Part shown: one piece after another, positions 1-64,000 of the stretch
Layout of the letters: each line of letters starts with the position of its first letter
Position numbering within the stretch: the first letter of the stretch is position 1
DNA from: Chryseobacterium limigenitum
GTDB taxonomy: Bacteria; Bacteroidota; Bacteroidia; Flavobacteriales; Weeksellaceae
Direction of reading: 5' to 3'
NCBI RefSeq assembly: GCF_900114875.1
Contig: NZ_FPKW01000003.1
Span: 186,001-250,000 of the forward strand
Length of the DNA stretch: 64,000 bases
Notes under the pieces: model-generated
Seen by the model: the letters and a program-made list of their open reading frames with translations, nothing else
Told to the model about the DNA's origin: nothing
Databases searched by the model: none
Made by a program: the position numbers and the translations under genes

Positions 1-531
1 GAGGTTAAAGAGCTGATTTTTAATGAAAATATTAAAACGATCATCAATCAAATCTTCGGAGAAAAATATTTTACTGTGAAAAGTATTTATTTCGATAAGC
101 CTGAAAAATCAAACTGGTATGTTGCCTATCATCAGGATTTAACAATTTCTGTGGATAAAAAAGTTGATTTGGAAAATTTCGAACCCTGGACGACCAAACA
201 GAATCAGTTTGCAGTTCAGCCACCGTTAGATATTCTTGAAAATATTTACACGATCAGAATCCATTTAGATGATACAGATGAAAATAATGGAGCTTTAAAA
301 GTTGTTCCAAAATCCCACGCAAAAGGAATTTACAGACCGGAAACCATAAACTGGGACGTAGAAACAGAAGAGATCTGCAGTGTAGAGAAAGGTGGAATTA
401 TGATCATGAAACCTTTAATCCTCCATGGTTCAAACCGTACAACAAACGGTAAGAAAAGAAGAGTTATTCATATCGAATTTTCTGATAAAGAACTTCCTGA
501 AGAATTAAATTGGTCTGAGAGGATGAATTAA
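1..531 (+). CDS. Phytanoyl-CoA dioxygenase (PhyH) family protein, 5' truncated
   Basis: Predicted Fe(II)/2-oxoglutarate-dependent hydroxylase of the PhyH family, probably cytoplasmic; the substrate cannot be inferred. The frame is open from base 1 (EVKELIFNEN...), so the true start lies before the window; the GTG at 76 is only an internal codon. The iron-binding HxD appears as YHQDL, the distal histidine as ILHGSNRTT, and the 2-oxoglutarate-binding arginine is probably in RRVIHIEF. About 177 residues are present, against roughly 250 for full-length relatives. It ends near a shared terminator and converges on the GH92 gene. Family assignment is good from the motif spacing. Confidence 0.8.
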   Translation, partial: EVKELIFNENIKTIINQIFGEKYFTVKSIYFDKPEKSNWYVAYHQDLTISVDKKVDLENFEPWTTKQNQFAVQPPLDILENIYTIRIHLDDTDENNGALKVVPKSHAKGIYRPETINWDVETEEICSVEKGGIMIMKPLILHGSNRTTNGKKRRVIHIEFSDKELPEELNWSERMN

Positions 532-547
532 ATTTTAGCGTAAAGTT

Positions 548-711
548 TGTCATCCTGAATGCAGCGCAGCGAAATGAAGAATCTCTTTTATTACGATTAA
601 AGATCCTTCGACTCCGCTCGGGATGACATCGCTAATACTAAATGTTTTAATTCTAATGTAAAATATGCAGAATGATTTACCAGTGTCATCCTGAGCGGAG
701 TCGAAGGATCA
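548..711. repeat. REP-like intergenic repeats forming an inverted pair
   Basis: Three related pieces lie between two convergent genes. GATCCTTCGACTCCGCTC plus GGATGACA (602-628) and its near-perfect reverse complement (683-710) form an inverted pair with one mismatch. A third, diverged copy begins with TGTCATCCTGAATGC at 548. Sequences of the form TCATCCTGAGCGGAGTCGAAGG are common intergenic REP-like units in Bacteroidota genomes. The pair could fold into a long hairpin in transcripts from either side. Confidence 0.7.
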
Positions 712-735
712 CTAGCCTTAACTATAAAAAATAAA

Positions 736-765
736 AACCTCTTTCAAGCTGAAAGAGGTTTATTA
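736..765. terminator. Bidirectional rho-independent terminator
   Basis: Perfect 10-bp stem AACCTCTTTC / GAAAGAGGTT (736-745 and 751-760) with a 5-nt loop AAGCT. A-rich sequence lies before it and T-rich sequence after it, so it can end transcripts from both the dioxygenase (+) and the GH92 gene (-). Confidence 0.8.
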
Positions 766-785
766 TTTAGATTAAAATTTAATAA

Positions 786-3590
786 TTATTTCACAGAAAT
801 CTCATCAATAAAGATGTAAGCATCACCGCCAGCACCCTGATGCCACTCCGGAAGTTTTCCGAAGAAATAAGCTTTTACTTTTACATAGCGAGCTTCGGTC
901 GGAAGAATATCTGTCTCAAAATCTTTAGTCTGAATGGTTTCATCTTTCGGATCAACCGTGTTATCAACCGTTTTTAGAAGAATAAAATCTTTTCCGTTCA
1001 TAGAAGCATAATATTCTACTTTTTTAGGCATCAAGATCCATGCTCGGCTGTCCTGAAGATAAGTTGAAGACAATTTTGTGATCTGTTGAGGAGATTTCAT
1101 ATCAATAATCGCTTCAAAAGTCTGACCTTGATACCCCAGCCATTCGCCTTTTCTCCAGTTTACATCGCCGTTGATCCCATCAATTAATGATAATTTTCCG
1201 CTCGCTGTATATTGTGGAGTTGGTTTAGAATTTACAGTGATGTCCCAATTATTTGGCCTTCTGTTGAAATTAGCTGTTACAATTGAACTTTTCTCACCAT
1301 TTCTTTCGGCATAAGCAGAAACCTGGGTGGTTTTACTGATGGTAAAAGGTTCTTTATAAGCTTTAAAAGTCTTTCTCACATTTGCGTCACCTTCATCCAT
1401 TGTCATGAAATACAATTTATCATTCGGGTTTAAAGCAGTGATTTCAACTTTCGTGGAAAAATCGAAAATTCTGTCAGCTTTAATTACCGGCGAAGCTGTC
1501 AGCTCATCATATTTATAATCTTTGAATGATTTTGCGTTCTCAAAACCAAGTTTTTTAAGTTCGTCTCTTCCTGTGTTTTTTGTAATTGTTCTTGTTGTTC
1601 CGTCTTCCAGATGAATTTTAACCTCATCAAAATAAGGAGTGGTAGTCTGCCATTCAGGTAATCCCGGTGTTACAGAATAAATTCCCATGGTACTCAAAAT
1701 ATACCATACACTCATTTGTCCGCAATCCTCATTTCCGATTAAGCCATCCGGTGTATTTTTATAAAAATTATCAAGGATATATTTGATTTTTGCATCCGTT
1801 TTTTCCGGCTTACCAACATAATTGTATAAATAAGCAATATGGTGGCTCGGCTCATTTCCTTGGGCATATTGTCCCATCAACCCTGTGATATCCACCTGTT
1901 CTCTACCAGTGGTTGTATCCGGAGCAGAGAAAATAGCATCAATAAATTGTTCAAATTTTTCTTTTCCGCCATGAGCGGCGATCAATCCGGGAATATCTTG
2001 CTGAACAGAATAAGAGTAATGCCAAGAATTTCCTTCTGTATAGTTGTTATTCACTTCTCTTGGTTCAAAAGGCTCGTTCCAGTTTCCGTTTTTTCTAGGC
2101 TGCATGAATCCGTTCTTTGGATTGTACAAATTTTTCCAGTTTTGAGAACGTTTCATGAAATATTGATAATCTTCTTTTTTACCTAAAATTTTAGCCATTT
2201 GAGCAATACACCAGTCGTCGTAAGCATATTCTACTGTTTTAGAAACACTTTCATGCTCATCATCAATAGCAATATAATTGTTTTGTTTGTAAGCATTTAA
2301 ACCGAAAATATCCAACATTGCAGAATGTTTAGAAGCTTCAAATGCTTTTTCATAATCAAAACCTGTAATTCCTTTTGCCATTGCGTCTGCAATTACAGAA
2401 ACCGAGTGGTAACCGATCATACATTCCGTTTCATTGGAAGCGAGTTCCCAAACGGGCAGTTTCCCACCCTGTTCGTATTGTTTGATGAAAGTATTGATGA
2501 AATCTGCAGTTCTTTTTTTGTCAATTAAAGACATCAAAGGATGCGCTCCCCTGAAAGTATCCCAAAGCGAGAAAACCGAGTAATAATTGAAGTCTTTCGC
2601 TGTGTAGAATTTGTTGTCGCGACCTCTGTATTTTCCGTCAACATCCATATTAATGTTCGGTTGCGTGAAAACATGGTACATTGCCGTGTAGAAAATCGCT
2701 AATTTATCTTTATCAGAAGATTTAACTTCAATTTTAGATAATTCTTTGTCCCAATCGGCAACAGCTTGTTTTTTGATGGTTTCAAAATCATTAGACTTAC
2801 CTTCAGCTAACATATTTTTTCCTGCACCTTCATAACCTGTTGGAGAAATCGCCACTTTTACGCTTATTTTTTCTCCTTTTTTAACGTTGGTGGAAAATGC
2901 CAAAGCCAGTTTTGTTCCTGTGAAAAGATTATTTTCGTCTTTTCCATTCACTAATTTCTTTGAAATTTTCATTGGTTTTGAAAACTCAATTCTGGCGTAA
3001 ATGTATTGGTTGGTTGCCCATGCTTCACTTCTGCGGAAAACTTCAATTGTTTTGTCATCAATTATTTTAACCTCGCCTTCAAGCAACTTGTCTCTATGAT
3101 TTAAGTCTAAAATAATGTTTGCATTTCCTGCGCTGTTGAAAGTATATTCGTGATAACCGACTCTTTTTGTCGTTGTCAGTCGAACATCAATATTATTTTT
3201 ATCTAATTTAACGGAATAAAATCCTGCCGAAGCTTTTTCGTTTTTATGCGAAAATTTTGAAGAATATTCCTTGTTATCCAAACTTGGATTTCCCATTGTA
3301 GGCATCAACATGATGTCTCCGTAATCAGAAACACCGGTTCCGTTAAGATGCGTGTGAGAAAAACCATAAATTACAGAGTCTGAATAGTGGTATCCACTGC
3401 AACCGTCCCAGCTTCCGTCCACTCTTGTATCGGGTGAAAGCTGTACCATTCCGAATGGAACAATGGCACCCGGAAATGTGTGTCCGTGACCACCTGTTCC
3501 AATAAAGGGATTTACGTATTGAGAATAATTTTGAGAAAACAAATTATGAGAAATAATTCCTAAAAGAATAATTAATATTTTTTTCATCAT
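786..3590 (-). CDS. GH92 family alpha-mannosidase, exported
   Basis: Predicted Ca-dependent exo-alpha-mannosidase (GH92) acting outside the cytoplasm on mannan or N-glycan mannose. Residues 1-19 form a signal peptide (KKILIILLGII... ending near LFSQ). The N-terminal GH92 beta-sandwich carries YVNPFIGTGGHGHTFPGA and GFSHTHLNGTG. The catalytic alpha/alpha barrel carries YTEGNSWHYSYSVQQD, GNEPSHHIAYLYNYVG and GNEDCGQMSVWY, which include the conserved carboxylates. About residues 745-800 resemble a chitobiase C-terminal domain, and 815-934 an F5/8 type C (discoidin) carbohydrate-binding domain ending FIDEISVK. There is no T9SS sorting domain, so it is probably periplasmic or released. Of the two adjacent Met codons the second gives an equally good signal peptide. 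It is monocistronic and divergent from mrp. Confidence 0.93.
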   Translation of the reverse strand: MMKKILIILLGIISHNLFSQNYSQYVNPFIGTGGHGHTFPGAIVPFGMVQLSPDTRVDGSWDGCSGYHYSDSVIYGFSHTHLNGTGVSDYGDIMLMPTMGNPSLDNKEYSSKFSHKNEKASAGFYSVKLDKNNIDVRLTTTKRVGYHEYTFNSAGNANIILDLNHRDKLLEGEVKIIDDKTIEVFRRSEAWATNQYIYARIEFSKPMKISKKLVNGKDENNLFTGTKLALAFSTNVKKGEKISVKVAISPTGYEGAGKNMLAEGKSNDFETIKKQAVADWDKELSKIEVKSSDKDKLAIFYTAMYHVFTQPNINMDVDGKYRGRDNKFYTAKDFNYYSVFSLWDTFRGAHPLMSLIDKKRTADFINTFIKQYEQGGKLPVWELASNETECMIGYHSVSVIADAMAKGITGFDYEKAFEASKHSAMLDIFGLNAYKQNNYIAIDDEHESVSKTVEYAYDDWCIAQMAKILGKKEDYQYFMKRSQNWKNLYNPKNGFMQPRKNGNWNEPFEPREVNNNYTEGNSWHYSYSVQQDIPGLIAAHGGKEKFEQFIDAIFSAPDTTTGREQVDITGLMGQYAQGNEPSHHIAYLYNYVGKPEKTDAKIKYILDNFYKNTPDGLIGNEDCGQMSVWYILSTMGIYSVTPGLPEWQTTTPYFDEVKIHLEDGTTRTITKNTGRDELKKLGFENAKSFKDYKYDELTASPVIKADRIFDFSTKVEITALNPNDKLYFMTMDEGDANVRKTFKAYKEPFTISKTTQVSAYAERNGEKSSIVTANFNRRPNNWDITVNSKPTPQYTASGKLSLIDGINGDVNWRKGEWLGYQGQTFEAIIDMKSPQQITKLSSTYLQDSRAWILMPKKVEYYASMNGKDFILLKTVDNTVDPKDETIQTKDFETDILPTEARYVKVKAYFFGKLPEWHQGAGGDAYIFIDEISVK

Positions 3591-3688
3591 GTAAAAATTA
3601 AAATCGTCCTAAATTACTATAAAATTTGGTTTCACAAAAGAATTTATCTATGATTACGTTTACTTATTCTAAATAGCTAAAAAATCCG

Positions 3689-3696
3689 TAAATTTG
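3689..3696 (+). promoter_or_regulatory. Promoter -7 box (TAAATTTG) for mrp
   Basis: TAAATTTG matches the Bacteroidota -7 consensus TAnnTTTG and ends 12 nt before the mrp start at 3709. No clear TTG -33 element is seen at 17-23 nt upstream, so the call rests on the -7 box and its position. Confidence 0.55.
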
Positions 3697-3708
3697 TAAA
3701 CAATTTAT

Positions 3709-4821
3709 ATGTATATGTTGACGAAAGAAAAGGTTCAGGATTTCCTTAAAGAGATAGAAGTAGATGACTTAGTGACTAATTTTCAGGTTATGGGTAATGA
3801 TGTCTATATCGACATGACGGCTCATTCACCTGCAATGCACGAAAAAAAGAAATTGGAAGCCGCTATGAAGCAGGCTTTTGCGAGTGAGTTTGGAGAAGAG
3901 ATTAATTTAAAATTAAAGATCACTTCTCCGGAGCCTAGCGAAATTCAGCAAAGTCAGATCAAAGGAAAACAAATTCCTGGAATTCAAAATATTATCGCCA
4001 TTGCTTCCGGAAAAGGAGGTGTTGGTAAGTCTACAGTGGCTGCAAACCTTGCGGTTACTTTAGCAAAAATGGGTTTTAAAGTTGGAATCTTAGATGCCGA
4101 TATTTATGGGCCATCTGTTCCTACCATGTTTGATACGGAAGGTCAAAAGCCGGTTTCTATAGATGTTAACGGAAAAAGCTTAATGAAACCTATCGAAAAT
4201 TATGGTGTGAAAATGCTTTCGATAGGATATTTCTCAGGAGCAAATCAGGCGGTGGTCTGGAGAGGTCCAATGGCTTCAAAAGCTTTAAACCAAATGATAA
4301 GAGATGCAGCTTGGGGAGAATTAGACTTTTTATTGATCGATCTTCCTCCGGGAACGGGTGATATTCACTTATCAATCATTCAGGAAGTTCCTGTGACGGG
4401 TGCGGTGATCGTAAGTACTCCTCAGCATGTGGCTTTGGCAGACGTTAGAAAAGGGATTGCGATGTTCCAGATGGAAAGTATTAATATTCCGGTTCTTGGA
4501 TTAGTGGAAAATATGGCGTATTTTACACCGGAAGAATTGCCTGACAATAAATATTATATCTTTGGAAACCAGGGAGCGCAATATTTGGCTGATGATCTTG
4601 GAATTCCTGTATTGGGAGAGATTCCTTTGATCCAGAGCATCAGAGAAGCAGGTGATGTTGGAAGACCGGCTGCTTTGCAGGAAAATTCTAAAATTGCAGA
4701 AATCTACACAGAAACTGCGCGTAAAATGGTAGAAAGTCTTGTTGAAAGAAACAAACACCTTCCTCCGACTGAAGCGGTGAAGATCTCCACAATGGCAGGA
4801 TGTTCTCCGAAAGCAAAATAA
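3709..4821 (+). CDS. mrp: Mrp/ApbC-type P-loop ATPase, Fe-S cluster carrier
   Basis: Cytoplasmic Mrp/NBP35-family ATPase (370 aa) thought to carry Fe-S clusters to apo-proteins. Residues 1-75 form a DUF59/MIP18-like domain. The ParA/MinD-type P-loop domain follows, with the deviant Walker A IASGKGGVGKST at about 98-109, DADIYGPSVPT, and LLIDLPPGTGDIHL. The segment after VENMA reads YFTPEELPDNKYYIFG where the E. coli protein has a CxxC pair. That replacement looks normal for Bacteroidota, but it means the cluster-binding cysteines must lie elsewhere; one is visible near the C-terminus (MAGCSP). The next gene encodes a NifU-type scaffold, so the two probably act together. A second start (third codon ATG) is possible. 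Confidence 0.93.
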   Translation: MYMLTKEKVQDFLKEIEVDDLVTNFQVMGNDVYIDMTAHSPAMHEKKKLEAAMKQAFASEFGEEINLKLKITSPEPSEIQQSQIKGKQIPGIQNIIAIASGKGGVGKSTVAANLAVTLAKMGFKVGILDADIYGPSVPTMFDTEGQKPVSIDVNGKSLMKPIENYGVKMLSIGYFSGANQAVVWRGPMASKALNQMIRDAAWGELDFLLIDLPPGTGDIHLSIIQEVPVTGAVIVSTPQHVALADVRKGIAMFQMESINIPVLGLVENMAYFTPEELPDNKYYIFGNQGAQYLADDLGIPVLGEIPLIQSIREAGDVGRPAALQENSKIAEIYTETARKMVESLVERNKHLPPTEAVKISTMAGCSPKAK

Positions 4822-4871
4822 TAATTATTTTCAATACATTTGAAAAACCGAATTGAACTGAAGAAAAAAAT

Positions 4872-5120
4872 ATGGAAACAAAGATAGCACACGAAGATAC
4901 TGTAACAAGAGTAATGGAGGCTTTAGAAAGTATTCGTCCGTTTTTAAATAAAGATGGAGGAGACATTGAGCTTATTGATGTGAAAGATAACTCTGTTTAT
5001 GTAAAGCTTTTAGGAAATTGTTCCGGTTGTTCTCTAAACTTTTCAACCCTTAAATTGGGTGTTGAAACTACTATTAAACAGCATGCTCCGGAAATTGAAA
5101 AAGTAATTAACGTAGAGTAA
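4872..5120 (+). CDS. NifU C-terminal domain protein (Fe-S scaffold)
   Basis: 82-residue stand-alone NifU_C domain, which assembles or transfers an Fe-S cluster using a pair of cysteines. The hallmark is GNCSGCSLNFSTLK, with Cys50 and Cys53. The helix before it (RPFLNKDGGDIELI) also matches the family. The size equals a single domain without the IscU part. It lies 50 bp after mrp, is probably co-transcribed with it, and is followed by a strong terminator. Confidence 0.93.
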   Translation: METKIAHEDTVTRVMEALESIRPFLNKDGGDIELIDVKDNSVYVKLLGNCSGCSLNFSTLKLGVETTIKQHAPEIEKVINVE

Positions 5121-5143
5121 GAAAATAAAATTAAAATATTTTT

Positions 5144-5173
5144 AAAGACAGGCTTTTAGGCCTGTCTTTTTTT
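5144..5173 (+). terminator. Rho-independent terminator after the mrp-nifU unit
   Basis: Perfect 10-bp stem AAAGACAGGC / GCCTGTCTTT (5144-5153 and 5160-5169), loop TTTTAG, followed by a T run. It lies 24 bp after the NifU-domain stop codon. Confidence 0.9.
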
Positions 5174-5184
5174 GTTCTGCTGAT

Positions 5185-5215
5185 TTGAAAATCTCGTTTT
5201 TTTTAATTATATTTG
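5185..5215 (+). promoter_or_regulatory. Bacteroidota-type promoter for nfeD-flotillin
   Basis: A TTG (5185-5187, within TTTG) and TATATTTG (5208-5215) are separated by 20 nt, matching the TTG-N17-23-TAnnTTTG promoter. The start codon at 5232 is 16 nt beyond the -7 box. It sits just after the upstream terminator, so the NfeD-flotillin pair is its own transcription unit. Confidence 0.7.
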
Positions 5216-5231
5216 AGAAAACACACAAATT

Positions 5232-5798
5232 ATGTTTGAATTTCTTCAACATCTGGATTCTCTTCACCAAGGATTTTGGTATATCGCCTTAGGAGCCAGT
5301 TTATTCTTTTTATTTCAAACTGTTTTTACTTTTATTGGCGGTCATCATGGTGGTGATTTCAGTACAGATTTTGATGGAAATCTTCATCACGATACCCCTT
5401 TTCAGTTATTTTCTTTGAGAAATCTAATCAATTTCCTGCTGGGCTTTGGTTGGGGCGGTGTTGCATTTTACGATTCTATAGGAAGTAAAACGCTTTTAAT
5501 TATCATTTCTATATTGATAGGAATTGGTTTTGTGGTTTTATTTTTCTTTTTAATTATTCAAATATTAAAGCTTACGGAAGATAATACTTTTAAGGCGGAA
5601 AATCTGATCGGAAAAGTAGGAGAAGTTTATCTTACCATCCCAGCCAAAATGGGCGGAAAAGGGAAAATTCAGATTTCTTTGAACGGAACAAACCACGAGC
5701 TTCAGGCGATGACCGAAGCTGAGGAGAATATTCCGTCCAGTCATTCTGTGAGAGTGATTTATATTTATGATGAAACACTTGTGGTCGCAAAAATTTAA
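5232..5798 (+). CDS. NfeD-like membrane protein, flotillin partner
   Basis: 188-residue membrane protein of the short NfeD/YuaF type. Three hydrophobic segments (about residues 15-35, 66-85 and 86-112) precede a C-terminal OB-fold-like beta domain (AENLIGKVGEVYLTIPAKMG...RVIYIYDETLVV). Short NfeD proteins are typically encoded beside a flotillin and act with it in membrane microdomains; here the flotillin starts 28 bp downstream. A histidine-rich loop (GGHHGGDF...NLHHDT) between segments 1 and 2 is notable. Confidence 0.85.
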   Translation: MFEFLQHLDSLHQGFWYIALGASLFFLFQTVFTFIGGHHGGDFSTDFDGNLHHDTPFQLFSLRNLINFLLGFGWGGVAFYDSIGSKTLLIIISILIGIGFVVLFFFLIIQILKLTEDNTFKAENLIGKVGEVYLTIPAKMGGKGKIQISLNGTNHELQAMTEAEENIPSSHSVRVIYIYDETLVVAKI

Positions 5799-5826
5799 AT
5801 TATAATAACCTATATATTCTTCATTT

Positions 5827-7410
5827 ATGGCAATACCCGGAACACTTATTCTGATAGTAGTAATTGTATTTGTACTATTCGTCACGTTTTTAGCCCTTAT
5901 TTCAAGGTACAAAAGATGTCCTTCAGACAAAATATTAGTTATTTATGGTAAAACAGGAGGCAGCTCTGCAAAATGTATTCACGGTGGTGGTGCTTTTGTT
6001 TGGCCTGTTATTCAGGATTATGCTTATTTGGATCTGAAACCGATCTCTATTGAAGCTAACCTTACCAATGCGCTATCCAGACAGAATATCCGTGTGGATG
6101 TACCTTGTCGATTCACCATCGCGATCTCTACAGAACCGGATTCTATGGGAAATGCAGCTGAAAGATTATTAGGATTGGCTCAGGAGCAGATTCAGGAGCT
6201 TTCTAAAGATATCCTTTTCGGACAGCTTCGTTTGGTGATTGCAACGATGACAATTGAAGAAATTAACTCAGACAGAGATAAATTTTTGGATAATATTTCT
6301 AAAAATGTTGATACTGAATTAAAGAAAATTGGTTTAAAACTAATCAACGTAAACGTTACAGATATCAGGGACGAATCTGGATATATCGAGGCTTTAGGTA
6401 AAGAAGCTGCTGCAAAAGCGATCAATGAAGCGATCATCAGTGTTGCTGAACAAACAAAGATCGGGGAAACCGGAAAAGCAATTGCAGACAGAGAAAAAGA
6501 CACTCAGATCGCCGAGACGCAAAGAGACAGAGATGTAAAAATTGCGATCACTCAAAAAGATAAAGAGATCAGTATTGCTTCTGCGATGAAAGATGAATCC
6601 ATCGGTAAAGCGGAAGCGGCAAAAGAAGCCAGAATTGCGACTTCACTAGCCAATTCAATTGCTGTAAAAGGGGAGAACGAGGCTAAAATTACCATCGCCA
6701 ATTCAGATGCAGAAAGAAGAGAGAAAGAAGCGGAAGCGTTGAGAATTGCGACGGCTGCCGAAAAAGTTCAGGCTGCAAGATCATTGGAAGAATCTTATCT
6801 TGCCGAACAAAAAGCGGAAACAGCCAGAGCTGAAAGAGAACGTTCTACGCAGCAGGCGAATATTGTAGTTCATGCAGAAATTGCAAAACAAAAAGCAATC
6901 ATCGATGCACAGGCGGAAGCAGAAAAAATAAGAGTGCAGGCAAAAGGAGAAGCAGACGCTATCTTCGCTAAGATGGAAGCCGAAGCAAAAGGTCTTTACG
7001 AGATTCTGACAAAGCAGGCTGAAGGTTACGACAAAATAATACAAGCAGCAGGAGGTGATACGAACAGTGCATTCCAGTTATTGTTGATTGAAAAACTTCC
7101 GGAATTGGTTAAAACTCAGGTTGAAGCAGTTAAAAATATTAAGATCGATAAAATTACAGTTTGGGATAGCGGAAACGGTCAGGATGGCGGAACTTCTACC
7201 TCTAATTTTGTTTCAGGAATGATGAAATCTGTACCTCCTTTAAATGATTTGTTTAATATGGCTGGATTGAATTTACCCGATTATCTTAAAGGAAAACCCG
7301 AAGAAGTTCAGAAGGAAATCATAACAGTTGTTGAGAAAAAAGAGAAGACAAATTTTGATGATATGACCTCTGGAAATGAGGCTCCGAAAGGGGATGTTCC
7401 ACAGGCTTAA
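5827..7410 (+). CDS. Flotillin family (SPFH/Band 7) protein
   Basis: 527-residue flotillin (YuaG/FloT/YqiK type), a scaffold that organises membrane microdomains. One N-terminal membrane segment (about residues 5-27) leads to an SPFH domain (about 30-200, with LINVNVTDIRD at its end). A long Ala/Glu/Lys-rich coiled coil follows (about 200-400, with many EAKxAE-type repeats). The C-terminal region contains KLPELVKTQVEAVKNIKIDKITVWDSG, typical of flotillins. It is in an operon with nfeD and ends at a strong hairpin terminator. Confidence 0.93.
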   Translation: MAIPGTLILIVVIVFVLFVTFLALISRYKRCPSDKILVIYGKTGGSSAKCIHGGGAFVWPVIQDYAYLDLKPISIEANLTNALSRQNIRVDVPCRFTIAISTEPDSMGNAAERLLGLAQEQIQELSKDILFGQLRLVIATMTIEEINSDRDKFLDNISKNVDTELKKIGLKLINVNVTDIRDESGYIEALGKEAAAKAINEAIISVAEQTKIGETGKAIADREKDTQIAETQRDRDVKIAITQKDKEISIASAMKDESIGKAEAAKEARIATSLANSIAVKGENEAKITIANSDAERREKEAEALRIATAAEKVQAARSLEESYLAEQKAETARAERERSTQQANIVVHAEIAKQKAIIDAQAEAEKIRVQAKGEADAIFAKMEAEAKGLYEILTKQAEGYDKIIQAAGGDTNSAFQLLLIEKLPELVKTQVEAVKNIKIDKITVWDSGNGQDGGTSTSNFVSGMMKSVPPLNDLFNMAGLNLPDYLKGKPEEVQKEIITVVEKKEKTNFDDMTSGNEAPKGDVPQA

Positions 7411-7428
7411 TGATATTTAATTTTGTAT

Positions 7429-7469
7429 GTTTCGGGCGGAAAGCAAAGCTTTCCGCCCGAAACTGTTTT
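7429..7469 (+). terminator. Strong terminator after flotillin
   Basis: Perfect 16-bp inverted repeat: arms 7429-7444 and 7448-7463 (GTTTCGGGCGGAAAGC and its complement), a 3-nt AAA loop, then TGTTTTT. It lies between convergent genes; A-rich sequence on the other side is limited, so it serves mainly the + strand. Confidence 0.9.
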
Positions 7470-7474
7470 TAGGA

Positions 7475-8188
7475 TTATTTCAAAATAATTTTTACGTCAA
7501 ACTCTTCAAAGGTTTCAATAATTTCATTAAATTTAGTTTTTAAGAGTTTTTTACTTTTCTCATGATTATTCCAGGTTAGTTCTGAAATTGATTTTACACC
7601 AAAATCACCTTTTAAACAATCATATAAAGCATATAAGTTTCGTCCGAAATATCCGCCAATTCCATTAATTTCTTCTCCCAAAAGGCAGAAAAATTCGTCC
7701 AAATTATGAAATCCCTTTCCGTCAATTTGGATTTTAATATTCTCTTTGTCAATTTTAGATTTATTGTAATGTAAAGCAAATACTAGCCAGCCTTGTAACT
7801 CATCTTTCTTAAAGGCTTTCCATAAATTTTTGTTTGTAATTTCTTTATTAACCATCATTTTATAAGCCTTATGAAAACCTTTTGGATGATGCCATACATA
7901 GCTACTTAATGTAACATTGTTATTTTTAGATTTAATAATTCTGATATTACTTAGGAAAGTTCCCGCTATAATCGATTTATTCTCATCAAGTAAATGTATG
8001 TGACCTTGATTATCATAAATCTTGGTTGCTCTTTCTATTTCAGATTTTAATTTTGGGATGTTATGAACATTGATCAATCGTAATTTTCTGTATCCAAAAT
8101 TGGTTTTGTTATTTTCAAGATTTTTAACATCTTCAAAATAGGCAATGAGTTCTGGTTCTTCTAATGTGTCTAGCGAGAATGCAAACAT
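7475..8188 (-). CDS. Protein with C-terminal barstar-like domain
   Basis: 237 residues. About 145-237 resembles barstar, the intracellular barnase inhibitor: IDGKGFHNLDEFFCLLGEEI, then GYFGRNLYALYDCLKGDFG, then ISELTWNNHEKSK and a terminal DVKIILK strand, in the same order as in barstar. The first 140 or so residues are a domain I do not recognise, with no signal peptide. Barstar-like domains occur in immunity proteins and sometimes in regulators. No barnase-like RNase is visible in the window. It starts 6 bp after the HEAT-repeat gene, so the two are co-transcribed. The fold call is from pattern only. Confidence 0.7.
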   Translation of the reverse strand: MFAFSLDTLEEPELIAYFEDVKNLENNKTNFGYRKLRLINVHNIPKLKSEIERATKIYDNQGHIHLLDENKSIIAGTFLSNIRIIKSKNNNVTLSSYVWHHPKGFHKAYKMMVNKEITNKNLWKAFKKDELQGWLVFALHYNKSKIDKENIKIQIDGKGFHNLDEFFCLLGEEINGIGGYFGRNLYALYDCLKGDFGVKSISELTWNNHEKSKKLLKTKFNEIIETFEEFDVKIILK

Positions 8189-8194
8189 GAATTA

Positions 8195-9004
8195 TCAATT
8201 AGTTTTTAATACTTCTATACAGTTTTTAAGATCTTCAAGCCAATCTTCACTAATATCTTCTTTGCCTCTGCAACTATTATAAATATTTTCAAGCTGTGGC
8301 AAAAAGAAATCTCCATTTTCTAAATTCATAAGAGTATCAAATATAAGTGAACTAAAGTTTTGGGAATTAAGTTCTTTTAAAATAATGTCTTTTACTCTTT
8401 CATCTTTTCTGTTTGCAAGACCCTTTATAGCTTCTTGTCTGGTTTGATTATCTTTAGAAAAAGAATTTTTATAAAGAATATTCCTTATTTCATCATTATC
8501 AGTTTTCATTTGGCTTCCTAAACCAAAAGTTGCCCAATCCCGGACTTTTGGACTTTTATCCTGGGCTAGTTTAATCAACATTTTAACTGCTATTTCATTT
8601 TTAATTCCCATTAAACAAAAAGTAAGGGAATACCTGATATCTTTTGATTTTGAATTCTGAAATTTTTTTAACGTTCTTATGTGTTTAGTTTTCAAATATT
8701 CATTGTTGTGACCAATAGCAAAAAGACTGGTACAAATCAAATTTTCGTCAATTGGTGTTTCAAAAATATAAAACAGTTTTTCAAATAATTTTTTAATGAA
8801 AATTTTTCGATTTCGTCCTAATTGACACAAAACATCAATACCTATTTGTTTAAACTTCAAATCATCAGAATCAATTAATTGGAAACACCTCGAAATCATT
8901 TCTTCATTCACAAATTGTCTGAGCGGAGTGATTTGATTCCAATAATTAGTTTCCGTCTTTGCTTTATGGGCTTTTTGTATTAAGCTCTCAAAATCTGTTT
9001 TCAT
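8195..9004 (-). CDS. HEAT-repeat protein
   Basis: 269-residue alpha-helical protein with no signal peptide. Repeating helix pairs resemble HEAT/PBS-lyase repeats: DLKFKQIGIDVLCQLG, DIRYSLTFCLMGIKNE, SPKVRDWATFGLGSQ, NQTRQEAIKGLANRKDE. Such repeats usually mediate protein-protein contacts. The gene directly precedes the barstar-like gene with a 6-bp gap. HEAT and barstar proteins are both common in toxin-immunity loci of Bacteroidota, so an orphan immunity role is possible but is inference. No catalytic motif is visible. Confidence 0.75.
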   Translation of the reverse strand: MKTDFESLIQKAHKAKTETNYWNQITPLRQFVNEEMISRCFQLIDSDDLKFKQIGIDVLCQLGRNRKIFIKKLFEKLFYIFETPIDENLICTSLFAIGHNNEYLKTKHIRTLKKFQNSKSKDIRYSLTFCLMGIKNEIAVKMLIKLAQDKSPKVRDWATFGLGSQMKTDNDEIRNILYKNSFSKDNQTRQEAIKGLANRKDERVKDIILKELNSQNFSSLIFDTLMNLENGDFFLPQLENIYNSCRGKEDISEDWLEDLKNCIEVLKTN

Positions 9005-9045
9005 TTAAAATAATAAAGATTAAAACTAATCAATTTCCCGATAAC

Positions 9046-9076
9046 AAAAAAGCTCCGGAAAACAATTCCGAAGCCT
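9046..9076 (-). terminator. Terminator after the T9SS-secreted protein gene
   Basis: On the minus strand the sequence forms GGCTTCGGAA / TTCCGGAGCT, a 10-bp stem with two G-U pairs around a short loop, followed by TTTTTTG. It lies 26 bp beyond the stop of the 9102-12140 gene. Confidence 0.8.
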
Positions 9077-9101
9077 TTTGCAATCAACTAAATAATATAT
9101 T

Positions 9102-12100
9102 CTATTTTACAATGACTCTTTTCACCTGACCTTCTGAAGTTTTTATCAAATAAACTCCTGTAGAAAGTTTTGATGTATCTATTGTTAAAACATTTTTCTC
9201 TTTTCCGATTAACTTTCCGGACATATTGTACAGTTCATACCCCTGCGATCTGTTGAAGTACAGCGTATTTCCTTTTGCAACAGGATTTGGGAATATGTTG
9301 AAGGTAGAATTTTCAGTTTTTATTTCTCCTGTTCCTAACGTTGCAGAATTGGCAACTTCATACATCGACAAAGTTCCACTGATCTCATTGGCGATAATCA
9401 CATAACCTTTTCCTGTAGTCGTATTTTGAGGAGCAATATAAGTGATTCCTTCCGGGCCATTGTCGCCTCCGTAAGCCGAAGTAGAACGGGAATGTTTGTA
9501 ATCTGTAAACGTTGGATTATTAGGATCTGTAATATTGTAAACCATCACGCCACCTGTTCTTTCCAAAGTAATGAAAGCGTAAGTTTGACCGTTGATTGTT
9601 CCCAACGCTACACCTTCCGGTTCAGGGCCTTTTGCACGGCTTCTGTTTTTTGCACCGTTTGCTTCATTATCAGCATTAAAAATTAATGGATGATTAGCTG
9701 CAATATATCTTTCAAATTTATCACCACTATCATAAACGATCTGTTTTGTATCTGCATTGAAAATAGAGAATGAACGTGCTCCCAACGCAGAAATTTCTTC
9801 AAATTCGGCATCTCCGTCCGTATTTCCTGTCGCATTTGAAACTCTGAATCTACCTAAATTATGAGACGCTTTTAGAATATCGGCATTTGGGAAAATGGCT
9901 GGATCTAAAGTATAAGTATTAGCTCCAACAGTCGTTCTTTCACTGAAGCCGGAAAGATCTTTTTCGTCACCTTCGTTTGCGGTTACGATATAATTGGTAC
10001 TTCCAATTTTAAAGTTTTGAACGGCATCAGGAGTGTAATAGGTTTTCACCGGCCAGTTGGCGATTAAAACTTCTCCATTATTATCAGAAGCATCAAAACC
10101 ATTTCCGGGTAGGCTCATATCTTTTTTGCCTAATCCCCAAATACTTGTGATGGTTTTTGTGGCTAAATTAACTTCTGCAACAGCATTATTTTCCTGAAGC
10201 GTAACCCAAGCTTTTTGACTGTCAGCACTTACGGTAACATATTCAGGTTCCAGGTCTTGAGAAAGGGTATTGTTGGTTCTTACTTTTCTTAATCCTGTCG
10301 CGGTTAAAGCTGAAAGTTGAGAATCAAAAGCATTAAAATTTAGGGTTGAAACATTACTTTGCGTAAGATTTCCAACACCTCCGGAAATATCAATGATACT
10401 GATTGTTCCTTCAGGATCTACGGTGTAAGCATCGTTTGGTTCACCTTCGTTGGCTGTAATAACTTTTGTTCCGTCCGGAGTGAAAGTGATCATGTCTGGT
10501 AAAGCGCCAACGGTAAGCTGTTTCATGAAGTTTCCATTAATATCAAAGAAAACAACAGAACCGTTAAGTTGCGGATTGGCATTAGGTGAAGAAACTGCAA
10601 TAATTCCGTTTTTCACGGCGATGCTGGTGATTCCTCCGAAAGAGGCCATGTTCACGGTTTTAGTAACAACCGGAGTAGTAGGATTGCTGAAATCAATAAT
10701 ATCAAAAACATCAGTCAGAGAGCTGATTGTGAATAATTTTTGAGACGTAGGATCATGAACGACAATTTCCGTAGAACTTGTGCTGTTTCCTGAAGGATCA
10801 AAACTTCCGATATAATTTAATTGAATCTGATTTGACGGAACCGGAGCCTGTTTATCATTATCAATAATATAAACTGTTGAAGAATTATCTCCTGAAATGG
10901 TTGCTCCAACAGGATTTTCAAGGCTTACAACAAAATATTCAGCACTTTGTTCTTCCGATGTATCATCAATAATCGGAATATTTACGGTATAACTTGTTGT
11001 TGATGGAGTAATATTAATCGTTTGATTCGTTAAAGTGAAATCACCACTGTCTGCCGTACTGAAAGGCGCAGGTTTTACAACCAAATTCACTGTTGAGGCA
11101 GATGGATTGTTAACATTAATCTTAAATGCCAAACTTCCCGCATTTTCATTGACTTTAATGAAATTTTTATCTAAGGAAATAGAGGTTCCGGCTGTTGTGA
11201 AAGTAGTAGCCGTAGTTGTAGTAACTGCGTTATCGCTGGTATCTTCTACCATATTTGGTTTTAAAGCCAAATAGTAAGTCTGATTGGGAACTAAAACTGC
11301 AGTCGGGATTACTGTGATTTTGTTGTTGCTGAATGTTGTTGTAAAGGGAACTTGTGTGCCCGTAGAACTTCCAAGACGGAAATCTACAAGATTTTGTGCA
11401 TTAGAATCGTTGATCGCGGAATTGTCTGTTAATCTTACATTTTCATTGAAAGAGATCGTAGGATTTACAGTCGTGGAAGCATTATTTGTGCTGTTTGTCG
11501 GAAGATAAACTACCGTGGGTGGAGTGGTGTCTGCACCGCCTGTTGCAGCTGCATCTACCGTGAAGTTATCAAAACGGTTGTTTCCAACAGTTCCTCCTGT
11601 ACCTGCTGAGAATTCCACTTTTAATTTAAAATTCGGATTATTTGCAACGCCTGAAATTGCAGAAAAGTCGAAAGTAATTAATTGTGGATTGGCATCTTGA
11701 GGAGAAACCGTCTGATAAGGCAGGAAAGTTGTTCCGTTTGTGGAATAAGACCAAGTCTGAGTTCCTGCTCCCGAGCCCGATCTTCTGGTCGTGAATTTCA
11801 CAACCACATTATTATATCCGGTAGTCGGCAGATTGAATTGTAAGTTTCCGTTAATCGGGAAATTATATCTTAAATGAGTTCCGGGAACATCACCATTTCT
11901 GGCATTCAGATTTTCTGTATTAAAGTTTTGTCCGGTTCCTCCTGCGAAATCTACGTCTGTCGTTCCGTTCGTTACTGCGGTAAGAGAACCGTTCACCAAC
12001 GTGGAAGTGGGAGCGGTAATCGCAGCTGCTGAAGCGTTATTGTTGAAATTCCAGTAATGAATAAGTGTCTGCCCGAAAAGTCCGCCCTGAAGAAAGAATG

Positions 12101-12140
12101 CGGCAATTACAGACCCTTTTAAAAGGTAATTGTTAACCAT
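9102..12140 (-). CDS. T9SS-secreted choice-of-anchor I family protein with Big_5 and Calx-beta domains
   Basis: 1012-residue secreted surface protein. A signal peptide (about 1-23, ending GGLFGQ) is followed by a beta-sandwich (25-200), a bacterial Ig-like Big_5 domain (about 205-320, PPTVVYLPTNSTNN...), a Calx-beta-like domain (about 325-430, FVVSLENPVGATISGDN) and a long beta-propeller-like choice-of-anchor I region (about 445-930, with TVDPEGTISIIDISGG, KGPEPEGVALGTINGQ and GPEGITYIAP). The last 70 or so residues (FNIFPNPVAKGNTLYF ... STGVYLIKTSEGQVKRVIVK) are a type A T9SS sorting domain. Related proteins are often annotated as esterase- or phytase-like, but I see no catalytic residues to assign. 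Monocistronic. Confidence 0.9.
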   Translation of the reverse strand: MVNNYLLKGSVIAAFFLQGGLFGQTLIHYWNFNNNASAAAITAPTSTLVNGSLTAVTNGTTDVDFAGGTGQNFNTENLNARNGDVPGTHLRYNFPINGNLQFNLPTTGYNNVVVKFTTRRSGSGAGTQTWSYSTNGTTFLPYQTVSPQDANPQLITFDFSAISGVANNPNFKLKVEFSAGTGGTVGNNRFDNFTVDAAATGGADTTPPTVVYLPTNSTNNASTTVNPTISFNENVRLTDNSAINDSNAQNLVDFRLGSSTGTQVPFTTTFSNNKITVIPTAVLVPNQTYYLALKPNMVEDTSDNAVTTTTATTFTTAGTSISLDKNFIKVNENAGSLAFKINVNNPSASTVNLVVKPAPFSTADSGDFTLTNQTINITPSTTSYTVNIPIIDDTSEEQSAEYFVVSLENPVGATISGDNSSTVYIIDNDKQAPVPSNQIQLNYIGSFDPSGNSTSSTEIVVHDPTSQKLFTISSLTDVFDIIDFSNPTTPVVTKTVNMASFGGITSIAVKNGIIAVSSPNANPQLNGSVVFFDINGNFMKQLTVGALPDMITFTPDGTKVITANEGEPNDAYTVDPEGTISIIDISGGVGNLTQSNVSTLNFNAFDSQLSALTATGLRKVRTNNTLSQDLEPEYVTVSADSQKAWVTLQENNAVAEVNLATKTITSIWGLGKKDMSLPGNGFDASDNNGEVLIANWPVKTYYTPDAVQNFKIGSTNYIVTANEGDEKDLSGFSERTTVGANTYTLDPAIFPNADILKASHNLGRFRVSNATGNTDGDAEFEEISALGARSFSIFNADTKQIVYDSGDKFERYIAANHPLIFNADNEANGAKNRSRAKGPEPEGVALGTINGQTYAFITLERTGGVMVYNITDPNNPTFTDYKHSRSTSAYGGDNGPEGITYIAPQNTTTGKGYVIIANEISGTLSMYEVANSATLGTGEIKTENSTFNIFPNPVAKGNTLYFNRSQGYELYNMSGKLIGKEKNVLTIDTSKLSTGVYLIKTSEGQVKRVIVK

Positions 12141-12283
12141 TTTTACTTAATTAGATTTATGCAAAAATGAACTTTCTAGTCTGTAATGGTTTTAATAGAA
12201 TCTTAAGAAATGATTAATAATTCGTAATAAAAATTAAATAAAAATTTAAAAAGATTAAGGATGTGATTAATAATGGTGGAAAC

Positions 12284-12445
12284 TAAGTTTGAAGTTTATT
12301 TCGCAATTTTTTCGGTATGATCTACCTTTTTTATAGATGATACTTTTTCTAAAGAATGCTTTTGCGTATACAAAAATCCTGAAATTGCCGTAATGATCAG
12401 TAGTATGAAAATAACTAAAATGATCCTTTTTATCATTGCTCTCAT
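12284..12445 (-). CDS. Small single-pass membrane protein, coupled to the upstream SDR gene
   Basis: Too short for usual gene finders. The ATG at 12445 overlaps the TGA of the SDR gene in an ATGA junction, which suggests translational coupling. The product begins MRAMIKRIILVIFILLIITA, a basic start plus one hydrophobic segment, followed by a charged tail rich in Lys, Ser and His. It is about 50 residues long; I place the stop near 12284 with a few bases of uncertainty. Homology was not recognised. The coding call rests on the overlap and the membrane-protein pattern. Confidence 0.5.
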
Positions 12446-13095
12446 TTTGCTAAATTTTTAATGTCCTGAATTTCTAATATTGATGTAGAATATCCTTTCT
12501 GCACAGCATTGATCATTGCTTTTCCCACTTCGTGCAAGGTTAAAGATTTTGAAGGGAGAAGAATTGGGAAGAGCCATATCACTGGTTTGAAAAACCATTT
12601 TACATTTACTTGTCCGTCAACAGGTTTCATAAATCCGGGACGGAAATTGTACACATCTTTGAAACCGAGTTTTTTCAAATCGTTTTCTGTTTTTCCTTTT
12701 ACTCTTGCCCACATGAGCTTTCCGCTTTCTGTTTTATCGGTGTGAGCCCCTGAAACATAGTTGAAAACCATTTCCTGATTCAGATGTAGAAGAACTTTGG
12801 CAAAATGTAAAGTTGTGTCGTATGTAATTTTGGTGTAATCTTCTTCGCTCATCCCAACACTGCTGATTCCGGCGCAGAAAAAACAGGCATCATAACCTTT
12901 CAAATTTTCATCGTCTACATCAATTGCAAGAAAATCGGGAACTAAATATTCTTTTAGTTTCGCATGTGTTTTTCCTGATGGTTTTCTGCTTACACTTAGG
13001 ATCTCAGAAATGTTGGGGTTTTCGAGACATTCCAGTAAAACGCCTTCGCCTACCATTCCTGTAGCACCCGTAAGAATTATTTTGATTGAGCTCAT
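12442..13095 (-). CDS. NAD(P)-binding SDR-type epimerase/dehydratase-like protein
   Basis: 217-residue atypical short-chain dehydrogenase related to HTATIP2/NAD(P)H-binding epimerase-like proteins. The Rossmann motif TGATGMVGEG sits at residues 9-18, and CFFCAGISSVG forms the second nucleotide-contact loop. The catalytic tyrosine seems absent: FNYVSGAHTD lies where YxxxK would be expected. RPGFMKP is typical of this group. The substrate is unknown. It probably forms a two-gene unit with the small membrane protein whose start overlaps its stop. Confidence 0.85.
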   Translation of the reverse strand: MSSIKIILTGATGMVGEGVLLECLENPNISEILSVSRKPSGKTHAKLKEYLVPDFLAIDVDDENLKGYDACFFCAGISSVGMSEEDYTKITYDTTLHFAKVLLHLNQEMVFNYVSGAHTDKTESGKLMWARVKGKTENDLKKLGFKDVYNFRPGFMKPVDGQVNVKWFFKPVIWLFPILLPSKSLTLHEVGKAMINAVQKGYSTSILEIQDIKNLAK

Positions 13096-13190
13096 TTTTT
13101 AATGTTATAAAGTAATGACGTTTCCTGATTTGTTTTTACTTTAAGGAAATTACAAAAATTAAATAATTATTGAGATTTTTTTTATTGTGG

Positions 13191-13230
13191 TGGTGGCTTC
13201 GAGAGCCTCAGCCACCAATCGAGAGGCTCT
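13191..13230. repeat. Interleaved stems (REP-like; possible H-type pseudoknot)
   Basis: Two perfect 8-bp stems interleave. Stem 1 is TGGTGGCT (13191-13198) with AGCCACCA (13210-13217). Stem 2 is AGAGCCTC (13202-13209, in the loop of stem 1) with GAGGCTCT (13223-13230). AGTTTTTT follows. The core GGCTTCGAGAGCCTCAGCC resembles a widespread REP-type motif. Confidence 0.6.
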
Positions 13231-13298
13231 AGTTTTTTGGTGAATATTTCTAGTGATGACTGAAATCCTAGCCCCGATCGCAGCATTTGTTTGAGCTC

Positions 13299-13347
13299 AT
13301 TTCTTTGGTTTCGGCGGCGGCAAAGCCGCCGCCGAAACCAAAGAAAT
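13299..13347. repeat. Perfect 23-bp palindrome with 3-nt loop inside an intergenic element
   Basis: The arms 13299-13321 and 13325-13347 are exact reverse complements: the left arm starts ATTTCTTTGG and ends GGCGGCGGC, and the loop is AAA. It is flanked by TAGCCCCGATCGCAGC on the left and GCGAGTGCGGAGAGCGGG on the right. The flank TAGCCCCGAT recurs in inverted form (ATCGGGGCTA) near 21924, suggesting a dispersed element family with a variable hairpin centre. Confidence 0.75.
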
Positions 13348-13410
13348 AGCGAGTGCGGAGAGCGGGAAATGGCTCCTGAAAAATATAAATAATAATAATT
13401 CTCGCATACT

Positions 13411-13441
13411 CAAAAAAAACCGGCCAAAAATGACCGGTTTT
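13411..13441 (-). terminator. Terminator after ppx
   Basis: The minus-strand stem AAAACCGG / CCGGTTTT (13434-13441 and 13416-13423) is followed by a T run (complement of 13411-13418). It lies 24 bp beyond the ppx stop. Confidence 0.8.
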
Positions 13442-13464
13442 ACTATTATATTGTAAGCTGACAA

Positions 13465-14349
13465 TTACTTTTTATCATGCAACTGACTGTAAATATTGTG
13501 AATAAGTCCATCCGCAACAGAGATTTTCGGAACAAAAATTCTATTGATATCAGACCATGTCATGACATTATTGAAAATCTTTAAAGCGTGTGCCACAACA
13601 TCGGCTCTGTCTTCTCTGAGGTTGTGTTTTGTCATTCGTTCTTCCACAGAAAGTTCATTAAACTCTTTATACACCTTTTTAAGATGAGAAAGCGTCATGG
13701 CTTTTCCGTCTTTCGTTTTGCTCATGGAGAAAACTTTGTTGATATTTCCGCCCGAACCAATGGCAACAATAGGTTTTTTGCTTGAAATATTGTTGTTGAT
13801 CTCCTCTTTCATCTCTTTCCAGTTCTCAAAAGTAACAAGATTATTCAGCAAACGGATCGTTCCGATGTTGAACGATTTTTCATAGACCATTTTGCCGTTT
13901 TCATAGAATGTAAGCTCGGTAGAACCTCCGCCAACGTCAATATAAAGATAAGCAAATTCTTTGTCTAAGCCTTCTGCAACATGGTTTTCATAAATCAGAG
14001 TTGCTTCTTCGTCTCCTGAAATGATTTCGATATTAATTCCCGAAGCTTTTTTTACCTGTTTAATGATTTCCTGACCGTTGGTGGCATCACGCATCGCGCT
14101 CGTAGCACAAGCTCTGTAATGTTCAACCTTGTAGATTTTCATTAAGTCACTGAAAATTTTCATGGAATCGATCACCATTTTTTCTCTTTCTTCACCGATC
14201 TTTCCTAATGTAAAAACATCCATACCCAATCTCAGAGGGATTCTCAGAAGATTAAGCTTAATGAATTCAGGCTTATTGTTGTTAATTTTTACTTCATTAA
14301 TTAAAAGTCGGGCTGCGTTACTACCAATGTCTATAGCTGCGATCTTCAT
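13465..14349 (-). CDS. Ppx/GppA family exopolyphosphatase
   Basis: 294-residue Ppx/GppA phosphatase of the short, two-domain actin-like type, which hydrolyses polyphosphate ends or (p)ppGpp. N-terminal phosphate-loop: AIDIGSNAARLLI; second phosphate-binding loop: YIDVGGGSTELTF; third: AIGSGGNINKVF. It lacks the C-terminal HD-like domains of E. coli Ppx, as is normal for short versions. Its ATG overlaps the ppk1 stop by 4 bp (ATGA), so synthesis and breakdown of polyphosphate are encoded in one operon. Confidence 0.92.
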   Translation of the reverse strand: MKIAAIDIGSNAARLLINEVKINNNKPEFIKLNLLRIPLRLGMDVFTLGKIGEEREKMVIDSMKIFSDLMKIYKVEHYRACATSAMRDATNGQEIIKQVKKASGINIEIISGDEEATLIYENHVAEGLDKEFAYLYIDVGGGSTELTFYENGKMVYEKSFNIGTIRLLNNLVTFENWKEMKEEINNNISSKKPIVAIGSGGNINKVFSMSKTKDGKAMTLSHLKKVYKEFNELSVEERMTKHNLREDRADVVAHALKIFNNVMTWSDINRIFVPKISVADGLIHNIYSQLHDKK

Positions 14350-16418
14350 TTTTTGCTTGTTTTAGCTTTTAAATATTTATAAGTTTCTATCTGAGAACGG
14401 CATTCTTCTTTTTCATTGCTGATGTATTCGTTGCTCAATTTTTTGTCTAAAATACGAGCTTTTACGTTATCTCTCAACTGAATGTCCAGAATTTCTTTTA
14501 ATTCTTTCTTCAGATCTTTATCGGTGATTTTGGCTGCGGCTTCAATTCTGTAGTCAAGGTTTCTGGTCATCCAGTCTGCTGAGGAAATATACATATCTTC
14601 CGCGCCTTTATTGTAGAAATACATTACTCTGGCGTGTTCAAGATACTCATCCACAATACTGATAGCTTTTATCTTTTCTTTGAAATCTTTCTGATTCACA
14701 GCGCAGTAAATACCTCTTACAATGATTTTTATGACAACACCGGCAATAGAAGCCTCGTATAATTTTGTAATTAAAGCACGGTCACTCACCGAATTGGCTT
14801 TAATAATCATTTCTGCTCTTCGTCCTGCTTTGGCTTCTTCAATTTCTTTGTCGATGTGATGAACAATCTTTTCACGCATAAATTGTGGACAGACCAACAA
14901 ATTTTTACAGGTTTTCAAAACAGGTAAATAATCTTCTTTGTGCTTCTTTAATACATTGAAAATTTTATTAATATCAGCCATTACATGACGGTCTGATGTC
15001 ATTAATAAATGATCACCGTAGATTTTTGCAGTTTTTTCGTTAAAATTTCCTGTGCTTACGAAACCGTATTGAAGGGTTTTATTTTGCGCTCTTTTCTTAA
15101 TGATACAGAGCTTGGCGTGAACTTTTTTGTCCGGAATTCCCACTAAAACAGTAATTCCTTCCGGCTCCAGCATTTCTTTCCATTTTAAGTTGGATTCTTC
15201 ATCAAATCTTGCCTGAAGTTCAAGCATTACCGTAACTTCTTTACCATTTCTTGCGGCATAAATCAAAGCATTGATGATTTTCGAACTGCTTGCCAGACGG
15301 TATGCTGTAATTTGAATTGATTTTACATCAGGATCCATTGCTGCCTCGCGCAAAAGATCGATTACCGGACTGTATTTATGATAAGGGAAAGTCAGCAGTA
15401 CATCTTTTGCAAGAATAACATCTGTCACTCTTTCGCCATGTTCAAAAGCGGGATGTGAAAAAGAAGTTCTTTCTACAGGTTTTGCATACGATTCAAAAAC
15501 ATCAGGAAAGTCCATAAAATGCTTGAAATTATGAATTTTTCCTCCCGGAATGATGCTGTCTTTCTTGGTTAAATTCAGTTTACGGATAAGCAATTCCAAC
15601 AATGCTTTATCCATATCTTTATCAAAAACGAACCTTGTAGGCTTTCCTTTTCTTCTGTTTTTAATTCCTTTTTCTATTTTTTCTGCGAAATTGGTTCTGA
15701 TGTCGTTATCAAGATCCATTTCGGCATCTTTTGTCACTTTGAAAGCGTTGGCGGCAAATTCGTCATATCCGAAATAAGAAAAAATATGAGGTAAATTGAA
15801 TGTAATGACATCTTCCAATAACATTACATTTTTTTCTTCCGGATCTTCTGTCGGAAGCAATACAAATCTTCCCACAAAACGCGACGGAATTTCAATGATC
15901 GCATAATTGCTGGAATATTGCCAGTCTTTTTTCCTCATCGCAACGCCCAGATAAAGGCTTTTATCCCTCATATAAGGCATTGGCGTGTTTTCGTGAAGAA
16001 GAATTGGGATGACATTCGCTTCCACAACTTCATCGAAATAGTTTCTTACAAACTCTTTCTGTTTTGCTGTTAAGTTTTTAGAATTTTTAATGAAAACCTT
16101 TTGGTCAGCCATTTCGGCCTGAATTTTTTTCCAGGTTTTATCGAAATTCTGCTGATGTTTAATAACAATTTCATTGATATTTTGAAGGATCTTGGAAGGT
16201 GGCTGATAGAAAGATTCAGCGATTACTTTTTCCTTAAAATCCATAGCACGCTTTAATCCGGCAACCCGCACTCTGAAAAATTCATCTAAATTGTTGGAAA
16301 AAATCCCCAAAAAACGGATTCTCAGATGTAAAGGTACATTTTCGTCCATCGCTTCCTGTAAAACTCTCTCGTTGAAGGCAAGCCATGTGATATCTCTCGG
16401 ATTAAAGTGTAATGACAT
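14346..16418 (-). CDS. ppk1: Polyphosphate kinase 1
   Basis: 690-residue polyphosphate kinase, which transfers the ATP gamma-phosphate reversibly to polyphosphate. Domain order is N (residues about 5-110, FNPRDITWLAFNERVLQEA), head, and two PLD-like catalytic domains. The autophosphorylated histidine lies in KVHAKLCIIKKR, close to the ARFDEESNLKW loop; the second PLD half has STGNFNEKTAKIYGDH and SADWMTRNLDYRIE. Length is normal for PPK1. It is first in the operon with ppx. A TATTTTTG box lies 19 nt before the start. Confidence 0.96.
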   Translation of the reverse strand: MSLHFNPRDITWLAFNERVLQEAMDENVPLHLRIRFLGIFSNNLDEFFRVRVAGLKRAMDFKEKVIAESFYQPPSKILQNINEIVIKHQQNFDKTWKKIQAEMADQKVFIKNSKNLTAKQKEFVRNYFDEVVEANVIPILLHENTPMPYMRDKSLYLGVAMRKKDWQYSSNYAIIEIPSRFVGRFVLLPTEDPEEKNVMLLEDVITFNLPHIFSYFGYDEFAANAFKVTKDAEMDLDNDIRTNFAEKIEKGIKNRRKGKPTRFVFDKDMDKALLELLIRKLNLTKKDSIIPGGKIHNFKHFMDFPDVFESYAKPVERTSFSHPAFEHGERVTDVILAKDVLLTFPYHKYSPVIDLLREAAMDPDVKSIQITAYRLASSSKIINALIYAARNGKEVTVMLELQARFDEESNLKWKEMLEPEGITVLVGIPDKKVHAKLCIIKKRAQNKTLQYGFVSTGNFNEKTAKIYGDHLLMTSDRHVMADINKIFNVLKKHKEDYLPVLKTCKNLLVCPQFMREKIVHHIDKEIEEAKAGRRAEMIIKANSVSDRALITKLYEASIAGVVIKIIVRGIYCAVNQKDFKEKIKAISIVDEYLEHARVMYFYNKGAEDMYISSADWMTRNLDYRIEAAAKITDKDLKKELKEILDIQLRDNVKARILDKKLSNEYISNEKEECRSQIETYKYLKAKTSKK

Positions 16419-16437
16419 TCTCTAGTTTATAATTTAT

Positions 16438-16465
16438 CAAAAATAATAATTCGTACGCTTTTCAA
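16438..16465 (-). promoter_or_regulatory. Promoter for ppk1-ppx
   Basis: On the minus strand TTG (complement of 16463-16465) and TATTTTTG (complement of 16438-16445) are separated by 17 nt, fitting the Bacteroidota promoter form. The -7 box ends 19 nt before the ppk1 start. Confidence 0.6.
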
Positions 16466-16603
16466 CTATTTTTCTAGGTTAAACTTTGATTAATTTTTAT
16501 CATAGTAAAAACGAGTATATAAAAACTTATAATGACAGGCAACTCATTAAATCTATAAAATTTATTAAGTAATAAGTGAAAATATTTCCTACTATTTACT
16601 TTT

Positions 16604-16632
16604 AAACCTCGATCATATCGGGGTTTTATTTT
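16604..16632 (+). terminator. Orphan terminator-like hairpin upstream of dnaK
   Basis: AAACCTCGAT / ATCGGGGTTT (16604-16613 and 16617-16626) gives a 10-bp stem with one G-U pair and a 3-nt CAT loop, followed by TATTTTT. No gene on the + strand precedes it, since ppk1 is divergent. Confidence 0.6.
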
Positions 16633-16727
16633 TAATGTGTCAATTTGTCACAAAAATCCGGATGGTACAGATATTGAGAAATAGAGATTGTAATTAATAA
16701 TTAAAAATTAGAAAAAATATAAATATT

Positions 16728-18620
16728 ATGAGTAAAATAATTGGAATTGACTTAGGAACAACCAACTCTTGCGTTGCTGTAATGGAGGGTAAAGATGCTG
16801 TTGTAATTCCTAATGCAGAAGGTAAAAGAACAACACCTTCTATTGTAGCATTTACAGAAGATGGTGAAAGAAAAGTAGGAGATCCTGCAAAAAGACAGGC
16901 TGTAACGAATCCAAAAAAGACAGTATATTCTATCAAAAGATTTATTGGAACTCATTTTAAAGATGATGCAAGTGAAATTTCAAGAGTACCTTACGAAGTT
17001 GTAAAAGGTCCGAATGACACTGTAAAAGTTAAAATTGACGATAGAGAATATACTCCACAGGAAATTTCTGCAATGACGCTTCAGAAAATGAAGAAAACTG
17101 CTGAAGATTATCTTGGACAAGAAGTAACAAGAGCGGTAATTACTGTTCCGGCTTACTTCAACGATGCACAAAGACAGGCTACTAAAGAAGCAGGAGAAAT
17201 CGCTGGTCTTACCGTAGAAAGAATTATCAACGAACCAACTGCAGCTGCATTGGCTTACGGTATGGATAAGGCTCACAAAGATCAGAAGATTGCTGTTTAT
17301 GACCTTGGAGGGGGTACTTTCGACGTTTCTATACTGGATCTAGGAGACGGAGTTTTCGAAGTATTATCTACAAATGGTGATACACATTTAGGAGGTGATG
17401 ACTTTGATGATGTAATTATCAACTGGATGGCAGACGAGTTTAAAGCTGAAGAAGGGGTAGATTTAAAATCTGATGCAATTGCATTACAGAGATTGAAAGA
17501 AGCAGCTGAAAAAGCTAAAATCGAATTGTCTTCTTCTCCACAAACTGAAATCAACTTACCATATATCACCGCTACAGCTACAGGTCCTAAACACTTAGTG
17601 AAGACTTTAACTAAAGCTAAATTCGAACAATTATCTGCAGACTTAGTAAGAAGATCTATGGAGCCTTGTAAAAAAGCGCTTTCTGATGCAGGTCTTTCTA
17701 TCTCTGATATCGATGAGGTGATTTTGGTTGGAGGTTCTACAAGAATCCCTATCATTCAGGAAGAAGTTGAAAAATTCTTCGGTAAAAAACCATCTAAAGG
17801 AGTAAACCCTGACGAAGTAGTAGCGATTGGTGCTGCAATCCAGGGAGGAGTTCTTACAGGAGACGTAACAGATGTATTGCTTCTTGACGTTACTCCGCTT
17901 TCTTTAGGTATCGAAACAATGGGTTCTGTATTCACTAAATTAATTGAATCAAACACAACGATCCCAACTAAAAAATCTGAAGTATTCTCTACAGCTTCTG
18001 ACAATCAGCCGGCTGTAAGCATCAGAGTAGGACAAGGTGAAAGACCAATGTTCAACGACAATAAAGAGATCGGTAGATTTGACCTTACTGACATTCCACC
18101 GGCACAAAGAGGAGTTCCTCAGATTGAAGTAACTTTCGATATTGATGCGAATGGTATCTTGAGCGTTTCTGCTAAAGATAAAGGTACTGGTAAAGAGCAG
18201 TCTATCAAAATTCAGGCTTCTTCTGGTCTTTCTGACGAAGAAATCGAAAGAATGAAAAAAGAAGCTCAGGAAAACTCTGCATCTGATGCGAAGAGAAAAG
18301 AAGAAGTTGAGATCTTCAACAAGGCTGACGGATTGATCTTCCAAACTGAAAAGCAATTGAAAGAGTTTGGTGATAAATTATCAGCTGACAAAAAAGCAGC
18401 AATCGAAACTGCTCATGCAGAATTGAAAACAGCTTTCGAAGCTAAAAACGGAGATGAGGTTAAAGCTAAAACAGAAGCTTTAGATGCAGCGTGGATGGCA
18501 GCTTCAGAAGAAATGTATGCAGCAGGACAGCAGGCAGACGGAGCAGGGACTCAAAACCCTGGAGGTAATGCAAACGGTGCAGAAGATGTACAGGATGCAG
18601 ACTTCGAAGAAGTAAAATAA
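16728..18620 (+). CDS. dnaK: Molecular chaperone DnaK (Hsp70)
   Basis: 630-residue Hsp70. The ATPase domain starts [18 protein letters not shown] and has [20 protein letters not shown] and [13 protein letters not shown]. The substrate-binding domain has [15 protein letters not shown] and [23 protein letters not shown]. The helical lid ends in the acidic tail [12 protein letters not shown]. Length and tail are standard. It is monocistronic here; grpE and dnaJ are not adjacent. A strong terminator follows. Confidence 0.99.
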
Positions 18621-18654
18621 TTATTGATTAGCAATAATAAAAAATAGTTAAAAA

Positions 18655-18690
18655 ACCGCTTTAAACGTTAGTTTAAGGCGGTATTTTTTG
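18655..18690 (+). terminator. dnaK terminator
   Basis: The 12-bp stem ACCGCTTTAAAC / GTTTAAGGCGGT (18655-18666 and 18671-18682, one G-U pair) with a 4-nt loop GTTA is followed by ATTTTTTG. Confidence 0.92.
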
Positions 18691-18932
18691 TTTTAGATTC
18701 TGATAAGTGTTTGAATTTTAGTAGCTTTTTACGTGTATGTTCCAAAATTTTTAATAGATGAAATTTTACAAAAATAAAACAGCTAACGAAAACAAAGACT
18801 ACAGTAAGACTTCGCAAAGCTGAACATCAGAGTGAGGGGGATCTTTATATTGAAAGCTAAGCATTTTCTCTAATCTATTTTAGAAGAGAATACTTAATGG
18901 TTGAAGAAAAAGAGTATATGGTGAATTATATT

Positions 18933-18940
18933 TATATTTG
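18933..18940 (+). promoter_or_regulatory. -7 box immediately before the Crp/Fnr start codon
   Basis: TATATTTG fits TAnnTTTG and ends only 3 nt before the ATG at 18944. If the box is used, transcription would begin at or about the start codon, giving a leaderless message. No TTG is seen at the usual distance. Confidence 0.4.
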
Positions 18941-18943
18941 AGA

Positions 18944-19552
18944 ATGAATATTTACAAAATATTAGATCCTGAATTCAAGAAAGAAATTGAGGGAAGCCGT
19001 GATTTAAAATTGTTTTCTGCAGGTACTGTAATTTTAGATATCAATTCCTATATCAATTATATTCCGCTTGTTGTATCAGGAAGCATAAAAGTTATTCGTA
19101 CAGAAGAAGACGGGCGGGAAATCCTGCTGTATTATCTTACTCCGGGAGAAAGCTGTATCTCATCAATACTTTCCGGGCTTACACAAGACACCTCAAAAGT
19201 AAAAGTTGTAGTAGAGGAAGATGCTGAGATTCTGATGATTTCGCTTCAGCAGGCAAAAGACTGGCTGAAAAAATATCCGGAATGGACAGATTTTATATTC
19301 GGACTTTATCAGAGAAGATTTGAAGATCTGCTGGAGGTCGTGAATGCCGTTGCCTTTCAGAAAGTTGATACGAGAATTTTACATTTGCTGAATCAGAAGT
19401 CACAATTGTACAAATCCAAAGAGCTCAATGTAACCCATCAGCAGTTAGCAGATGAGCTTGGGATTACAAGAGAAGCTGTTAGCCGTGTTCTCAAACAGAT
19501 TGAAACCGATGGCAAAATACAACTTTTCCGAAATAAAATTACCCTATTGTAA
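18944..19552 (+). CDS. Crp/Fnr family transcriptional regulator
   Basis: Cytoplasmic Crp/Fnr-type regulator of 202 residues from the ATG at 18944; a TTG two codons earlier is a less likely start. A cyclic-nucleotide-binding-like beta roll (about 15-115) has GSIKVIRTEEDGREILLYYL and a GESCISS segment. A long dimer helix follows, then a winged HTH (about 145-200). The recognition helix ITREAVSRVLKQ carries Glu177, Ser180 and Arg181 in the E..SR arrangement FNR uses to read TGAT. There is no FNR-type N-terminal cysteine cluster; Cys71 is the only evident cysteine. Its stop codon lies inside an operator-like palindrome upstream of the next gene, and a second copy precedes tolC, so I infer it activates both units. 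Confidence 0.9.
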   Translation: MNIYKILDPEFKKEIEGSRDLKLFSAGTVILDINSYINYIPLVVSGSIKVIRTEEDGREILLYYLTPGESCISSILSGLTQDTSKVKVVVEEDAEILMISLQQAKDWLKKYPEWTDFIFGLYQRRFEDLLEVVNAVAFQKVDTRILHLLNQKSQLYKSKELNVTHQQLADELGITREAVSRVLKQIETDGKIQLFRNKITLL

Positions 19553-19592
19553 CCTTCATCACTGACAGGCTTATTTTCTAAGCATACATTTG
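19549..19592 (+). promoter_or_regulatory. Crp/Fnr-type operator and promoter for rhodanese-osmC
   Basis: GTAAC-CTTC-ATCAC (19549-19562) is a palindrome of half-sites GTRAY. A TACATTTG -7 box (19585-19592) begins 23 nt after the 12-bp core (19550-19561), putting the site centre near -41 in class II position. The site overlaps the stop codon of the regulator gene. The same site and spacing recur before tolC. Confidence 0.65.
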
Positions 19593-19618
19593 CATCATCA
19601 ACTTAAAAAACAATAAAA

Positions 19619-19927
19619 ATGTTAGATGCAATAAAAAATCTTTTCGGGATGGATAAAACCGATTATGCGGATCTTGTAAAGCAAGGTGCTGTGATTGTAG
19701 ATGTAAGAAGCAAAAGTGAATATTCAGGCGGACACATTAAGGATTCCCTTAATATTCCTGTGGACCAGCTGGAGAAAAACCTTTCAAAACTAAGTAAAGA
19801 TAAAAGCATTATCACCTGTTGTGCTTCCGGGATGAGAAGTGCTTCGGCTAAAAATATTCTTCAGAATAATGGGTATAAGAATGTGCACAATGGCGGAGGA
19901 TGGATGAGTTTAAACAACAAAATCTAA
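19619..19927 (+). CDS. Single-domain rhodanese-like protein
   Basis: 102-residue cytoplasmic rhodanese domain, predicted to carry sulfane sulfur on an active-site cysteine. IVDVRSKSEYSGGHI is the first conserved block; the active loop is CCASGMRS with Cys68 as the catalytic residue and Arg73 closing the loop; NVHNGGGWMSL ends the domain. First gene of a two-gene unit with osmC, 4 bp apart. It lies under the Crp/Fnr-type site described for this promoter. Confidence 0.93.
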   Translation: MLDAIKNLFGMDKTDYADLVKQGAVIVDVRSKSEYSGGHIKDSLNIPVDQLEKNLSKLSKDKSIITCCASGMRSASAKNILQNNGYKNVHNGGGWMSLNNKI

Positions 19928-19931
19928 AACG

Positions 19932-20366
19932 ATGGAAGCACATTATTACACCGTAGATGTTGAGTGGAAAAATGACCGTAAAGGCGAAATGTCTTCTCCC
20001 GAATTTTCACAAAATATAGAAGTGGCAACACCTCCGCAATTTCCCAAAGGAATGGAAAATATCTGGTCTCCGGAACATTTATTTACAGCAGCCGTAAACA
20101 GTTGCCTGATGACCACATTTCTGGCCATAGCAGAAAACTCAAAACTTGAATTTTCAGATTTTCAATGCAGATCCAAAGGAAAGCTAGAACAGGTGGAAGG
20201 CAAATTCCTGATGACCGAAGTGATTCTGGAACCCGTTGTTACCGTTAAAAACGAATCCGAAAGAGAAAAGGCAGAAAGAGTTCTTCAGAAATCCGAAGCC
20301 AGCTGTTTGATCTCCAATTCAGTGAAATCAAAGATAACGATGATTCCACAAGTGAAAGTGATGTAG
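19932..20366 (+). CDS. OsmC/Ohr family protein
   Basis: 144-residue OsmC-like thiol peroxidase fold. The two redox cysteines are visible: Cys58 in FTAAVNSCLMTTFLA and Cys125 in SEASCLISNSV, the typical spacing. Such proteins reduce organic hydroperoxides, and relatives in sulfide-response operons are linked to persulfide handling. Encoded 4 bp after the rhodanese and followed by a terminator. Confidence 0.92.
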   Translation: MEAHYYTVDVEWKNDRKGEMSSPEFSQNIEVATPPQFPKGMENIWSPEHLFTAAVNSCLMTTFLAIAENSKLEFSDFQCRSKGKLEQVEGKFLMTEVILEPVVTVKNESEREKAERVLQKSEASCLISNSVKSKITMIPQVKVM

Positions 20367-20388
20367 TATTTCCATAGTTTATATTATT

Positions 20389-20414
20389 ACCGTCTTTACA
20401 GGCGGTTTTTTTTA
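20389..20414 (+). terminator. Terminator after osmC
   Basis: Stem ACCGTC / GGCGGT (one G-U pair) with loop TTTACA, followed by an eight-T run. The stem is short but the T tract is strong. Confidence 0.75.
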
Positions 20415-20440
20415 TGAATATCTTAGAAAAAAAAACTTGT

Positions 20441-20484
20441 GTGATAAAGGTTACTGTGCAATACAGTTCATCCATCTAATTTTG
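20441..20484 (+). promoter_or_regulatory. Crp/Fnr-type operator and promoter for the tolC-RND operon
   Basis: GTGAT-AAAG-GTTAC (20441-20454) is, read on the other strand, GTAAC-CTTT-ATCAC, one base different from the site at 19549. The TAATTTTG -7 box (20477-20484) starts 23 nt after the 12-bp core, the same spacing as at the rhodanese promoter. The tolC start is 16 nt beyond the -7 box. Confidence 0.65.
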
Positions 20485-20500
20485 CTTTAAAATTAGAGAA

Positions 20501-21808
20501 ATGAGAAAAATAGCCATACTTATTATATTTCTGACAGCCTGTTCAGAAGCTTTTTCACAGGAGATTATTCCTATTTCAAAAACAGATCTGGAAAATAAGC
20601 TTATAGACAATAATCTTCAGGTAAAAATGGCAAAAAAAGAAGCAGAGCTAGCCAAAGCCGAACTTCTCGGAACCAGAGCAATGTATCTTCCGAATGTGAA
20701 TGTGTCATATACTTTTTCCAACACCAATAATCCATTATATGCATTCGGCTCCAAGCTCAATCAGGAAAGAATAACAATGATGGACTTCAATCCCGATAAT
20801 CTGAATAACCCTAAAAGCATTTCCAATTTTGCCACAAAAATAGAAGTGCAGCAGCCTATCATCAATATGGATGCGGTGTATCAGAAAAAAGCAGGCGAGG
20901 TAAAAGCAGAAGTTCTGAATATCAAAACGGAAAGAACCAAAGAATACGTTCAGTTTGAGCTTAAAAAATCGTATATGATGCTTCAGCTGGCGTATAAAAT
21001 GCTCGAAACCCTTGAAAATGCAAAGCAAACAACCCTTGCCAACAAAAAAGTTATTGACAATTATTACAAAAACGGAATGATCCAGAAATCTGAAGTTTTA
21101 TATATGGATGTCCGCATCAGTGAGATAGAAAGCCAGATCCGGACTGCAAAATCCAACATCAGAAACGCTTCCGATTATCTGTATTTTCTTTTGGATGAAA
21201 ACTCAGACAACAAAATCCTGAAACCATCAGAAAATCTGGAATACACAGAAAGTATCATCGATTCTGATGTAAAACTGAACGACAGCCGAAAAGATTTACA
21301 GGCTTATCAAAAATCTCTGGAAGCCTATGACTGGATGATTAAATCTTCAAAAGCAAAATTTCTTCCCAGACTCAACGCATTCGGTAGTTTTGAAATGTAT
21401 GACAATAAAGTGGCACAGTTCAATGCCAATGGATATTTAGCAGGAATCCAGCTTTCCTGGAATGTCTTTGACGGACTCAAATCAAAAAGCGAACAGGAAA
21501 AATACAAAGCAGAACGTTCCAAAGCACAGGCCGAAATCGAGCAGTATTCCAAACAAAGCCAACTGGAACTCAACAAAGCCACCCGACAGATTGAAGATGC
21601 CCTATCCAGAGTAAATTTCACCAAACAAGCCTGGGAACAAAGTAAGGAAGCCTACAGGATCCGGAAAAACCGTTACGATCAGGGACTTGAAAAATCTGCA
21701 GACCTTCTTTCCGCAGAAACGCTGATGTCTCAAAAAGAACTGGAATATCAGCAGGCAGTTTTTGAATACAGCGTAGCCTGGGAATATCAGCAGTTTTTGA
21801 AAAAATAA
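20501..21808 (+). CDS. TolC family outer membrane efflux protein
   Basis: 435-residue outer membrane channel of a tripartite pump. A signal peptide (about 1-20, ending EAFSQ) is followed by two OEP repeats rich in long helices (e.g. MAKKEAELAKAELLGTRAMY, KAQAEIEQYSKQSQLELNKA) and short beta segments (VNVSYTFSNTNNP, GIQLSWNVFDG). First gene of the pump operon; adaptor and permease genes follow, and the upstream region carries a Crp/Fnr-type site. Confidence 0.93.
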   Translation: MRKIAILIIFLTACSEAFSQEIIPISKTDLENKLIDNNLQVKMAKKEAELAKAELLGTRAMYLPNVNVSYTFSNTNNPLYAFGSKLNQERITMMDFNPDNLNNPKSISNFATKIEVQQPIINMDAVYQKKAGEVKAEVLNIKTERTKEYVQFELKKSYMMLQLAYKMLETLENAKQTTLANKKVIDNYYKNGMIQKSEVLYMDVRISEIESQIRTAKSNIRNASDYLYFLLDENSDNKILKPSENLEYTESIIDSDVKLNDSRKDLQAYQKSLEAYDWMIKSSKAKFLPRLNAFGSFEMYDNKVAQFNANGYLAGIQLSWNVFDGLKSKSEQEKYKAERSKAQAEIEQYSKQSQLELNKATRQIEDALSRVNFTKQAWEQSKEAYRIRKNRYDQGLEKSADLLSAETLMSQKELEYQQAVFEYSVAWEYQQFLKK

Positions 21809-21846
21809 TTTTCAGGAGCTTTTTCCCGCTGTCCACTGTATCTTTT

Positions 21847-21935
21847 TTGTCATTGCGAACAAAGTGAAGCAATCCCTTGAACTTTCAGTCAGTCGCAATA
21901 ACAAAAAAGGATGCCGTTCCCATCGGGGCTAATGA
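21847..21935. repeat. REP-like inverted repeats within the efflux operon
   Basis: TTGTCATTGCGA (21847-21858) and TCGCAATAACAA (21893-21904) form a 12-bp inverted repeat with one mismatch; TCATTGCGAACAAAGTGAAGC is a common REP-type sequence in this phylum. Directly after it, AAAAAAGGATGCCG and ATCGGGGCTA (to about 21933) look like a truncated, inverted copy of the flank of the element at 13269-13383. The insertion separates tolC from the adaptor gene by 223 bp without breaking either. Confidence 0.6.
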
Positions 21936-22031
21936 TCATATTCCGCCATTTGAAAAAAATAATCCAAAGAGTTTATAAGCAGTAATCGCAGGCAAAATCT
22001 TTGGAAACCAATAAAAAGAAAAAATTTAATA

Positions 22032-23120
22032 ATGAAAACATACCTTTATTCAACCCTGATTCTCAGCGCACTTCTGATGGGAAGCTGTTCCTCAGACGAA
22101 AAAAAATCCGCACAGAATTCCGATGCGTCAATTGCAGTTACAGTAAGCCGGACGACCGTAGGTTCAGAAGGATCATCAGCCACAGCAAGCGGAAAATTGG
22201 TGGCCAAAAATTCAGTCAGTGTTTCTACCCGAATGATGGGGTATATCACTTCAATGAAAGCCGAAGTCGGACAAAATGTTCAAGCCGGGCAGCTTCTGGT
22301 AAGCATCAATGCTACAGATATTCAGGCAAAAGGAGGTCAGGCTTCTGCCCAAATTTCCCAAGCTCAGGCTAATTATAATATTGCCAAAAAAGATTACGAA
22401 AGATTCCAGAATTTGTATAAATCTCAAAGTGCTTCCCAGAAAGAGCTGGATGATATGAGAGCCCGTTACGAAATGGCACAGGCAGGATTGCAGGCGGCAC
22501 AGCAGATGAAAAACGAAGTCAGTGCACAATATCGTTATACCAACATTACAGCACCTATTTCCGGAACCATTACGGCAAAATTTGCAGAGCAGGGCGATAT
22601 GGCAAGTCCTGGAATGCCTTTGCTTACCATAGAATCACCATCATCTTTGCAGGCGCAGGTTCTGGTTTCCGAGCAGAATATCACTATGATTTCCAACGGA
22701 ATGCCGGTTGATGTCACTTTAAAATCGATGAACAGAACCGTTTCAGGAACGGTGTCAGAAATCAGTAAATCTGCTGCAAACACGGGTGGGCAATTTATGG
22801 TTAAAATAAATATTCATGATTCTGCAAATTTACTTCCGGGAATGTTTGTCAACGTTCAGTTTCCTTTCAAGACATCAGGAAAAATCAATCAGAATTTTCA
22901 GGAAAGTATGATGATTCCTAAAACAGCTTTGGTAGAAAACGGTCAGCTTACGGGCGTTTATGTGGTCAGTTCACAAAATACGGCAGTCTTAAGATGGCTG
23001 AAAACGGGTAAAATAATCGGAGATCAGGTTGAAATCCTGTCAGGCTTAAACCCGCAGGAAACCTACATCGTTTCTTCAAAAGGAAAATTGTATAACGGAG
23101 TGAAAGTTCAAATTAAATAA
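22032..23120 (+). CDS. RND efflux periplasmic adaptor (HlyD/MFP family), lipoprotein
   Basis: 362-residue membrane fusion protein. The lipobox LLMGSC puts the acylated cysteine at residue 19. Then come the first half of a barrel-sandwich domain (GYITSMKAEVGQNVQAGQLL), a coiled-coil hairpin (about 95-165, AQANYNIAKKDYERFQNLYK), the second lipoyl half (ITAPISGTITAKFAEQGDMA), a beta barrel and a membrane-proximal domain. It would link the TolC and RND proteins encoded beside it. Confidence 0.93.
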   Translation: MKTYLYSTLILSALLMGSCSSDEKKSAQNSDASIAVTVSRTTVGSEGSSATASGKLVAKNSVSVSTRMMGYITSMKAEVGQNVQAGQLLVSINATDIQAKGGQASAQISQAQANYNIAKKDYERFQNLYKSQSASQKELDDMRARYEMAQAGLQAAQQMKNEVSAQYRYTNITAPISGTITAKFAEQGDMASPGMPLLTIESPSSLQAQVLVSEQNITMISNGMPVDVTLKSMNRTVSGTVSEISKSAANTGGQFMVKINIHDSANLLPGMFVNVQFPFKTSGKINQNFQESMMIPKTALVENGQLTGVYVVSSQNTAVLRWLKTGKIIGDQVEILSGLNPQETYIVSSKGKLYNGVKVQIK

Positions 23121-23207
23121 TGTAATAATATATCAATCTAACAGTGTAACAATGATTTATTAATGGGGTTGATTGTCACATTGATAAATTGTTAAACTGT
23201 TACATTT
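23120..23207. repeat. AT-rich imperfect inverted repeat between adaptor and permease genes
   Basis: ATGTAATAATATATCAAT... on the left and ...ATTGTTAAACTGTTACAT on the right form a long imperfect hairpin built of short units such as ATCAAT, ACAAT and TGTAAC. Such TGTTACATTG-type units recur in spacers of related genera. It does not look like a terminator; the operon probably reads through it. Confidence 0.4.
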
Positions 23208-23220
23208 AAAAATATTTTTT

Positions 23221-26200
23221 ATGGAAAAAGGATTCGCAGGACGTATCGCCGAATTTTTCATCAATTCAAAATTAACCATTCTGTTAATGATAGCTTTGAT
23301 GATTATCGGGGTGTACAGTTCAACACTAATACCAAGAGAAGAAGAGCCACAGATCATCATTCCGATGGCGGATGTAATGGTGGGTTATCCCGGAGCTAAT
23401 CCAAAAGAGGTGGAAAGCCGTGTCGTAAAACCCTTGGAAAAGATTATTTCCAATATCAAAGGGGTAGAGCACATTCACTCGATGGCAATGAACGGACAGG
23501 CTATGATTATCGTTCAGTTTTATGTGGGAGAAGATACAGAACGTTCTTATGTAAAGCTTTACGATGAGCTGATGAAGAACAAAAATATATTTCCGAAAGG
23601 CGTGATGGAACCAATGGTGAAAACCCGTTCCATTGATGATGTCCCGATGCTCGGACTGACTTTGTGGAGTGATAATGCCAATTACAATGATTTTCAGCTT
23701 CGTCAGATCGGTGAGGAATTGTCTTCCGAAATCAAAAAAATAAAAGACGTTTCTCTTACCAGAACAATCGGAGGCAGAAATCGCCAGCTGCAGGTGATTT
23801 TAGACAAAGATAAAATGGCTGAACTGAATGTAGATGCACTTTCTGTAATGCAGATGATTCAGGCCAATAACGGAAGCTCACAATCCGGAAAATTTGATTC
23901 AGGTGATTCGGAATACCTTCTGACAACAGGACAATTTCTGAACTCTGCCGAAGATGTGGAAAATCTGGTTATCGGAACTTCACAGAATATGCCTGTGTAT
24001 CTGAAACAGGTAGCAACGATAAAAGACGGAGCTTCTGATCCTGCCAATTATGTAAGTTTCGGATATGGAAATGCAGTAGAAAGCGGCAAAAAATTCAAAT
24101 CAGAATATCCTGCGGTTACCGTTTCAGTTTCCAAAGTAAAAGGGGCAGATGCGATGAAAATCTCTGAGCAGATTCTTACGAAAGTGGAAGAACTTAAGAA
24201 GAATCTGGTTCCGAATGATGTACACGTAGAAGTGACCAGAAATTACGGGGAAACAGCTTCCCACAAAGTTTCTGAATTATTGATGCACCTTGGCGTTGCA
24301 ATTTTGGCAGTAACGGTTCTGGTAATGCTGGCAATGGGCTGGAGAGGTGGTCTGGTTGTTTTCTTTTCCGTTCCGCTGACGTTTGCTTTGACCTTATTCA
24401 GCTACTATATTTTAGGATATACGCTGAACAGAATTACTCTTTTTGCACTGGTTTTCGTAGTTGGAATTGTGGTGGATGACAGCATCATCATCGCTGAAAA
24501 TATGCACCGGCACTTCCACATGAAGAAACTGCCGTTCAAACAGGCGGCGATTTATGCCATTAATGAAGTGGGGAATCCTACTATTTTGGCGACATTTACG
24601 GTAATTGCAGCGATTCTGCCAATGGCTTTCGTGTCAGGTATGATGGGGCCTTATATGTCTCCAATGCCGATCGGGGCTTCTATTGCGATGCTGCTTTCAC
24701 TTTTTGTCGCATTAACGGTTACACCATATTTAGGCTATCATTTATTAAAGGTAAAAGATGAGCAACATCATAACGAAGATCAGGGGCTGGAAACAGGCAG
24801 GATTTATAAAATCTATAAGAAAATTGAACAGCCTCTTTTGGATTCAAAATCAAAAAGATGGACGATGATGGCGATTACGGTTGTTTTACTGTTGATTTCC
24901 GTAGCGGCATTTTTCACCAAATGGGTAGCGGTAAAAATGCTTCCGTTTGATAACAAAAATGAAATTCAGGTGGTGATTGATATGCCGGAAGGAACAACCT
25001 TGGAAAGAACTTCAGCCGTTACACAGGATATTGCACAGTACCTTAAAACCGTTCCGGAAGTGGTAAATTATCAGAATTATGTGGGCTCTTCGGCTCCGAT
25101 TACGTTCAACGGATTGGTTCGTCATTATGATATGCGTGGAAACAGTAATACAGCAGACATTCAGGTAAACCTTCTGCATAAGGAAGATCGTGATGTACAG
25201 AGTCACGATATTGCTAAAAAAATGCGTCCTGAGATTCAAAAAATAGCTGCCAGATACGGAGCCAATGTAAAAGTAGTGGAAGTTCCGCCGGGACCGCCTG
25301 TTCTTTCAACAATTGTAGCGGAAATTTACGGACCTGATTATGAAGGGCAGGTAAAAGTAGCCAAACAGGTTGAAGATATTCTGAAGGAAACTGATGATGT
25401 AGTTGATATTGACTGGATGGTGGAAGCGCCCCAGAAAGAATTCAAGCTCGTTCCGGATAAAGAAAAAGCAATGCTGAACGGAGTTGCACCACAGCAGATT
25501 GTAGGCAATATGACCTATTTGATGGGAGAATATCCGATTGGAAACTTGTACGACGAAAAATCCAACGATCCGGTGGACATTGTGATGAAACTGAAAAATG
25601 CTGATAAAGCCAATATTCAGGATATTACAGGATTGAAAATCAAAGGACAGATGGGAATGGTGCCGATAAGTGACCTTGTAAAAGTAGAGGAAAAAGAACT
25701 GGATAAAACCATTTACAGAAAAGATCAGAAAAGGGTAGTGTACGTCCTTGCCGATATGGCAGGAAAACTGGAAAGTCCGGCGTATGCGATTCTCGGAATG
25801 GACAAAAAGCTTCAAAAAATCCAGCTTCCAAACGGATATTCGATGAATGAGCTGTATATGAATCAGCCGGAAGATGAAAGCAATTATACCATAAAATGGG
25901 ATGGGGAATGGCAGATTACTTTAGAGGTATTTCGTGATCTGGGAACTGCTTTCGCTGTAGTAATCATCATTATTTATATGCTGATTGTCGGTTGGTTTCA
26001 GAATTTCAAAACGCCTATTGTGATGATGGTTGCGATTCCGCTGTCGTTGATTGGGATCGTTCTGGGACACTGGTTGTTAGGAGCATTCTTTACGGCAACA
26101 TCTTTTATCGGGATGATTGCTCTGGCTGGTGTAATGGTAAGGAATTCTGTTCTTTTGATCGACTTTATAGAAATCCGTCTGAAAGAAGGGATTCCTATGA

Positions 26201-26433
26201 AGCAGGCCATCATTGAAGCGGGAGCGGTAAGAACAACCCCTATTTTACTGACAACAGGAGCAGTAGTAATAGGAGCCGTCATTATCCTCTTTGATCCTAT
26301 TTTTCAGGGACTGGCCATTTCACTGGTGTTCGGAGCGATTGTTTCAACCTTGCTTACCCTGGTTGTCGTGCCGCTGGTTTATTACGCCACGGAAAAAAAG
26401 AAATGGGAGAAAAATGCAGATTCTGAACAATAA
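23221..26433 (+). CDS. RND family efflux permease
   Basis: 1070-residue RND transporter with 12 expected membrane helices and two large periplasmic loops. The first helix (KLTILLMIALMIIGVYSS) is followed by the porter domain (VGYPGANPKEVESRVVKPLE). TM4 reads VVGIVVDDSIIIAENMHRHF, with the Asp-Asp pair used in proton relay by AcrB-like pumps; heavy-metal RND proteins have a different pattern here. Its substrates are not predictable from sequence. The genes around it are thiol-redox genes, which hints at export of electrophiles or thiol conjugates (inference). Confidence 0.94.
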   Translation: MEKGFAGRIAEFFINSKLTILLMIALMIIGVYSSTLIPREEEPQIIIPMADVMVGYPGANPKEVESRVVKPLEKIISNIKGVEHIHSMAMNGQAMIIVQFYVGEDTERSYVKLYDELMKNKNIFPKGVMEPMVKTRSIDDVPMLGLTLWSDNANYNDFQLRQIGEELSSEIKKIKDVSLTRTIGGRNRQLQVILDKDKMAELNVDALSVMQMIQANNGSSQSGKFDSGDSEYLLTTGQFLNSAEDVENLVIGTSQNMPVYLKQVATIKDGASDPANYVSFGYGNAVESGKKFKSEYPAVTVSVSKVKGADAMKISEQILTKVEELKKNLVPNDVHVEVTRNYGETASHKVSELLMHLGVAILAVTVLVMLAMGWRGGLVVFFSVPLTFALTLFSYYILGYTLNRITLFALVFVVGIVVDDSIIIAENMHRHFHMKKLPFKQAAIYAINEVGNPTILATFTVIAAILPMAFVSGMMGPYMSPMPIGASIAMLLSLFVALTVTPYLGYHLLKVKDEQHHNEDQGLETGRIYKIYKKIEQPLLDSKSKRWTMMAITVVLLLISVAAFFTKWVAVKMLPFDNKNEIQVVIDMPEGTTLERTSAVTQDIAQYLKTVPEVVNYQNYVGSSAPITFNGLVRHYDMRGNSNTADIQVNLLHKEDRDVQSHDIAKKMRPEIQKIAARYGANVKVVEVPPGPPVLSTIVAEIYGPDYEGQVKVAKQVEDILKETDDVVDIDWMVEAPQKEFKLVPDKEKAMLNGVAPQQIVGNMTYLMGEYPIGNLYDEKSNDPVDIVMKLKNADKANIQDITGLKIKGQMGMVPISDLVKVEEKELDKTIYRKDQKRVVYVLADMAGKLESPAYAILGMDKKLQKIQLPNGYSMNELYMNQPEDESNYTIKWDGEWQITLEVFRDLGTAFAVVIIIIYMLIVGWFQNFKTPIVMMVAIPLSLIGIVLGHWLLGAFFTATSFIGMIALAGVMVRNSVLLIDFIEIRLKEGIPMKQAIIEAGAVRTTPILLTTGAVVIGAVIILFDPIFQGLAISLVFGAIVSTLLTLVVVPLVYYATEKKKWEKNADSEQ

Positions 26434-26465
26434 ATATTGAAATATAACTATTTAATTTAAAAATT

Positions 26466-26678
26466 ATGCAGACAAGAATTGTACACGCCATAGCAGGAAC
26501 AGTAATTTTAATTAGTTTACTGTTAGGGATTTATGTAAGTGAAAACTGGTTTTGGTTAACAGGTTTTGTGGGAGTCAATATGTGGATTCACGCGCTCACA
26601 GACTGGTGTTTGATGTATATGATACTGAATAAATTGGGAGTGAAAAAAGAAAGTACAGTGTGTACTCAATCAGATTAA
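26466..26678 (+). CDS. Small DUF2892-like membrane protein
   Basis: 70 residues with two hydrophobic helices (about 10-27 and 30-55), matching the short YgaP-type transmembrane unit (DUF2892): VHAIAGTVILISLLLG, then WLTGFVGVNMW, then DWCLMYMILNKLGVKK. Cys48 lies in the second helix. DUF2892 segments often accompany rhodanese domains in sulfur-handling loci. Between the RND gene and a second, similar protein. Confidence 0.75.
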   Translation: MQTRIVHAIAGTVILISLLLGIYVSENWFWLTGFVGVNMWIHALTDWCLMYMILNKLGVKKESTVCTQSD

Positions 26679-26699
26679 AATGTAATAAAAATTAAAAAA

Positions 26700-26936
26700 A
26701 TGGTTCAAAATATATTTAAAAATTGGAATTTTGTACGGCTGCTTCGTTTGGCAATGGGGATTTTCCTTGTCGTGGAGGCGGTAAAATCAGGGATGTGGAT
26801 TTTGGTCGCTGTTGGAGCGGTTTTTGTAGCTATGCCATTATTGAATATCGGCTGTTGTTCAGCGGGGAACTGTTCCGTACCGATTCGCCATTCAAAAAAT
26901 ATAAATGATGAGGTAGAATATGAGGAAATTAAATAA
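26700..26936 (+). CDS. Small membrane protein with GCC..C motif (DUF2892-like)
   Basis: 78 residues, two hydrophobic stretches (about 12-25 and 31-48) and then LLNIGCCSAGNCSVP, a three-cysteine cluster just after the second helix. The tail is acidic (DEVEYEEIK). It resembles DUF2892 proteins seen beside thioredoxins in this order. The cysteine cluster suggests thiol or metal chemistry at the membrane, but no function is established from the sequence. Confidence 0.7.
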   Translation: MVQNIFKNWNFVRLLRLAMGIFLVVEAVKSGMWILVAVGAVFVAMPLLNIGCCSAGNCSVPIRHSKNINDEVEYEEIK

Positions 26937-26948
26937 AAGTAATGCAAA

Positions 26949-27245
26949 ATGAGTAAATTTCAGGAACTTATCAATCAGGATAAACCTGTTTTGGTCGATT
27001 TCTTTGCAGAATGGTGCGGCCCGTGCAAAATGCAGGCTCCCATTCTTCAGGATTTGAAAAAGAATATAGGCGATGCAGCAAGTATCGTTAAAATTGATGT
27101 TGATAAAAATAAGGCCGTTGCAGCCCAGTTCGGAATCCGAAGTGTTCCGACTCTGATGATTTTTAAAAACGGAGAAGTAAAATGGAAACAGTCCGGTGTT
27201 TTTAAGGCGGATGAACTGGAGAGATTAATTAAACAAAACAGCTAA
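26949..27245 (+). CDS. Thioredoxin
   Basis: 98-residue cytoplasmic thioredoxin. FFAEWCGPCKMQAP carries the CGPC active site (Cys23, Cys26); the cis-proline loop is GIRSVPTLMIFKNGE. No signal peptide. The gene is packed into the operon (12 bp after the previous gene, 1 bp before the next). Confidence 0.95.
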   Translation: MSKFQELINQDKPVLVDFFAEWCGPCKMQAPILQDLKKNIGDAASIVKIDVDKNKAVAAQFGIRSVPTLMIFKNGEVKWKQSGVFKADELERLIKQNS

Positions 27246-27246
27246 A

Positions 27247-27951
27247 ATGTATAAAAACCTAATCGCTATATTTTTTCTTATCGTACTGACAGGATGCGGA
27301 AAAGCACAGAATACCAAAAGCGAAAGCAGCCTTCCTGCCACAGAATTTTCTAAAAAATTAGACCAGACCAGGGATGCACAGCTGGTGGATGTAAGAACGC
27401 CCGGAGAATTTCGAAACGGACATCTGAAAAATGCAATGAACATCGACTGGAATGCAGATGATTTCGGTGAAAAAGCAAAAACTCTCGATAAAGCAAAACC
27501 TGTTTTCGTGTATTGTATGAGCGGGCCGAGAAGTACGGCGGCGGCTGTAAAACTTCATGAGATGGGTTTTAAAAGCGTCTATGAAATGCAGGGCGGAATG
27601 ATGAAATGGAGAAATGCCAACTTGCCCGAAATCAAAGCTTCAACTTCTGCAGGAATGAGTCTTGTCCAGTACAACGAAATGCTGAAAAGCGATACGCCTG
27701 TTCTGGTAGATTTCTATGCAGAATGGTGCGCTCCGTGCAAAAAAATGGAGCCTTATCTTAAAAAAATAGCATCGGAAATGCCGGATAAAGTTAAGATTAT
27801 AAGAATCAATGCGGATGAAAACACAGAACTTTGTAAAGAGCTGAACGTTTCCGCGCTTCCGGTTCTGAAACTTTATAAAAATAATAAAATAGTTTGGAAT
27901 AACCTTGGTTTTGTATCCGAACAGGAAGTGAAGAAGCAGATTTTACAATAA
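27247..27951 (+). CDS. Lipoprotein with fused rhodanese and thioredoxin domains
   Basis: 234 residues. The lipobox LTGC puts the lipidated cysteine at 17, so it is periplasmic-facing. Residues about 32-125 form a rhodanese domain with catalytic Cys90 in VYCMSGPRS. Residues about 137-234 form a thioredoxin domain with the CAPC motif (Cys161, Cys164) and cis-proline in VSALPVLKLY. The fusion implies that sulfur loaded on the rhodanese cysteine is released or reduced by the thioredoxin half. It starts 1 bp after the cytoplasmic thioredoxin stop. Confidence 0.93.
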   Translation: MYKNLIAIFFLIVLTGCGKAQNTKSESSLPATEFSKKLDQTRDAQLVDVRTPGEFRNGHLKNAMNIDWNADDFGEKAKTLDKAKPVFVYCMSGPRSTAAAVKLHEMGFKSVYEMQGGMMKWRNANLPEIKASTSAGMSLVQYNEMLKSDTPVLVDFYAEWCAPCKKMEPYLKKIASEMPDKVKIIRINADENTELCKELNVSALPVLKLYKNNKIVWNNLGFVSEQEVKKQILQ

Positions 27952-27952
27952 A

Positions 27953-28555
27953 ATGAATATATTTAAAATATGGCTCAGAAGAAACTGGAGTACGGTACTT
28001 TTGGGCATAATATTTATAGTGTTGCTTGTAAGTCCGGATGCTAAAGCGTGGCTGATGCGTCAGATTATTTCAACAGGTCTTCTCAATTCAAAGATTGAAA
28101 AAAAGACGACAGAAAAACCTTCCAATAAAAGTACTGCAGTTTCTGTACAAAATTTCAGTGTCAGAAACGATAAAGGGAAAATCATCAATACTTCTGACCT
28201 AAAAGGAAAAGTGGTATTTATCAATTTCTGGGCTTCGTGGTGTCCGCCCTGCCGTGCAGAATTTCCTTCGATTCAGAAATTTTATGAACAATACAAAGAA
28301 AATGAAGGCCTTGTTTTCATTACTGTGAACCTCGATGAAGAAGTGGATGCGGGAAAAATTTATCTAGAAAAAGAACAGTTCAGCGTTCCGTTTTTAGTCC
28401 CTAATGGCAATATCCCGAATGAATATTTCAGAGGTTCGCTTCCGACAACGGTGGTCTTGGATAAAGCAGGAAAAATAAGGATGCATCACGCAGGAATGGC
28501 TGATTACAGTAAAGATTCGTTTTACGAAGAAATCAATCAGTTATTAAATGAATAA
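27953..28555 (+). CDS. TlpA/ResA-like thiol-disulfide oxidoreductase, membrane-anchored
   Basis: 200 residues. One N-terminal membrane segment (about 14-27) without a clear cleavage site anchors a periplasmic TlpA-like thioredoxin domain (about 65-200). The active site is FWASWCPPCRAEFP (Cys97, Cys100) and the cis-proline loop is FRGSLPTTVVLD. It starts 1 bp after the rhodanese-thioredoxin gene and is the last clear gene of the operon. Confidence 0.93.
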   Translation: MNIFKIWLRRNWSTVLLGIIFIVLLVSPDAKAWLMRQIISTGLLNSKIEKKTTEKPSNKSTAVSVQNFSVRNDKGKIINTSDLKGKVVFINFWASWCPPCRAEFPSIQKFYEQYKENEGLVFITVNLDEEVDAGKIYLEKEQFSVPFLVPNGNIPNEYFRGSLPTTVVLDKAGKIRMHHAGMADYSKDSFYEEINQLLNE

Positions 28556-29033
28556 AATGAAAAATACTGTTTAAATACTTGTTTTTTTCACCAGTACTAA
28601 TAAGCTTTAATGCTTTTGCTCGAATGTAAAGCCTTGTACGTAATCAACGAATCCAACGATAACAAAATCCGGACTATCTGATTTGTGAATAACTTTATTA
28701 TCATGTAAATAGTTACTTGATGGAGGATTGCTATTTTGCGCTGCGTAGATAAAGGGTAGAGCCAAGAAGTCCTTTTCATTTTCGTAAAAGCAGAGTCTCT
28801 TTATTATTCTAATGTCAATCAATGATTAATTTTTTTTACATCTTTCATTAGGATCCTGCCTTTTTTAGGACAAGGTTTTTATAGTTTTTATCTTTAAGAA
28901 TGTGAAAATAGTTGCGAGTTTAGCGTGTATTGTTGTAAATAATTAATTAAAGCACTGCTATTGTTGTAATTTTTACTTGTAAAATAGGTAAATTTACAAA
29001 ATTCATAATATGTCTGCTCCTTTTTAAAATGTA
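28556..29033. other. 478-bp spacer with at most one doubtful small ORF
   Basis: It separates the redox operon from the first TPR regulator. Apart from a doubtful minus-strand ORF (28607-28822) I see no hairpin terminator, repeat or clear TAnnTTTG box. The region is strongly AT-rich. Confidence 0.6.
28607..28822 (-). CDS. Hypothetical small ORF, possibly a gene remnant
   Basis: 71 codons beginning MIDIRIIKRLCFYENEKDFL and including FVIVGFVDYVQGFTFEQ. The composition is protein-like rather than low-complexity, and nothing overlaps it on the other strand, but there is no good ribosome binding site, no recognised motif and no operon partner. It may be the degraded end of a larger gene. Low confidence. 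Confidence 0.25.
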   Translation of the reverse strand: MIDIRIIKRLCFYENEKDFLALPFIYAAQNSNPPSSNYLHDNKVIHKSDSPDFVIVGFVDYVQGFTFEQKH

Positions 29034-30509
29034 ATGTTTATGAAACAATATCTACTCAAAAAGATAAATTATTCAATCATTAAAAAAGCAAATTTAGACA
29101 AAAGACTTCTTTTTATTCTGCTTTTTTGGGGTTTTGAATTTAAAGCTCAATCCAGTGTCACTGAAATTGACACCATGCAAACCAAGGTCTTTAATAAGCT
29201 GGTAAAAGAAGGTGATTTTAATGGAGTGATTGTACAGGAAAGAAAATTTATTGAAGAGAGTAAAAAAAGAGATTATAAAAAAGGTGAAATTAGAGGATGC
29301 ATCAATATTGCCAATGTTCTGAATGCGATGAAGAGAAACCGGGAAAGCTTGAAATTTCTCGAAATTGCGACAGTAAAACTTAAAAATGACGATGACGATA
29401 ATGAACTGCAGGCTTATTTACATTATGTCTATGGTAAAAACTATTACTCATTGGAGTTATATGAGCGTTCCATCAAGTCTTTTAATATAGCTTTGGAGTT
29501 TGCGGAAAAAATCAAAAACAAAAAAGAACGGGAAAAAAGAATTTATTCTATTTATGACTGGAAAAGATCGAGCTTTGAATTTCTGGGAATGATGGATTCT
29601 GTATACAGTACTGAACATAAATGCATGAGGTCTCCAATGCCTATGCTGTATATTACTATTGCAGAAAGGCATTATAAAGACCATAATATTGATTCTGCGG
29701 AATATTACGTTAATAAGGCAAATAATTTACTGTTCACCAAGCAGATTCCTCTTGAGGGAAAGGCTAATGTTTTGCGGGCTTTTGGCAGGTTAAATATAGA
29801 GAAGCGGAATTATGCTAAAGCTCTGGACTACCTGCTAAGCTCTTTAGAAATTACTCAGAAAGCCAAGCTAAGAAATAGAGACTTAGAATCCTATAAACTA
29901 ATTGCTAAGGCATATAAAGGACTTGATAACCTTGGTATGGAAAATGAATATCTATCAAAATATTCCAACTTGAATGATAGTTTACAAAGAGAAACTAAAG
30001 CAGTTGTTAACACGGTTATCGAAAAAATGCTTACTGAGCAGGAAGAAAATGAAAGAAGAACTCATCGCAAGCTTTATTATATTATTTTCACAATTATTTC
30101 TATCAGCGGTATTGTAATTTACCTTATTTATAACAGGTATAAAACCCGACAAAAACTAAAAGATACTTTGATAAATCAGAAGGTATTGGAGTCTGAAGAA
30201 CTTAAACGGAAATTGGATAATACATATGAAGAATTGATTCATCTTGCTGTACATTCTGATCCTTCTTTCATGAACAGATTTAAAGAATTATATCCTGAAT
30301 TTTATGATAATCTTACTTCAAAATACGAGAGTCTTACCTTAAATGACATGAAGCTATGTGCGTTTATAAAACTAAATTTTTCTAATAAAGAAATTGCAGA
30401 GTATGATCACATTTCATTAAGGACTGTTGAATCGAAAAAATACCGATTACGGAAAAAGCTGAATCTTTCTGGTGATATAGATTTTAATAAATGGGTTATG
30501 GAGCATTAA
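29034..30509 (+). CDS. Membrane-anchored TPR regulator with LuxR-type HTH
   Basis: 491 residues. An N-terminal hydrophobic segment (RLLFILLFWGFEFKAQ) acts as a signal peptide or anchor, followed by TPR-like helix pairs (about 55-330), one transmembrane helix (about 345-366, YYIIFTIISISGIVIYLIY), a cytoplasmic coiled linker and a C-terminal HTH (about 433-485, LTLNDMKLCAFIKLNFS, then SLRTVESKKYRLRKKL). The layout puts the TPR sensor in the periplasm and the DNA-binding domain in the cytoplasm. The next three genes encode exported proteins, and a paralogue with the same C-terminus precedes three more at 35678. The start could also be the ATG at 29040. Confidence 0.85.
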   Translation: MFMKQYLLKKINYSIIKKANLDKRLLFILLFWGFEFKAQSSVTEIDTMQTKVFNKLVKEGDFNGVIVQERKFIEESKKRDYKKGEIRGCINIANVLNAMKRNRESLKFLEIATVKLKNDDDDNELQAYLHYVYGKNYYSLELYERSIKSFNIALEFAEKIKNKKEREKRIYSIYDWKRSSFEFLGMMDSVYSTEHKCMRSPMPMLYITIAERHYKDHNIDSAEYYVNKANNLLFTKQIPLEGKANVLRAFGRLNIEKRNYAKALDYLLSSLEITQKAKLRNRDLESYKLIAKAYKGLDNLGMENEYLSKYSNLNDSLQRETKAVVNTVIEKMLTEQEENERRTHRKLYYIIFTIISISGIVIYLIYNRYKTRQKLKDTLINQKVLESEELKRKLDNTYEELIHLAVHSDPSFMNRFKELYPEFYDNLTSKYESLTLNDMKLCAFIKLNFSNKEIAEYDHISLRTVESKKYRLRKKLNLSGDIDFNKWVMEH

Positions 30510-30914
30510 TGATTTTTTTTGTTTAAGCTAAAATAATAAAAACACAAACAAAGAGACGCTAATTTTAAAATATTGTTTATCAGTGTCTTAAATAGTGCAG
30601 TGCAAATGCAGTGTAAACTTTTTTAAACCTTTATTATAGATTTGTTATGAAAATTTTAAGCAAACAGCATTCTATTCTACATTCATTCAGAACAGCTATT
30701 TGTTATAAAATTAATAAACACTAACTGATTATTTAAAGCGATGAAAAAAAAAATTACTGTATCCCGGTCATTTATCATGTAAATGAAGGTATGATTCCTG
30801 TCTTCGATATCTGTAGTATATGAAAGATATTTTATACGACAGAATTTAGACCGTACCTGTTCATTTTCTACAATGTCCCCACCCTTATTTTACTAGCCCT
30901 AAAAACAGCATAGA
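30510..30914 (+). other. 405-bp leader region before the first surface-protein module
   Basis: No gene is seen. A TAGATTTG box (30637-30644) matches TAnnTTTG and could start a leader of roughly 265 nt. A 13-codon ORF from 30741 (ATGAAAAAAAAAATTACTG) starts like the exported proteins but stops at once; it may be a remnant or a leader peptide. Confidence 0.5.
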
Positions 30915-31835
30915 ATGAAAAAAACACTATTTTTTGTAAATGTACTGATATCAATATTCGCATTCGCGCAAGTAGGTATTAATGAAATTAGTCCCACAGC
31001 CACTTTAGATATTAAATCTAAAGGAAACACAAATGCAACTAAAGCACTTGAAGTAAACAACTCCAGTGGGACAGAAATTTTCACTGTTCTTGACAACGGA
31101 AATGTCGGAGTCAATGTTTCTAATCCCACAGCAAAGCTGCATACTAACGGAAGTATAAGGTATGAGAACCTTCCCATAGTTTCCGGAAGTGTATCACCTC
31201 TGGCTATAAAAAGTGATGGAACAGTTGGAACATATGTTCCGGAGCCCACCAAATATCTTTATATGGAGATGGCATCATCTGTTACAACGTCTAATTTTAC
31301 ACTTTCAGATACGGGGGTTTATACCAGTATTCCACTTACTTCTGCCCAATCTGTGACTAATACCATTACTGCCGGATTTGGTACTGACGCTTCAGCTACT
31401 TTAAATGTAAACAGTACTGCCATTTCATCTTCCAATGTAAGGTATATCTCATTTCCGGATCCTGGTGTGTACAAAATAAATCTAACTTATTATACATCCT
31501 GTACCGGAAGCCCTGCAGACTCTTCAAATAATATGTTGGGAATAGGAACGGCTTTATTCAAGGCAAGTTCTGCAAGTACCAGTTACAGCAGGCAGGCTGT
31601 AGTACGTTATAATGGTTTACCCAGAAGAAATGATACGGGTACTGTCATTGCTGGCCCTTACAATTTTGCACTTCCCCATACTGTTTTCTTGGTATTTGAA
31701 ACAACGGCTGCCAACGAAAAAATAGCACTTTTTGTAAACTACGGCTTTGGAGATACTTTTACTTCAAATGTCTGCTCTTTTGCCACACCTGCCGGCTTAT
31801 CCAATAAGATAACAATGAATATTTCTAAATTATGA
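30915..31835 (+). CDS. Exported 'GIN..SP' surface protein, module 1, first copy
   Basis: 306 residues. Signal peptide 1-18 (FAFAQ end), then VGINEISPTATLDIKSKGN and ALEVNNSSGTEIFTVLDNGN, a repeat-like beta region typical of many exported flavobacterial proteins whose N-terminus reads GINT.NP.ATLDI. The C-terminal 170 residues are beta-rich, with FPDPGVYKINLTYYTSC and EKIALFVNYGFGD, resembling a C1q/TNF-like jelly roll (inference). There is no T9SS sorting domain. The next gene, 7 bp downstream, is a clear paralogue. Function unknown; probably surface or secreted. Confidence 0.8.
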   Translation: MKKTLFFVNVLISIFAFAQVGINEISPTATLDIKSKGNTNATKALEVNNSSGTEIFTVLDNGNVGVNVSNPTAKLHTNGSIRYENLPIVSGSVSPLAIKSDGTVGTYVPEPTKYLYMEMASSVTTSNFTLSDTGVYTSIPLTSAQSVTNTITAGFGTDASATLNVNSTAISSSNVRYISFPDPGVYKINLTYYTSCTGSPADSSNNMLGIGTALFKASSASTSYSRQAVVRYNGLPRRNDTGTVIAGPYNFALPHTVFLVFETTAANEKIALFVNYGFGDTFTSNVCSFATPAGLSNKITMNISKL

Positions 31836-31842
31836 TTCACTA

Positions 31843-32757
31843 ATGATGAAAAAGATCTTTTTTATAACTCTCATTTTGGTTTGTACTGAGGTGTGGGGAC
31901 AGATGGGGATTAATACAGGTAATCCTTCAGCAGCTTTAGATATTGTTTCAAATGGAAATACGTTGGTTACTAAAGCTTTAGAAGTTAATAATTCAGATAA
32001 TTCGGAATTATTCAAAATTCACAATAACGGAAATACCGGTATTAATATAGGAACTTCTTCACCTACTGATTTATTGCATATAAAGACAGATATAAAGCAC
32101 GAAAATTTACCTGTTTTGTCATCTCCTTATAGTCCGCTGGCCGTTGATGCTGCCGGGGCGGCTAAAGTTAAGCCTACATCAACCCAGTATTTTTATTTTA
32201 AACGGAGTTCGTCCTTCGGTAATTTTTCGCTTAACAATACAAGTGTTTATACCAATATACCTTTTCCAGCCGGATCAGATGTCCAGGGCAATACTGTGGG
32301 TTTTGGATTCGGAACAGATACTTCAGGAACTGTCAATGCACAGTCTGTAAGCAATATCAGCTATTTAACAATCCCTGAACCGGGTGTTTATCTTTTTGAG
32401 ATGTATCAAACTGCATACTGCAATGGGTTATCAACAACATCTTCAAATACCGGGCAGATTGCTATAAATACATTATTTGCAACAGCCGGCAGTGGAAGTT
32501 CTGTTTATTCTACTAATATAATTTTCAGGGATTATGTAATAGCCCGAAGAAATGCATCGGGAGGAATTCATGCCAGTAGTTATGCTTATGCAAATCCACA
32601 AAAGCTTGTTGTAGCTTATCAAAGTACTGCTGCGAACGAAAAAGTAGCTTTATTTGTTAACTATGCAGGAGGAGACAGCTACAGTACGCAGTCATGCTTC
32701 ATGAACCAACCCAATGGAAGTGATAATTATGGTTACCTGATTGTGACCAAACTTTAA
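31843..32757 (+). CDS. Exported 'GINT..P' surface protein, module 1, second copy
   Basis: 304 residues, paralogous to the preceding gene along its whole length: signal peptide, MGINTGNPSAALDIVSNGN, ALEVNNSDNSELFKIHNNGN, ENLPVLSSPYSPLAVD, and a C-terminal beta domain with IPEPGVYLFEMYQTAYCNG and EKVALFVNYAGGD. Both copies keep one Cys before the middle and one near the end (TAYC, SCFMNQP), possibly a disulfide. The first two codons are both ATG. Probably co-transcribed with its neighbour. Confidence 0.8.
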   Translation: MMKKIFFITLILVCTEVWGQMGINTGNPSAALDIVSNGNTLVTKALEVNNSDNSELFKIHNNGNTGINIGTSSPTDLLHIKTDIKHENLPVLSSPYSPLAVDAAGAAKVKPTSTQYFYFKRSSSFGNFSLNNTSVYTNIPFPAGSDVQGNTVGFGFGTDTSGTVNAQSVSNISYLTIPEPGVYLFEMYQTAYCNGLSTTSSNTGQIAINTLFATAGSGSSVYSTNIIFRDYVIARRNASGGIHASSYAYANPQKLVVAYQSTAANEKVALFVNYAGGDSYSTQSCFMNQPNGSDNYGYLIVTKL

Positions 32758-32931
32758 AATAAGCAAGTACTTTAAGAAGATTCTAAAAACAAAATGAAAA
32801 AATGTATTATTTAAAAATTTCTGTTACTCTTTTCCCCAAGCAGAGTATAACACAGGAGTTTCAAAAAACAACACAAGATTAATTTCTCAATTCAGGCATT
32901 TAATATTCTAAACACACAAAAATTCAACAAA

Positions 32932-33897
32932 ATGAAAAAGTTATTACTTTACTTAAGTCCATTTGTATTTACTGCATTATTGAATGCGCAAGTTGGCATA
33001 AACACTACCGTACCCAGAAGTACACTTACCGTCAACGGATCTTTTGCCGGACAGTATAAATTGTCTTCCGCATCCACGACATTAGGAGCCAGCGATTTTT
33101 ATATGGCATTTAATGGTAGTACTGCCGCTACATTTACCTTGCCTGCAGCCACTGTTGCTGCGCCGGCTGCCGGAAATATACAGGGAAGGGTCTATTACAT
33201 TAAAAATACCGGCAGTGCGCAGCTTACTGTCGCAGCCAACGGTACAGAGCTTATTGATAACCAGACAGGTGCTGGAGTCGCCAATTTTAAACTCAATCCA
33301 GCGGGGTATGCTATGCTGATTAGCAGAGGTACTGTTTCTGGAACGACCTGGGAATTATCCACCTTTATTGATAAAACGACATCAACTATTGCTGCACTTG
33401 GAGCTACTGACCTGGTAACCTACACCGGAACTGCCTTTACAAACTTTAATAACAGTATCCCCCAGATTGTGCCTTTTGCATTAGGTGATATGATTGTCAA
33501 TCAGGGTGGATCAGTAACATGGAATGACGCAGGGGACTACTGGCAGATATTGGAATCAGGTGTTTACAAAATAGAAGGCTATGCTTATTTCGGTAGCGGG
33601 GGAGCCTTATCCGGGACTTCCCAGTGGACCGGAATTAACCTCAATATCACCAGAAATGGTACGGGCATCTCTAATATAATAGGTGGAAACAGAGGAAACA
33701 TTATGGATGTTATCGCCCAGTCAGGCAATACACCGATTAATGTTAACTGCATCGTCCATTTGAATGCGGGAGACCGTGTTTATTTAACAATGAACTACGG
33801 CGCGGGAGATGTACCGACCACAAGTGTTCGTATTGCAGTTCCAAATTCACTGATAGAAAACAGGAATTTTTCAATGCAGCAGCTGTCTGTGCCTTAA
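32932..33897 (+). CDS. Exported 'GINT..P' surface protein, module 1, third copy
   Basis: 321 residues. Signal peptide (LLNAQ end), then VGINTTVPRSTLTVNGSFAG. Unlike its neighbours it has a middle domain with alternating small residues and FTLPAATVAAPAAGN, GRVYYIKNTGSAQLTV, as seen in phage tail-fibre-like or adhesin stalks. The C-terminal half again has GVYKIEGYAYFGSGG and LNAGDRVYLTMNYGAGD, the C1q/TNF-like signature seen in the module. A 174-bp gap precedes it, and a long hairpin follows. Confidence 0.8.
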   Translation: MKKLLLYLSPFVFTALLNAQVGINTTVPRSTLTVNGSFAGQYKLSSASTTLGASDFYMAFNGSTAATFTLPAATVAAPAAGNIQGRVYYIKNTGSAQLTVAANGTELIDNQTGAGVANFKLNPAGYAMLISRGTVSGTTWELSTFIDKTTSTIAALGATDLVTYTGTAFTNFNNSIPQIVPFALGDMIVNQGGSVTWNDAGDYWQILESGVYKIEGYAYFGSGGALSGTSQWTGINLNITRNGTGISNIIGGNRGNIMDVIAQSGNTPINVNCIVHLNAGDRVYLTMNYGAGDVPTTSVRIAVPNSLIENRNFSMQQLSVP

Positions 33898-33904
33898 TGG
33901 CTCT

Positions 33905-33940
33905 TTTTTCAATCTGAGATTAGATTTTCAGATTGAAAAA
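33905..33940. terminator. Hairpin after module 1
   Basis: Perfect 13-bp stem TTTTTCAATCTGA / TCAGATTGAAAAA (33905-33917 and 33928-33940), 10-nt loop, directly after the third surface gene. Its U- and A-rich ends lie in the stem itself, so it may act as a weak bidirectional terminator or a 3'-end stabiliser. Confidence 0.5.
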
Positions 33941-33985
33941 TATTGAGAAGAGAGATAGCCAATAACACTTTTATTCTTAGAAAAT

Positions 33986-35437
33986 ATGAAGTTGTATATA
34001 TGTATTGTTTTTATGATTACATCATTTTTCCATGCGCAGGCGAATAATGAGAAACAAATAGATTTAATACTTGAAAATTCCTTGAAAAACTTTAATGAAA
34101 TAAAGTTTAATGAATCACTGAAAAAAGCAAATCACGCCCTTAAGATCTCCGAAAAAAGCAATTATTCAAAAGGAAAAGCGGCTAGCTGTATTTATATCGC
34201 TAAAGTTTTACTTGAAGTTGGAGCTTACAATGAAGGTCTTTATTATTTAGAAAAAGCAGAACAGGAACCTTTTGCTGATACGGCAGTTAATTTCAAAACA
34301 GAAGTCTGCCGCCTGCGGGGAAGAGTATATGGAAATCTTAAAATGTATAAGCTTGCTGGTAAAGAATTTCATAAGCAGATACAGTATTCTTATAAGATAA
34401 AGGACACTCTTAAAAGAAACTTTTCCCTTGTCTGGGCGCATCAAAACTTAAGTCAGATTTTTGAAATGCAAAATAAAAGAGACTCACTTTGGAAGCACTT
34501 AAAAATTCAGGAGAGTATTTTAAAAAAAATGAATGAGAAAGAAGTGTACCACATGTTGTATACTACTTATACCCAAAAAGCTGATGAATATATTACTGCT
34601 AATGATTTGCCAGAAGCAGAACTATATCTTCAAAAGGCTTTTGGACTTCTAAAAAAGTATCATGTTTCATATCAGCATGATGCCTTGGAGGTATTGGGGA
34701 AACTTATAGATAAGAAAGGGGATAAAAAGAAAGCGATTGAATATTATGAAAAAGCGTTACAAAATGCTATTGCCATTGGAGATGGAGATGCCGAAAAACA
34801 TCTTTATAAAGTCTTGGGTAATTATTATACCGAAAATAAATTTGATATAACAAAAGCTAACGAATATCTGTATAAATATCAGAGTATAAGTGATTCTATT
34901 GATCTTCACAACAAGCAGGCAGTGGAAGCTGTACTCGCTCAGATTGTAGAAAAAAAAAATAAAGAAATCACAAGCAGTTTACTTGACTCTAAGTATCTGA
35001 ATACTCTAATTCTGATATTTTCTTTTTTAATTATTTCACTTTTTTATTTCAAAAGTAAAAGACAAAAGCGGCTACTTGAAAAGAAAGAACAGACGATTGA
35101 AGAAAAACAAGTACTTACGGAGGAACTTACAGGGAAACTTAATGATAAAAAATTTAATGAAGTAATTACACTGGCAAAGAATTACAGTCCTGAATTTATC
35201 ATCCTCTTTAAGGAAGTGTATCCTGAATTTTATAATAACCTTACTTCGAAATACGAGAATCTTACCTTAAATGATATAAAGCTATGTGCTTTTATAAAGT
35301 TAAATTTTTCTAACAAAGAGATAGCAGAGTATGATCACGTTTCACTAAGGACTGTTGAATCAAAAAAATACCGGCTGCGAAAAAAATTAAACCTTTCTGT
35401 TGATATAGATTTTAATGTCTGGATAAGAAATATGTAA
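33986..35437 (+). CDS. Membrane-anchored TPR regulator with LuxR-type HTH, second copy
   Basis: 483 residues, same plan as the 29034 gene: signal peptide (ITSFFHAQ end), TPR-like helices (about 35-320; e.g. GAYNEGLYYLEKAEQ, DKKKAIEYYEKALQNA), one membrane helix (about 336-355), a charged coiled linker and a C-terminal HTH. The last 75 or so residues are nearly identical to the first copy (LCAFIKLNFSNKEIAEYDH, RTVESKKYRLRKKLNLS), while the TPR part has diverged strongly. That pattern fits paralogues that bind similar DNA but sense different signals. Confidence 0.85.
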   Translation: MKLYICIVFMITSFFHAQANNEKQIDLILENSLKNFNEIKFNESLKKANHALKISEKSNYSKGKAASCIYIAKVLLEVGAYNEGLYYLEKAEQEPFADTAVNFKTEVCRLRGRVYGNLKMYKLAGKEFHKQIQYSYKIKDTLKRNFSLVWAHQNLSQIFEMQNKRDSLWKHLKIQESILKKMNEKEVYHMLYTTYTQKADEYITANDLPEAELYLQKAFGLLKKYHVSYQHDALEVLGKLIDKKGDKKKAIEYYEKALQNAIAIGDGDAEKHLYKVLGNYYTENKFDITKANEYLYKYQSISDSIDLHNKQAVEAVLAQIVEKKNKEITSSLLDSKYLNTLILIFSFLIISLFYFKSKRQKRLLEKKEQTIEEKQVLTEELTGKLNDKKFNEVITLAKNYSPEFIILFKEVYPEFYNNLTSKYENLTLNDIKLCAFIKLNFSNKEIAEYDHVSLRTVESKKYRLRKKLNLSVDIDFNVWIRNM

Positions 35438-35677
35438 TAGCACTACTGTAAAGAGATTGATTTATAAAGAGTGTATTGAATTTAATTATTGATTATCGAT
35501 TATTGATGAGTTTAATATTCAAATTCTAAAGACAAAGAAAATAGAGAAATGCAAGGACATTATTTCATTTAAAGACATAGTTATATGATCCGTTCATTAC
35601 AATAAAAAAAATTAAATAAAAACTGATGGTAGAGAAATAAAATATCTTATTGACTTCTAAAAAAAACATATAAACAA

Positions 35678-36427
35678 ATGAAAAAAAACTTTTTAAGTAT
35701 AGCAATAATTGCCTATACATTTTCCTATTGCCAAATAGGTGTGGGCAAATCAATGCCAACGGCGATGCTCGACATCCAGTCCAAAACCAATACTGCTACA
35801 ACAAAAGCATTGGAAATCAATAATTCCGGCGGAACAGAAGTTTTTGCTGTATTCAATAACGGAGATGTTGAATTTAAAGGTGCGTTGATGCCGGATAATA
35901 ACCCGGGAATTTCTAATCAGTATCTGATTTCAAAAGGATCAACATTAGCGCCACAGTGGAAGACATTGGACATTCCTGTTGGCGCAAAACAAATTCAGGA
36001 GGTTTTCGAGATTGTAAGTAATGGCAATAGTACAAATGTCCCTGCCAATACGTGGAGAAGAATTTCCTTAAACACGATTAATCTAGCCAGCAACGTAAAT
36101 ATCGGTACCTGGAATGCTACTGCCAATGAATTTACAGTGAATAAAAATGGGCTGTACATGATTACGGCGGGGAGTGCCATGTTTACCAACACAACAGCTT
36201 CAGACGATTCCGGGAAAATGAGAATTTATTCCGGCAGTTCTTTTTTTGAGTATGGCGCCCTTACAATACAATGCTTTCCCTGTTCTGTTGTCGTTTACAC
36301 AGATAATTCAAATGGGGAAATAATGGTGAATTTGAATGCAGGAGATAAAATATGGATAGAAGCACAAAATCCTGTTCCCTGGGTTTTGGAAAGAGCCTTT
36401 ATGCACATTAAATATGTTGAATTATAA
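35678..36427 (+). CDS. Exported surface protein with C1q-like end, module 2, first copy
   Basis: 249 residues. Signal peptide (FSYCQ end), IGVGKSMPTAMLDIQSKTN, ALEINNSGGTEVFAVFNNGD, then a linker (NQYLISKGSTLAPQWKTLD) and a C-terminal domain with FTVNKNGLYMITAGSAMF and VNLNAGDKIWIEAQNP, the strand pattern of C1q/TNF-like jelly rolls. About 55 residues shorter than the module 1 proteins. The 240-bp spacer from the regulator gene holds no gene. Confidence 0.8.
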   Translation: MKKNFLSIAIIAYTFSYCQIGVGKSMPTAMLDIQSKTNTATTKALEINNSGGTEVFAVFNNGDVEFKGALMPDNNPGISNQYLISKGSTLAPQWKTLDIPVGAKQIQEVFEIVSNGNSTNVPANTWRRISLNTINLASNVNIGTWNATANEFTVNKNGLYMITAGSAMFTNTTASDDSGKMRIYSGSSFFEYGALTIQCFPCSVVVYTDNSNGEIMVNLNAGDKIWIEAQNPVPWVLERAFMHIKYVEL

Positions 36428-36438
36428 AATAAACACAA

Positions 36439-37173
36439 ATGAAAAAACACACATTTTTAATTTTATTTACTCCCGCCTTATTTTGCTCACAAGTGGGCAT
36501 TAATACAAAAACACCATCCGCTACATTGGATATTGTTTCTAAAAATAATACGAATGCTACGCAAGCCATGATTATCAATAGTAATACATCATCAGCAATA
36601 ATGAAGGTTTCTGATAATGGCAATTTTTATTTCAAAGGATCTTTGTCGGCCAATAATGTTTCAGGAACAGATGAATGGGTATTAACTTCCAACGGAAATA
36701 GCAATAGTCCGCAATGGGTAGATATTAACAATACCGCATTGGGTAAGTACGTCTTAGTGGCGTATAATGCTTACAACAGTACAACCTCTTCTTACATTAA
36801 TGCCAATACCTCCGAAAGAATCAATTTTACAAATACCAATTTGGTGAGTAGCACTGTTGGTACATGGAATACTACGACAAAAGAGTACACAGTAAGCAAA
36901 TCCGGGGTTTATGATGTGGTGGTTAACACAAAAATATCAACTCAAAGTAATAACAGCAATAGAACAAGCAGTCTTTTTCTGCAAATTGGCACCTACAAGC
37001 AAGGATCGCGTGGGGAAAATGTAGCAGGTAGTTTAACAAGTTCTCATCTTACTACAAAAGCAACACGATATCTCACCGCAGGTGAAAAAATATATGTAAC
37101 AGTAAGTTCCAATACCAACTGGCGCTTTGATAACAGTACCATTAATATTAATTATTCTGAAAGAACATTATGA
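36439..37173 (+). CDS. Exported surface protein with C1q-like end, module 2, second copy
   Basis: 244 residues, paralogue of its neighbours: signal peptide (ALFCSQ end), VGINTKTPSATLDIVSKNN, then GTDEWVLTSNGNSNSPQWVD linking to a domain with YTVSKSGVYDVVVNTKI and LTAGEKIYVTVSSNTNW. It has two exported Thr/Asn/Ser-rich stretches and no cysteine after the signal peptide. Its TGA overlaps the next ATG (ATGA), so the next gene is translationally coupled. Confidence 0.8.
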   Translation: MKKHTFLILFTPALFCSQVGINTKTPSATLDIVSKNNTNATQAMIINSNTSSAIMKVSDNGNFYFKGSLSANNVSGTDEWVLTSNGNSNSPQWVDINNTALGKYVLVAYNAYNSTTSSYINANTSERINFTNTNLVSSTVGTWNTTTKEYTVSKSGVYDVVVNTKISTQSNNSNRTSSLFLQIGTYKQGSRGENVAGSLTSSHLTTKATRYLTAGEKIYVTVSSNTNWRFDNSTININYSERTL

Positions 37174-37919
37174 TGAAGAAAGCATATAAGAAAACACTTC
37201 TATTCCTTGTTTTTACCAGCCAGATCTTTTTTTCGCAAATAGGAATTAATACCGCTAATCCCCAGGCAATGTTAGAAGTGGTGGCAAAACCAACATTCAC
37301 AGCGAATGATAAAGTATTGGAGGTAAGAAACTCCGTTTCATATTCATTATTAAACGTAAAGAACAATGGAAATGTAAATATTGGTAAGGCATTAAAACCA
37401 AACAGCTTAGCAGGAAATGTCGGCGATATTTTGGTTTCACAGGGGCCTAATACCCCTCCTGTATGGAAGAAAAGTATTGTAGATGCACCTACCATTCAAA
37501 TTTTCAGTGCACAAAGAAATACAACCTCCACGACACCTGTTTACAGTATGCAGGGGAGGGTTCTTGATTTTCCAACTATTAACACCAGCCCCACAGCTGA
37601 TATTGGTACCTGGGATTCTAATACAAACGTTTTTACTGTGAATAAAAAAGGAATTTACCATATTACAACTGGAATGGATGCTCCCGGCAACTTTACAAAT
37701 AATAGTAATCTTGCGCTCTTTATTACCACACCCAATTTTTATCAGACGGCTAGCGGAATTATATATCCTAGTGGCGGTGGAAATAATTTTTCAACGAATA
37801 CAATACTTTCTGTAGTGCTTAACCCTGGTGATGTTATTTATATATCCGCCACATCTGGGAGCTCTACATGGTATCAGGGGTCATCTTTTCTCAGCATTTT
37901 GTACAGTGAACTACCATAA
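37170..37919 (+). CDS. Exported surface protein with C1q-like end, module 2, third copy
   Basis: 249 residues. Signal peptide (SQIFFSQ end), IGINTANPQAMLEVVAKPT, VLEVRNSVSYSLLNVKNNGN, then GDILVSQGPNTPPVWKK and a C-terminal domain with FTVNKKGIYHITTGMDA and LNPGDVIYISATSGSS. It overlaps the preceding gene by 4 bp; an in-frame ATG one codon later is an alternative start. It is the last gene of module 2. Confidence 0.8.
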   Translation: MMKKAYKKTLLFLVFTSQIFFSQIGINTANPQAMLEVVAKPTFTANDKVLEVRNSVSYSLLNVKNNGNVNIGKALKPNSLAGNVGDILVSQGPNTPPVWKKSIVDAPTIQIFSAQRNTTSTTPVYSMQGRVLDFPTINTSPTADIGTWDSNTNVFTVNKKGIYHITTGMDAPGNFTNNSNLALFITTPNFYQTASGIIYPSGGGNNFSTNTILSVVLNPGDVIYISATSGSSTWYQGSSFLSILYSELP

Positions 37920-38273
37920 TTAATGAATATCGCTGATAGGATGACCTATGAAAGCGACAAGCATTAATTAACTGTATAATGACAAATTTTGGTCTTTTAG
38001 CATAGGAGAAAATTTTTATTATTCTACTTTTTTTAATTACAGAGTGAAAAAGTATTTCTTCTACACTCTGTAATTCTTCCTAAGTTGAATTAGTACAAAA
38101 TTGAATAGTATTATAAACAAAAATTTAGCTGTTCAGCGATGTATCATTTTATAAAGAAAAGGTTTTTATAAAATTTAGTTTGCATCAATATCAGTTCCTT
38201 AGCTAGATAAATGACAACAAATTTACTCTATGAGGTAATACTATAATTAAAATAATTTTATAAAATACTAAAA
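37920..38273. other. 354-bp spacer with hairpins after module 2
   Basis: No gene. Directly after the stop codon an interrupted hairpin is built from TTAATG, CGCT, ATAGG / CCTAT, AGCG, CATTAA (37920-37968), a possible transcript end without a U tract. A 12-bp perfect inverted repeat AATTACAGAGTG / CACTCTGTAATT lies at 38035-38046 and 38064-38075. The rest is AT-rich with nothing recognised. Confidence 0.5.
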
Positions 38274-38705
38274 ATGAATTTCAAGGAAATCCATATTGGG
38301 GAATTGATCGAAAAAAGAGTTTCAGAAAAAGAAATAGAAGCTATACGAATCGGTAAGTTTCTTAATTGTACAGAAAGTGAAATAACACAAATGTACAAGT
38401 CAAAAGATTTGAGTACAGAAATTTTATTACGATGGAGCAAACTGTTGGAATACGATTTCTTTAGAATTTATTCTCAGCATTTATTGCTTTATGCTCCGTC
38501 AAACAATAGCTTGAATCAAAATATAGTTGAAGAAAAGAAGAAATCATTACTTCCTGTGTTTCGGAAGAACATCTATACGAAAGAAGTGGTTCATTTTATT
38601 CTTGAAATGATTACTTCCGGTGAAAAAACCAAATCACAAATTATCATTGAATACAGAATTCCTAAAACAACACTTGAAAATTGGATAAACAAATACAAAA
38701 TATAA
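38274..38705 (+). CDS. Small HTH protein, transposase OrfA-like
   Basis: 143 residues, no signal peptide. The N-terminal half (IGELIEKRVSEKEIEAIRIG, then LLRWSKLLEYDFFRIYSQHL) and C-terminal helix-turn-helix (KTKSQIIIEYRIPKTTLENW) match a family common in Chryseobacterium and usually labelled transposase or HTH protein. No transposase catalytic domain or terminal repeats are seen nearby, so it is either a domesticated regulator or a remnant. It overlaps the next ORF by 25 bp. Confidence 0.7.
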   Translation: MNFKEIHIGELIEKRVSEKEIEAIRIGKFLNCTESEITQMYKSKDLSTEILLRWSKLLEYDFFRIYSQHLLLYAPSNNSLNQNIVEEKKKSLLPVFRKNIYTKEVVHFILEMITSGEKTKSQIIIEYRIPKTTLENWINKYKI

Positions 38706-39046
38706 AACCGGATTACATAAAAATTTACTCGGATATTATACATAAAAAATTTCCGGAGAAGATGGATCAGTGTAAAAAGATACTTCAAAAAGAAAATCTG
38801 TCGGAGCTGGATATCTTAGAACTCAACCAAAAGATTTTTGGTAATTCAGAACTTGATGCGGAGAGGTTCAATCAGAGACACCGCGCATATAATGAAGCAG
38901 CCATTAAACAAATATTGAATTATCAGAGTAAAAACAGATGTAATAATACAGAATTAGCAAAGTATTTCAAATTAAGCAGAAATACGGTTATAAAATGGAA
39001 AAAATTATTTATTGACAAAAATAATAATTTAGAAAACAGAGATTGA
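38681..39046 (+). CDS. Small HTH protein, partner of the preceding gene
   Basis: 121 residues if begun at the TTG at 38681, which lies inside the preceding gene; no better start is seen before KPDYIKIYSDIIHKKFPEK, the usual beginning of this family. The C-terminal HTH reads NNTELAKYFKLSRNTVIKW. Members typically sit next to the 143-residue type. The non-ATG start and 25-bp overlap suggest translational coupling. DNA-binding is likely; target unknown. Confidence 0.65.
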   Translation: MDKQIQNIKPDYIKIYSDIIHKKFPEKMDQCKKILQKENLSELDILELNQKIFGNSELDAERFNQRHRAYNEAAIKQILNYQSKNRCNNTELAKYFKLSRNTVIKWKKLFIDKNNNLENRD

Positions 39047-39100
39047 TTATATCTTTTAATGTTAATGAAAATCTGACATATAACATGAATAAAGATGTTA

Positions 39101-39137
39101 TTTAAAATCATTCTGAAAAGAAAAAGGACTAATTTTG
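39101..39137 (+). promoter_or_regulatory. Promoter of the first 'TELYQLLKIP' gene
   Basis: TTTAAAATCATTCT (39101-39114), 15 nt, TAATTTTG (39130-39137), 4 nt, then GTG. The same elements with the same spacings precede the paralogue at 45779. Box-to-start distance predicts a leaderless or nearly leaderless transcript. Confidence 0.65.
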
Positions 39138-39141
39138 TTCT

Positions 39142-39522
39142 GTGAGAAAGTTCATTTCCATAATATTACTTTCCTTTTATTTGGTTTCAACAACTGAGTT
39201 GTATCAGTTGCTGAAGATTCCCGTACTTATAGAACATTTTATAGAGCACAAGGAACAAAATGCAGAAATTACTCTTATGTCTTTTCTTAAAATGCATTAT
39301 GACCATCCTGTAAAAGATGCGGATTATCAGACCGATCAAAAACTACCTTTCATCGCTCATTCTTTTCCCCTTGCTCTTGTTTTTACTATAAGTCCTAATA
39401 TCACATTTGAGGTCAAAAAGCAGATAATAACAGATCATCACGAGAAAGTTTATTCTTATGATGAACCTTTTTATGATAAAGGTGCTTTACATTCTATCTG
39501 GCAGCCTCCTAAATACTGTTAA
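39142..39522 (+). CDS. Small exported protein of unknown function (TELYQLLKIP family, copy 1)
   Basis: 126 residues from a GTG start. An N-terminal hydrophobic signal-like segment (FISIILLSFYLVSTTELYQL) is followed by LIEHFIEHKEQN, MHYDHPVKDADY and the C-terminal SIWQPPKYC. The family is conserved in Bacteroidota near heavy-metal RND genes, but I know of no assigned function. His, Asp, Glu and Cys residues (EHFIEH, HYDH, DHHEK, terminal Cys) could bind metal (inference). A paralogue lies at 45779, and the two bracket the efflux operon. Confidence 0.75.
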   Translation: MRKFISIILLSFYLVSTTELYQLLKIPVLIEHFIEHKEQNAEITLMSFLKMHYDHPVKDADYQTDQKLPFIAHSFPLALVFTISPNITFEVKKQIITDHHEKVYSYDEPFYDKGALHSIWQPPKYC

Positions 39523-39704
39523 TTATTTCCGTTTATTTTTACGGTTCAACACACTTTGTGTTGGTCTCTTATCCTGCTGTGATTTGGCCGGACTCAATCA
39601 CCTTGTGTTTTCTGTTCTTTTAATAAGAATAGAAGGTTACATTCTTTCCTGACAGGAATAGGAGCAAATATTATTTATTTCAAATAAGATTAACAGAATT
39701 ATTT

Positions 39705-42700
39705 ATGCTTACAAAAATCATTGAGTTTTCTGTAAAGAATAAACTCATTATAATACTATTGGTTTTTGGACTGATCGGTGTAGGAACCTATCAGGTAACC
39801 CAATTGCCCATAGATGCAGTTCCTGATATTACCAATAATCAGGTTCAGGTGATAACAACCGCTCCCTCATTCGGAGCTACCGATATCGAAAGACTCGTTA
39901 CTTTTCCCATAGAACAGGCCAACAGTAATATTTCAGGACTAAAAGAGATCCGTAGTTTCTCGCGGTTTGGCCTTTCACTGGTTACCATCGTTTTTGATGA
40001 CGATATTGATATTTACTGGGCGAGACAGCAGGTCGCAGAAAGACTGCAGCAGGTGCAGAATCAGATCCCCCAGGATGTTGGAACACCCGCTTTAGGACCT
40101 ATTTCGACAGGGCTTGGTGAAATTTATCAGTACGTCGTCCGTCCCCAAAAAGGATACGAAAGTAGATATGATATTACGGAACTCCGTACCCTGCAGGACT
40201 GGATTGTCAGAAGACAGCTGCTTGGTGTAAAAGGTGTTGCGGAAGTCAGCAGTTTTGGAGGAAAACTGAAACAATATGAAATTTCGGTAAATCCTGATAA
40301 GTTGAATGCGTACGGAATTACCATTACTGATGTTTTCGATGCATTAAAGACCAATAATCAGAATACAGGCGGTTCTTATATTGAAAAAGGACCTACGGTT
40401 CTATACATACGAAGCGAAGGATTGGTTGGAAGTCTTGATGATATTAAGAATATTTCTATCTCCACCAAGAACAATGATGTCCCTTTATTTATAAGAGACA
40501 TTGCAGATGTGAGGTATGGTTATGCAACAAGATTCGGGGCAATGACTTATAATGATAACGGCGAAGTTTCAGGTGCGATTGTGATGATGCTGAAAGGTGA
40601 GAATAGTAGTGAGGTCATCAAAAATGTAAAAACTAAAATCGAGCAGATCCAGAAAACTTTACCTGAAGGAGTTGTGATAGAGCCATTTTTAGACAGAACT
40701 AAAATGGTAAACAACGCCATTGGTACCGTTGAAAAAAATTTAATGGAAGGTGCCCTGATCGTGGTTTTCGTACTGGTTTTGTTTCTGGGAAATTTCCGTG
40801 CAGGTTTATTGGTAGCTTCCGTTATCCCTCTGGCAATGCTTTTTGCCATTTGTATGATGAATCTCTTCGGAGTCAGTGGTAATCTGATGAGCCTTGGTGC
40901 GCTGGATTTCGGACTGATTATAGACGGCGCCGTGATTATTGTAGAATCGGTCATGCATCAGTTTACCCATAATGCCAAATTTCGGAAAGCGCTGTCAGTT
41001 TCAAAACAGGAAATGGATACCATAGTCATAGATTCCGCAGGAAAAATGATGAACAGTGCTGTTTTCGGACAAATTATTATCCTTATTGTGTATCTGCCTA
41101 TTTTAACATTGCAGGGGATCGAAGGAAAAATGTTCAAACCAATGGCACAAACCGTTGCCTTTGCTTTATTGGGAGCATTTCTACTTTCACTTACTTATAT
41201 TCCGATGATGAGTTCTATTATTTTAAGCAAAAAAATAAGCCATAAAATGAATTTCTCAGACCGTTTGATGGCAAAAGCTGAAAGCATTTACCGCAAAACC
41301 TTATTAAAAGTTTTAAGAATACCGAAAACCATTTTCAGTATTGTTATTGTTCTTTTTATTCTTGCCGTTGTAGTTCTGAGCAGAATGGGTGGTGAATTTA
41401 TCCCTTCATTGGAAGAGGGTGATTTTGCTGTTGATACCAGAGTTCTCCCCGGAAGTAACCTCAAAACCACGATTGAAAGTACACAAAAAGCAGCACACAT
41501 CCTGAAAACCCGCTTTCCTGAAGTTCAGAAAGTAGTCACCAAAATAGGAAGCGGAGAAGTTCCCACCGACCCGATGCCGATGGATGCTTCGGATATGATG
41601 GTTATTCTGAAAGATAAAAGCGAATGGACTTCCGCCAAAACCTTTCCCGAGCTTTCCGGGAAAATGAGCAAGGCTCTGGAAGATGTTCCGGGAATTACAG
41701 TTGGCTTTCAATATCCCGTCCAGATGCGTTTTAATGAATTGATGACAGGCGCAAGACAGGATGTTGTTTTGAAAATATTCGGAGAAGATCTGGAAACTTT
41801 GGTTAAAAATGCCAATCAGCTTGGGAAAATAATCAATACTGTAGAAGGAACTCAAAATCTTTATATTGAACCTGTTTCAGGTCTTCCGCAGGTTATAATT
41901 CAGTACAACAGACCGGTGATCGCACAATATCATTTGTCGATTGGAGATATTAACAGAATTATTAATACCGCTTTTGCAGGGCAAAGCACAGGCCTTATTT
42001 TTGAAGGTGAAAAGCGCTTTGATCTGGTGGTCAGATTAAATAGCAATGACCGTAAGAATCTGGAGGATGTAAAGAATTTACTGGTTCCCACACCTTCAGG
42101 TAATCAGATTCCGCTTTCGCAGCTTGCCAATATCGACATCAAAGATGGTCCTAACCAAATCCAGCGTGAGAACGGACAGCGAAGAATTGTGGTAGGTTTC
42201 AATATCAAAAACCGAGATGTTCAGGGAATTGTAGAAGAACTTCAGGCTAAGGTGGACAAACAGCTTAAGCTTCCTCCGGGATATTACGTCACGTATGGAG
42301 GTTCTTTCGAAAACCTTAAAAATGCCAAAAATAGGCTGATGATCGCAGTGCCGATTGCTTTGGTTTTAATTTTCGTGTTGTTGTTTCTTGCTTTTAATTC
42401 TGTTAAAGAAAGTCTTTTGATTTATACGGCGATTCCGCTTTCTATTATTGGAGGAGTGTTCTTACTGGCTGCCAGAGGAATGCCTTTCAGTATCAGCGCC
42501 GGCGTAGGATTTATTGCGCTATTTGGAGTGGCTGTCCTTAATGGAATTGTCTTGATTTCAGAATTCAACAGATTGTATAAAAATGGAATTAAAAATATTG
42601 TGAGAATTGTTGTCGATGGAGGAGAAGCAAGATTAAGACCTGTTCTGATGACCGCATTTGTTGCTTCATTGGGGTTTATCCCGATGGCGGTGAGCAACGG

Positions 42701-44054
42701 AGCCGGAGCAGAAGTCCAAAGACCATTGGCAACCGTGGTGATAGGTGGACTTTTGATTGCCACATTACTCACGCTTTTTGTACTTCCGCTGCTTTACGTA
42801 ACTATTGAAAAAGGATTTAAAATGAAAAATAATCGCAAAAATAGAATAACACCTGTTCTTATCATCTTTTTTGTATTGACAGGAAGTGTTATGAAATCTC
42901 AAACCAAAGTCACTTTAAATGAAGCTGTTGATATAGCTTTGAAAAATAATAGAGGCCTGAAAAGTGAAAAATTAAAATCAGAATATGCAAAAGCACTGAT
43001 CAAATCTTCTTCAGACATTCCTCAGACAGGAGTTTCTGCGGATTACGGACAGATTAACAGCGCGTATCGTGATATGAAATTCGGGATTTCCCAAAACATT
43101 GCATTTCCCACGGTTTACAAAAGACAGAAAAATCTGTACACTGAGGAATGGAAAAAAAGCGAACTCAATATTTCATTGAAAGAATATCAGCTGAAAAAAG
43201 GAGTAACCCTTACATTCTACAATATTCTGTATTGGCAGGAAAAGGAAAAAATTCTGAATGAATCGTTAGATTTTTATTCTCAATTTCTGGATAAGGCGAC
43301 TTTAAGATTAAAAAGCGGTGAAAGCAATATTCTGGAAAAAGCAACTGCTGCCAATCAAAAATCAGCTATTGAAATCCAGATTAAGCAGGTAAAACAGGAA
43401 CTCAGAACTTTGCAGCTGCAATTGCAATGGCTTGTTAATTCAGAAACAGAATTAATTCCCGAGGGAGAACCTATTTTTTCTCTTTCTCGTTTACAAACTG
43501 ATGTTTCCGGCAATCCTTCGTTAAAAATATTGGAACAGCAAAAAAATATTGCAGCACAGCAAACGGCTTGGGAAAAATCCAAATTACTGCCGGGTTTGCA
43601 ATTCGCCTATAATCTAAACAGTTTCCGTGGGATGGGTGCAGATGATAAAGTGTACAATGCTTCACCACAGTTTCATTCTTTTCAGCTGGGAGTTTCTGTT
43701 CCGATATTTTCGGGAAGCCAGAAAGCAAGAATTGAAGCTTCAAAAATTGCAGAATCGGTCAGTCAGAATGATTGGGAAAATGCGCAGTTTACATTAAATA
43801 ATCAGTATAAAAAACTATCAGAGATTCAGCAGAAAAATCTGGACATTGTTTCTCAGTACGAGAAATATGAACTGAAAAATGCCAATACCATTCTTGAAAC
43901 TGCCCAAAAACAGTTCATCAACGGAGAAATCAATTATCTGGAATTCGTAATGCTTGCCAATCAGGCAATCAGTATCAAAAATAATTATACAGATGCGGTT
44001 TGGAGTCTTAATGAAAGCATCATTGAACTGGAATATATTACTTTAAATCAATAA
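39705..44054 (+). CDS. Heavy-metal RND pump CusA/CzcA fused to TolC-like outer membrane domain
   Basis: 1449 residues. Residues 1-1035 form a CusA/CzcA-family RND proton/metal antiporter. The TM4 signature is DFGLIIDGAVIIVES, close to the DFG-x3-DGA-x3-VEN form associated with divalent cations (Co/Zn/Cd, HME1) rather than Cu/Ag, with the final Asn replaced by Ser. From residue 1040 an in-frame second protein begins with MKNNRKNRITPVLIIFF, a complete signal-peptide-like segment, followed by a CusC/TolC-type OEP domain (LNEAVDIALKNNRGLKSEK). Fusions of this length are known in Bacteroidota. There is no stop codon between the halves. The adaptor gene follows 3 bp downstream. Confidence 0.94.
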   Translation: MLTKIIEFSVKNKLIIILLVFGLIGVGTYQVTQLPIDAVPDITNNQVQVITTAPSFGATDIERLVTFPIEQANSNISGLKEIRSFSRFGLSLVTIVFDDDIDIYWARQQVAERLQQVQNQIPQDVGTPALGPISTGLGEIYQYVVRPQKGYESRYDITELRTLQDWIVRRQLLGVKGVAEVSSFGGKLKQYEISVNPDKLNAYGITITDVFDALKTNNQNTGGSYIEKGPTVLYIRSEGLVGSLDDIKNISISTKNNDVPLFIRDIADVRYGYATRFGAMTYNDNGEVSGAIVMMLKGENSSEVIKNVKTKIEQIQKTLPEGVVIEPFLDRTKMVNNAIGTVEKNLMEGALIVVFVLVLFLGNFRAGLLVASVIPLAMLFAICMMNLFGVSGNLMSLGALDFGLIIDGAVIIVESVMHQFTHNAKFRKALSVSKQEMDTIVIDSAGKMMNSAVFGQIIILIVYLPILTLQGIEGKMFKPMAQTVAFALLGAFLLSLTYIPMMSSIILSKKISHKMNFSDRLMAKAESIYRKTLLKVLRIPKTIFSIVIVLFILAVVVLSRMGGEFIPSLEEGDFAVDTRVLPGSNLKTTIESTQKAAHILKTRFPEVQKVVTKIGSGEVPTDPMPMDASDMMVILKDKSEWTSAKTFPELSGKMSKALEDVPGITVGFQYPVQMRFNELMTGARQDVVLKIFGEDLETLVKNANQLGKIINTVEGTQNLYIEPVSGLPQVIIQYNRPVIAQYHLSIGDINRIINTAFAGQSTGLIFEGEKRFDLVVRLNSNDRKNLEDVKNLLVPTPSGNQIPLSQLANIDIKDGPNQIQRENGQRRIVVGFNIKNRDVQGIVEELQAKVDKQLKLPPGYYVTYGGSFENLKNAKNRLMIAVPIALVLIFVLLFLAFNSVKESLLIYTAIPLSIIGGVFLLAARGMPFSISAGVGFIALFGVAVLNGIVLISEFNRLYKNGIKNIVRIVVDGGEARLRPVLMTAFVASLGFIPMAVSNGAGAEVQRPLATVVIGGLLIATLLTLFVLPLLYVTIEKGFKMKNNRKNRITPVLIIFFVLTGSVMKSQTKVTLNEAVDIALKNNRGLKSEKLKSEYAKALIKSSSDIPQTGVSADYGQINSAYRDMKFGISQNIAFPTVYKRQKNLYTEEWKKSELNISLKEYQLKKGVTLTFYNILYWQEKEKILNESLDFYSQFLDKATLRLKSGESNILEKATAANQKSAIEIQIKQVKQELRTLQLQLQWLVNSETELIPEGEPIFSLSRLQTDVSGNPSLKILEQQKNIAAQQTAWEKSKLLPGLQFAYNLNSFRGMGADDKVYNASPQFHSFQLGVSVPIFSGSQKARIEASKIAESVSQNDWENAQFTLNNQYKKLSEIQQKNLDIVSQYEKYELKNANTILETAQKQFINGEINYLEFVMLANQAISIKNNYTDAVWSLNESIIELEYITLNQ

Positions 44055-44057
44055 ATT

Positions 44058-45212
44058 ATGTTAAAATCAATTCAAAATAAATATTCGATTGTATTCATGC
44101 TTATCCTCTTTTTTACGGTTCAGTGCCATAAAAAAGGAGAAACTGTTACAAAGCCGGCTCCTCCAAAAGATGAAAGTATCGTTACGCTTACCGATGCTCA
44201 GCTTAAAAACACACCTATACAAACAATGTCACTTTCTGTGAAAAATATTTCTACGGTTCTTAAAATCAACGGAAAAATAGATGTTCCGCCACAGAATCTG
44301 GTTTCAGTAAGTGTTCCATTGGGAGGGTATCTGAAAAGTACTAACCTATTGCCGGGAATGCAGGTGAAGAAAGGGCAGGTGATTGCTGTTATCGAAAATC
44401 CTCAGTTTATCCAGCTTCAGCAGGATTATCTGATGGCAAAATCAAAGCTTCATTTTGCAGAACTGGACTATAACAGACAGAAAAAGCTGAACCAGAGTAA
44501 GGCAAGCAGTGATAAAGCAATGCAGCTGGCGCAGTCTGAGATGAACAACCAGAGAATTATGATGAATAGTCTGGCGGAACAGCTTCTGCTCGTTAATATC
44601 AATCCGGGAAGTCTGAGTTCGGGAAATATCAGAAAAAGTGTTCCGGTCTACAGCTCGATCAATGGTTTTGTGAGCAAGGTAAATGTGAATATAGGAAAGT
44701 TTGTAAATCCGTCTGATGTTTTATTCGAACTCATTAATCCTAATGATATTCATCTGAACCTTAAAGTATATGAAAAAGATCTCGAAATGCTGAAAATAGG
44801 ACAAAGATTTACAGCCTATACCAATGCGCATCCAGAGAAAAAATACGTTGGAGAAATTATTTTGATCAGCAAAGATATTAATGCGGACGGAACGGCAGAT
44901 GTGCATTGCCATTTTGAACAATATGACCAGAACCTTACTCCCGGAATGTATATGAATGCTGAGATCGAGACCGAGACATCATTTTCCAATGCACTTCCTG
45001 AAGAGAGTATCGTCAATTTTGAAGGTAACGATTATGTTTTTGTTCAGGAAAAAAAACAAACCTATAAACTGATTCCTGTAACGTTGGGAGAATCTGAAAA
45101 TGGTTTTGTCCAAATTAAAAATGTTGAGGTTTTTGAGAACAGAAAAATTGTGGTCAAAAATGCATACACACTTTTGATGAAGCTTAAAAATACAGCGAGT
45201 GAAGAGGAATAA
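44058..45212 (+). CDS. Heavy-metal RND periplasmic adaptor (CusB/CzcB-like), lipoprotein
   Basis: 384 residues. Signal peptide with lipobox TVQC (Cys23). The barrel-sandwich halves are SVSVPLGGYLKSTNLLPGMQ and VYSSINGFVSKVNVNIGKFV, separated by a helical hairpin (LQQDYLMAKSKLHFAELDYN). The beta barrel has INPNDIHLNLKVYEKDLEML. This is the membrane fusion protein for the fused CusA-TolC pump encoded 3 bp upstream. No CusB-type N-terminal Met cluster is seen. Confidence 0.93.
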   Translation: MLKSIQNKYSIVFMLILFFTVQCHKKGETVTKPAPPKDESIVTLTDAQLKNTPIQTMSLSVKNISTVLKINGKIDVPPQNLVSVSVPLGGYLKSTNLLPGMQVKKGQVIAVIENPQFIQLQQDYLMAKSKLHFAELDYNRQKKLNQSKASSDKAMQLAQSEMNNQRIMMNSLAEQLLLVNINPGSLSSGNIRKSVPVYSSINGFVSKVNVNIGKFVNPSDVLFELINPNDIHLNLKVYEKDLEMLKIGQRFTAYTNAHPEKKYVGEIILISKDINADGTADVHCHFEQYDQNLTPGMYMNAEIETETSFSNALPEESIVNFEGNDYVFVQEKKQTYKLIPVTLGESENGFVQIKNVEVFENRKIVVKNAYTLLMKLKNTASEEE

Positions 45213-45255
45213 TTCCAATTAAATAATAAAAAAAATAAATTCAAAACCTAAAATA

Positions 45256-45723
45256 ATGAATAAGTCAATTTTTAATCTAAAAAATATTTTAACTATACTG
45301 TTGTTACTGTTTATCGGCATTCAGTTTATTGATGTTAAAAAAAATATCAGCCAGAGCAGATCTGCTAATGCTATCGAAAATTATTATACAATACCTGTAA
45401 AAGTTCAAACCATTTTGAAAACAAGCTGCTACGACTGCCATTCCAACAATACTTCTTATCCTTGGTACAGTAATGTGCAGCCAGTAAAATGGTGGTTGGC
45501 TGATCATGTGGATTCTGGAAAAAGACATTTGAACTTTGATGAATTCAATACGTATAGCCGTGATAAAAAGCTTGAGAAACTCGATGAGATTATTGAAACG
45601 ATAAAAGAGGGCGAAATGCCGCTTACTTCTTACACAGCTATTCATCAGAAGGCAAAACTTTCGATGTCTGATCAATCTGAAATAGAAAAATGGGTAAATG
45701 AAACTAAGAGGGACGTTAAATAA
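45256..45723 (+). CDS. Haem-binding domain protein (CxxCH)
   Basis: 155 residues. An N-terminal membrane segment (about 9-25) anchors a periplasmic domain of the haem_bd type: TSCYDCHSNNTSYPWYSNVQ with Cys58, Cys61 and His62 as the c-type haem site, then PVKWWLADHVDSGKRHLNFDEF and EGEMPLTSYTAIH. Such domains take part in electron transfer, often beside metal-efflux or thioredoxin genes in this phylum. Encoded 43 bp after the adaptor gene. Confidence 0.9.
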   Translation: MNKSIFNLKNILTILLLLFIGIQFIDVKKNISQSRSANAIENYYTIPVKVQTILKTSCYDCHSNNTSYPWYSNVQPVKWWLADHVDSGKRHLNFDEFNTYSRDKKLEKLDEIIETIKEGEMPLTSYTAIHQKAKLSMSDQSEIEKWVNETKRDVK

Positions 45724-45737
45724 TTGATTGTCCATAA

Positions 45738-45774
45738 TTTAAAATCATTCTTAACGAAACATTTCATAATTTTG
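45738..45774 (+). promoter_or_regulatory. Promoter of the second 'TELYQLLKIP' gene
   Basis: TTTAAAATCATTCT (45738-45751), 15 nt, TAATTTTG (45767-45774), 4 nt, GTG. Element sequences and spacings equal those at 39101-39142, while the spacer bases differ, which argues for functional conservation. Confidence 0.65.
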
Positions 45775-45778
45775 ATTA

Positions 45779-46168
45779 GTGAAAAAGTTGATTTCCATAT
45801 TGTTGTTGTCATTGTATTTGGTTTCTACAACCGAACTGTATCAGCTTTTGAAAATCCCGCAACTTATTGAACATTATTGTGAACACAAAGCTTTAAATCC
45901 GGAAATGTCTCTTACGGCATTTTTGAAAACGCATTATGATCATCCTGTTAAAGACGGTGATTACGGCAAGGATCAAAGGTTGCCTTTTATTATTCATTCT
46001 GCACCTCTTGCATTGGTTTTTACGGTCAATCAGGGATTCAGTTTTGAAAACAGAAGCAATTTCTTTCAACAGGTAAAATCGCATAAAATACCGTGTTGCG
46101 ACGAAGACTTTTATTGTAAAGGATTTCTAAACTCCGTGTGGGAGCCGCCAAGATATGTATTTTCATAA
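45779..46168 (+). CDS. Small exported protein of unknown function (TELYQLLKIP family, copy 2)
   Basis: 129 residues from a GTG start, paralogous to the 39142 gene: VSTTELYQLLKIPQLIEHYC, THYDHPVKDGDYGKDQRLPF, and the C-terminal SVWEPPRYVFS. It differs by extra cysteines (HYCEH and PCCDEDFYC) and by lacking the terminal Cys. It lies between the haem-binding gene and the thioredoxin-ApbE group. Function unknown; extracytoplasmic and perhaps metal- or thiol-active (inference). Confidence 0.75.
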   Translation: MKKLISILLLSLYLVSTTELYQLLKIPQLIEHYCEHKALNPEMSLTAFLKTHYDHPVKDGDYGKDQRLPFIIHSAPLALVFTVNQGFSFENRSNFFQQVKSHKIPCCDEDFYCKGFLNSVWEPPRYVFS

Positions 46169-46181
46169 TTCATTTTAATTA

Positions 46182-46203
46182 TTTGGCTTAAACGTAAGCC
46201 AAA
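46182..46203. repeat. Perfect 9-bp hairpin between copy 2 and the thioredoxin gene
   Basis: TTTGGCTTA / TAAGCCAAA (46182-46190 and 46195-46203) with a 4-nt AACG loop. No U tract follows, so it is more likely an RNA-processing or partial-termination structure than a classical terminator. The next gene starts 46 bp later. Confidence 0.5.
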
Positions 46204-46248
46204 CCTATCGTCTATTCTTACAAACAAAATCATTATAAATTCTAAGTA

Positions 46249-46695
46249 ATGAAAACAATAATTTCAGCCTTATTAATGGTTGTATTTGCTGTAGGTTTCC
46301 ACGCACAAAACAGGTTGGAAACTGCCAAAAAAACAGCTACAGAAAATAAAGAACTTATTTTACTCAATTTTTCCGGTTCAGACTGGTGCATTCCGTGCAT
46401 TAAGCTTCATAAAAATATTATCGAAACAGAAGATTTCAAAAAGTTGGAAACAGAAAATGTGATCGTCTACATCAATGCAGATTTTCCAAGAAACAAGAAG
46501 AACCAGCTTTCTCCCGAACTGAAAAAGGAAAATGCTTCACTTGCGGATCACTACAATTCAAAAGGACTGTTTCCTTACACCCTTTTATTGAATTCCGAAG
46601 GAAAAGTGCTGAAAAGCTGGGAAGGCCTTCCTTCTGAAAATGCTTTGGCTTTCAGCAAAGAGATCAGAAGTATCAAAGAAAATCAAAAACAGTAG
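46249..46695 (+). CDS. Exported thioredoxin-family protein
   Basis: 148 residues. Signal peptide 1-20 (FAVGFHAQ end), then a thioredoxin-like domain with FSGSDWCIPCIKLHK (Cys47, Cys50), INADFPRNKKNQLS and a cis-proline region GLFPYTLLLNSEGK. Similar thioredoxins stand at the head of ApbE-DUF4266-DUF3570 loci, where they are thought to support periplasmic electron or thiol transfer. It is 6 bp before apbE. Confidence 0.92.
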   Translation: MKTIISALLMVVFAVGFHAQNRLETAKKTATENKELILLNFSGSDWCIPCIKLHKNIIETEDFKKLETENVIVYINADFPRNKKNQLSPELKKENASLADHYNSKGLFPYTLLLNSEGKVLKSWEGLPSENALAFSKEIRSIKENQKQ

Positions 46696-46701
46696 AGAGT
46701 T

Positions 46702-47628
46702 ATGCTAAGAGAATTCAAGAGACCTCAGAAATTAATGGGGAATGCTTTTGAAATCACGGTTGTTGATCATGATGAAAAGATGGCACATCAACATATTGAC
46801 GCTGCCATCGATGAAATCCGGAGAATTGAAAAACTGCTAACGACCTTCAGTGAAGAAAGCCACACCTGTCTTATTAATCAAAATGCAGGAATACAGCCTG
46901 TGAAAGTTGATTGGGAAGTTTTTAATCTCATTGAAAGAAGTCTTAGAATCAGCAGCATAACAGACGGATATTTTGATATTTCTTATGGTGGAATTGATAA
47001 AAGTTTCTGGAATTTTGATCGTGAAATGAAACAGCTTCCTGATCCTGAATTGATTAAAGAACATTTGAAGCTGGTCAATTATCAGAATATTCTGCTGAAT
47101 CGCGAAAACCAGACTGTCTTTCTGAAAGAAAAAGGAATGAGGATCGGTTTCGGAGGAATAGGAAAAGGGTATGCTGCGGAAATGGCAAAAATGCTTCTTC
47201 AAAAAAGAGGGGTTGTTTCGGGAATTGTAAATGCGTCCGGTGATCTGGCGACTTGGGGCAGTCAGGCAGACGGAAAACCTTGGACTGTCGGAATTGCCGA
47301 TCCTGATAATGCAAAACAGCCATTTTCGTATATGAATATCACAGATATGGCCATCGCAACTTCCGGAAATTATGAAAAATTTGTCGTCATAGACGGTAAA
47401 AAATATTCTCATACCATTAACCCGAAAACCGGAATGCCGGTTTCGGGTGTAAAAAGTGTTACCATTTTTTGTCCGAACGCAGAAATTGCCGATGCAATGG
47501 CAACTCCAGTAAGCATTATGGGAATTGATTCTGCCCTCAATATGGTGAATCAGATCAATCATCTGGAATGCATCATTATCGATGATCAGGACAAAATTTA
47601 TTCATCTCAAAACATTAATTTAAAATGA
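46702..47628 (+). CDS. apbE: FAD:protein FMN transferase (ApbE family)
   Basis: 308 residues. ApbE attaches FMN from FAD to a Ser/Thr of target proteins. Conserved blocks: EKLLTTFSEESHTCLINQNA, GYFDISYGGI, the flavin-binding GFGGIGKGYAAEMAKMLLQK, VNASGDLATWG, and the metal-binding YSHTINPKTGMPV followed by AEIADAMATPVSIMG. No N-terminal signal peptide or lipobox is evident, unlike many periplasmic ApbE proteins, so its compartment is uncertain. It is followed by DUF4266 and DUF3570 genes. Confidence 0.93.
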   Translation: MLREFKRPQKLMGNAFEITVVDHDEKMAHQHIDAAIDEIRRIEKLLTTFSEESHTCLINQNAGIQPVKVDWEVFNLIERSLRISSITDGYFDISYGGIDKSFWNFDREMKQLPDPELIKEHLKLVNYQNILLNRENQTVFLKEKGMRIGFGGIGKGYAAEMAKMLLQKRGVVSGIVNASGDLATWGSQADGKPWTVGIADPDNAKQPFSYMNITDMAIATSGNYEKFVVIDGKKYSHTINPKTGMPVSGVKSVTIFCPNAEIADAMATPVSIMGIDSALNMVNQINHLECIIIDDQDKIYSSQNINLK

Positions 47629-47735
47629 AAATATTTATGTCGTTCTGAACGAAATATAATGCCGTAAAGGATTTCAATTCGTAGCTAAGATCTTACCTCA
47701 GAAAGACAAAATAATTTCCTAAAAAACAAATCAAA

Positions 47736-47963
47736 ATGAAAAATTTCATAAAAATAACAGCAGCAATTTGCCTGCTCATCACAATTGTTTCAATGCAATC
47801 CTGTACCACCGTAAAAGAATACGAAAAAAACAAACTTAACGATGCCGAAATGGTTCTTGGAAACAGAACAGTCGAAAAAACCGAACTCAGTTTTCAATCT
47901 TATCGTGAAGGATCGTCTGGAGCCAATGCCGGAAAAGTTGGCGGAGGTTGCGGATGTAATTAA
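47736..47963 (+). CDS. DUF4266 small lipoprotein
   Basis: 75 residues. The lipobox MQSC puts the lipidated cysteine at 23. The mature part is only about 50 residues: TTVKEYEKNKLNDAEMVLGN, then SYREGSSGANAGK and the terminal GGGCGCN. DUF4266 genes usually sit between apbE and DUF3570, as here. The EGSSGAN stretch resembles the ApbE flavinylation consensus (DGxSGAT), but with Asn where the accepting Thr would be; the link is speculative. Confidence 0.9.
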   Translation: MKNFIKITAAICLLITIVSMQSCTTVKEYEKNKLNDAEMVLGNRTVEKTELSFQSYREGSSGANAGKVGGGCGCN

Positions 47964-47999
47964 AAGAAGAGTAATTGTAAAATTTAATTGTGATTTAAA

Positions 48000-49190
48000 A
48001 TGAAAAAATTGATAATAAGTATCGTTGCTCTTTTCGGAATTTTCAATGCAAAAGCGCAGGAAAATACAAGCAGCGAGCCGAAAAAACTGACTTTTGATGA
48101 AGCCAATCTGGTTTCCAGCTATTACAAACAGGATGGGAACAATTCGGCAGTCACAGGAGGAATCGGTACAGAGAAACTTACAGACATTTCCAATACCATT
48201 GATGTAACGATGGTAAAATATGATAAAAAAGACAGAAAGAATAAATTCAATTTTAGTGTTGGGATTGACCATTATACATCGGCATCTTCCGATATGATCG
48301 ACCTGAAAGCCAATTCATCCGCCTCTCACGCCGACAATAGAATTTATCCTGCATTAAGCTGGAGCCGTGAAAACGAAAGCAAAGGAACAACTTTGATGGC
48401 AGGAGTTTCATTCTCGACAGAATTCGATTATCAGTCTTATGGCGCAAACATTGGCTTTTCCCAAAAAACAGCCAACAGAATGGGAGAATTTACGGCAAAG
48501 TTCCAGGCTTATCTGGATCAGGTAAAACTGATTGCCCCCATTGAACTGCGAACCAATGGAAGTATAGGAAATGGTGAACATGATAACTATGGAACCAGCG
48601 GAAGAAACACTTTTGCCCTTTCGTTATCGTATTCTCAGATCATCAATAAGAATTTCCAAATTGAATTGTTGGCAGACGGAGTTCAGCAGACGGGATATTT
48701 AAGTTTACCTTTCCATAGAGTTTATTTTACGGATAATTCTGTTCATCAGGAAGCTTTACCGGATAAAAGATTTAAAATTCCATTGGGAGTGAGAGCTAAT
48801 TATTTCTTGGGTGATAAAATTATTCTGAGAACCTATTATAGATTTTATACAGATGACTGGGGATTAAAGTCAAATACACTCAGTATTGAAACCCCGGTGA
48901 AGATTTCACCTTTTATTTCTGTAAGTCCTTTCTATAGATATTATTCGCAGACGGGGACTAAATATTTTGCACCATATCAGGAACATACTGCTTTTGATGA
49001 TTATTATACAAGCAACTATGATCTTTCAACATTTAACAGCAACTTTTATGGGGCAGGGATACGTTTCAATCCTAAAAATGGATTATTTGGAATAGAACGT
49101 CTTAATATGCTGGAGATTCGATATGGTCATTACACAAAATCTATCGGGATGAAATCTGATATTATTTCACTAAATTTAAGATTTAAATGA
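48000..49190 (+). CDS. DUF3570 outer membrane beta-barrel-like protein
   Basis: 396 residues. Signal peptide 1-19 (FNAKAQ end), then alternating amphipathic strands (FNFSVGIDHYTSASSDMIDL, TTLMAGVSFSTEFDYQSYGA) ending SDIISLNLRFK, an outer-membrane-protein-like C-terminus with aromatic/basic end. DUF3570 follows DUF4266 and ApbE in many genomes; the group is proposed to work in extracytoplasmic electron transfer. The region EANLVSSYYKQDGNNSAVTG at the N-terminus is conserved in the family. Confidence 0.9.
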   Translation: MKKLIISIVALFGIFNAKAQENTSSEPKKLTFDEANLVSSYYKQDGNNSAVTGGIGTEKLTDISNTIDVTMVKYDKKDRKNKFNFSVGIDHYTSASSDMIDLKANSSASHADNRIYPALSWSRENESKGTTLMAGVSFSTEFDYQSYGANIGFSQKTANRMGEFTAKFQAYLDQVKLIAPIELRTNGSIGNGEHDNYGTSGRNTFALSLSYSQIINKNFQIELLADGVQQTGYLSLPFHRVYFTDNSVHQEALPDKRFKIPLGVRANYFLGDKIILRTYYRFYTDDWGLKSNTLSIETPVKISPFISVSPFYRYYSQTGTKYFAPYQEHTAFDDYYTSNYDLSTFNSNFYGAGIRFNPKNGLFGIERLNMLEIRYGHYTKSIGMKSDIISLNLRFK

Positions 49191-49196
49191 TAGAAT

Positions 49197-49970
49197 ATGA
49201 GATTGTTAACCATGATCCTAATCACTTTAACCTGTTCAAACATTTGTTTTGGGCAGGTTACTTATGATTCAGTTACACTAAAAGATTCAAATTTGGGAAG
49301 ATATAATGACAAAGTATATCAACCCAGTTATAAGAAACTCATTATACCTACCATTTTTATCGGATATGGGGTTTTAAGTTTGAGTTCTGATGCACTGAAA
49401 AATCTCAACAGATCTACCCAATATGAAATTGGAGAACATCAGCCAAAACATATTAAATTAGATAATTACACGCAATATTTACCCGTAGTTATGGTGTATG
49501 GATATAATCTTGCAGGAATCAGAGGAAAGCATAACCTAAAAGAGAGAACCATTATTTATAGTACTTCTCAGCTTATTTCCGCTGCTTTCGTTTTACCTTT
49601 AAAACATTTGGTAAAAGAAGAACGCCCTGATGGATCTAACAATCTTTCTTTCCCTTCCGGTCATACTGCAGCGGCTTTTTCTTCTGCACAGTTTCTATTC
49701 AGGGAATATAAAGATGAAAATTTTTGGCTGGCACTTACAGGCTATCCGATTGCTGTTTTTACAGGGATTTACAGAACATTAAACGATAAACACTGGGTAG
49801 GAGATGTAGTGGCTGGTGCGGGGTTCGGTATTTTAAGTACCGAATTGGCTTATTGGTTATTTCCCACTGTCAATAAGCTGTTTAATAAAAAGGAATCAAA
49901 AAATATCACATTCATATATCCTGTCCTTGAACCTAAAAATTTGGGAGCAGGACTTGTTTTAAACTTTTAA
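49197..49970 (+). CDS. PAP2 family phosphatase, exported
   Basis: 257 residues. Signal peptide (ICFGQ end), then a PAP2/acid phosphatase domain with the three catalytic motifs KHLVKEERPDG, FPSGHTA and RTLNDKHWVGDVVAG. Phosphatases of this type act on lipid phosphates at the membrane. It starts 6 bp after the DUF3570 gene and ends 1 bp before the VIT1 gene, so it is part of the same transcript. Confidence 0.92.
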   Translation: MRLLTMILITLTCSNICFGQVTYDSVTLKDSNLGRYNDKVYQPSYKKLIIPTIFIGYGVLSLSSDALKNLNRSTQYEIGEHQPKHIKLDNYTQYLPVVMVYGYNLAGIRGKHNLKERTIIYSTSQLISAAFVLPLKHLVKEERPDGSNNLSFPSGHTAAAFSSAQFLFREYKDENFWLALTGYPIAVFTGIYRTLNDKHWVGDVVAGAGFGILSTELAYWLFPTVNKLFNKKESKNITFIYPVLEPKNLGAGLVLNF

Positions 49971-49971
49971 T

Positions 49972-50667
49972 ATGCATCATCAATTAGAAAAACATTATGT
50001 AAATAGAATAGGCTGGCTTCGTGCAGCCGTTTTAGGAGCAAACGACGGTTTGTTGTCTACTACAAGTATTGTAATTGGCGTTGCAGCAGCACAGCCGGAT
50101 CGCAATACGATTGTGCTGGCAGCCTTGGCAGGAATGATTGCCGGAGCAATGTCTATGGCTGCCGGTGAGTATGTTTCGGTGAGTTCACAAGAAGATACTG
50201 AAAAAGCAGATCTACTGCGGGAGAAGCGAGAGCTTGAAGAAATGCCTGAAGTAGAATTGATGGAATTAGCTAAAATCTATGAGAGGAGAGGCGTAAGTAA
50301 AGAGACTGCCTTACAGGTCGCAACCGAGCTTACGGAACACGATGCATTAGCAGCTCACGCACATGATGAACTGGGTATTAATGAAATTACCCAGGCAAAG
50401 CCGTTACTTGCAGCTGTTGCATCATTTGGATCATTCGCATTGGGTGCCTTACTGCCTTTTATGGTTTCTTTTTTAGCACCTATTAAGGAAATGGTATACT
50501 TCCAATATGGATTCTCTATTATTTTTCTAATGATTTTGGGAGCAATTTCTGCAAAAACAGGAGGTTCTCATATTGGAATTGCTATGCTGAGAATTTGTTT
50601 TTGGGGAACGGTCGCCATGGGAATAACTGCTTTAGTGGGACATTTCTTTGGAGTGAGTGTCAATTAA
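49972..50667 (+). CDS. VIT1/CCC1-type iron/manganese transporter
   Basis: 231 residues. The N-terminal helix GWLRAAVLGANDGLLSTTSI and GMIAGAMSMAAGEYVSVSSQ match VIT1/CCC1 transporters. A Glu-rich cytoplasmic segment (KRELEEMPEVELMELAKIY and LTEHDALAAHAHDEL) is the predicted metal-binding domain, followed by three membrane helices. It would export Fe2+/Mn2+ from the cytoplasm. Last gene before a strong terminator. Confidence 0.93.
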   Translation: MHHQLEKHYVNRIGWLRAAVLGANDGLLSTTSIVIGVAAAQPDRNTIVLAALAGMIAGAMSMAAGEYVSVSSQEDTEKADLLREKRELEEMPEVELMELAKIYERRGVSKETALQVATELTEHDALAAHAHDELGINEITQAKPLLAAVASFGSFALGALLPFMVSFLAPIKEMVYFQYGFSIIFLMILGAISAKTGGSHIGIAMLRICFWGTVAMGITALVGHFFGVSVN

Positions 50668-50750
50668 AATATCATTACAGAGTATAGATTTATATCATAT
50701 GGATTATACAGACTCTATTATAATGATTTGATCTTGGGTAGCTATATTAA

Positions 50751-50798
50751 AAAGCCTTGTTTAATTATATTTAATTAAACAGGGCTTTATATTTTTTT
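50751..50798 (+). terminator. Strong terminator after the VIT1 gene
   Basis: 16-bp stem with one G-U pair: AAAGCCTTGTTTAATT (50751-50766) and AATTAAACAGGGCTTT (50773-50788), 6-nt loop, then ATATTTTTTT. It ends the long + strand block that starts at the haem-binding and thioredoxin-ApbE genes. Confidence 0.9.
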
Positions 50799-50960
50799 GG
50801 CTTAATTAGTTTTGCAATTTCAAACACCAATTCTGGCTGAAACACAGATCCCCAAGATAGCGAACGAAATTTTAATCAATATGTTACAAACCTCTGCCTA
50901 TTTTTTTTAGCTGATCAGGCGGAAGTCCATGGTTTTCGTTAGATTTTAATTGTGGTTTCT

Positions 50961-51680
50961 CTAATTTTTTCTTTTAATTTCTTTCATGAGATCCTCAAGA
51001 TAATCAGTTTGTACGTCTTGTATTTCCAACAGTTTTTTGTTCTGATTTACCAATAGATGGTCTATTTTTTCACTCAGTAATTTTATTTCTAATTCAGCTT
51101 TTAAATTGATTTTGTAATCGTGTTCTCCCCTCAGTCTATCCTTTTGTTCCTGTCTGTTTTGGCTCATCATAATAATCGGAGCCTGAATAGCAGCCAGACA
51201 TGAAAGAATGAGATTGAGTAAAATAAAGGGAAATGGATCAAAAGATTTTGTTAAAAACCAAATGTTAATCATCATCCATATTAGGATAAATGAAAAGAAT
51301 ACGATAATGAATGCCCAACTACCTCCAAATAAGGCAACTTTATCTGCAATTTTCTCTCCCAGAGTTAATTCTGCTTCAATTTCGTTTTGTATATTTTCTG
51401 ACAGAATGGAGTTGTTTTTAATAGCATCCAGAACGTCCAGGTCTATAATTGCCAGTTCACCTCTTTCTTGGGTTATTAAAGAAGTTAAATATAGCCGTCT
51501 GTATTTATTAAGCTCAATTAAAGAAATATAATGATCCTTTGAAAAGCCGGGAAAATCTGTTTTTAATAAATTAAAAACACCATCCCTGATGTCCAGACCT
51601 TGTATTTCTTCACCGGGTCCGATCTCTTTTTTGCTGATATAGCTTGTTTCCATTTTTTGATAACTATTTTGATCCTTCAA
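50961..51680 (-). CDS. DUF1003 membrane protein
   Basis: 239 residues, two membrane helices (about 119-140 and 148-166). The family core is ADKVALFGGSWAFIIVFFSF, then PFILLNLILSCLAAIQAPII, MMSQNRQEQKDRLR. The N-terminal 90 residues are polar and the C-terminus forms a coiled coil. DUF1003 proteins have no assigned function. It lies downstream of the BON gene on the same strand; a TATTTTTG box (complement of 51719-51726) provides it with its own possible promoter. Confidence 0.9.
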   Translation of the reverse strand: MKDQNSYQKMETSYISKKEIGPGEEIQGLDIRDGVFNLLKTDFPGFSKDHYISLIELNKYRRLYLTSLITQERGELAIIDLDVLDAIKNNSILSENIQNEIEAELTLGEKIADKVALFGGSWAFIIVFFSFILIWMMINIWFLTKSFDPFPFILLNLILSCLAAIQAPIIMMSQNRQEQKDRLRGEHDYKINLKAELEIKLLSEKIDHLLVNQNKKLLEIQDVQTDYLEDLMKEIKRKN

Positions 51681-51789
51681 AATTTAGCATTATTTTTTTT
51701 TTTTTGGCATTCCGGTCTCAAAAATACTTAACTGTAATTTTTCCGAAGGAGAGTGATGGAATTCAATGACACAGTCTTATGTTAATAGG

Positions 51790-52455
51790 CTATTTAGAAT
51801 ATTCATAATCAACAAATAAATTATTTTCCACATGTTGTATTCCCGGAGTTTTCCAAGCGATACGGCAGGCTTCCTCTTTTTGATGCCAGGAATTTACTGT
51901 CCCTGTTAAAGTCACTGTGGTGCCGGATACTTTGATATGGATATCACTGTCGTATACCACCCAGTTCATTTTCATTGCATTTTCAACATCTTTTTGCTTA
52001 ATCGCATCATGGATTTCTGATTTGATTTTAATATTATTGATGATGGCTTTCACTCCAGGAAGATAATGTATGGCATTTTTTGTCATTTCTCTCTGATAGT
52101 CCCACTGCATTTCTCCCTCTAAGGTTACCTGTCCGTCCTCAACAATCACTTTGATCATATTTTCAGGGATCAATGCATTTGATTTAAAAGCTTTTACAAT
52201 TTCATCGGCAACTTCAATATCGGTTTTTGATGTGGAGTTTGGAAATTTTACTTTAATATTTTCTACTAATACTTTTACCCCAATTACTTTTTTTGCAGCG
52301 TTTTCCGCCTCAACTTTTTTTGCATAGCTGTCAACGATTCCTGTAAGAGAAACTATACCATCCTTTGCAGTAACTCCAATTTCTGCAGCGTGTAACAGAG
52401 GTTCCCATGCAATGGCATCCTGAACATTTTTTTGTAGTTCGGCATTTGTTTTCAT
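51790..52455 (-). CDS. Triple BON-domain protein, copy 1
   Basis: 221 residues from the ATG at 52455; an ATG two codons earlier exists, but the paralogue at 58607 begins MKTNEELQ, matching this start. Three BON domains in tandem (about 5-70, 78-145, 150-219), each with a VxLxGxVxxxxxxxxA pattern: DGIVSLTGIVDSYAKK, DGQVTLEGEMQWDYQR, GTTVTLTGTVNSWHQK. There is no signal peptide, so unlike OsmY it should be cytoplasmic. Its promoter carries two TGAT-N4-ATCA boxes. Confidence 0.92.
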   Translation of the reverse strand: MKTNAELQKNVQDAIAWEPLLHAAEIGVTAKDGIVSLTGIVDSYAKKVEAENAAKKVIGVKVLVENIKVKFPNSTSKTDIEVADEIVKAFKSNALIPENMIKVIVEDGQVTLEGEMQWDYQREMTKNAIHYLPGVKAIINNIKIKSEIHDAIKQKDVENAMKMNWVVYDSDIHIKVSGTTVTLTGTVNSWHQKEEACRIAWKTPGIQHVENNLFVDYEYSK

Positions 52456-52473
52456 ACTCATTTATTTGTTATC

Positions 52474-52538
52474 CAAAATTCCAGAAACTTTGTAGAATAT
52501 ACTATGATATGCATCACGGCGAAACCTGATCCTGATCA
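52474..52538 (-). promoter_or_regulatory. Tandem FNR-like boxes and -7 box of BON copy 1
   Basis: Boxes TGATATGCATCA (52505-52516) and TGATCCTGATCA (52527-52538, within the perfect palindrome CCTGATC-CT-GATCAGG) are exactly 22 bp apart. On the minus strand GAATTTTG (complement of 52474-52481) starts 23 nt after the proximal box. The region lies between divergent genes, so the boxes could also affect the P-type ATPase gene, where a weaker TACATTCG (52566-52573) is the only candidate -7 box. Confidence 0.65.
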
Positions 52539-52612
52539 GGCATGTAAATTTATCTTCATAAGCCCTACATTCGGCTAAATAATGCTTATTTTTAATAACC
52601 TATTTATTTGAT

Positions 52613-55123
52613 ATGTCTCACAATATACCCGAAGGTCTTACAGGTCTTACCAACGATGAAGTAATAGCTTCCAGACAACAGTACGGATATAATCGGTTAG
52701 AGGTTGTCCAAAAGAACACATGGTTTGATTTGCTTATTAATGTTTTAAAAGAGCCGATGCTGATTCTGCTTATCATTATTGCATTTATTTATGTGATTAT
52801 AGGAGATTATGGGGAGGCAGCTTTTATGTTTGTGGCTCTTGTAGTTGTTACCGCTGTTTCTTTTTATCAGGATAACCGCAGTAAAAAAGCTTTAGAGGAG
52901 CTTGAAAAGTTGAATGAGCCATTAAGTACAGTTATCAGAAACTCTAAAATAGAAGAAATTCCTACGCATGATATTGTTGTAGGTGATTTATGCATTACCG
53001 AAGAGGGAAGAATTATTAATGCAGACGGAAAGATTCTTCACAGTAATGATTTTTCCGTTAATGAATCTTCTCTTACCGGGGAAAGTTTTTCAGTTTTTAA
53101 GGATAACAGATCAGAGGATAATCTTGTGTACAGTGGTACGGTAACGGTTTCGGGGCTAGCGGTTTTCAAGGTGCAGAAAATAGGCAAAGAAACGCGGGTT
53201 GGCAAAATTGGAGAATCAATACTGACTATAAAAGAACAAATTTCGCCATTGCAGATTCAGATTCGGAAGTTTGTAAAATGGATGGCCGTTATCGGGATCG
53301 TTATTTTTCTTATGGTCTGCATCTTCAGTTATATCAAAACCGGGGATCTTGTAACAAGTCTGCTTAGCGGATTAACACTTGCAATGTCGGTGCTTCCCGA
53401 AGAAATTCCCGTAGCATTTACAACTTTTATGGCATTAGGAGCCTGGAAACTTATGCGGGAAGGAATTATCATAAAACGCAGCAGCATTGTAGAAACTTTA
53501 GGAAGTACTACGGTTATCTGTACTGATAAAACCGGTACCATTACTGAAAACTCAATGCAACTGAAACATTTGTATAATTTCAAGTCCAACAGGACTTATG
53601 AAGAAAAAGAATTTAAAGCGGATGAGCTAACGGAACTCATCGATTATGCCATGTGGAGTAGTGAGCCGGTACCTTTTGATCCTATGGAAATCACCCTGCA
53701 CAAAATATATGAGGAAACTCAAAAAAATGAAGTAAGAAAAGAATATAAGATGTTTCACGAATATCCGCTTGAGGGCAAACCGCCCATGATGACTCATCTT
53801 TTTGAAAATCTCAATAAAGACAGGATTATTGCTGCCAAAGGAGCTCCGGAAGCTATTCTGAATGTTTCGCGACTTTCAGATGCTGAAAAAGAAAAGATTA
53901 GAAATGTTATCAAAACATTTGGACAGCAAGGCTACCGCGTTTTGGCAGTTGCGAAGTCTCATTTTGAAGGAAACAACTTTCCCGAAAAACAGCAGGATTT
54001 TGAATTTGAATTTTTAGGACTGACTGTCTTTTATGATCCTCCTAAAAAAGGAATTCATGAAGTGTTTCAAAATATTTATGATGCAGGTATTAAGGTAAAG
54101 GTAATAACAGGAGATAATGAAGATACAACCAATGCCATCGCAAAGCAGGCAGGAATTATTAATACCACTCCGGCCATCAATGGCAGTGAAATAATAAATA
54201 CTTCTGAAGGAGAATTAATGCAGATCTCGGAGCGTACTACTTTATTCACCCGGATGTTTCCGGATGCAAAGCTTGCCGTCGTTAATGCTTTAAAAAAGAA
54301 AGGCGAGGTGGTGGCGATGCTTGGAGATGGTGTAAACGACGGTCCTGCGCTAAAAGCCGCACATATTGGTGTGGCAATGGGAAATAAAGGCACAGAGATT
54401 GCCAAATCTGCTGCCGCATTGGTTATTACTAATGATGACTTAGAAAAGCTAATTGTCGGAATTGCTGCAGGAAGGAGAATTTATACCAATATTAAGAAAG
54501 CAGTTCAATATATTATTTCCATTCATATTCCCATTATACTTACAGTTTCTTTACCGTTGTTTCTGGGCTGGGTATTTCCTCAGATATTTACCCCGGTTCA
54601 TGTTATTTTTCTTGAATTGGTGATGGGGCCGACCTGTTCTATTGTATATGAAAATGAGCCAATGGAAAAGAACACGATGAAACGGCCTCCAAGAGCAATG
54701 GGAGATACTTTTTTAAGTTTGAACGAGCTGGGAATCAGTGTTGTTCAGGGATTGCTAATTACGCTTGGAGTTCTTTTTGTGTATCAATTTACGGTTCAAA
54801 ACGGAGGTGATGAAGAAAAAACAAGAACAATGGTGTTTACTACTTTAATTTTTGCAAACATATTGCTGAGCTTTACCAATCGGTCATTCTTTTACAGTAT
54901 AATAGAAACTTTCAGAAACCGTAATCCTTTACTGATTGGGATGTCTGCTCTGGTATTGGGGTTGCTGTTTTTAATATTATATGTAAAGCCTGTTTCTTTA
55001 TTCTTTAAAGTAACAGCTCTTACTATAAATGAGTTAGGAATTGCTCTTCTAATCGCAGCTGTTTCTGTTTTATGGTTTGAAATTTATAAGTTGGTAAAAA
55101 GAAAATGGAGAGTGAAAGTATAA
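52613..55123 (+). CDS. Cation-translocating P-type ATPase (P2-like)
   Basis: 836 residues with the domain order of P2-type ATPases: N-terminal cation ATPase domain (GLTNDEVIASRQQYGYN), actuator (NESSLTGES), phosphorylation site CTDKTGTITEN, nucleotide domain (KGAPE), hinge MLGDGVNDGPALKAA. M4 reads SVLPEEIPVAFTTF instead of the PEGLP of SERCA, and M6 reads FLELVMGPTCSIVYENEP, lacking the Asn and Asp that bind calcium. The transported ion is therefore uncertain, even though the overall resemblance is to Ca-ATPases. Divergent from the BON gene. Confidence 0.92.
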   Translation: MSHNIPEGLTGLTNDEVIASRQQYGYNRLEVVQKNTWFDLLINVLKEPMLILLIIIAFIYVIIGDYGEAAFMFVALVVVTAVSFYQDNRSKKALEELEKLNEPLSTVIRNSKIEEIPTHDIVVGDLCITEEGRIINADGKILHSNDFSVNESSLTGESFSVFKDNRSEDNLVYSGTVTVSGLAVFKVQKIGKETRVGKIGESILTIKEQISPLQIQIRKFVKWMAVIGIVIFLMVCIFSYIKTGDLVTSLLSGLTLAMSVLPEEIPVAFTTFMALGAWKLMREGIIIKRSSIVETLGSTTVICTDKTGTITENSMQLKHLYNFKSNRTYEEKEFKADELTELIDYAMWSSEPVPFDPMEITLHKIYEETQKNEVRKEYKMFHEYPLEGKPPMMTHLFENLNKDRIIAAKGAPEAILNVSRLSDAEKEKIRNVIKTFGQQGYRVLAVAKSHFEGNNFPEKQQDFEFEFLGLTVFYDPPKKGIHEVFQNIYDAGIKVKVITGDNEDTTNAIAKQAGIINTTPAINGSEIINTSEGELMQISERTTLFTRMFPDAKLAVVNALKKKGEVVAMLGDGVNDGPALKAAHIGVAMGNKGTEIAKSAAALVITNDDLEKLIVGIAAGRRIYTNIKKAVQYIISIHIPIILTVSLPLFLGWVFPQIFTPVHVIFLELVMGPTCSIVYENEPMEKNTMKRPPRAMGDTFLSLNELGISVVQGLLITLGVLFVYQFTVQNGGDEEKTRTMVFTTLIFANILLSFTNRSFFYSIIETFRNRNPLLIGMSALVLGLLFLILYVKPVSLFFKVTALTINELGIALLIAAVSVLWFEIYKLVKRKWRVKV

Positions 55124-55227
55124 AATAAGGATATGGAGAAGCTTCATCGATCTGTATCAATGAAATCAAACCTAAAATAAAGAAAAAGTTCAATTTTCAG
55201 GAATGATTAATATTTGATATCAAACCA

Positions 55228-56286
55228 TTATTTTTTCTCTTTTTTAGCTTCTTTTTTCTTTTTATTAAAATATCCTCTTAACAGAAAATTATTCTTAGCG
55301 GCGGCTTCTATCTCTTTCAGGTCTACGGCTCCTTTTTCTATATTAATGATTGTTGAATCCACAGATCTTCCAAGTTTAGGATTGTTAATGAGCTTAGATA
55401 AAACATTCTCGTCATTATTTATTTTTGATGTAAATTTTATAAAATCATCAGAGCTTTTTTCAAGATTGCGGACTGTTTTATCTAGTGACATTGCCAGCGT
55501 ATCGTTGGAAGATAATTGGGAGAGTATATTATTCTTATCATTGAGTTTTGAAGTGAAAAGAGTTATCTCACCGGTGCTTTTCTGTAGGTTAGAAATACTT
55601 TTTTCTATATTATCCGCCCATTTAGTATCGGTAAATATTTTTGCGGCAGTTCCGTTTTTATCATTCATTTTCGATGTAAATTGTGCCAGTTCTTTGGAAC
55701 TCATTTGCAGATTTTCTACTGTCTTGTCTATTCTGGCAGCAAAATCCTTATTGGTCATTATTTTTGTCAGCAGGCTATTCTTATTATTCATTTTTGCACT
55801 GAACTCAACAAGCTGATCGGTAATTGCTTTTGTATTATCAGCACTTTTTTTTACACTCGAAAAAATGTCATCTATTTCGATTGTTTTATAAGAGACAATC
55901 ATATCATTATCCTTCACTGTGGTAGTAGAAGCCATACCCGGAGAGATAATAAGAACTTTATCACCCATTAATCCGTCCGAGGCTATACTGGCAACAGCAT
56001 CGGTTTTTATATATTTCTGAACATCCTCTTTAATTAATAACTTGACCAGAACCAATGAATCTGAGACAAAATCTATTTTACTGACTGTTCCGATATTAAT
56101 ACCGGATAGACGTACGGTACTGCCTTGCTTCAGCCCGCTTACATTTTTAAATTCTGAACGCAACACGAAATTAGAACCAAATAAGTTTCTGTTGACACCA
56201 ATAAAATAGATGGCAGTTATAAAAAGAAGAATGCCTGCTGTGACAAAAACTCCCAATTTCCAGTTGTTTGATGATTCATTACTCAT
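55228..56286 (-). CDS. MlaD/MCE-family lipid transport protein with 41-residue repeats
   Basis: 352 residues. One membrane helix (about 10-29), one MCE domain (about 38-133, EFKNVSGLKQGSTVRLSGIN), then four tandem repeats of exactly 41 residues anchored on FSAKMNNKN (162), FTSKMNDKN (203), FTSKLNDKN (244) and FTSKINNDEN (285). A Lys-rich tail (KKKKEAKKEKK) ends the protein. It is the substrate-binding subunit of the Mla-type ABC system encoded directly upstream (mlaE, mlaF). The repeats probably form an extended helical stalk across the periplasm (inference). Confidence 0.92.
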   Translation of the reverse strand: MSNESSNNWKLGVFVTAGILLFITAIYFIGVNRNLFGSNFVLRSEFKNVSGLKQGSTVRLSGINIGTVSKIDFVSDSLVLVKLLIKEDVQKYIKTDAVASIASDGLMGDKVLIISPGMASTTTVKDNDMIVSYKTIEIDDIFSSVKKSADNTKAITDQLVEFSAKMNNKNSLLTKIMTNKDFAARIDKTVENLQMSSKELAQFTSKMNDKNGTAAKIFTDTKWADNIEKSISNLQKSTGEITLFTSKLNDKNNILSQLSSNDTLAMSLDKTVRNLEKSSDDFIKFTSKINNDENVLSKLINNPKLGRSVDSTIINIEKGAVDLKEIEAAAKNNFLLRGYFNKKKKEAKKEKK

Positions 56287-56297
56287 GGCTGTTTTGT

Positions 56298-57077
56298 TTA
56301 TTTTTTAAAAAAAGATTTTACCCAATTATCGGTGTTGTTTTCTATGTCATTATAACTGCCTTCAGCTTTAATGATGCCATCTTTCAGGACTATGATCCTG
56401 TCACTGGTGTACTTTGCACAGATCAGATCGTGGGTTATGATAATAGAGGCTGTATTGTATTTAATTTTAATATTTCGGATAAGATCAATTATCTCACGAG
56501 CTGTAATAGGATCTAATCCTCCTGTCGGCTCATCATAAATGATAATTTCCGGTTTAATGATTAATGCTCTAGCCAGCCCTATTCTTTTTCTCATTCCGCC
56601 GGAAAGTTCTGCCGGCAATTGATCAATGGCTTCTTCCAGTCCTACGTTTTGCAATGCTTCTATAACTGCAGATTCCATTTCCTGATCCGTGAGATTCTTT
56701 TTATTATGCTGTAATGTAAAAATTAAATTTTCTCTGACTGTCATGGAGTCATATAAAGCTCCGTTTTGAAATAGAAAGCCAATCTTCATCCGTATCCGGT
56801 TAAGCTCATCTTCACTAAGTTTTGTGATATCTTTTCCCTTGATGATTATTTCTCCTTTGTCAACCTTAGTGAGTCCGACGAGGCATTTCACAGCGACAGA
56901 CTTACCTGAACCTGATCTTCCTAATATGATAAGATTTTCTCCTTTGTCAATGGTAAAGCTTATGCCGTTCAAAACCTTGTTGCTTCCATAAGATTTATAA
57001 ACATTTTTAAACTCTATTAATGGGGCAACAGCTGCCGGATGGCCATTTCGGATTGTAAAGTTTTCAGTAATTTTCAT
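56298..57077 (-). CDS. Mla-type ABC transporter ATP-binding protein
   Basis: 259-residue ABC ATPase. Walker A ILGRSGSGKSVAVKC, Q-loop GFLFQNGALYDSMTV, signature LSGGMRKRIGLARAL, Walker B IIIYDEPTGGLDP, H-loop ITHD. The GALFD-like segment after the Q-loop is typical of MlaF/Ttg2A. Its ATG shares one base with the mlaE stop (TAATG). It energises lipid movement between membranes with the MlaE permease and MlaD. Confidence 0.94.
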   Translation of the reverse strand: MKITENFTIRNGHPAAVAPLIEFKNVYKSYGSNKVLNGISFTIDKGENLIILGRSGSGKSVAVKCLVGLTKVDKGEIIIKGKDITKLSEDELNRIRMKIGFLFQNGALYDSMTVRENLIFTLQHNKKNLTDQEMESAVIEALQNVGLEEAIDQLPAELSGGMRKRIGLARALIIKPEIIIYDEPTGGLDPITAREIIDLIRNIKIKYNTASIIITHDLICAKYTSDRIIVLKDGIIKAEGSYNDIENNTDNWVKSFFKK

Positions 57078-57841
57078 TATAGTTCAAAAAATAGATCGGT
57101 TACCTGTACTGCTATCAAATCAATGATAAATATCATAAGTGAGGCTAAAACAACGGCTGAATTTGCTGCTGTTCCTACACTTTTTGTCCCGCCTGAAGCA
57201 TTAAATCCTTCATAGCATCCGATAATCCCGATAAAGAAACCGAAGAAAAAGGTTTTTATAATAGCCGGAAATATGTCTACATATTCCAGAGATTCAAAAA
57301 CATGAGAAAGATAATGCTCTAAATTACTTTCGCTGTGCATATTGAGTCCAATGAAACCGCCTATTATTCCGATCAGATCAGTGTAAATTACCAAGAGAGG
57401 GATCATTAATGTTGTAGCCAGGGTTCTGCTTACCACGAGATAGCGATAGGGATTGATAGCAGATACTTCCATGGCATCAATTTGTTCGGTGACTTTCATA
57501 GAACCCAATTCTGCTCCAATACCTGATGAGACTCTTCCTGCACAGATCAATGCTGTAATTACAGGGGCGATTTCTCTTATTAAAGACAAAGAAACCATGC
57601 TTGGTATTAAGGACTCGGCTCCAAATCTTGCCATCGTAGGGCGTGATTGAATGGTGAGTACAAGTCCCATAATAAAGCCTGTTATCGTTACCAGCGGTAA
57701 TGACTGGTAGCCAACAATAAAGCATTGTCGTATAAACTCTTTAAACTCGAACCCCGGTTTAAAAATTTCTTTAAAAAAACGGATTGAGAATGAAGTTATA
57801 CTACCTGCCAGAGTAAGTTTTTTATTAAAATAGCTTTCCAC
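57077..57841 (-). CDS. MlaE-type ABC transporter permease
   Basis: 254 residues, five or six membrane helices. The family core runs QSLPLVTITGFIMGLVLTIQ, LIREIAPVITALICAGRVSS, GAELGSMKVTEQIDAMEVSA, the conserved coupling region that contacts the ATPase. First of three overlapping or closely spaced Mla genes on the minus strand. It lies 103 bp after BON copy 2 and may be read from the same promoter at 59.5 kb. Confidence 0.94.
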   Translation of the reverse strand: MESYFNKKLTLAGSITSFSIRFFKEIFKPGFEFKEFIRQCFIVGYQSLPLVTITGFIMGLVLTIQSRPTMARFGAESLIPSMVSLSLIREIAPVITALICAGRVSSGIGAELGSMKVTEQIDAMEVSAINPYRYLVVSRTLATTLMIPLLVIYTDLIGIIGGFIGLNMHSESNLEHYLSHVFESLEYVDIFPAIIKTFFFGFFIGIIGCYEGFNASGGTKSVGTAANSAVVLASLMIFIIDLIAVQVTDLFFEL

Positions 57842-57944
57842 GATATGATGTTTATATATTCAGATTGTCCATTTTTTCTGTAGCAATATTCTCAGCTGAT
57901 AAGTGAAAATTTATAGCCTGAAACTTTTAGTAACTGGAGAAGAA

Positions 57945-58607
57945 TTATAGATTGTACTCATAATCTACTTTTAATTCATTTTTGACTCGCTGTATGCCCG
58001 GTGTTTTCCAGACAATACGTTCTGCTTCTTCTCTTTGTTGCCAGGTGTGTACTGTCCCGGTTAATGTCACTGTTGTTCCTGATACTGATACATTAATATC
58101 ACTATCATCAATTGCGCTTCTTTTAAGTGCTTTTTTAATATCACTTTTTTCAACGGTGTTTTGGATTTCGGGATTGATGATGATATTATTATAAATACCC
58201 TTAACTCCCGGAAGATATCTTACGGCATTTTCTGTAATCTCACTTAAATAGTTCCAGGCTACTTCACCATCCAGATCCACCCATCCTCTTTCTACTTTTG
58301 CAGTTACTTTTTCTTCTGGAATAAAGGAGTTTGATTTGAATGCGGCAATAATCTCTTTGCCTATTTCAAGATCAGTTTTTACCCGTGGATCGGGTAATTT
58401 TACTTCGATATTCTCTATCAGTACTCTTACTCCCAAAACATTTTTTGCGGTATGTTCAGCCTGTATTTTTTTTGCGTAATTGTCAACAGTACCCGTTAAT
58501 GAAACAATCCCGTCTTTTACAATAACTCCAATTTCTGCTGATTGCAATAGAGGCTCCCATTGAATGGCGTCCTGAACATCTTTTTGTAATTCTTCATTTG
58601 TTTTCAT
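57945..58607 (-). CDS. Triple BON-domain protein, copy 2
   Basis: 220 residues, paralogue of the 52455 gene over its whole length (MKTNEELQKDVQDAIQWEPL; EAERIVWKTPGIQRVKNELK). It has three BON domains and no signal peptide, so a cytoplasmic role is likely. The middle BON domain is the most diverged between the copies (GWVDLDGEVAWNYLSE here). The gene lies between the glycosidase-like remnant and mlaE. Confidence 0.92.
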   Translation of the reverse strand: MKTNEELQKDVQDAIQWEPLLQSAEIGVIVKDGIVSLTGTVDNYAKKIQAEHTAKNVLGVRVLIENIEVKLPDPRVKTDLEIGKEIIAAFKSNSFIPEEKVTAKVERGWVDLDGEVAWNYLSEITENAVRYLPGVKGIYNNIIINPEIQNTVEKSDIKKALKRSAIDDSDINVSVSGTTVTLTGTVHTWQQREEAERIVWKTPGIQRVKNELKVDYEYNL

Positions 58608-58641
58608 TTCTTATTTTTTTTTTGTAATTAAAAAATTCTAA

Positions 58642-58761
58642 TCAGCTACGTACTTTCGTATCATGATTTTCACGTAGGCCGGCCGGATTCAAAACTCCTG
58701 GGCTTTCAAATCCATGATTGGTTTTTCCCGGGATGATACCTTCTTTTTTTACATTGATCAT
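58642..58761 (-). pseudogene. 39-codon remnant resembling the start of a GH130-type glycosidase
   Basis: On the minus strand an ATG at 58761 opens MINVKKEGIIPGKTNHGFES then PGVLNPAGLRENHDTKVRS and a stop. The pattern 'VKKEGIILxxTxxxFExxGVLNPAVIxE' is, as I recall, the N-terminus of GH130-like phosphorylases/glycosidases of Bacteroidota, which run to over 300 residues. Here the frame ends after 39 codons and nothing downstream continues the homology before BON copy 2, so I read it as a remnant. It may instead be a genuine small peptide. Confidence 0.4.
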
Positions 58762-58788
58762 GGCGGGTGTTACTTTATTTTGTATTAA

Positions 58789-59418
58789 TTATTTTTCAAT
58801 AAATCCCTCCTGTTGCATTTTATTACGGAGAGTGCGGGCAATTTCGTTCGTTAGTCTTTTTACTCCCTTCGGATCATATGTTTCTGTAATTCCTGACCAT
58901 ATTATTTTATCATCCTGAATAGAATAGATAATAGTTTCAATAATGAATTTTTTGGTGATGGTATAATTGCCGGGAATATTGTAATACATCCAGTTTCTGT
59001 AATAGTAGGTAATGAAGTCCTCATAATACATTGGATACATGTAATATTGCTGGGGAGTATACACCTTTTCTTTATCCACATCTATCAAACGCATAGTGAC
59101 GGCAGCATCAAAGCTGTCTTTCTTTATTTTATTCCTGAGAGCCTGTTCGTCTTTCCTGTTAAAATTTTCATCCAGATAACTGTAAGAGGTAATACCCTTT
59201 CCATGGAGGTATTTTACCATTTCATCTTCGGCGCTTCGGCGATTGGTTTCGTTTCTCAATAAGGCTACTACTAATACTTTTTTCCAATCTGAAGCATGAA
59301 TTTGTTTCGCAGGATCTCTCCAGCTGCTGACTATGCTGGTTGAACTGCAGGAATTTGCAAATACTGTTAAAGAAAATACAGTAAAAAGGATAAGCTTATG
59401 ATATTGTAATTTTTTCAT
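58789..59418 (-). CDS. Lipoprotein of unknown function
   Basis: 209 residues. The lipobox FANSC puts the lipidated cysteine at 24. The mature part starts SSTSIVSSWRDPAKQ, then VLVVALLRNETNRRSAEDEM, a Tyr-rich segment (PQQYYMYPMYYEDFITYYYR) and IIYSIQDDKIIWSGITET with a C-terminal helical end. The order resembles DUF4136-type lipoproteins, which I cannot confirm. It is the first gene read from the tandem FNR-like boxes at 59504-59537 and probably leads the BON-Mla group. Confidence 0.75.
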   Translation of the reverse strand: MKKLQYHKLILFTVFSLTVFANSCSSTSIVSSWRDPAKQIHASDWKKVLVVALLRNETNRRSAEDEMVKYLHGKGITSYSYLDENFNRKDEQALRNKIKKDSFDAAVTMRLIDVDKEKVYTPQQYYMYPMYYEDFITYYYRNWMYYNIPGNYTITKKFIIETIIYSIQDDKIIWSGITETYDPKGVKRLTNEIARTLRNKMQQEGFIEK

Positions 59419-59472
59419 GTTATTATTTCTTTATTAGATTGTTAGCTTAATCATGATAGAAATTAAGCTATC

Positions 59473-59537
59473 CAAAGGTCTTGAAACCATAGTGGAAATT
59501 AAATGATGCCTGTCACGGTTAAAATTGATGTTAGTCA
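59473..59537 (-). promoter_or_regulatory. Tandem FNR-like boxes and -7 box of the lipoprotein-BON-Mla direction
   Basis: TGATGCCTGTCA (59504-59515) and TGATGTTAGTCA (59526-59537) are 22 bp apart, the same spacing as at BON copy 1. On the minus strand GACCTTTG (complement of 59473-59480) starts 23 nt after the proximal box. The lipoprotein start is 54 nt beyond. Confidence 0.65.
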
Positions 59538-59609
59538 GATTAAAGTGTTGGAAATCTGTTGTTCTTTTTGAAATAGAAGCTGTATTTAGCTGCATATCAT
59601 TTTTTTACG

Positions 59610-59652
59610 TGATGGCAGTCATTATCTAAGCAGGTTATAATTTAGAAATTTG
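59610..59652 (+). promoter_or_regulatory. FNR-like box and -7 box of the L,D-transpeptidase-Usp operon
   Basis: TGATGGCAGTCA (59610-59621) is followed after 23 nt by GAAATTTG (59645-59652); the start codon at 59671 is 18 nt further. The box lies 84 bp from the second minus-strand box, about eight DNA turns, so three sites share one divergent spacer. Confidence 0.65.
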
Positions 59653-59670
59653 CTACATAATTTATAGATT

Positions 59671-61041
59671 ATGAAAACTCTTTTGAACTTCACAATTATT
59701 CTTTGCAGTGTTATTATTGCACAGGCTCAGGACTTGAAGATAACCAATCAGATCGCTTCCTCGCTTAAAGACACTGTTATTCTTTCGAAACTGCATTATC
59801 CAAAATCGGTCATGCGGTTTTATGCCAAGAATAATTCTGAATATGCCTGGATACATGGCGTACAGAAGCTGGATCAGCCAGAACTAGCGATGCTTCTGCT
59901 GGAATATTCTTATCGATTTGGATTGCCTTTATCTGATTATCATTTGGAGACTCTTTCGTTAGAGAAATTAAGAAAATTAAGAAATATTTCTGCTGAAGCA
60001 GATCAAAAAGAAAAGGCTCTGTTTGATGTTTTAATGACTGATGCCCTGATTACCTTCATCAATAATCTTCATTTTGGAAAATATAATCCGTTGTATAATT
60101 CATTAAATATTGATACTAATGCTATTCATGAATTTCGTGCAGATGACATACTGCTGGATGCAAGACAACAGACAGATTTTCTTAAAGCACTTGAGGTTCA
60201 GCCTAAGATTAAAGCTTATACAGACTTTCAGGATTATTTAAATGTTTTTTATACAGAAAATGATTGTATGGATTCTCATCCTGAAATAGAAAAAATCATG
60301 ATCAATATGGAACGTTTGAGATGGATTGATAATGAAAGTAAACCTTATATTTTGATCAATATACCGTCTTATACACTTGAATTATATCAGAAAGATGCCG
60401 TATTTGATTTCAAAGTGATTGTGGGAAAACCAACTACCAGAACTCCGGTTCTGGAAAGCAGGATCAATTATTTTACAACAGCTCCTGACTGGAAAGTTCC
60501 TCAAAGTATTTTCGTAAAAGAGATGCTTCCAAAGATCTTAAAAAGCAGTCAGTATTTGGAAGACCATCATTATGCAGTTTATGACAGACATGGCAATGAA
60601 GTTGAAATAAGCTCGTCGAAGCTTAAAGAGATCCGTCAAAATCCCTATCATTACAGTGTACGACAATCTTCGGGCTGTGACAATGCATTAGGAGCTGTCG
60701 TTTTTCGTTTTCCAAATTCTTATGGAGTATATCTTCATGACACCTCTCAAAAACAATTGTTTAATCAAAGCGAGAGAGCCTTAAGTCACGGTTGCATCCG
60801 CGTAGAAAAGCCTAAGGAACTTGCGTCACTGTTATTAAGATATGATGGAGCAGAAAGTGATATCCCTGTTTTTGAAAATGCAATGGCTGAATATAAGAGA
60901 AAAGATTTTGTTTTAAAGCAACCGGTTCCTGTCGTCATTACGTATCTGACTTGCTTAATAAAAGATGGAAAACCGGTATTATATAAAGATATCTACCATT
61001 TTGATGATTCGCTCGAAAATAAATTTAACCTAAATAAATAA
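59671..61041 (+). CDS. L,D-transpeptidase (YkuD family), exported
   Basis: 456 residues. Signal peptide (IIAQAQ end). A helical N-terminal region (about 30-205) of the YcbB-type scaffold precedes the catalytic YkuD domain, where YILINIPSYTLELYQKDAVF opens the domain and ALSHGCIRVEKPKELAS gives the active-site Cys in HGCIR. These enzymes make 3-3 peptidoglycan cross-links or attach proteins to peptidoglycan. A Usp gene follows 7 bp downstream under the same FNR-like promoter. Confidence 0.93.
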   Translation: MKTLLNFTIILCSVIIAQAQDLKITNQIASSLKDTVILSKLHYPKSVMRFYAKNNSEYAWIHGVQKLDQPELAMLLLEYSYRFGLPLSDYHLETLSLEKLRKLRNISAEADQKEKALFDVLMTDALITFINNLHFGKYNPLYNSLNIDTNAIHEFRADDILLDARQQTDFLKALEVQPKIKAYTDFQDYLNVFYTENDCMDSHPEIEKIMINMERLRWIDNESKPYILINIPSYTLELYQKDAVFDFKVIVGKPTTRTPVLESRINYFTTAPDWKVPQSIFVKEMLPKILKSSQYLEDHHYAVYDRHGNEVEISSSKLKEIRQNPYHYSVRQSSGCDNALGAVVFRFPNSYGVYLHDTSQKQLFNQSERALSHGCIRVEKPKELASLLLRYDGAESDIPVFENAMAEYKRKDFVLKQPVPVVITYLTCLIKDGKPVLYKDIYHFDDSLENKFNLNK

Positions 61042-61048
61042 TTAAACG

Positions 61049-61924
61049 ATGAGAACAATTCTAGTACCCACTGATTTTTCAAAGCCATCTAAAAATGCAG
61101 CATATTATGCTTTGCATATGGCTCAAGCTCTGAAAGCCAATATTGATTTGTGCTATGCTTTTAACCTACCCACCGAAAGCCCGATGTTAGGACAGGTTTC
61201 ATGGGCTTTATATGATTATCCGGCCTTACAGGAAGAAAACAGTAAAGAATTAAGAAAGCTGGTAAAAACATTAGAAGAAAAAGGAAATACTATATGGGGT
61301 GTTAATGCTTTTCCTTTTCATCCGTCAATATATTATACGTGTGAGGCTGGGGATGTTGTACAGGTAATTAATAATACAGCAATAAATAATAAAACGCTGC
61401 TTGTTGTAATGGGTATGACCGGAGCCGGAAAACTTTCCCGTTTTTTCTTTGGAAGCAATAGCCTTAAAATGATTAACAATACGCAGCACCCTCTTCTTTT
61501 AGTACCACAAAATCATAAATATAAAAAATTAGAGAAAATTGCTTTTGCCACAGATCTGAGTAAAAAAGATATAAAAATAGCACAGGCATTGGTGAAATTT
61601 GCTAAATACTTTGATGCTGAACTTTTAATTACCCACATTATTCAGAGTACAAATGATGTTATGGAAGATACGGCATACGAGCATAAAAAAAAAGTGTTTT
61701 TAAAGGCTCTGGACGGTAAAGTCTGCTATAACTGTATTTACAGCGAAAATATAGATTATGGTTTAGATATACTGAAAAATAAAGATATTGATATATTGGT
61801 AATGGGGCATGACCACAGGAGTTTTCTCGAAAAATTTACCAAGAGCAGCCATGCTGCAACACAAGCTGCTGAGTTAGAAATTCCACTATTAATCATTCCG
61901 GAAATTGATCAGCTGTTTTTTTAA
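61049..61924 (+). CDS. Universal stress protein with two Usp domains
   Basis: 291 residues. The first Usp domain (about 1-152) starts RTILVPTDFSKPSKNAAYYA and has the nucleotide-binding GMTGAGKLSRFFFGSNSLKM, which fits G-x2-G-x9-G-S. The second (about 160-291) starts KIAFATDLSKKDIKIAQALV, and its ATP loop (VMGHDHRSFLEKFTKSS) is degenerate. The first half probably binds nucleotide and the second does not. Linked with the L,D-transpeptidase gene; a terminator follows. Confidence 0.93.
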   Translation: MRTILVPTDFSKPSKNAAYYALHMAQALKANIDLCYAFNLPTESPMLGQVSWALYDYPALQEENSKELRKLVKTLEEKGNTIWGVNAFPFHPSIYYTCEAGDVVQVINNTAINNKTLLVVMGMTGAGKLSRFFFGSNSLKMINNTQHPLLLVPQNHKYKKLEKIAFATDLSKKDIKIAQALVKFAKYFDAELLITHIIQSTNDVMEDTAYEHKKKVFLKALDGKVCYNCIYSENIDYGLDILKNKDIDILVMGHDHRSFLEKFTKSSHAATQAAELEIPLLIIPEIDQLFF

Positions 61925-61931
61925 GTTAAAG

Positions 61932-61970
61932 AATTCCTCAGGCTCTGTCTTGGGGAATTTTATTTTATAT
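61932..61970 (+). terminator. Terminator after the Usp gene
   Basis: Stem AATTCCTCA / TGGGGAATT (61932-61940 and 61951-61959, one G-U pair), 10-nt loop, followed by TTATTTTAT. The tail is interrupted, so efficiency may be moderate. Confidence 0.7.
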
Positions 61971-62100
61971 TTCAATTTTTTTATTCTTGTTTATTGAGAA
62001 TAATTAATTACAATTTGATGTTTTAACATTTTTTTAATATTTATATAGTATTATTCGTGCTGCAATCCATAACTTTATATGATGGTTTAATATACGGATT

Positions 62101-63297
62101 ATGGAAAGTGCTAAACTTTTGTATGCTATTATAGAAACAGCAATTGATGGTATTGTTACCATTGATAACAGAGGGAGAATAGAAAGTATGAATCCCTCTG
62201 CGCTAAAAATATTTGGGTATAAAGAAGTGGAGCTCATAGGAAAAAATATTTCAGTTTTGATGCCGGAACCCGATAAAAGTCAGCATGATGGTTATTTGCT
62301 TAATTATCAAAATACCGGCGAAAAAAAAATAATAGGCAAAGGAAGAGAAGTACAGGGATTAAGGAAGGATGGATCAAAATTTCCTTTCAGGCTTGCTGTA
62401 AGCGAAGTACAATATCAGGACAGAGTAATTTACACAGGTTTTATCCATGATCTTTCCAAAGAAAAAGAAGCTGAAGAATCCCTTAAAAATTATGCCGGTG
62501 AGCTGGAAGAATTGGTCGAAAGCAGGACGAAATCCCTAAAAAAAATGCTTCATGAATTGGAAAAAGCAAAAGAAGAAGCTAGTATAGCCCTGGAAAAAGA
62601 AAAACAACTGAATCGGATGAAAAGCCGTTTCGTATCAATGGCGTCACATGAATTTCGTACCCCCTTAAGTTCCATGCAGCTTTCTGCGGTACTTATTGAA
62701 AAATATCTTCAAGCTTCCGATAATATCCAAATATTAAAACATCTTCATAAGATAAAAAATGCAATTGCCAGCCTGAATTCTATTCTCAATGATTTTCTTT
62801 CCTTAGAAAAGCTGGAAGCAGGTGTGATATCGCCCAATTATGATGTATTTGATGTCATTAAGTTTTCTGAAGAGCTTACGGAAGAGATGCAGCTTATAAC
62901 AAAAGTAGACCAAATAATTATTTATCAGCATACGGGATCAGAAAGTGAAATACATCTGGATCAAAATTTATTAAGGAATTGTTTAATAAACCTGATGAGT
63001 AATGCTATAAAATATTCGGGAGAGCATACGTTGATTGAATTTTCTTCAGAAATAAATAAAGAAGAATATATTTTCACCATAAAAGATAATGGGATAGGAA
63101 TACCCCAGGAAGATCATTCTGCTCTTTTTCAGCCCTTTTTTAGAGCGCATAATACAGGTAATATTCCGGGAACCGGCTTGGGACTCAATATTGTACGTCG
63201 ATATGTAAGCCTAATGAACGGGCAGGTTCATTTTGAGAGTACATCTGAAATTGGAACTAAATTTACATTATCATTTAAAAAAAATGATGCCCTTTAA
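62101..63297 (+). CDS. PAS histidine kinase with FixL-like haem-binding PAS domain
   Basis: 398 residues, no membrane segment, so a cytoplasmic sensor. One PAS domain (about 1-120), a coiled coil (about 122-175), HisKA with FVSMASHEFRTPL (phospho-acceptor His183) and a HATPase domain (NLMSNAIKYS, DNGIGIP, GTGLGLNIVRRY). The PAS has QHDGYLLNY followed by KKIIGKGREVQGLRKDG. Aligned by eye with rhizobial FixL, His62 matches the proximal haem ligand (His200 in Bradyrhizobium) and Arg82 the oxygen-contacting Arg220, which suggests an O2 sensor. The FixL residue numbers are from memory. Its likely partner is the receiver-Crp gene 17 bp downstream. Confidence 0.92.
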   Translation: MESAKLLYAIIETAIDGIVTIDNRGRIESMNPSALKIFGYKEVELIGKNISVLMPEPDKSQHDGYLLNYQNTGEKKIIGKGREVQGLRKDGSKFPFRLAVSEVQYQDRVIYTGFIHDLSKEKEAEESLKNYAGELEELVESRTKSLKKMLHELEKAKEEASIALEKEKQLNRMKSRFVSMASHEFRTPLSSMQLSAVLIEKYLQASDNIQILKHLHKIKNAIASLNSILNDFLSLEKLEAGVISPNYDVFDVIKFSEELTEEMQLITKVDQIIIYQHTGSESEIHLDQNLLRNCLINLMSNAIKYSGEHTLIEFSSEINKEEYIFTIKDNGIGIPQEDHSALFQPFFRAHNTGNIPGTGLGLNIVRRYVSLMNGQVHFESTSEIGTKFTLSFKKNDAL

Positions 63298-63314
63298 TAA
63301 TATCTTCAAACCAA

Positions 63315-64000
63315 ATGGAAAAAATAAGTATACTGATTATTGAGGATAATGCCGATATCCGTGAAAGCACTTCGGAAATTCTTGAGCTTGCCGATTATGA
63401 AGTGTTTCAGGCTTCTAATGGTAAACAAGGTGTAGATCTGGCCATTAAACATACACCGGATGTCATACTCTGCGACATTATGATGCCGGAACTTGACGGA
63501 TACGGAGTCCTGTATCTTTTAAGCAAAAGAGAAGATACCGCATTGATCCCTTTTATCTTTATTACCGCAAAAGCAGATAGAATTGAGGTACGGAAGGGGA
63601 TAGAAATGGGCGCTGATGATTATCTCACTAAGCCTTTTGACGATATTGAGCTTTTGAGTGCGATTGAAAGTCGCTTGAAAAAGAAAGAGCGCCAGAAAAG
63701 GCTTTATAGCTCGAATCTTACTCAAATGAGCAATTTGTTTCAGGCTTCAAATGGGCTTGATGAATTAAAAAAAGCTTTCGACGAGCGAAAAATAAAGTCT
63801 TTTAAAAAGAAGCAAATTATATATTACGAAGGTGATACAGCAAACGCGGTTTATCTCATTATTTCGGGCGCTGTAAAAACCACAAAAATGACAGAAGAAG
63901 GGAAAGAGCTTATGACAGGGGTGCATAGCCCGGAAGATTATTTTGGGATTACCTCAGTATTTACCGGAAAGGAATACAAAGAGACTGCTGAGGTATTGGA
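63315..64000 (+). CDS. Response regulator receiver fused to Crp/Fnr domain, 3' truncated by window end
   Basis: Starts at 63315 and runs open to the last base, giving 228 residues. The receiver domain (about 1-120) has LIIEDNADIRE (Asp10/11-type acidic pair), CDIMMPELDGYG with phospho-acceptor Asp54, FITAKADR and the conserved Lys in LTKPF. A cyclic-nucleotide-binding-like roll follows (about 145 onward: YYEGDTANAVYLIISGAVKT, EEGKELMTGVHSPEDYFG). The HTH would lie beyond the window. It combines FixJ-like and FixK-like parts in one protein. Its kinase partner is 17 bp upstream. Confidence 0.9.
   Translation, partial: MEKISILIIEDNADIRESTSEILELADYEVFQASNGKQGVDLAIKHTPDVILCDIMMPELDGYGVLYLLSKREDTALIPFIFITAKADRIEVRKGIEMGADDYLTKPFDDIELLSAIESRLKKKERQKRLYSSNLTQMSNLFQASNGLDELKKAFDERKIKSFKKKQIIYYEGDTANAVYLIISGAVKTTKMTEEGKELMTGVHSPEDYFGITSVFTGKEYKETAEVL

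Follow-up and report, generated by a model that had tools for sequence, protein, structure and literature searches.

In the FixL-FixJ-FixK cascade of rhizobia, which has a counterpart in Burkholderia, the receiver-LuxR protein FixJ activates transcription of a separate CRP-type regulator, FixK. FixL kinases contain a heme-binding PAS domain with a His and, 20 residues on, an Arg. The FNR consensus is TTGATN4ATCAA, and at class II promoters the activator site is centred near -41.5. Low-oxygen regulation in the Bacteroidota is, to our knowledge, poorly charted.

Universal stress (Usp), heat-shock and BON proteins are described as low-oxygen proteins of the Burkholderia lxa locus and the Mycobacterium tuberculosis DosR regulon in passages of PMC6127331, where a CRP/FixK-type regulator is suggested for Burkholderia. 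For Flavobacterium psychrophilum, the main text of PMC9723704 places the -7 element TAnnTTTG at -12 to -5 and reports an increase of cbb3 oxidase and heme synthesis under low oxygen; this text mentions neither Crp nor Fnr, and passages of it name no regulator or box for the oxygen-limitation response. Passages of PMC8510549, PMC4618731 and PMC9239204 contained nothing on receiver-CRP fusions. Among titles and abstract openings outside the subscription literature none on a receiver-CRP/FixL system in Bacteroidota was found, a weak sign that such a system is unreported.

The locus analysed here lies in a 64,000-nucleotide stretch of Chryseobacterium limigenitum DNA (the window). Like FixL-FixJ-FixK, it joins a putative FixL-type heme-PAS kinase to a CRP/FNR-type box, and the targets in relatives include the cbb3 oxidase (COX1-FixO), a P-type ATPase resembling FixI/CcoI, and HemA. 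Unlike that cascade, it has one receiver-CRP protein in place of FixJ and FixK, with one transcription step fewer, and a Bacteroidota promoter with tandem boxes. With FNR/ANR class II promoters, as these are generally described, it shares the core TGA(T)-N4-(A)TCA, a centre near -41.5 and an ExxSR helix, and the CRP half of its fusion is closest to FNR-type regulators among CRP-type PDB chains. It differs from them in a flank that is not TTGAT/ATCAA, in a fusion that has no FNR-type cysteine cluster, in the fused receiver, and in a further box placed at a fixed 22-bp register. With lxa and DosR the island shares genes for Usp, heat-shock and BON proteins; the differences are another phylum, an island that also encodes the kinase and the fused regulator, and knowledge that comes here from sequence alone. 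In its working the system would resemble both FixL-FixJ-FixK and an FNR class II promoter, but strictly it belongs to neither.

Tandem-box promoters of the island

Three TGAT-N4-GTCA boxes had been placed by the initial annotation in the 252-bp spacer between the lipoprotein and L,D-transpeptidase genes (Table 1). Their coordinates and spacings (22 and 84 bp, start to start) were exact to the base, as was the 23-nt gap between the nearest box and a GAnnTTTG element on the minus (GACCTTTG) and plus (GAAATTTG) strands. A fourth, half-decayed box had been missed; it lies 22 bp upstream of the third and completes a second pair, and the spacer holds two promoters of the tandem-box design, back to back. 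The design, which is repeated in the island, reads box, 10 nt, box, 23 nt, (G/T)AnnTTTG. Since the boxes are near-palindromes with a mixed base 4 in both half-sites, the facing formerly assigned to each box by its orientation was set aside, and facing is used here for position only. Box pairs in register on both sides support the proposal that the lipoprotein and L,D-transpeptidase groups are controlled together. As for the half-site, which had been called FNR-like, the core TGAYN4RTCA agrees with the FNR consensus and the flank, with mostly T rather than A directly after the box, departs from it.

Widening the box to TGAYN4RTCA showed that the design is present a second time, at 52474-52538, in a divergent spacer that separates a BON gene from a P-type ATPase gene and that the first reading had also passed over. 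Its boxes stand in the 22-bp register, 23 nt from GAATTTTG. Activation of the P-type ATPase gene by the same pair was considered for the host genome and rejected; no -7 element stands at 23 nt, and TACATTCG is found at 27 nt.

The -7 element of the Bacteroidota, TAnnTTTG, occurs here in the variant form GAnnTTTG. When the -7 position given in the main text of PMC9723704 was applied, the box centres fell at -41.5 and -63.5. These values are those of class II activator geometry, and the transcription starts in Table 1 are predictions. The logo of the relatives' promoters was T-rich at -33, with no conserved TTTG and no G. An E. coli-type promoter scan was set aside, that promoter type not being applicable to Bacteroidota.

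Table 1. Features of the island and its promoters (positions in the window)
Feature	Position	Strand	Remarks
BON-domain protein, target	51790..52461	-	Pfam PF04972; orthologous promoters in relatives
-7 element GAATTTTG, BON gene	52474..52481	-	box 23 nt away; predicted transcription start ~52469
Proximal box, BON-gene promoter, TGATGCATATCA on minus	52505..52516	-	
Distal box, BON-gene promoter, TGATCAGGATCA on minus	52527..52538	-	
MlaE-, ABC- and MlaD-like genes	55228..57841	-	same group as lipoprotein
Second BON-domain protein	57945..58607	-	behind lipoprotein gene; without composite of its own
Small lipoprotein-like protein, target	58789..59418	-	no Pfam family at E 0.001
Divergent spacer, lipoprotein gene versus L,D-transpeptidase gene	59419-59670		252 bp
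-7 element GACCTTTG, lipoprotein gene	59473..59480	-	box 23 nt away; predicted transcription start ~59468
Proximal box, lipoprotein promoter, TGACAGGCATCA on minus	59504..59515	-	box 1, TGATGCCTGTCA in plus reading; predicted centre -41.5
Distal box, lipoprotein promoter, TGACTAACATCA on minus	59526..59537	-	box 2, TGATGTTAGTCA in plus reading; predicted centre -63.5; 0 mismatches to composite
Decayed distal box AGCTGCATATCA, L,D-transpeptidase promoter	59588..59599	+	2 mismatches; 22-bp register
Proximal box (box 3) TGATGGCAGTCA, L,D-transpeptidase promoter	59610..59621	+	
-7 element GAAATTTG, L,D-transpeptidase gene	59645..59652	+	box 23 nt away; predicted transcription start ~59657
L,D-transpeptidase (YkuD), target	59671..61041	+	Pfam PF03734
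Universal stress protein	61049..61924	+	Pfam PF00582; 7 nt behind transpeptidase
Terminator-like hairpin	61930..61961	+	between transpeptidase-Usp operon and kinase
FixL-type heme-PAS histidine kinase (heme binding predicted)	62101..63297	+	
Receiver-CRP fusion, presumed activator	63315..64000 in window	+	ends 64367, beyond window; starts 17 nt after kinase

Hsp20, a beta-CASP metallo-hydrolase and ribonucleotide reductase are encoded 3' of the fusion. No composite with up to 3 mismatches precedes the kinase-regulator pair in the host genome. Autoregulation by read-through was rejected on the terminator-like hairpin and the lack of a box before the kinase. Just beyond the window, a 120-aa protein (L016:2447-2809) with no Pfam match has a weak composite (3 mismatches) in front. 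In relatives the proteins encoded at this place group with D-2-hydroxyacid dehydrogenases of 350 aa, and the short protein may be a stand-alone N-terminal piece.

Recurrence in the genome and in relatives

The bare motif TGATN4GTCA was not enriched in the window (3 found against 2.13 expected; 35 of 100 shuffles reached 3), and it is the clustering, not the count, that matters. With 126 matches genome-wide, three in one 252-bp spacer have P ~5e-8, or ~1e-3 over the genome. In the whole 4.7-Mb genome only 3 pairs of TGAYN4RTCA boxes are separated by 0-30 nt; two of these were in the island, both in the 22-bp register.

The composite used for searching was box-10-box-23-KAnnTTTG, with the backward pattern as control and with mechanically called ORFs. 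A scan of upstream regions against background, suggested in the initial annotation, was run in part, with this pattern and with box positions in relatives, and came out in favour of the annotation's reading. At up to 3 mismatches the host genome gave 8 matches versus none in the control; at up to 2 mismatches there were 6, five of them inside the 12-kb island. The eight include the BON, lipoprotein, L,D-transpeptidase (with its half-decayed distal box) and Hsp20 promoters, the last lying beyond the window with 2 mismatches. The remaining ones are found at a small ORF outside the window, at pckA on a different contig, inside an ORF on contig C36 (a weak match), and at the lipoprotein pair read the other way. 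Single boxes followed by KAnnTTTG after 20-26 nt numbered 15 versus 2 in the control, some of them inside ORFs.

Two further observations concern the host genome. Single TGAYN4RTCA boxes also occurred exactly 24 nt before KAnnTTTG (8 matches; spacings other than 23 and 24 average ~1.3). Four of the eight are immediately upstream of a gene (judged by eye as TonB-receptor-like, outer-membrane-like and, twice, YceI-like), and two of these four have other CRP-like genes beside them; at least 3 of the 8 are inside ORFs, and this class perhaps belongs to another CRP/FNR regulator. The pckA composite (2 mismatches; C35:7366-7430) is situated between a CRP gene and pckA, and similar letters were seen in fusion-free genomes of the same genus (G287 and G307).

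Conservation was examined in 80 loci, the best of 528 that encode a protein related to the fusion. They come from Chryseobacterium, Epilithonimonas, Pedobacter, Mucilaginibacter, Flavobacterium, Emticicia, Rufibacter and others, metagenome-assembled genomes included, a few under doubtful names. These loci were picked by the fusion and so provide no test of a link between fusion and boxes, which a survey of family genomes can test. Among these best 80 of 528 loci, boxes had a density of 1.52/kb in intergenic and 0.12/kb in coding sequence, ~13 times denser between ORFs (reversed pattern, 0.045/kb). The distance from box to KAnnTTTG was exactly 23 nt in 68 of 101 cases over the range 5-44 nt, and 55 of 69 box pairs within 60 bp were in the 22-bp register. 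After thinning at 60% identity, 40 sites remained at 23 nt versus 27 over the other 39 spacings together, and 38 pairs at 22 bp versus 1 at each of the 12 other registers found. Composites numbered 147 versus 0 in reversed sequence and were present in 67 of the 80 loci; a gene start could be assigned within -60 to +250 nt for 127 of them, and the other 20 stayed without assignment. The architecture is real and conserved.

Scanning representatives of the targets identified BON, Usp, Hsp20, D-2-hydroxyacid dehydrogenase, cbb3 oxidase (COX1-FixO), heavy-metal P-type ATPase and HemA families, and further c-type cytochromes, hemerythrin, phosphoketolase, YceI, OmpW, DoxX, CBS and RseC. Several targets, the lipoprotein among them, had no Pfam match.

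Sensor, regulator and alternative readings

The PAS domain of the kinase had its best PDB matches in FixL (1d06, E 7.5e-30), and its His62 and Arg82, which we take to be the heme-pocket residues, align with FixL. The kinase core consists of HisKA (PF00512) and HATPase_c (PF02518). Heme binding is predicted, and the protein would be a FixL-type heme-PAS oxygen sensor. No separate FixJ (receiver-LuxR) was found beside the kinase; the neighbour is the single receiver-CRP protein, composed of receiver (PF00072), cNMP_binding (PF00027) and HTH_Crp (PF13545) domains and 88-89% identical to Chryseobacterium records. Receiver residues Asp54, Thr84 and Lys106 were each present in at least 90% of 76 aligned fusions. 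Best among CRP-type PDB chains for the CRP half were FNR-type regulators (9qll, 5cvr), and the recognition helix is ETVSR. The 350-aa fusion has two cysteines only, Cys53 and Cys234, and hence, by the familiar ligand pattern, no FNR-type cluster. The regulator is likely this adjacent receiver-CRP protein, and the oxygen sensor would likely be the FixL-type kinase rather than an Fe-S cluster.

The recognition helix was tried as a pointer to the regulator and rejected, ExxSR occurring in 4 of 12 CRP-like HTHs of the host genome, fusion included. Helix class shifts half-site base 4 weakly, a shift that related loci could give by descent.

Sensor pairing was counted in 75 of the 80 loci, five having no fusion match longer than 280 residues in one ORF. 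A PAS kinase was directly upstream of the fusion on the same strand in 63 of the 75. By alignment, 71 of the 80 loci had a PAS match, with His and Arg at the FixL positions in 51, His and another residue in 17, and Tyr and Lys in 3. The more distant loci mostly have another PAS kinase (~30% identity), and for this reason the oxygen reading is best founded for the Chryseobacterium/Pedobacter/Mucilaginibacter side.

The fusion was present in 11 of 76 genomes of the host's family. Perfect composites occurred in 10 of these 11 versus 0 of the 65 fusion-free genomes (Fisher 1.2e-11, with genomes treated as independent though the species are related), composites with up to 1 mismatch in 10 of 11 versus 2 of 65, and those with up to 2 mismatches in 11 of 11 versus 10 of 65. 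Fourteen of the 18 perfect composites were within 15 kb of the fusion gene. The lipoprotein gene was found in 6 of 11 fusion-bearing versus 1 of 65 other genomes, and the BON gene in 9 of 11 versus 1 of 65. All 6 lipoprotein genes of fusion-bearing genomes had a composite (up to 2 mismatches), as against 0 of 2 distant homologues in one fusion-free genome. Among the BON genes of fusion-bearing genomes other than G277, 13 of 17 had one within 400 nt (at most 1 mismatch); neither the single BON gene of a fusion-free genome nor that of G277 did. Architecture, conservation, targets and co-occurrence with the fusion within the family were all computed directly. Fusion, targets and promoters could also travel together in the family as one island, by hitchhiking.

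Some single genomes and loci stood apart. G277 has kept the fusion and has a kinase PAS with Tyr for the heme His and Arg kept; it has no lipoprotein match and no perfect composite, and no box accompanies its BON gene, which lies at a distance of 13 kb. Its parts may have decayed together, although a single case is an anecdote. Loci L031, L067 and L068 have Tyr and Lys at both heme-pocket positions; in these loci and in G277 a loss of oxygen sensing is possible, judging from the residues. G339 has two receiver-CRP copies, with composites near both, and five BON genes.

Order-wide (395 genomes), the strict pattern occurred in 50 genomes, the fusion in 48 and both in only 18 (compared by eye). 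Among the pattern genomes 32 of 50 had no fusion at E 1e-50, and 30 of the 48 fusion genomes had no pattern; the protein search scored 5 candidates per genome, with misses possible. In L121 and L122, two genomes of another family in which the receiver-CRP search gave no match at E 1e-50, perfect composites precede COX1-FixO and YceI genes; the tandem-box architecture therefore also occurs apart from the fusion. We regard the grid as a CRP/FNR architecture of wider distribution in the Bacteroidota, which goes with the fusion within the host's family. Because the link between fusion and boxes is weaker beyond the family than within it, the oxygen-sensing part of the reading is rated slightly lower.

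A standalone CRP gene ~5 kb from the perfect composites in both of these genomes, and in the host a C35 CRP copy divergent to the pckA composite with its 2 mismatches, would suit a reading in which a standalone CRP/FNR protein (the C16, C35 or C37 copy) reads the boxes and the receiver-CRP protein acts elsewhere. We consider this unlikely. The C16 protein was found in 76 of 76 family genomes, yet no fusion-free one among the 65 has a perfect composite, so that by itself it does not maintain the sites. It is quite improbable that the boxes are repressor sites, or that the proximal one activates and the distal one modulates; activation and repression are not told apart by letters alone, but the -41.5 centre, the lack of a conserved -33 TTTG and the variant -7 element make up, by the general rule, a class II activator layout. 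A chance cluster of a common motif, to which the background frequency of the bare motif in the window would lend itself, is barely credible, as the initial annotation had judged, since dozens of dissimilar promoters show this register, this spacing and these targets.

Proposed circuit and its meaning

The boxes would bind, in tandem, a CRP/FNR-fold activator, for which the receiver-CRP fusion, encoded ~4 kb away, is the likeliest candidate. The observations are probably best explained by a FixL-like kinase that acts through the receiver-CRP protein on tandem class II promoters, which together make up a regulon for survival at low oxygen. The parts of this reading that we infer are binding, phosphotransfer, the role of oxygen as signal, and activation rather than repression. 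At low oxygen the FixL-like heme-PAS kinase would phosphorylate receiver Asp54, and the phosphorylated fusion would bind two boxes, at ~-63.5 and ~-41.5. The proximal dimer, at the place of the -33 element, would recruit Bacteroidota sigma-A polymerase to a poor (G/T)AnnTTTG -7 element in class II fashion. One 252-bp spacer would thereby switch on the lipoprotein-BON-Mla and L,D-transpeptidase-Usp groups together, while the other BON gene would be served by a third promoter of the same kind and Hsp20, outside the window, by one with 2 mismatches. The regulon would comprise BON, Usp, Hsp20 and L,D-transpeptidase, with cbb3 oxidase and HemA in relatives.

On balance we lean towards a phylum-wide, one-step oxygen circuit, in which a FixL-type kinase and a receiver-CRP fusion merging FixJ and FixK would act on a rigid -63.5/-41.5 grid and control a DosR/lxa-like, envelope-remodelling (L,D-transpeptidase, Mla, BON) survival regulon beside cbb3 respiration. 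For low-oxygen regulation in the Bacteroidota the locus offers candidates for the sensor and the regulator, an exact DNA code and a list of targets. It suggests that FixL-FixJ-FixK has a shortened form in a phylum whose promoters are of a type of their own, and its rigid two-site grid is a clean system for asking in what way two CRP-type dimers and the Bacteroidota polymerase act together.
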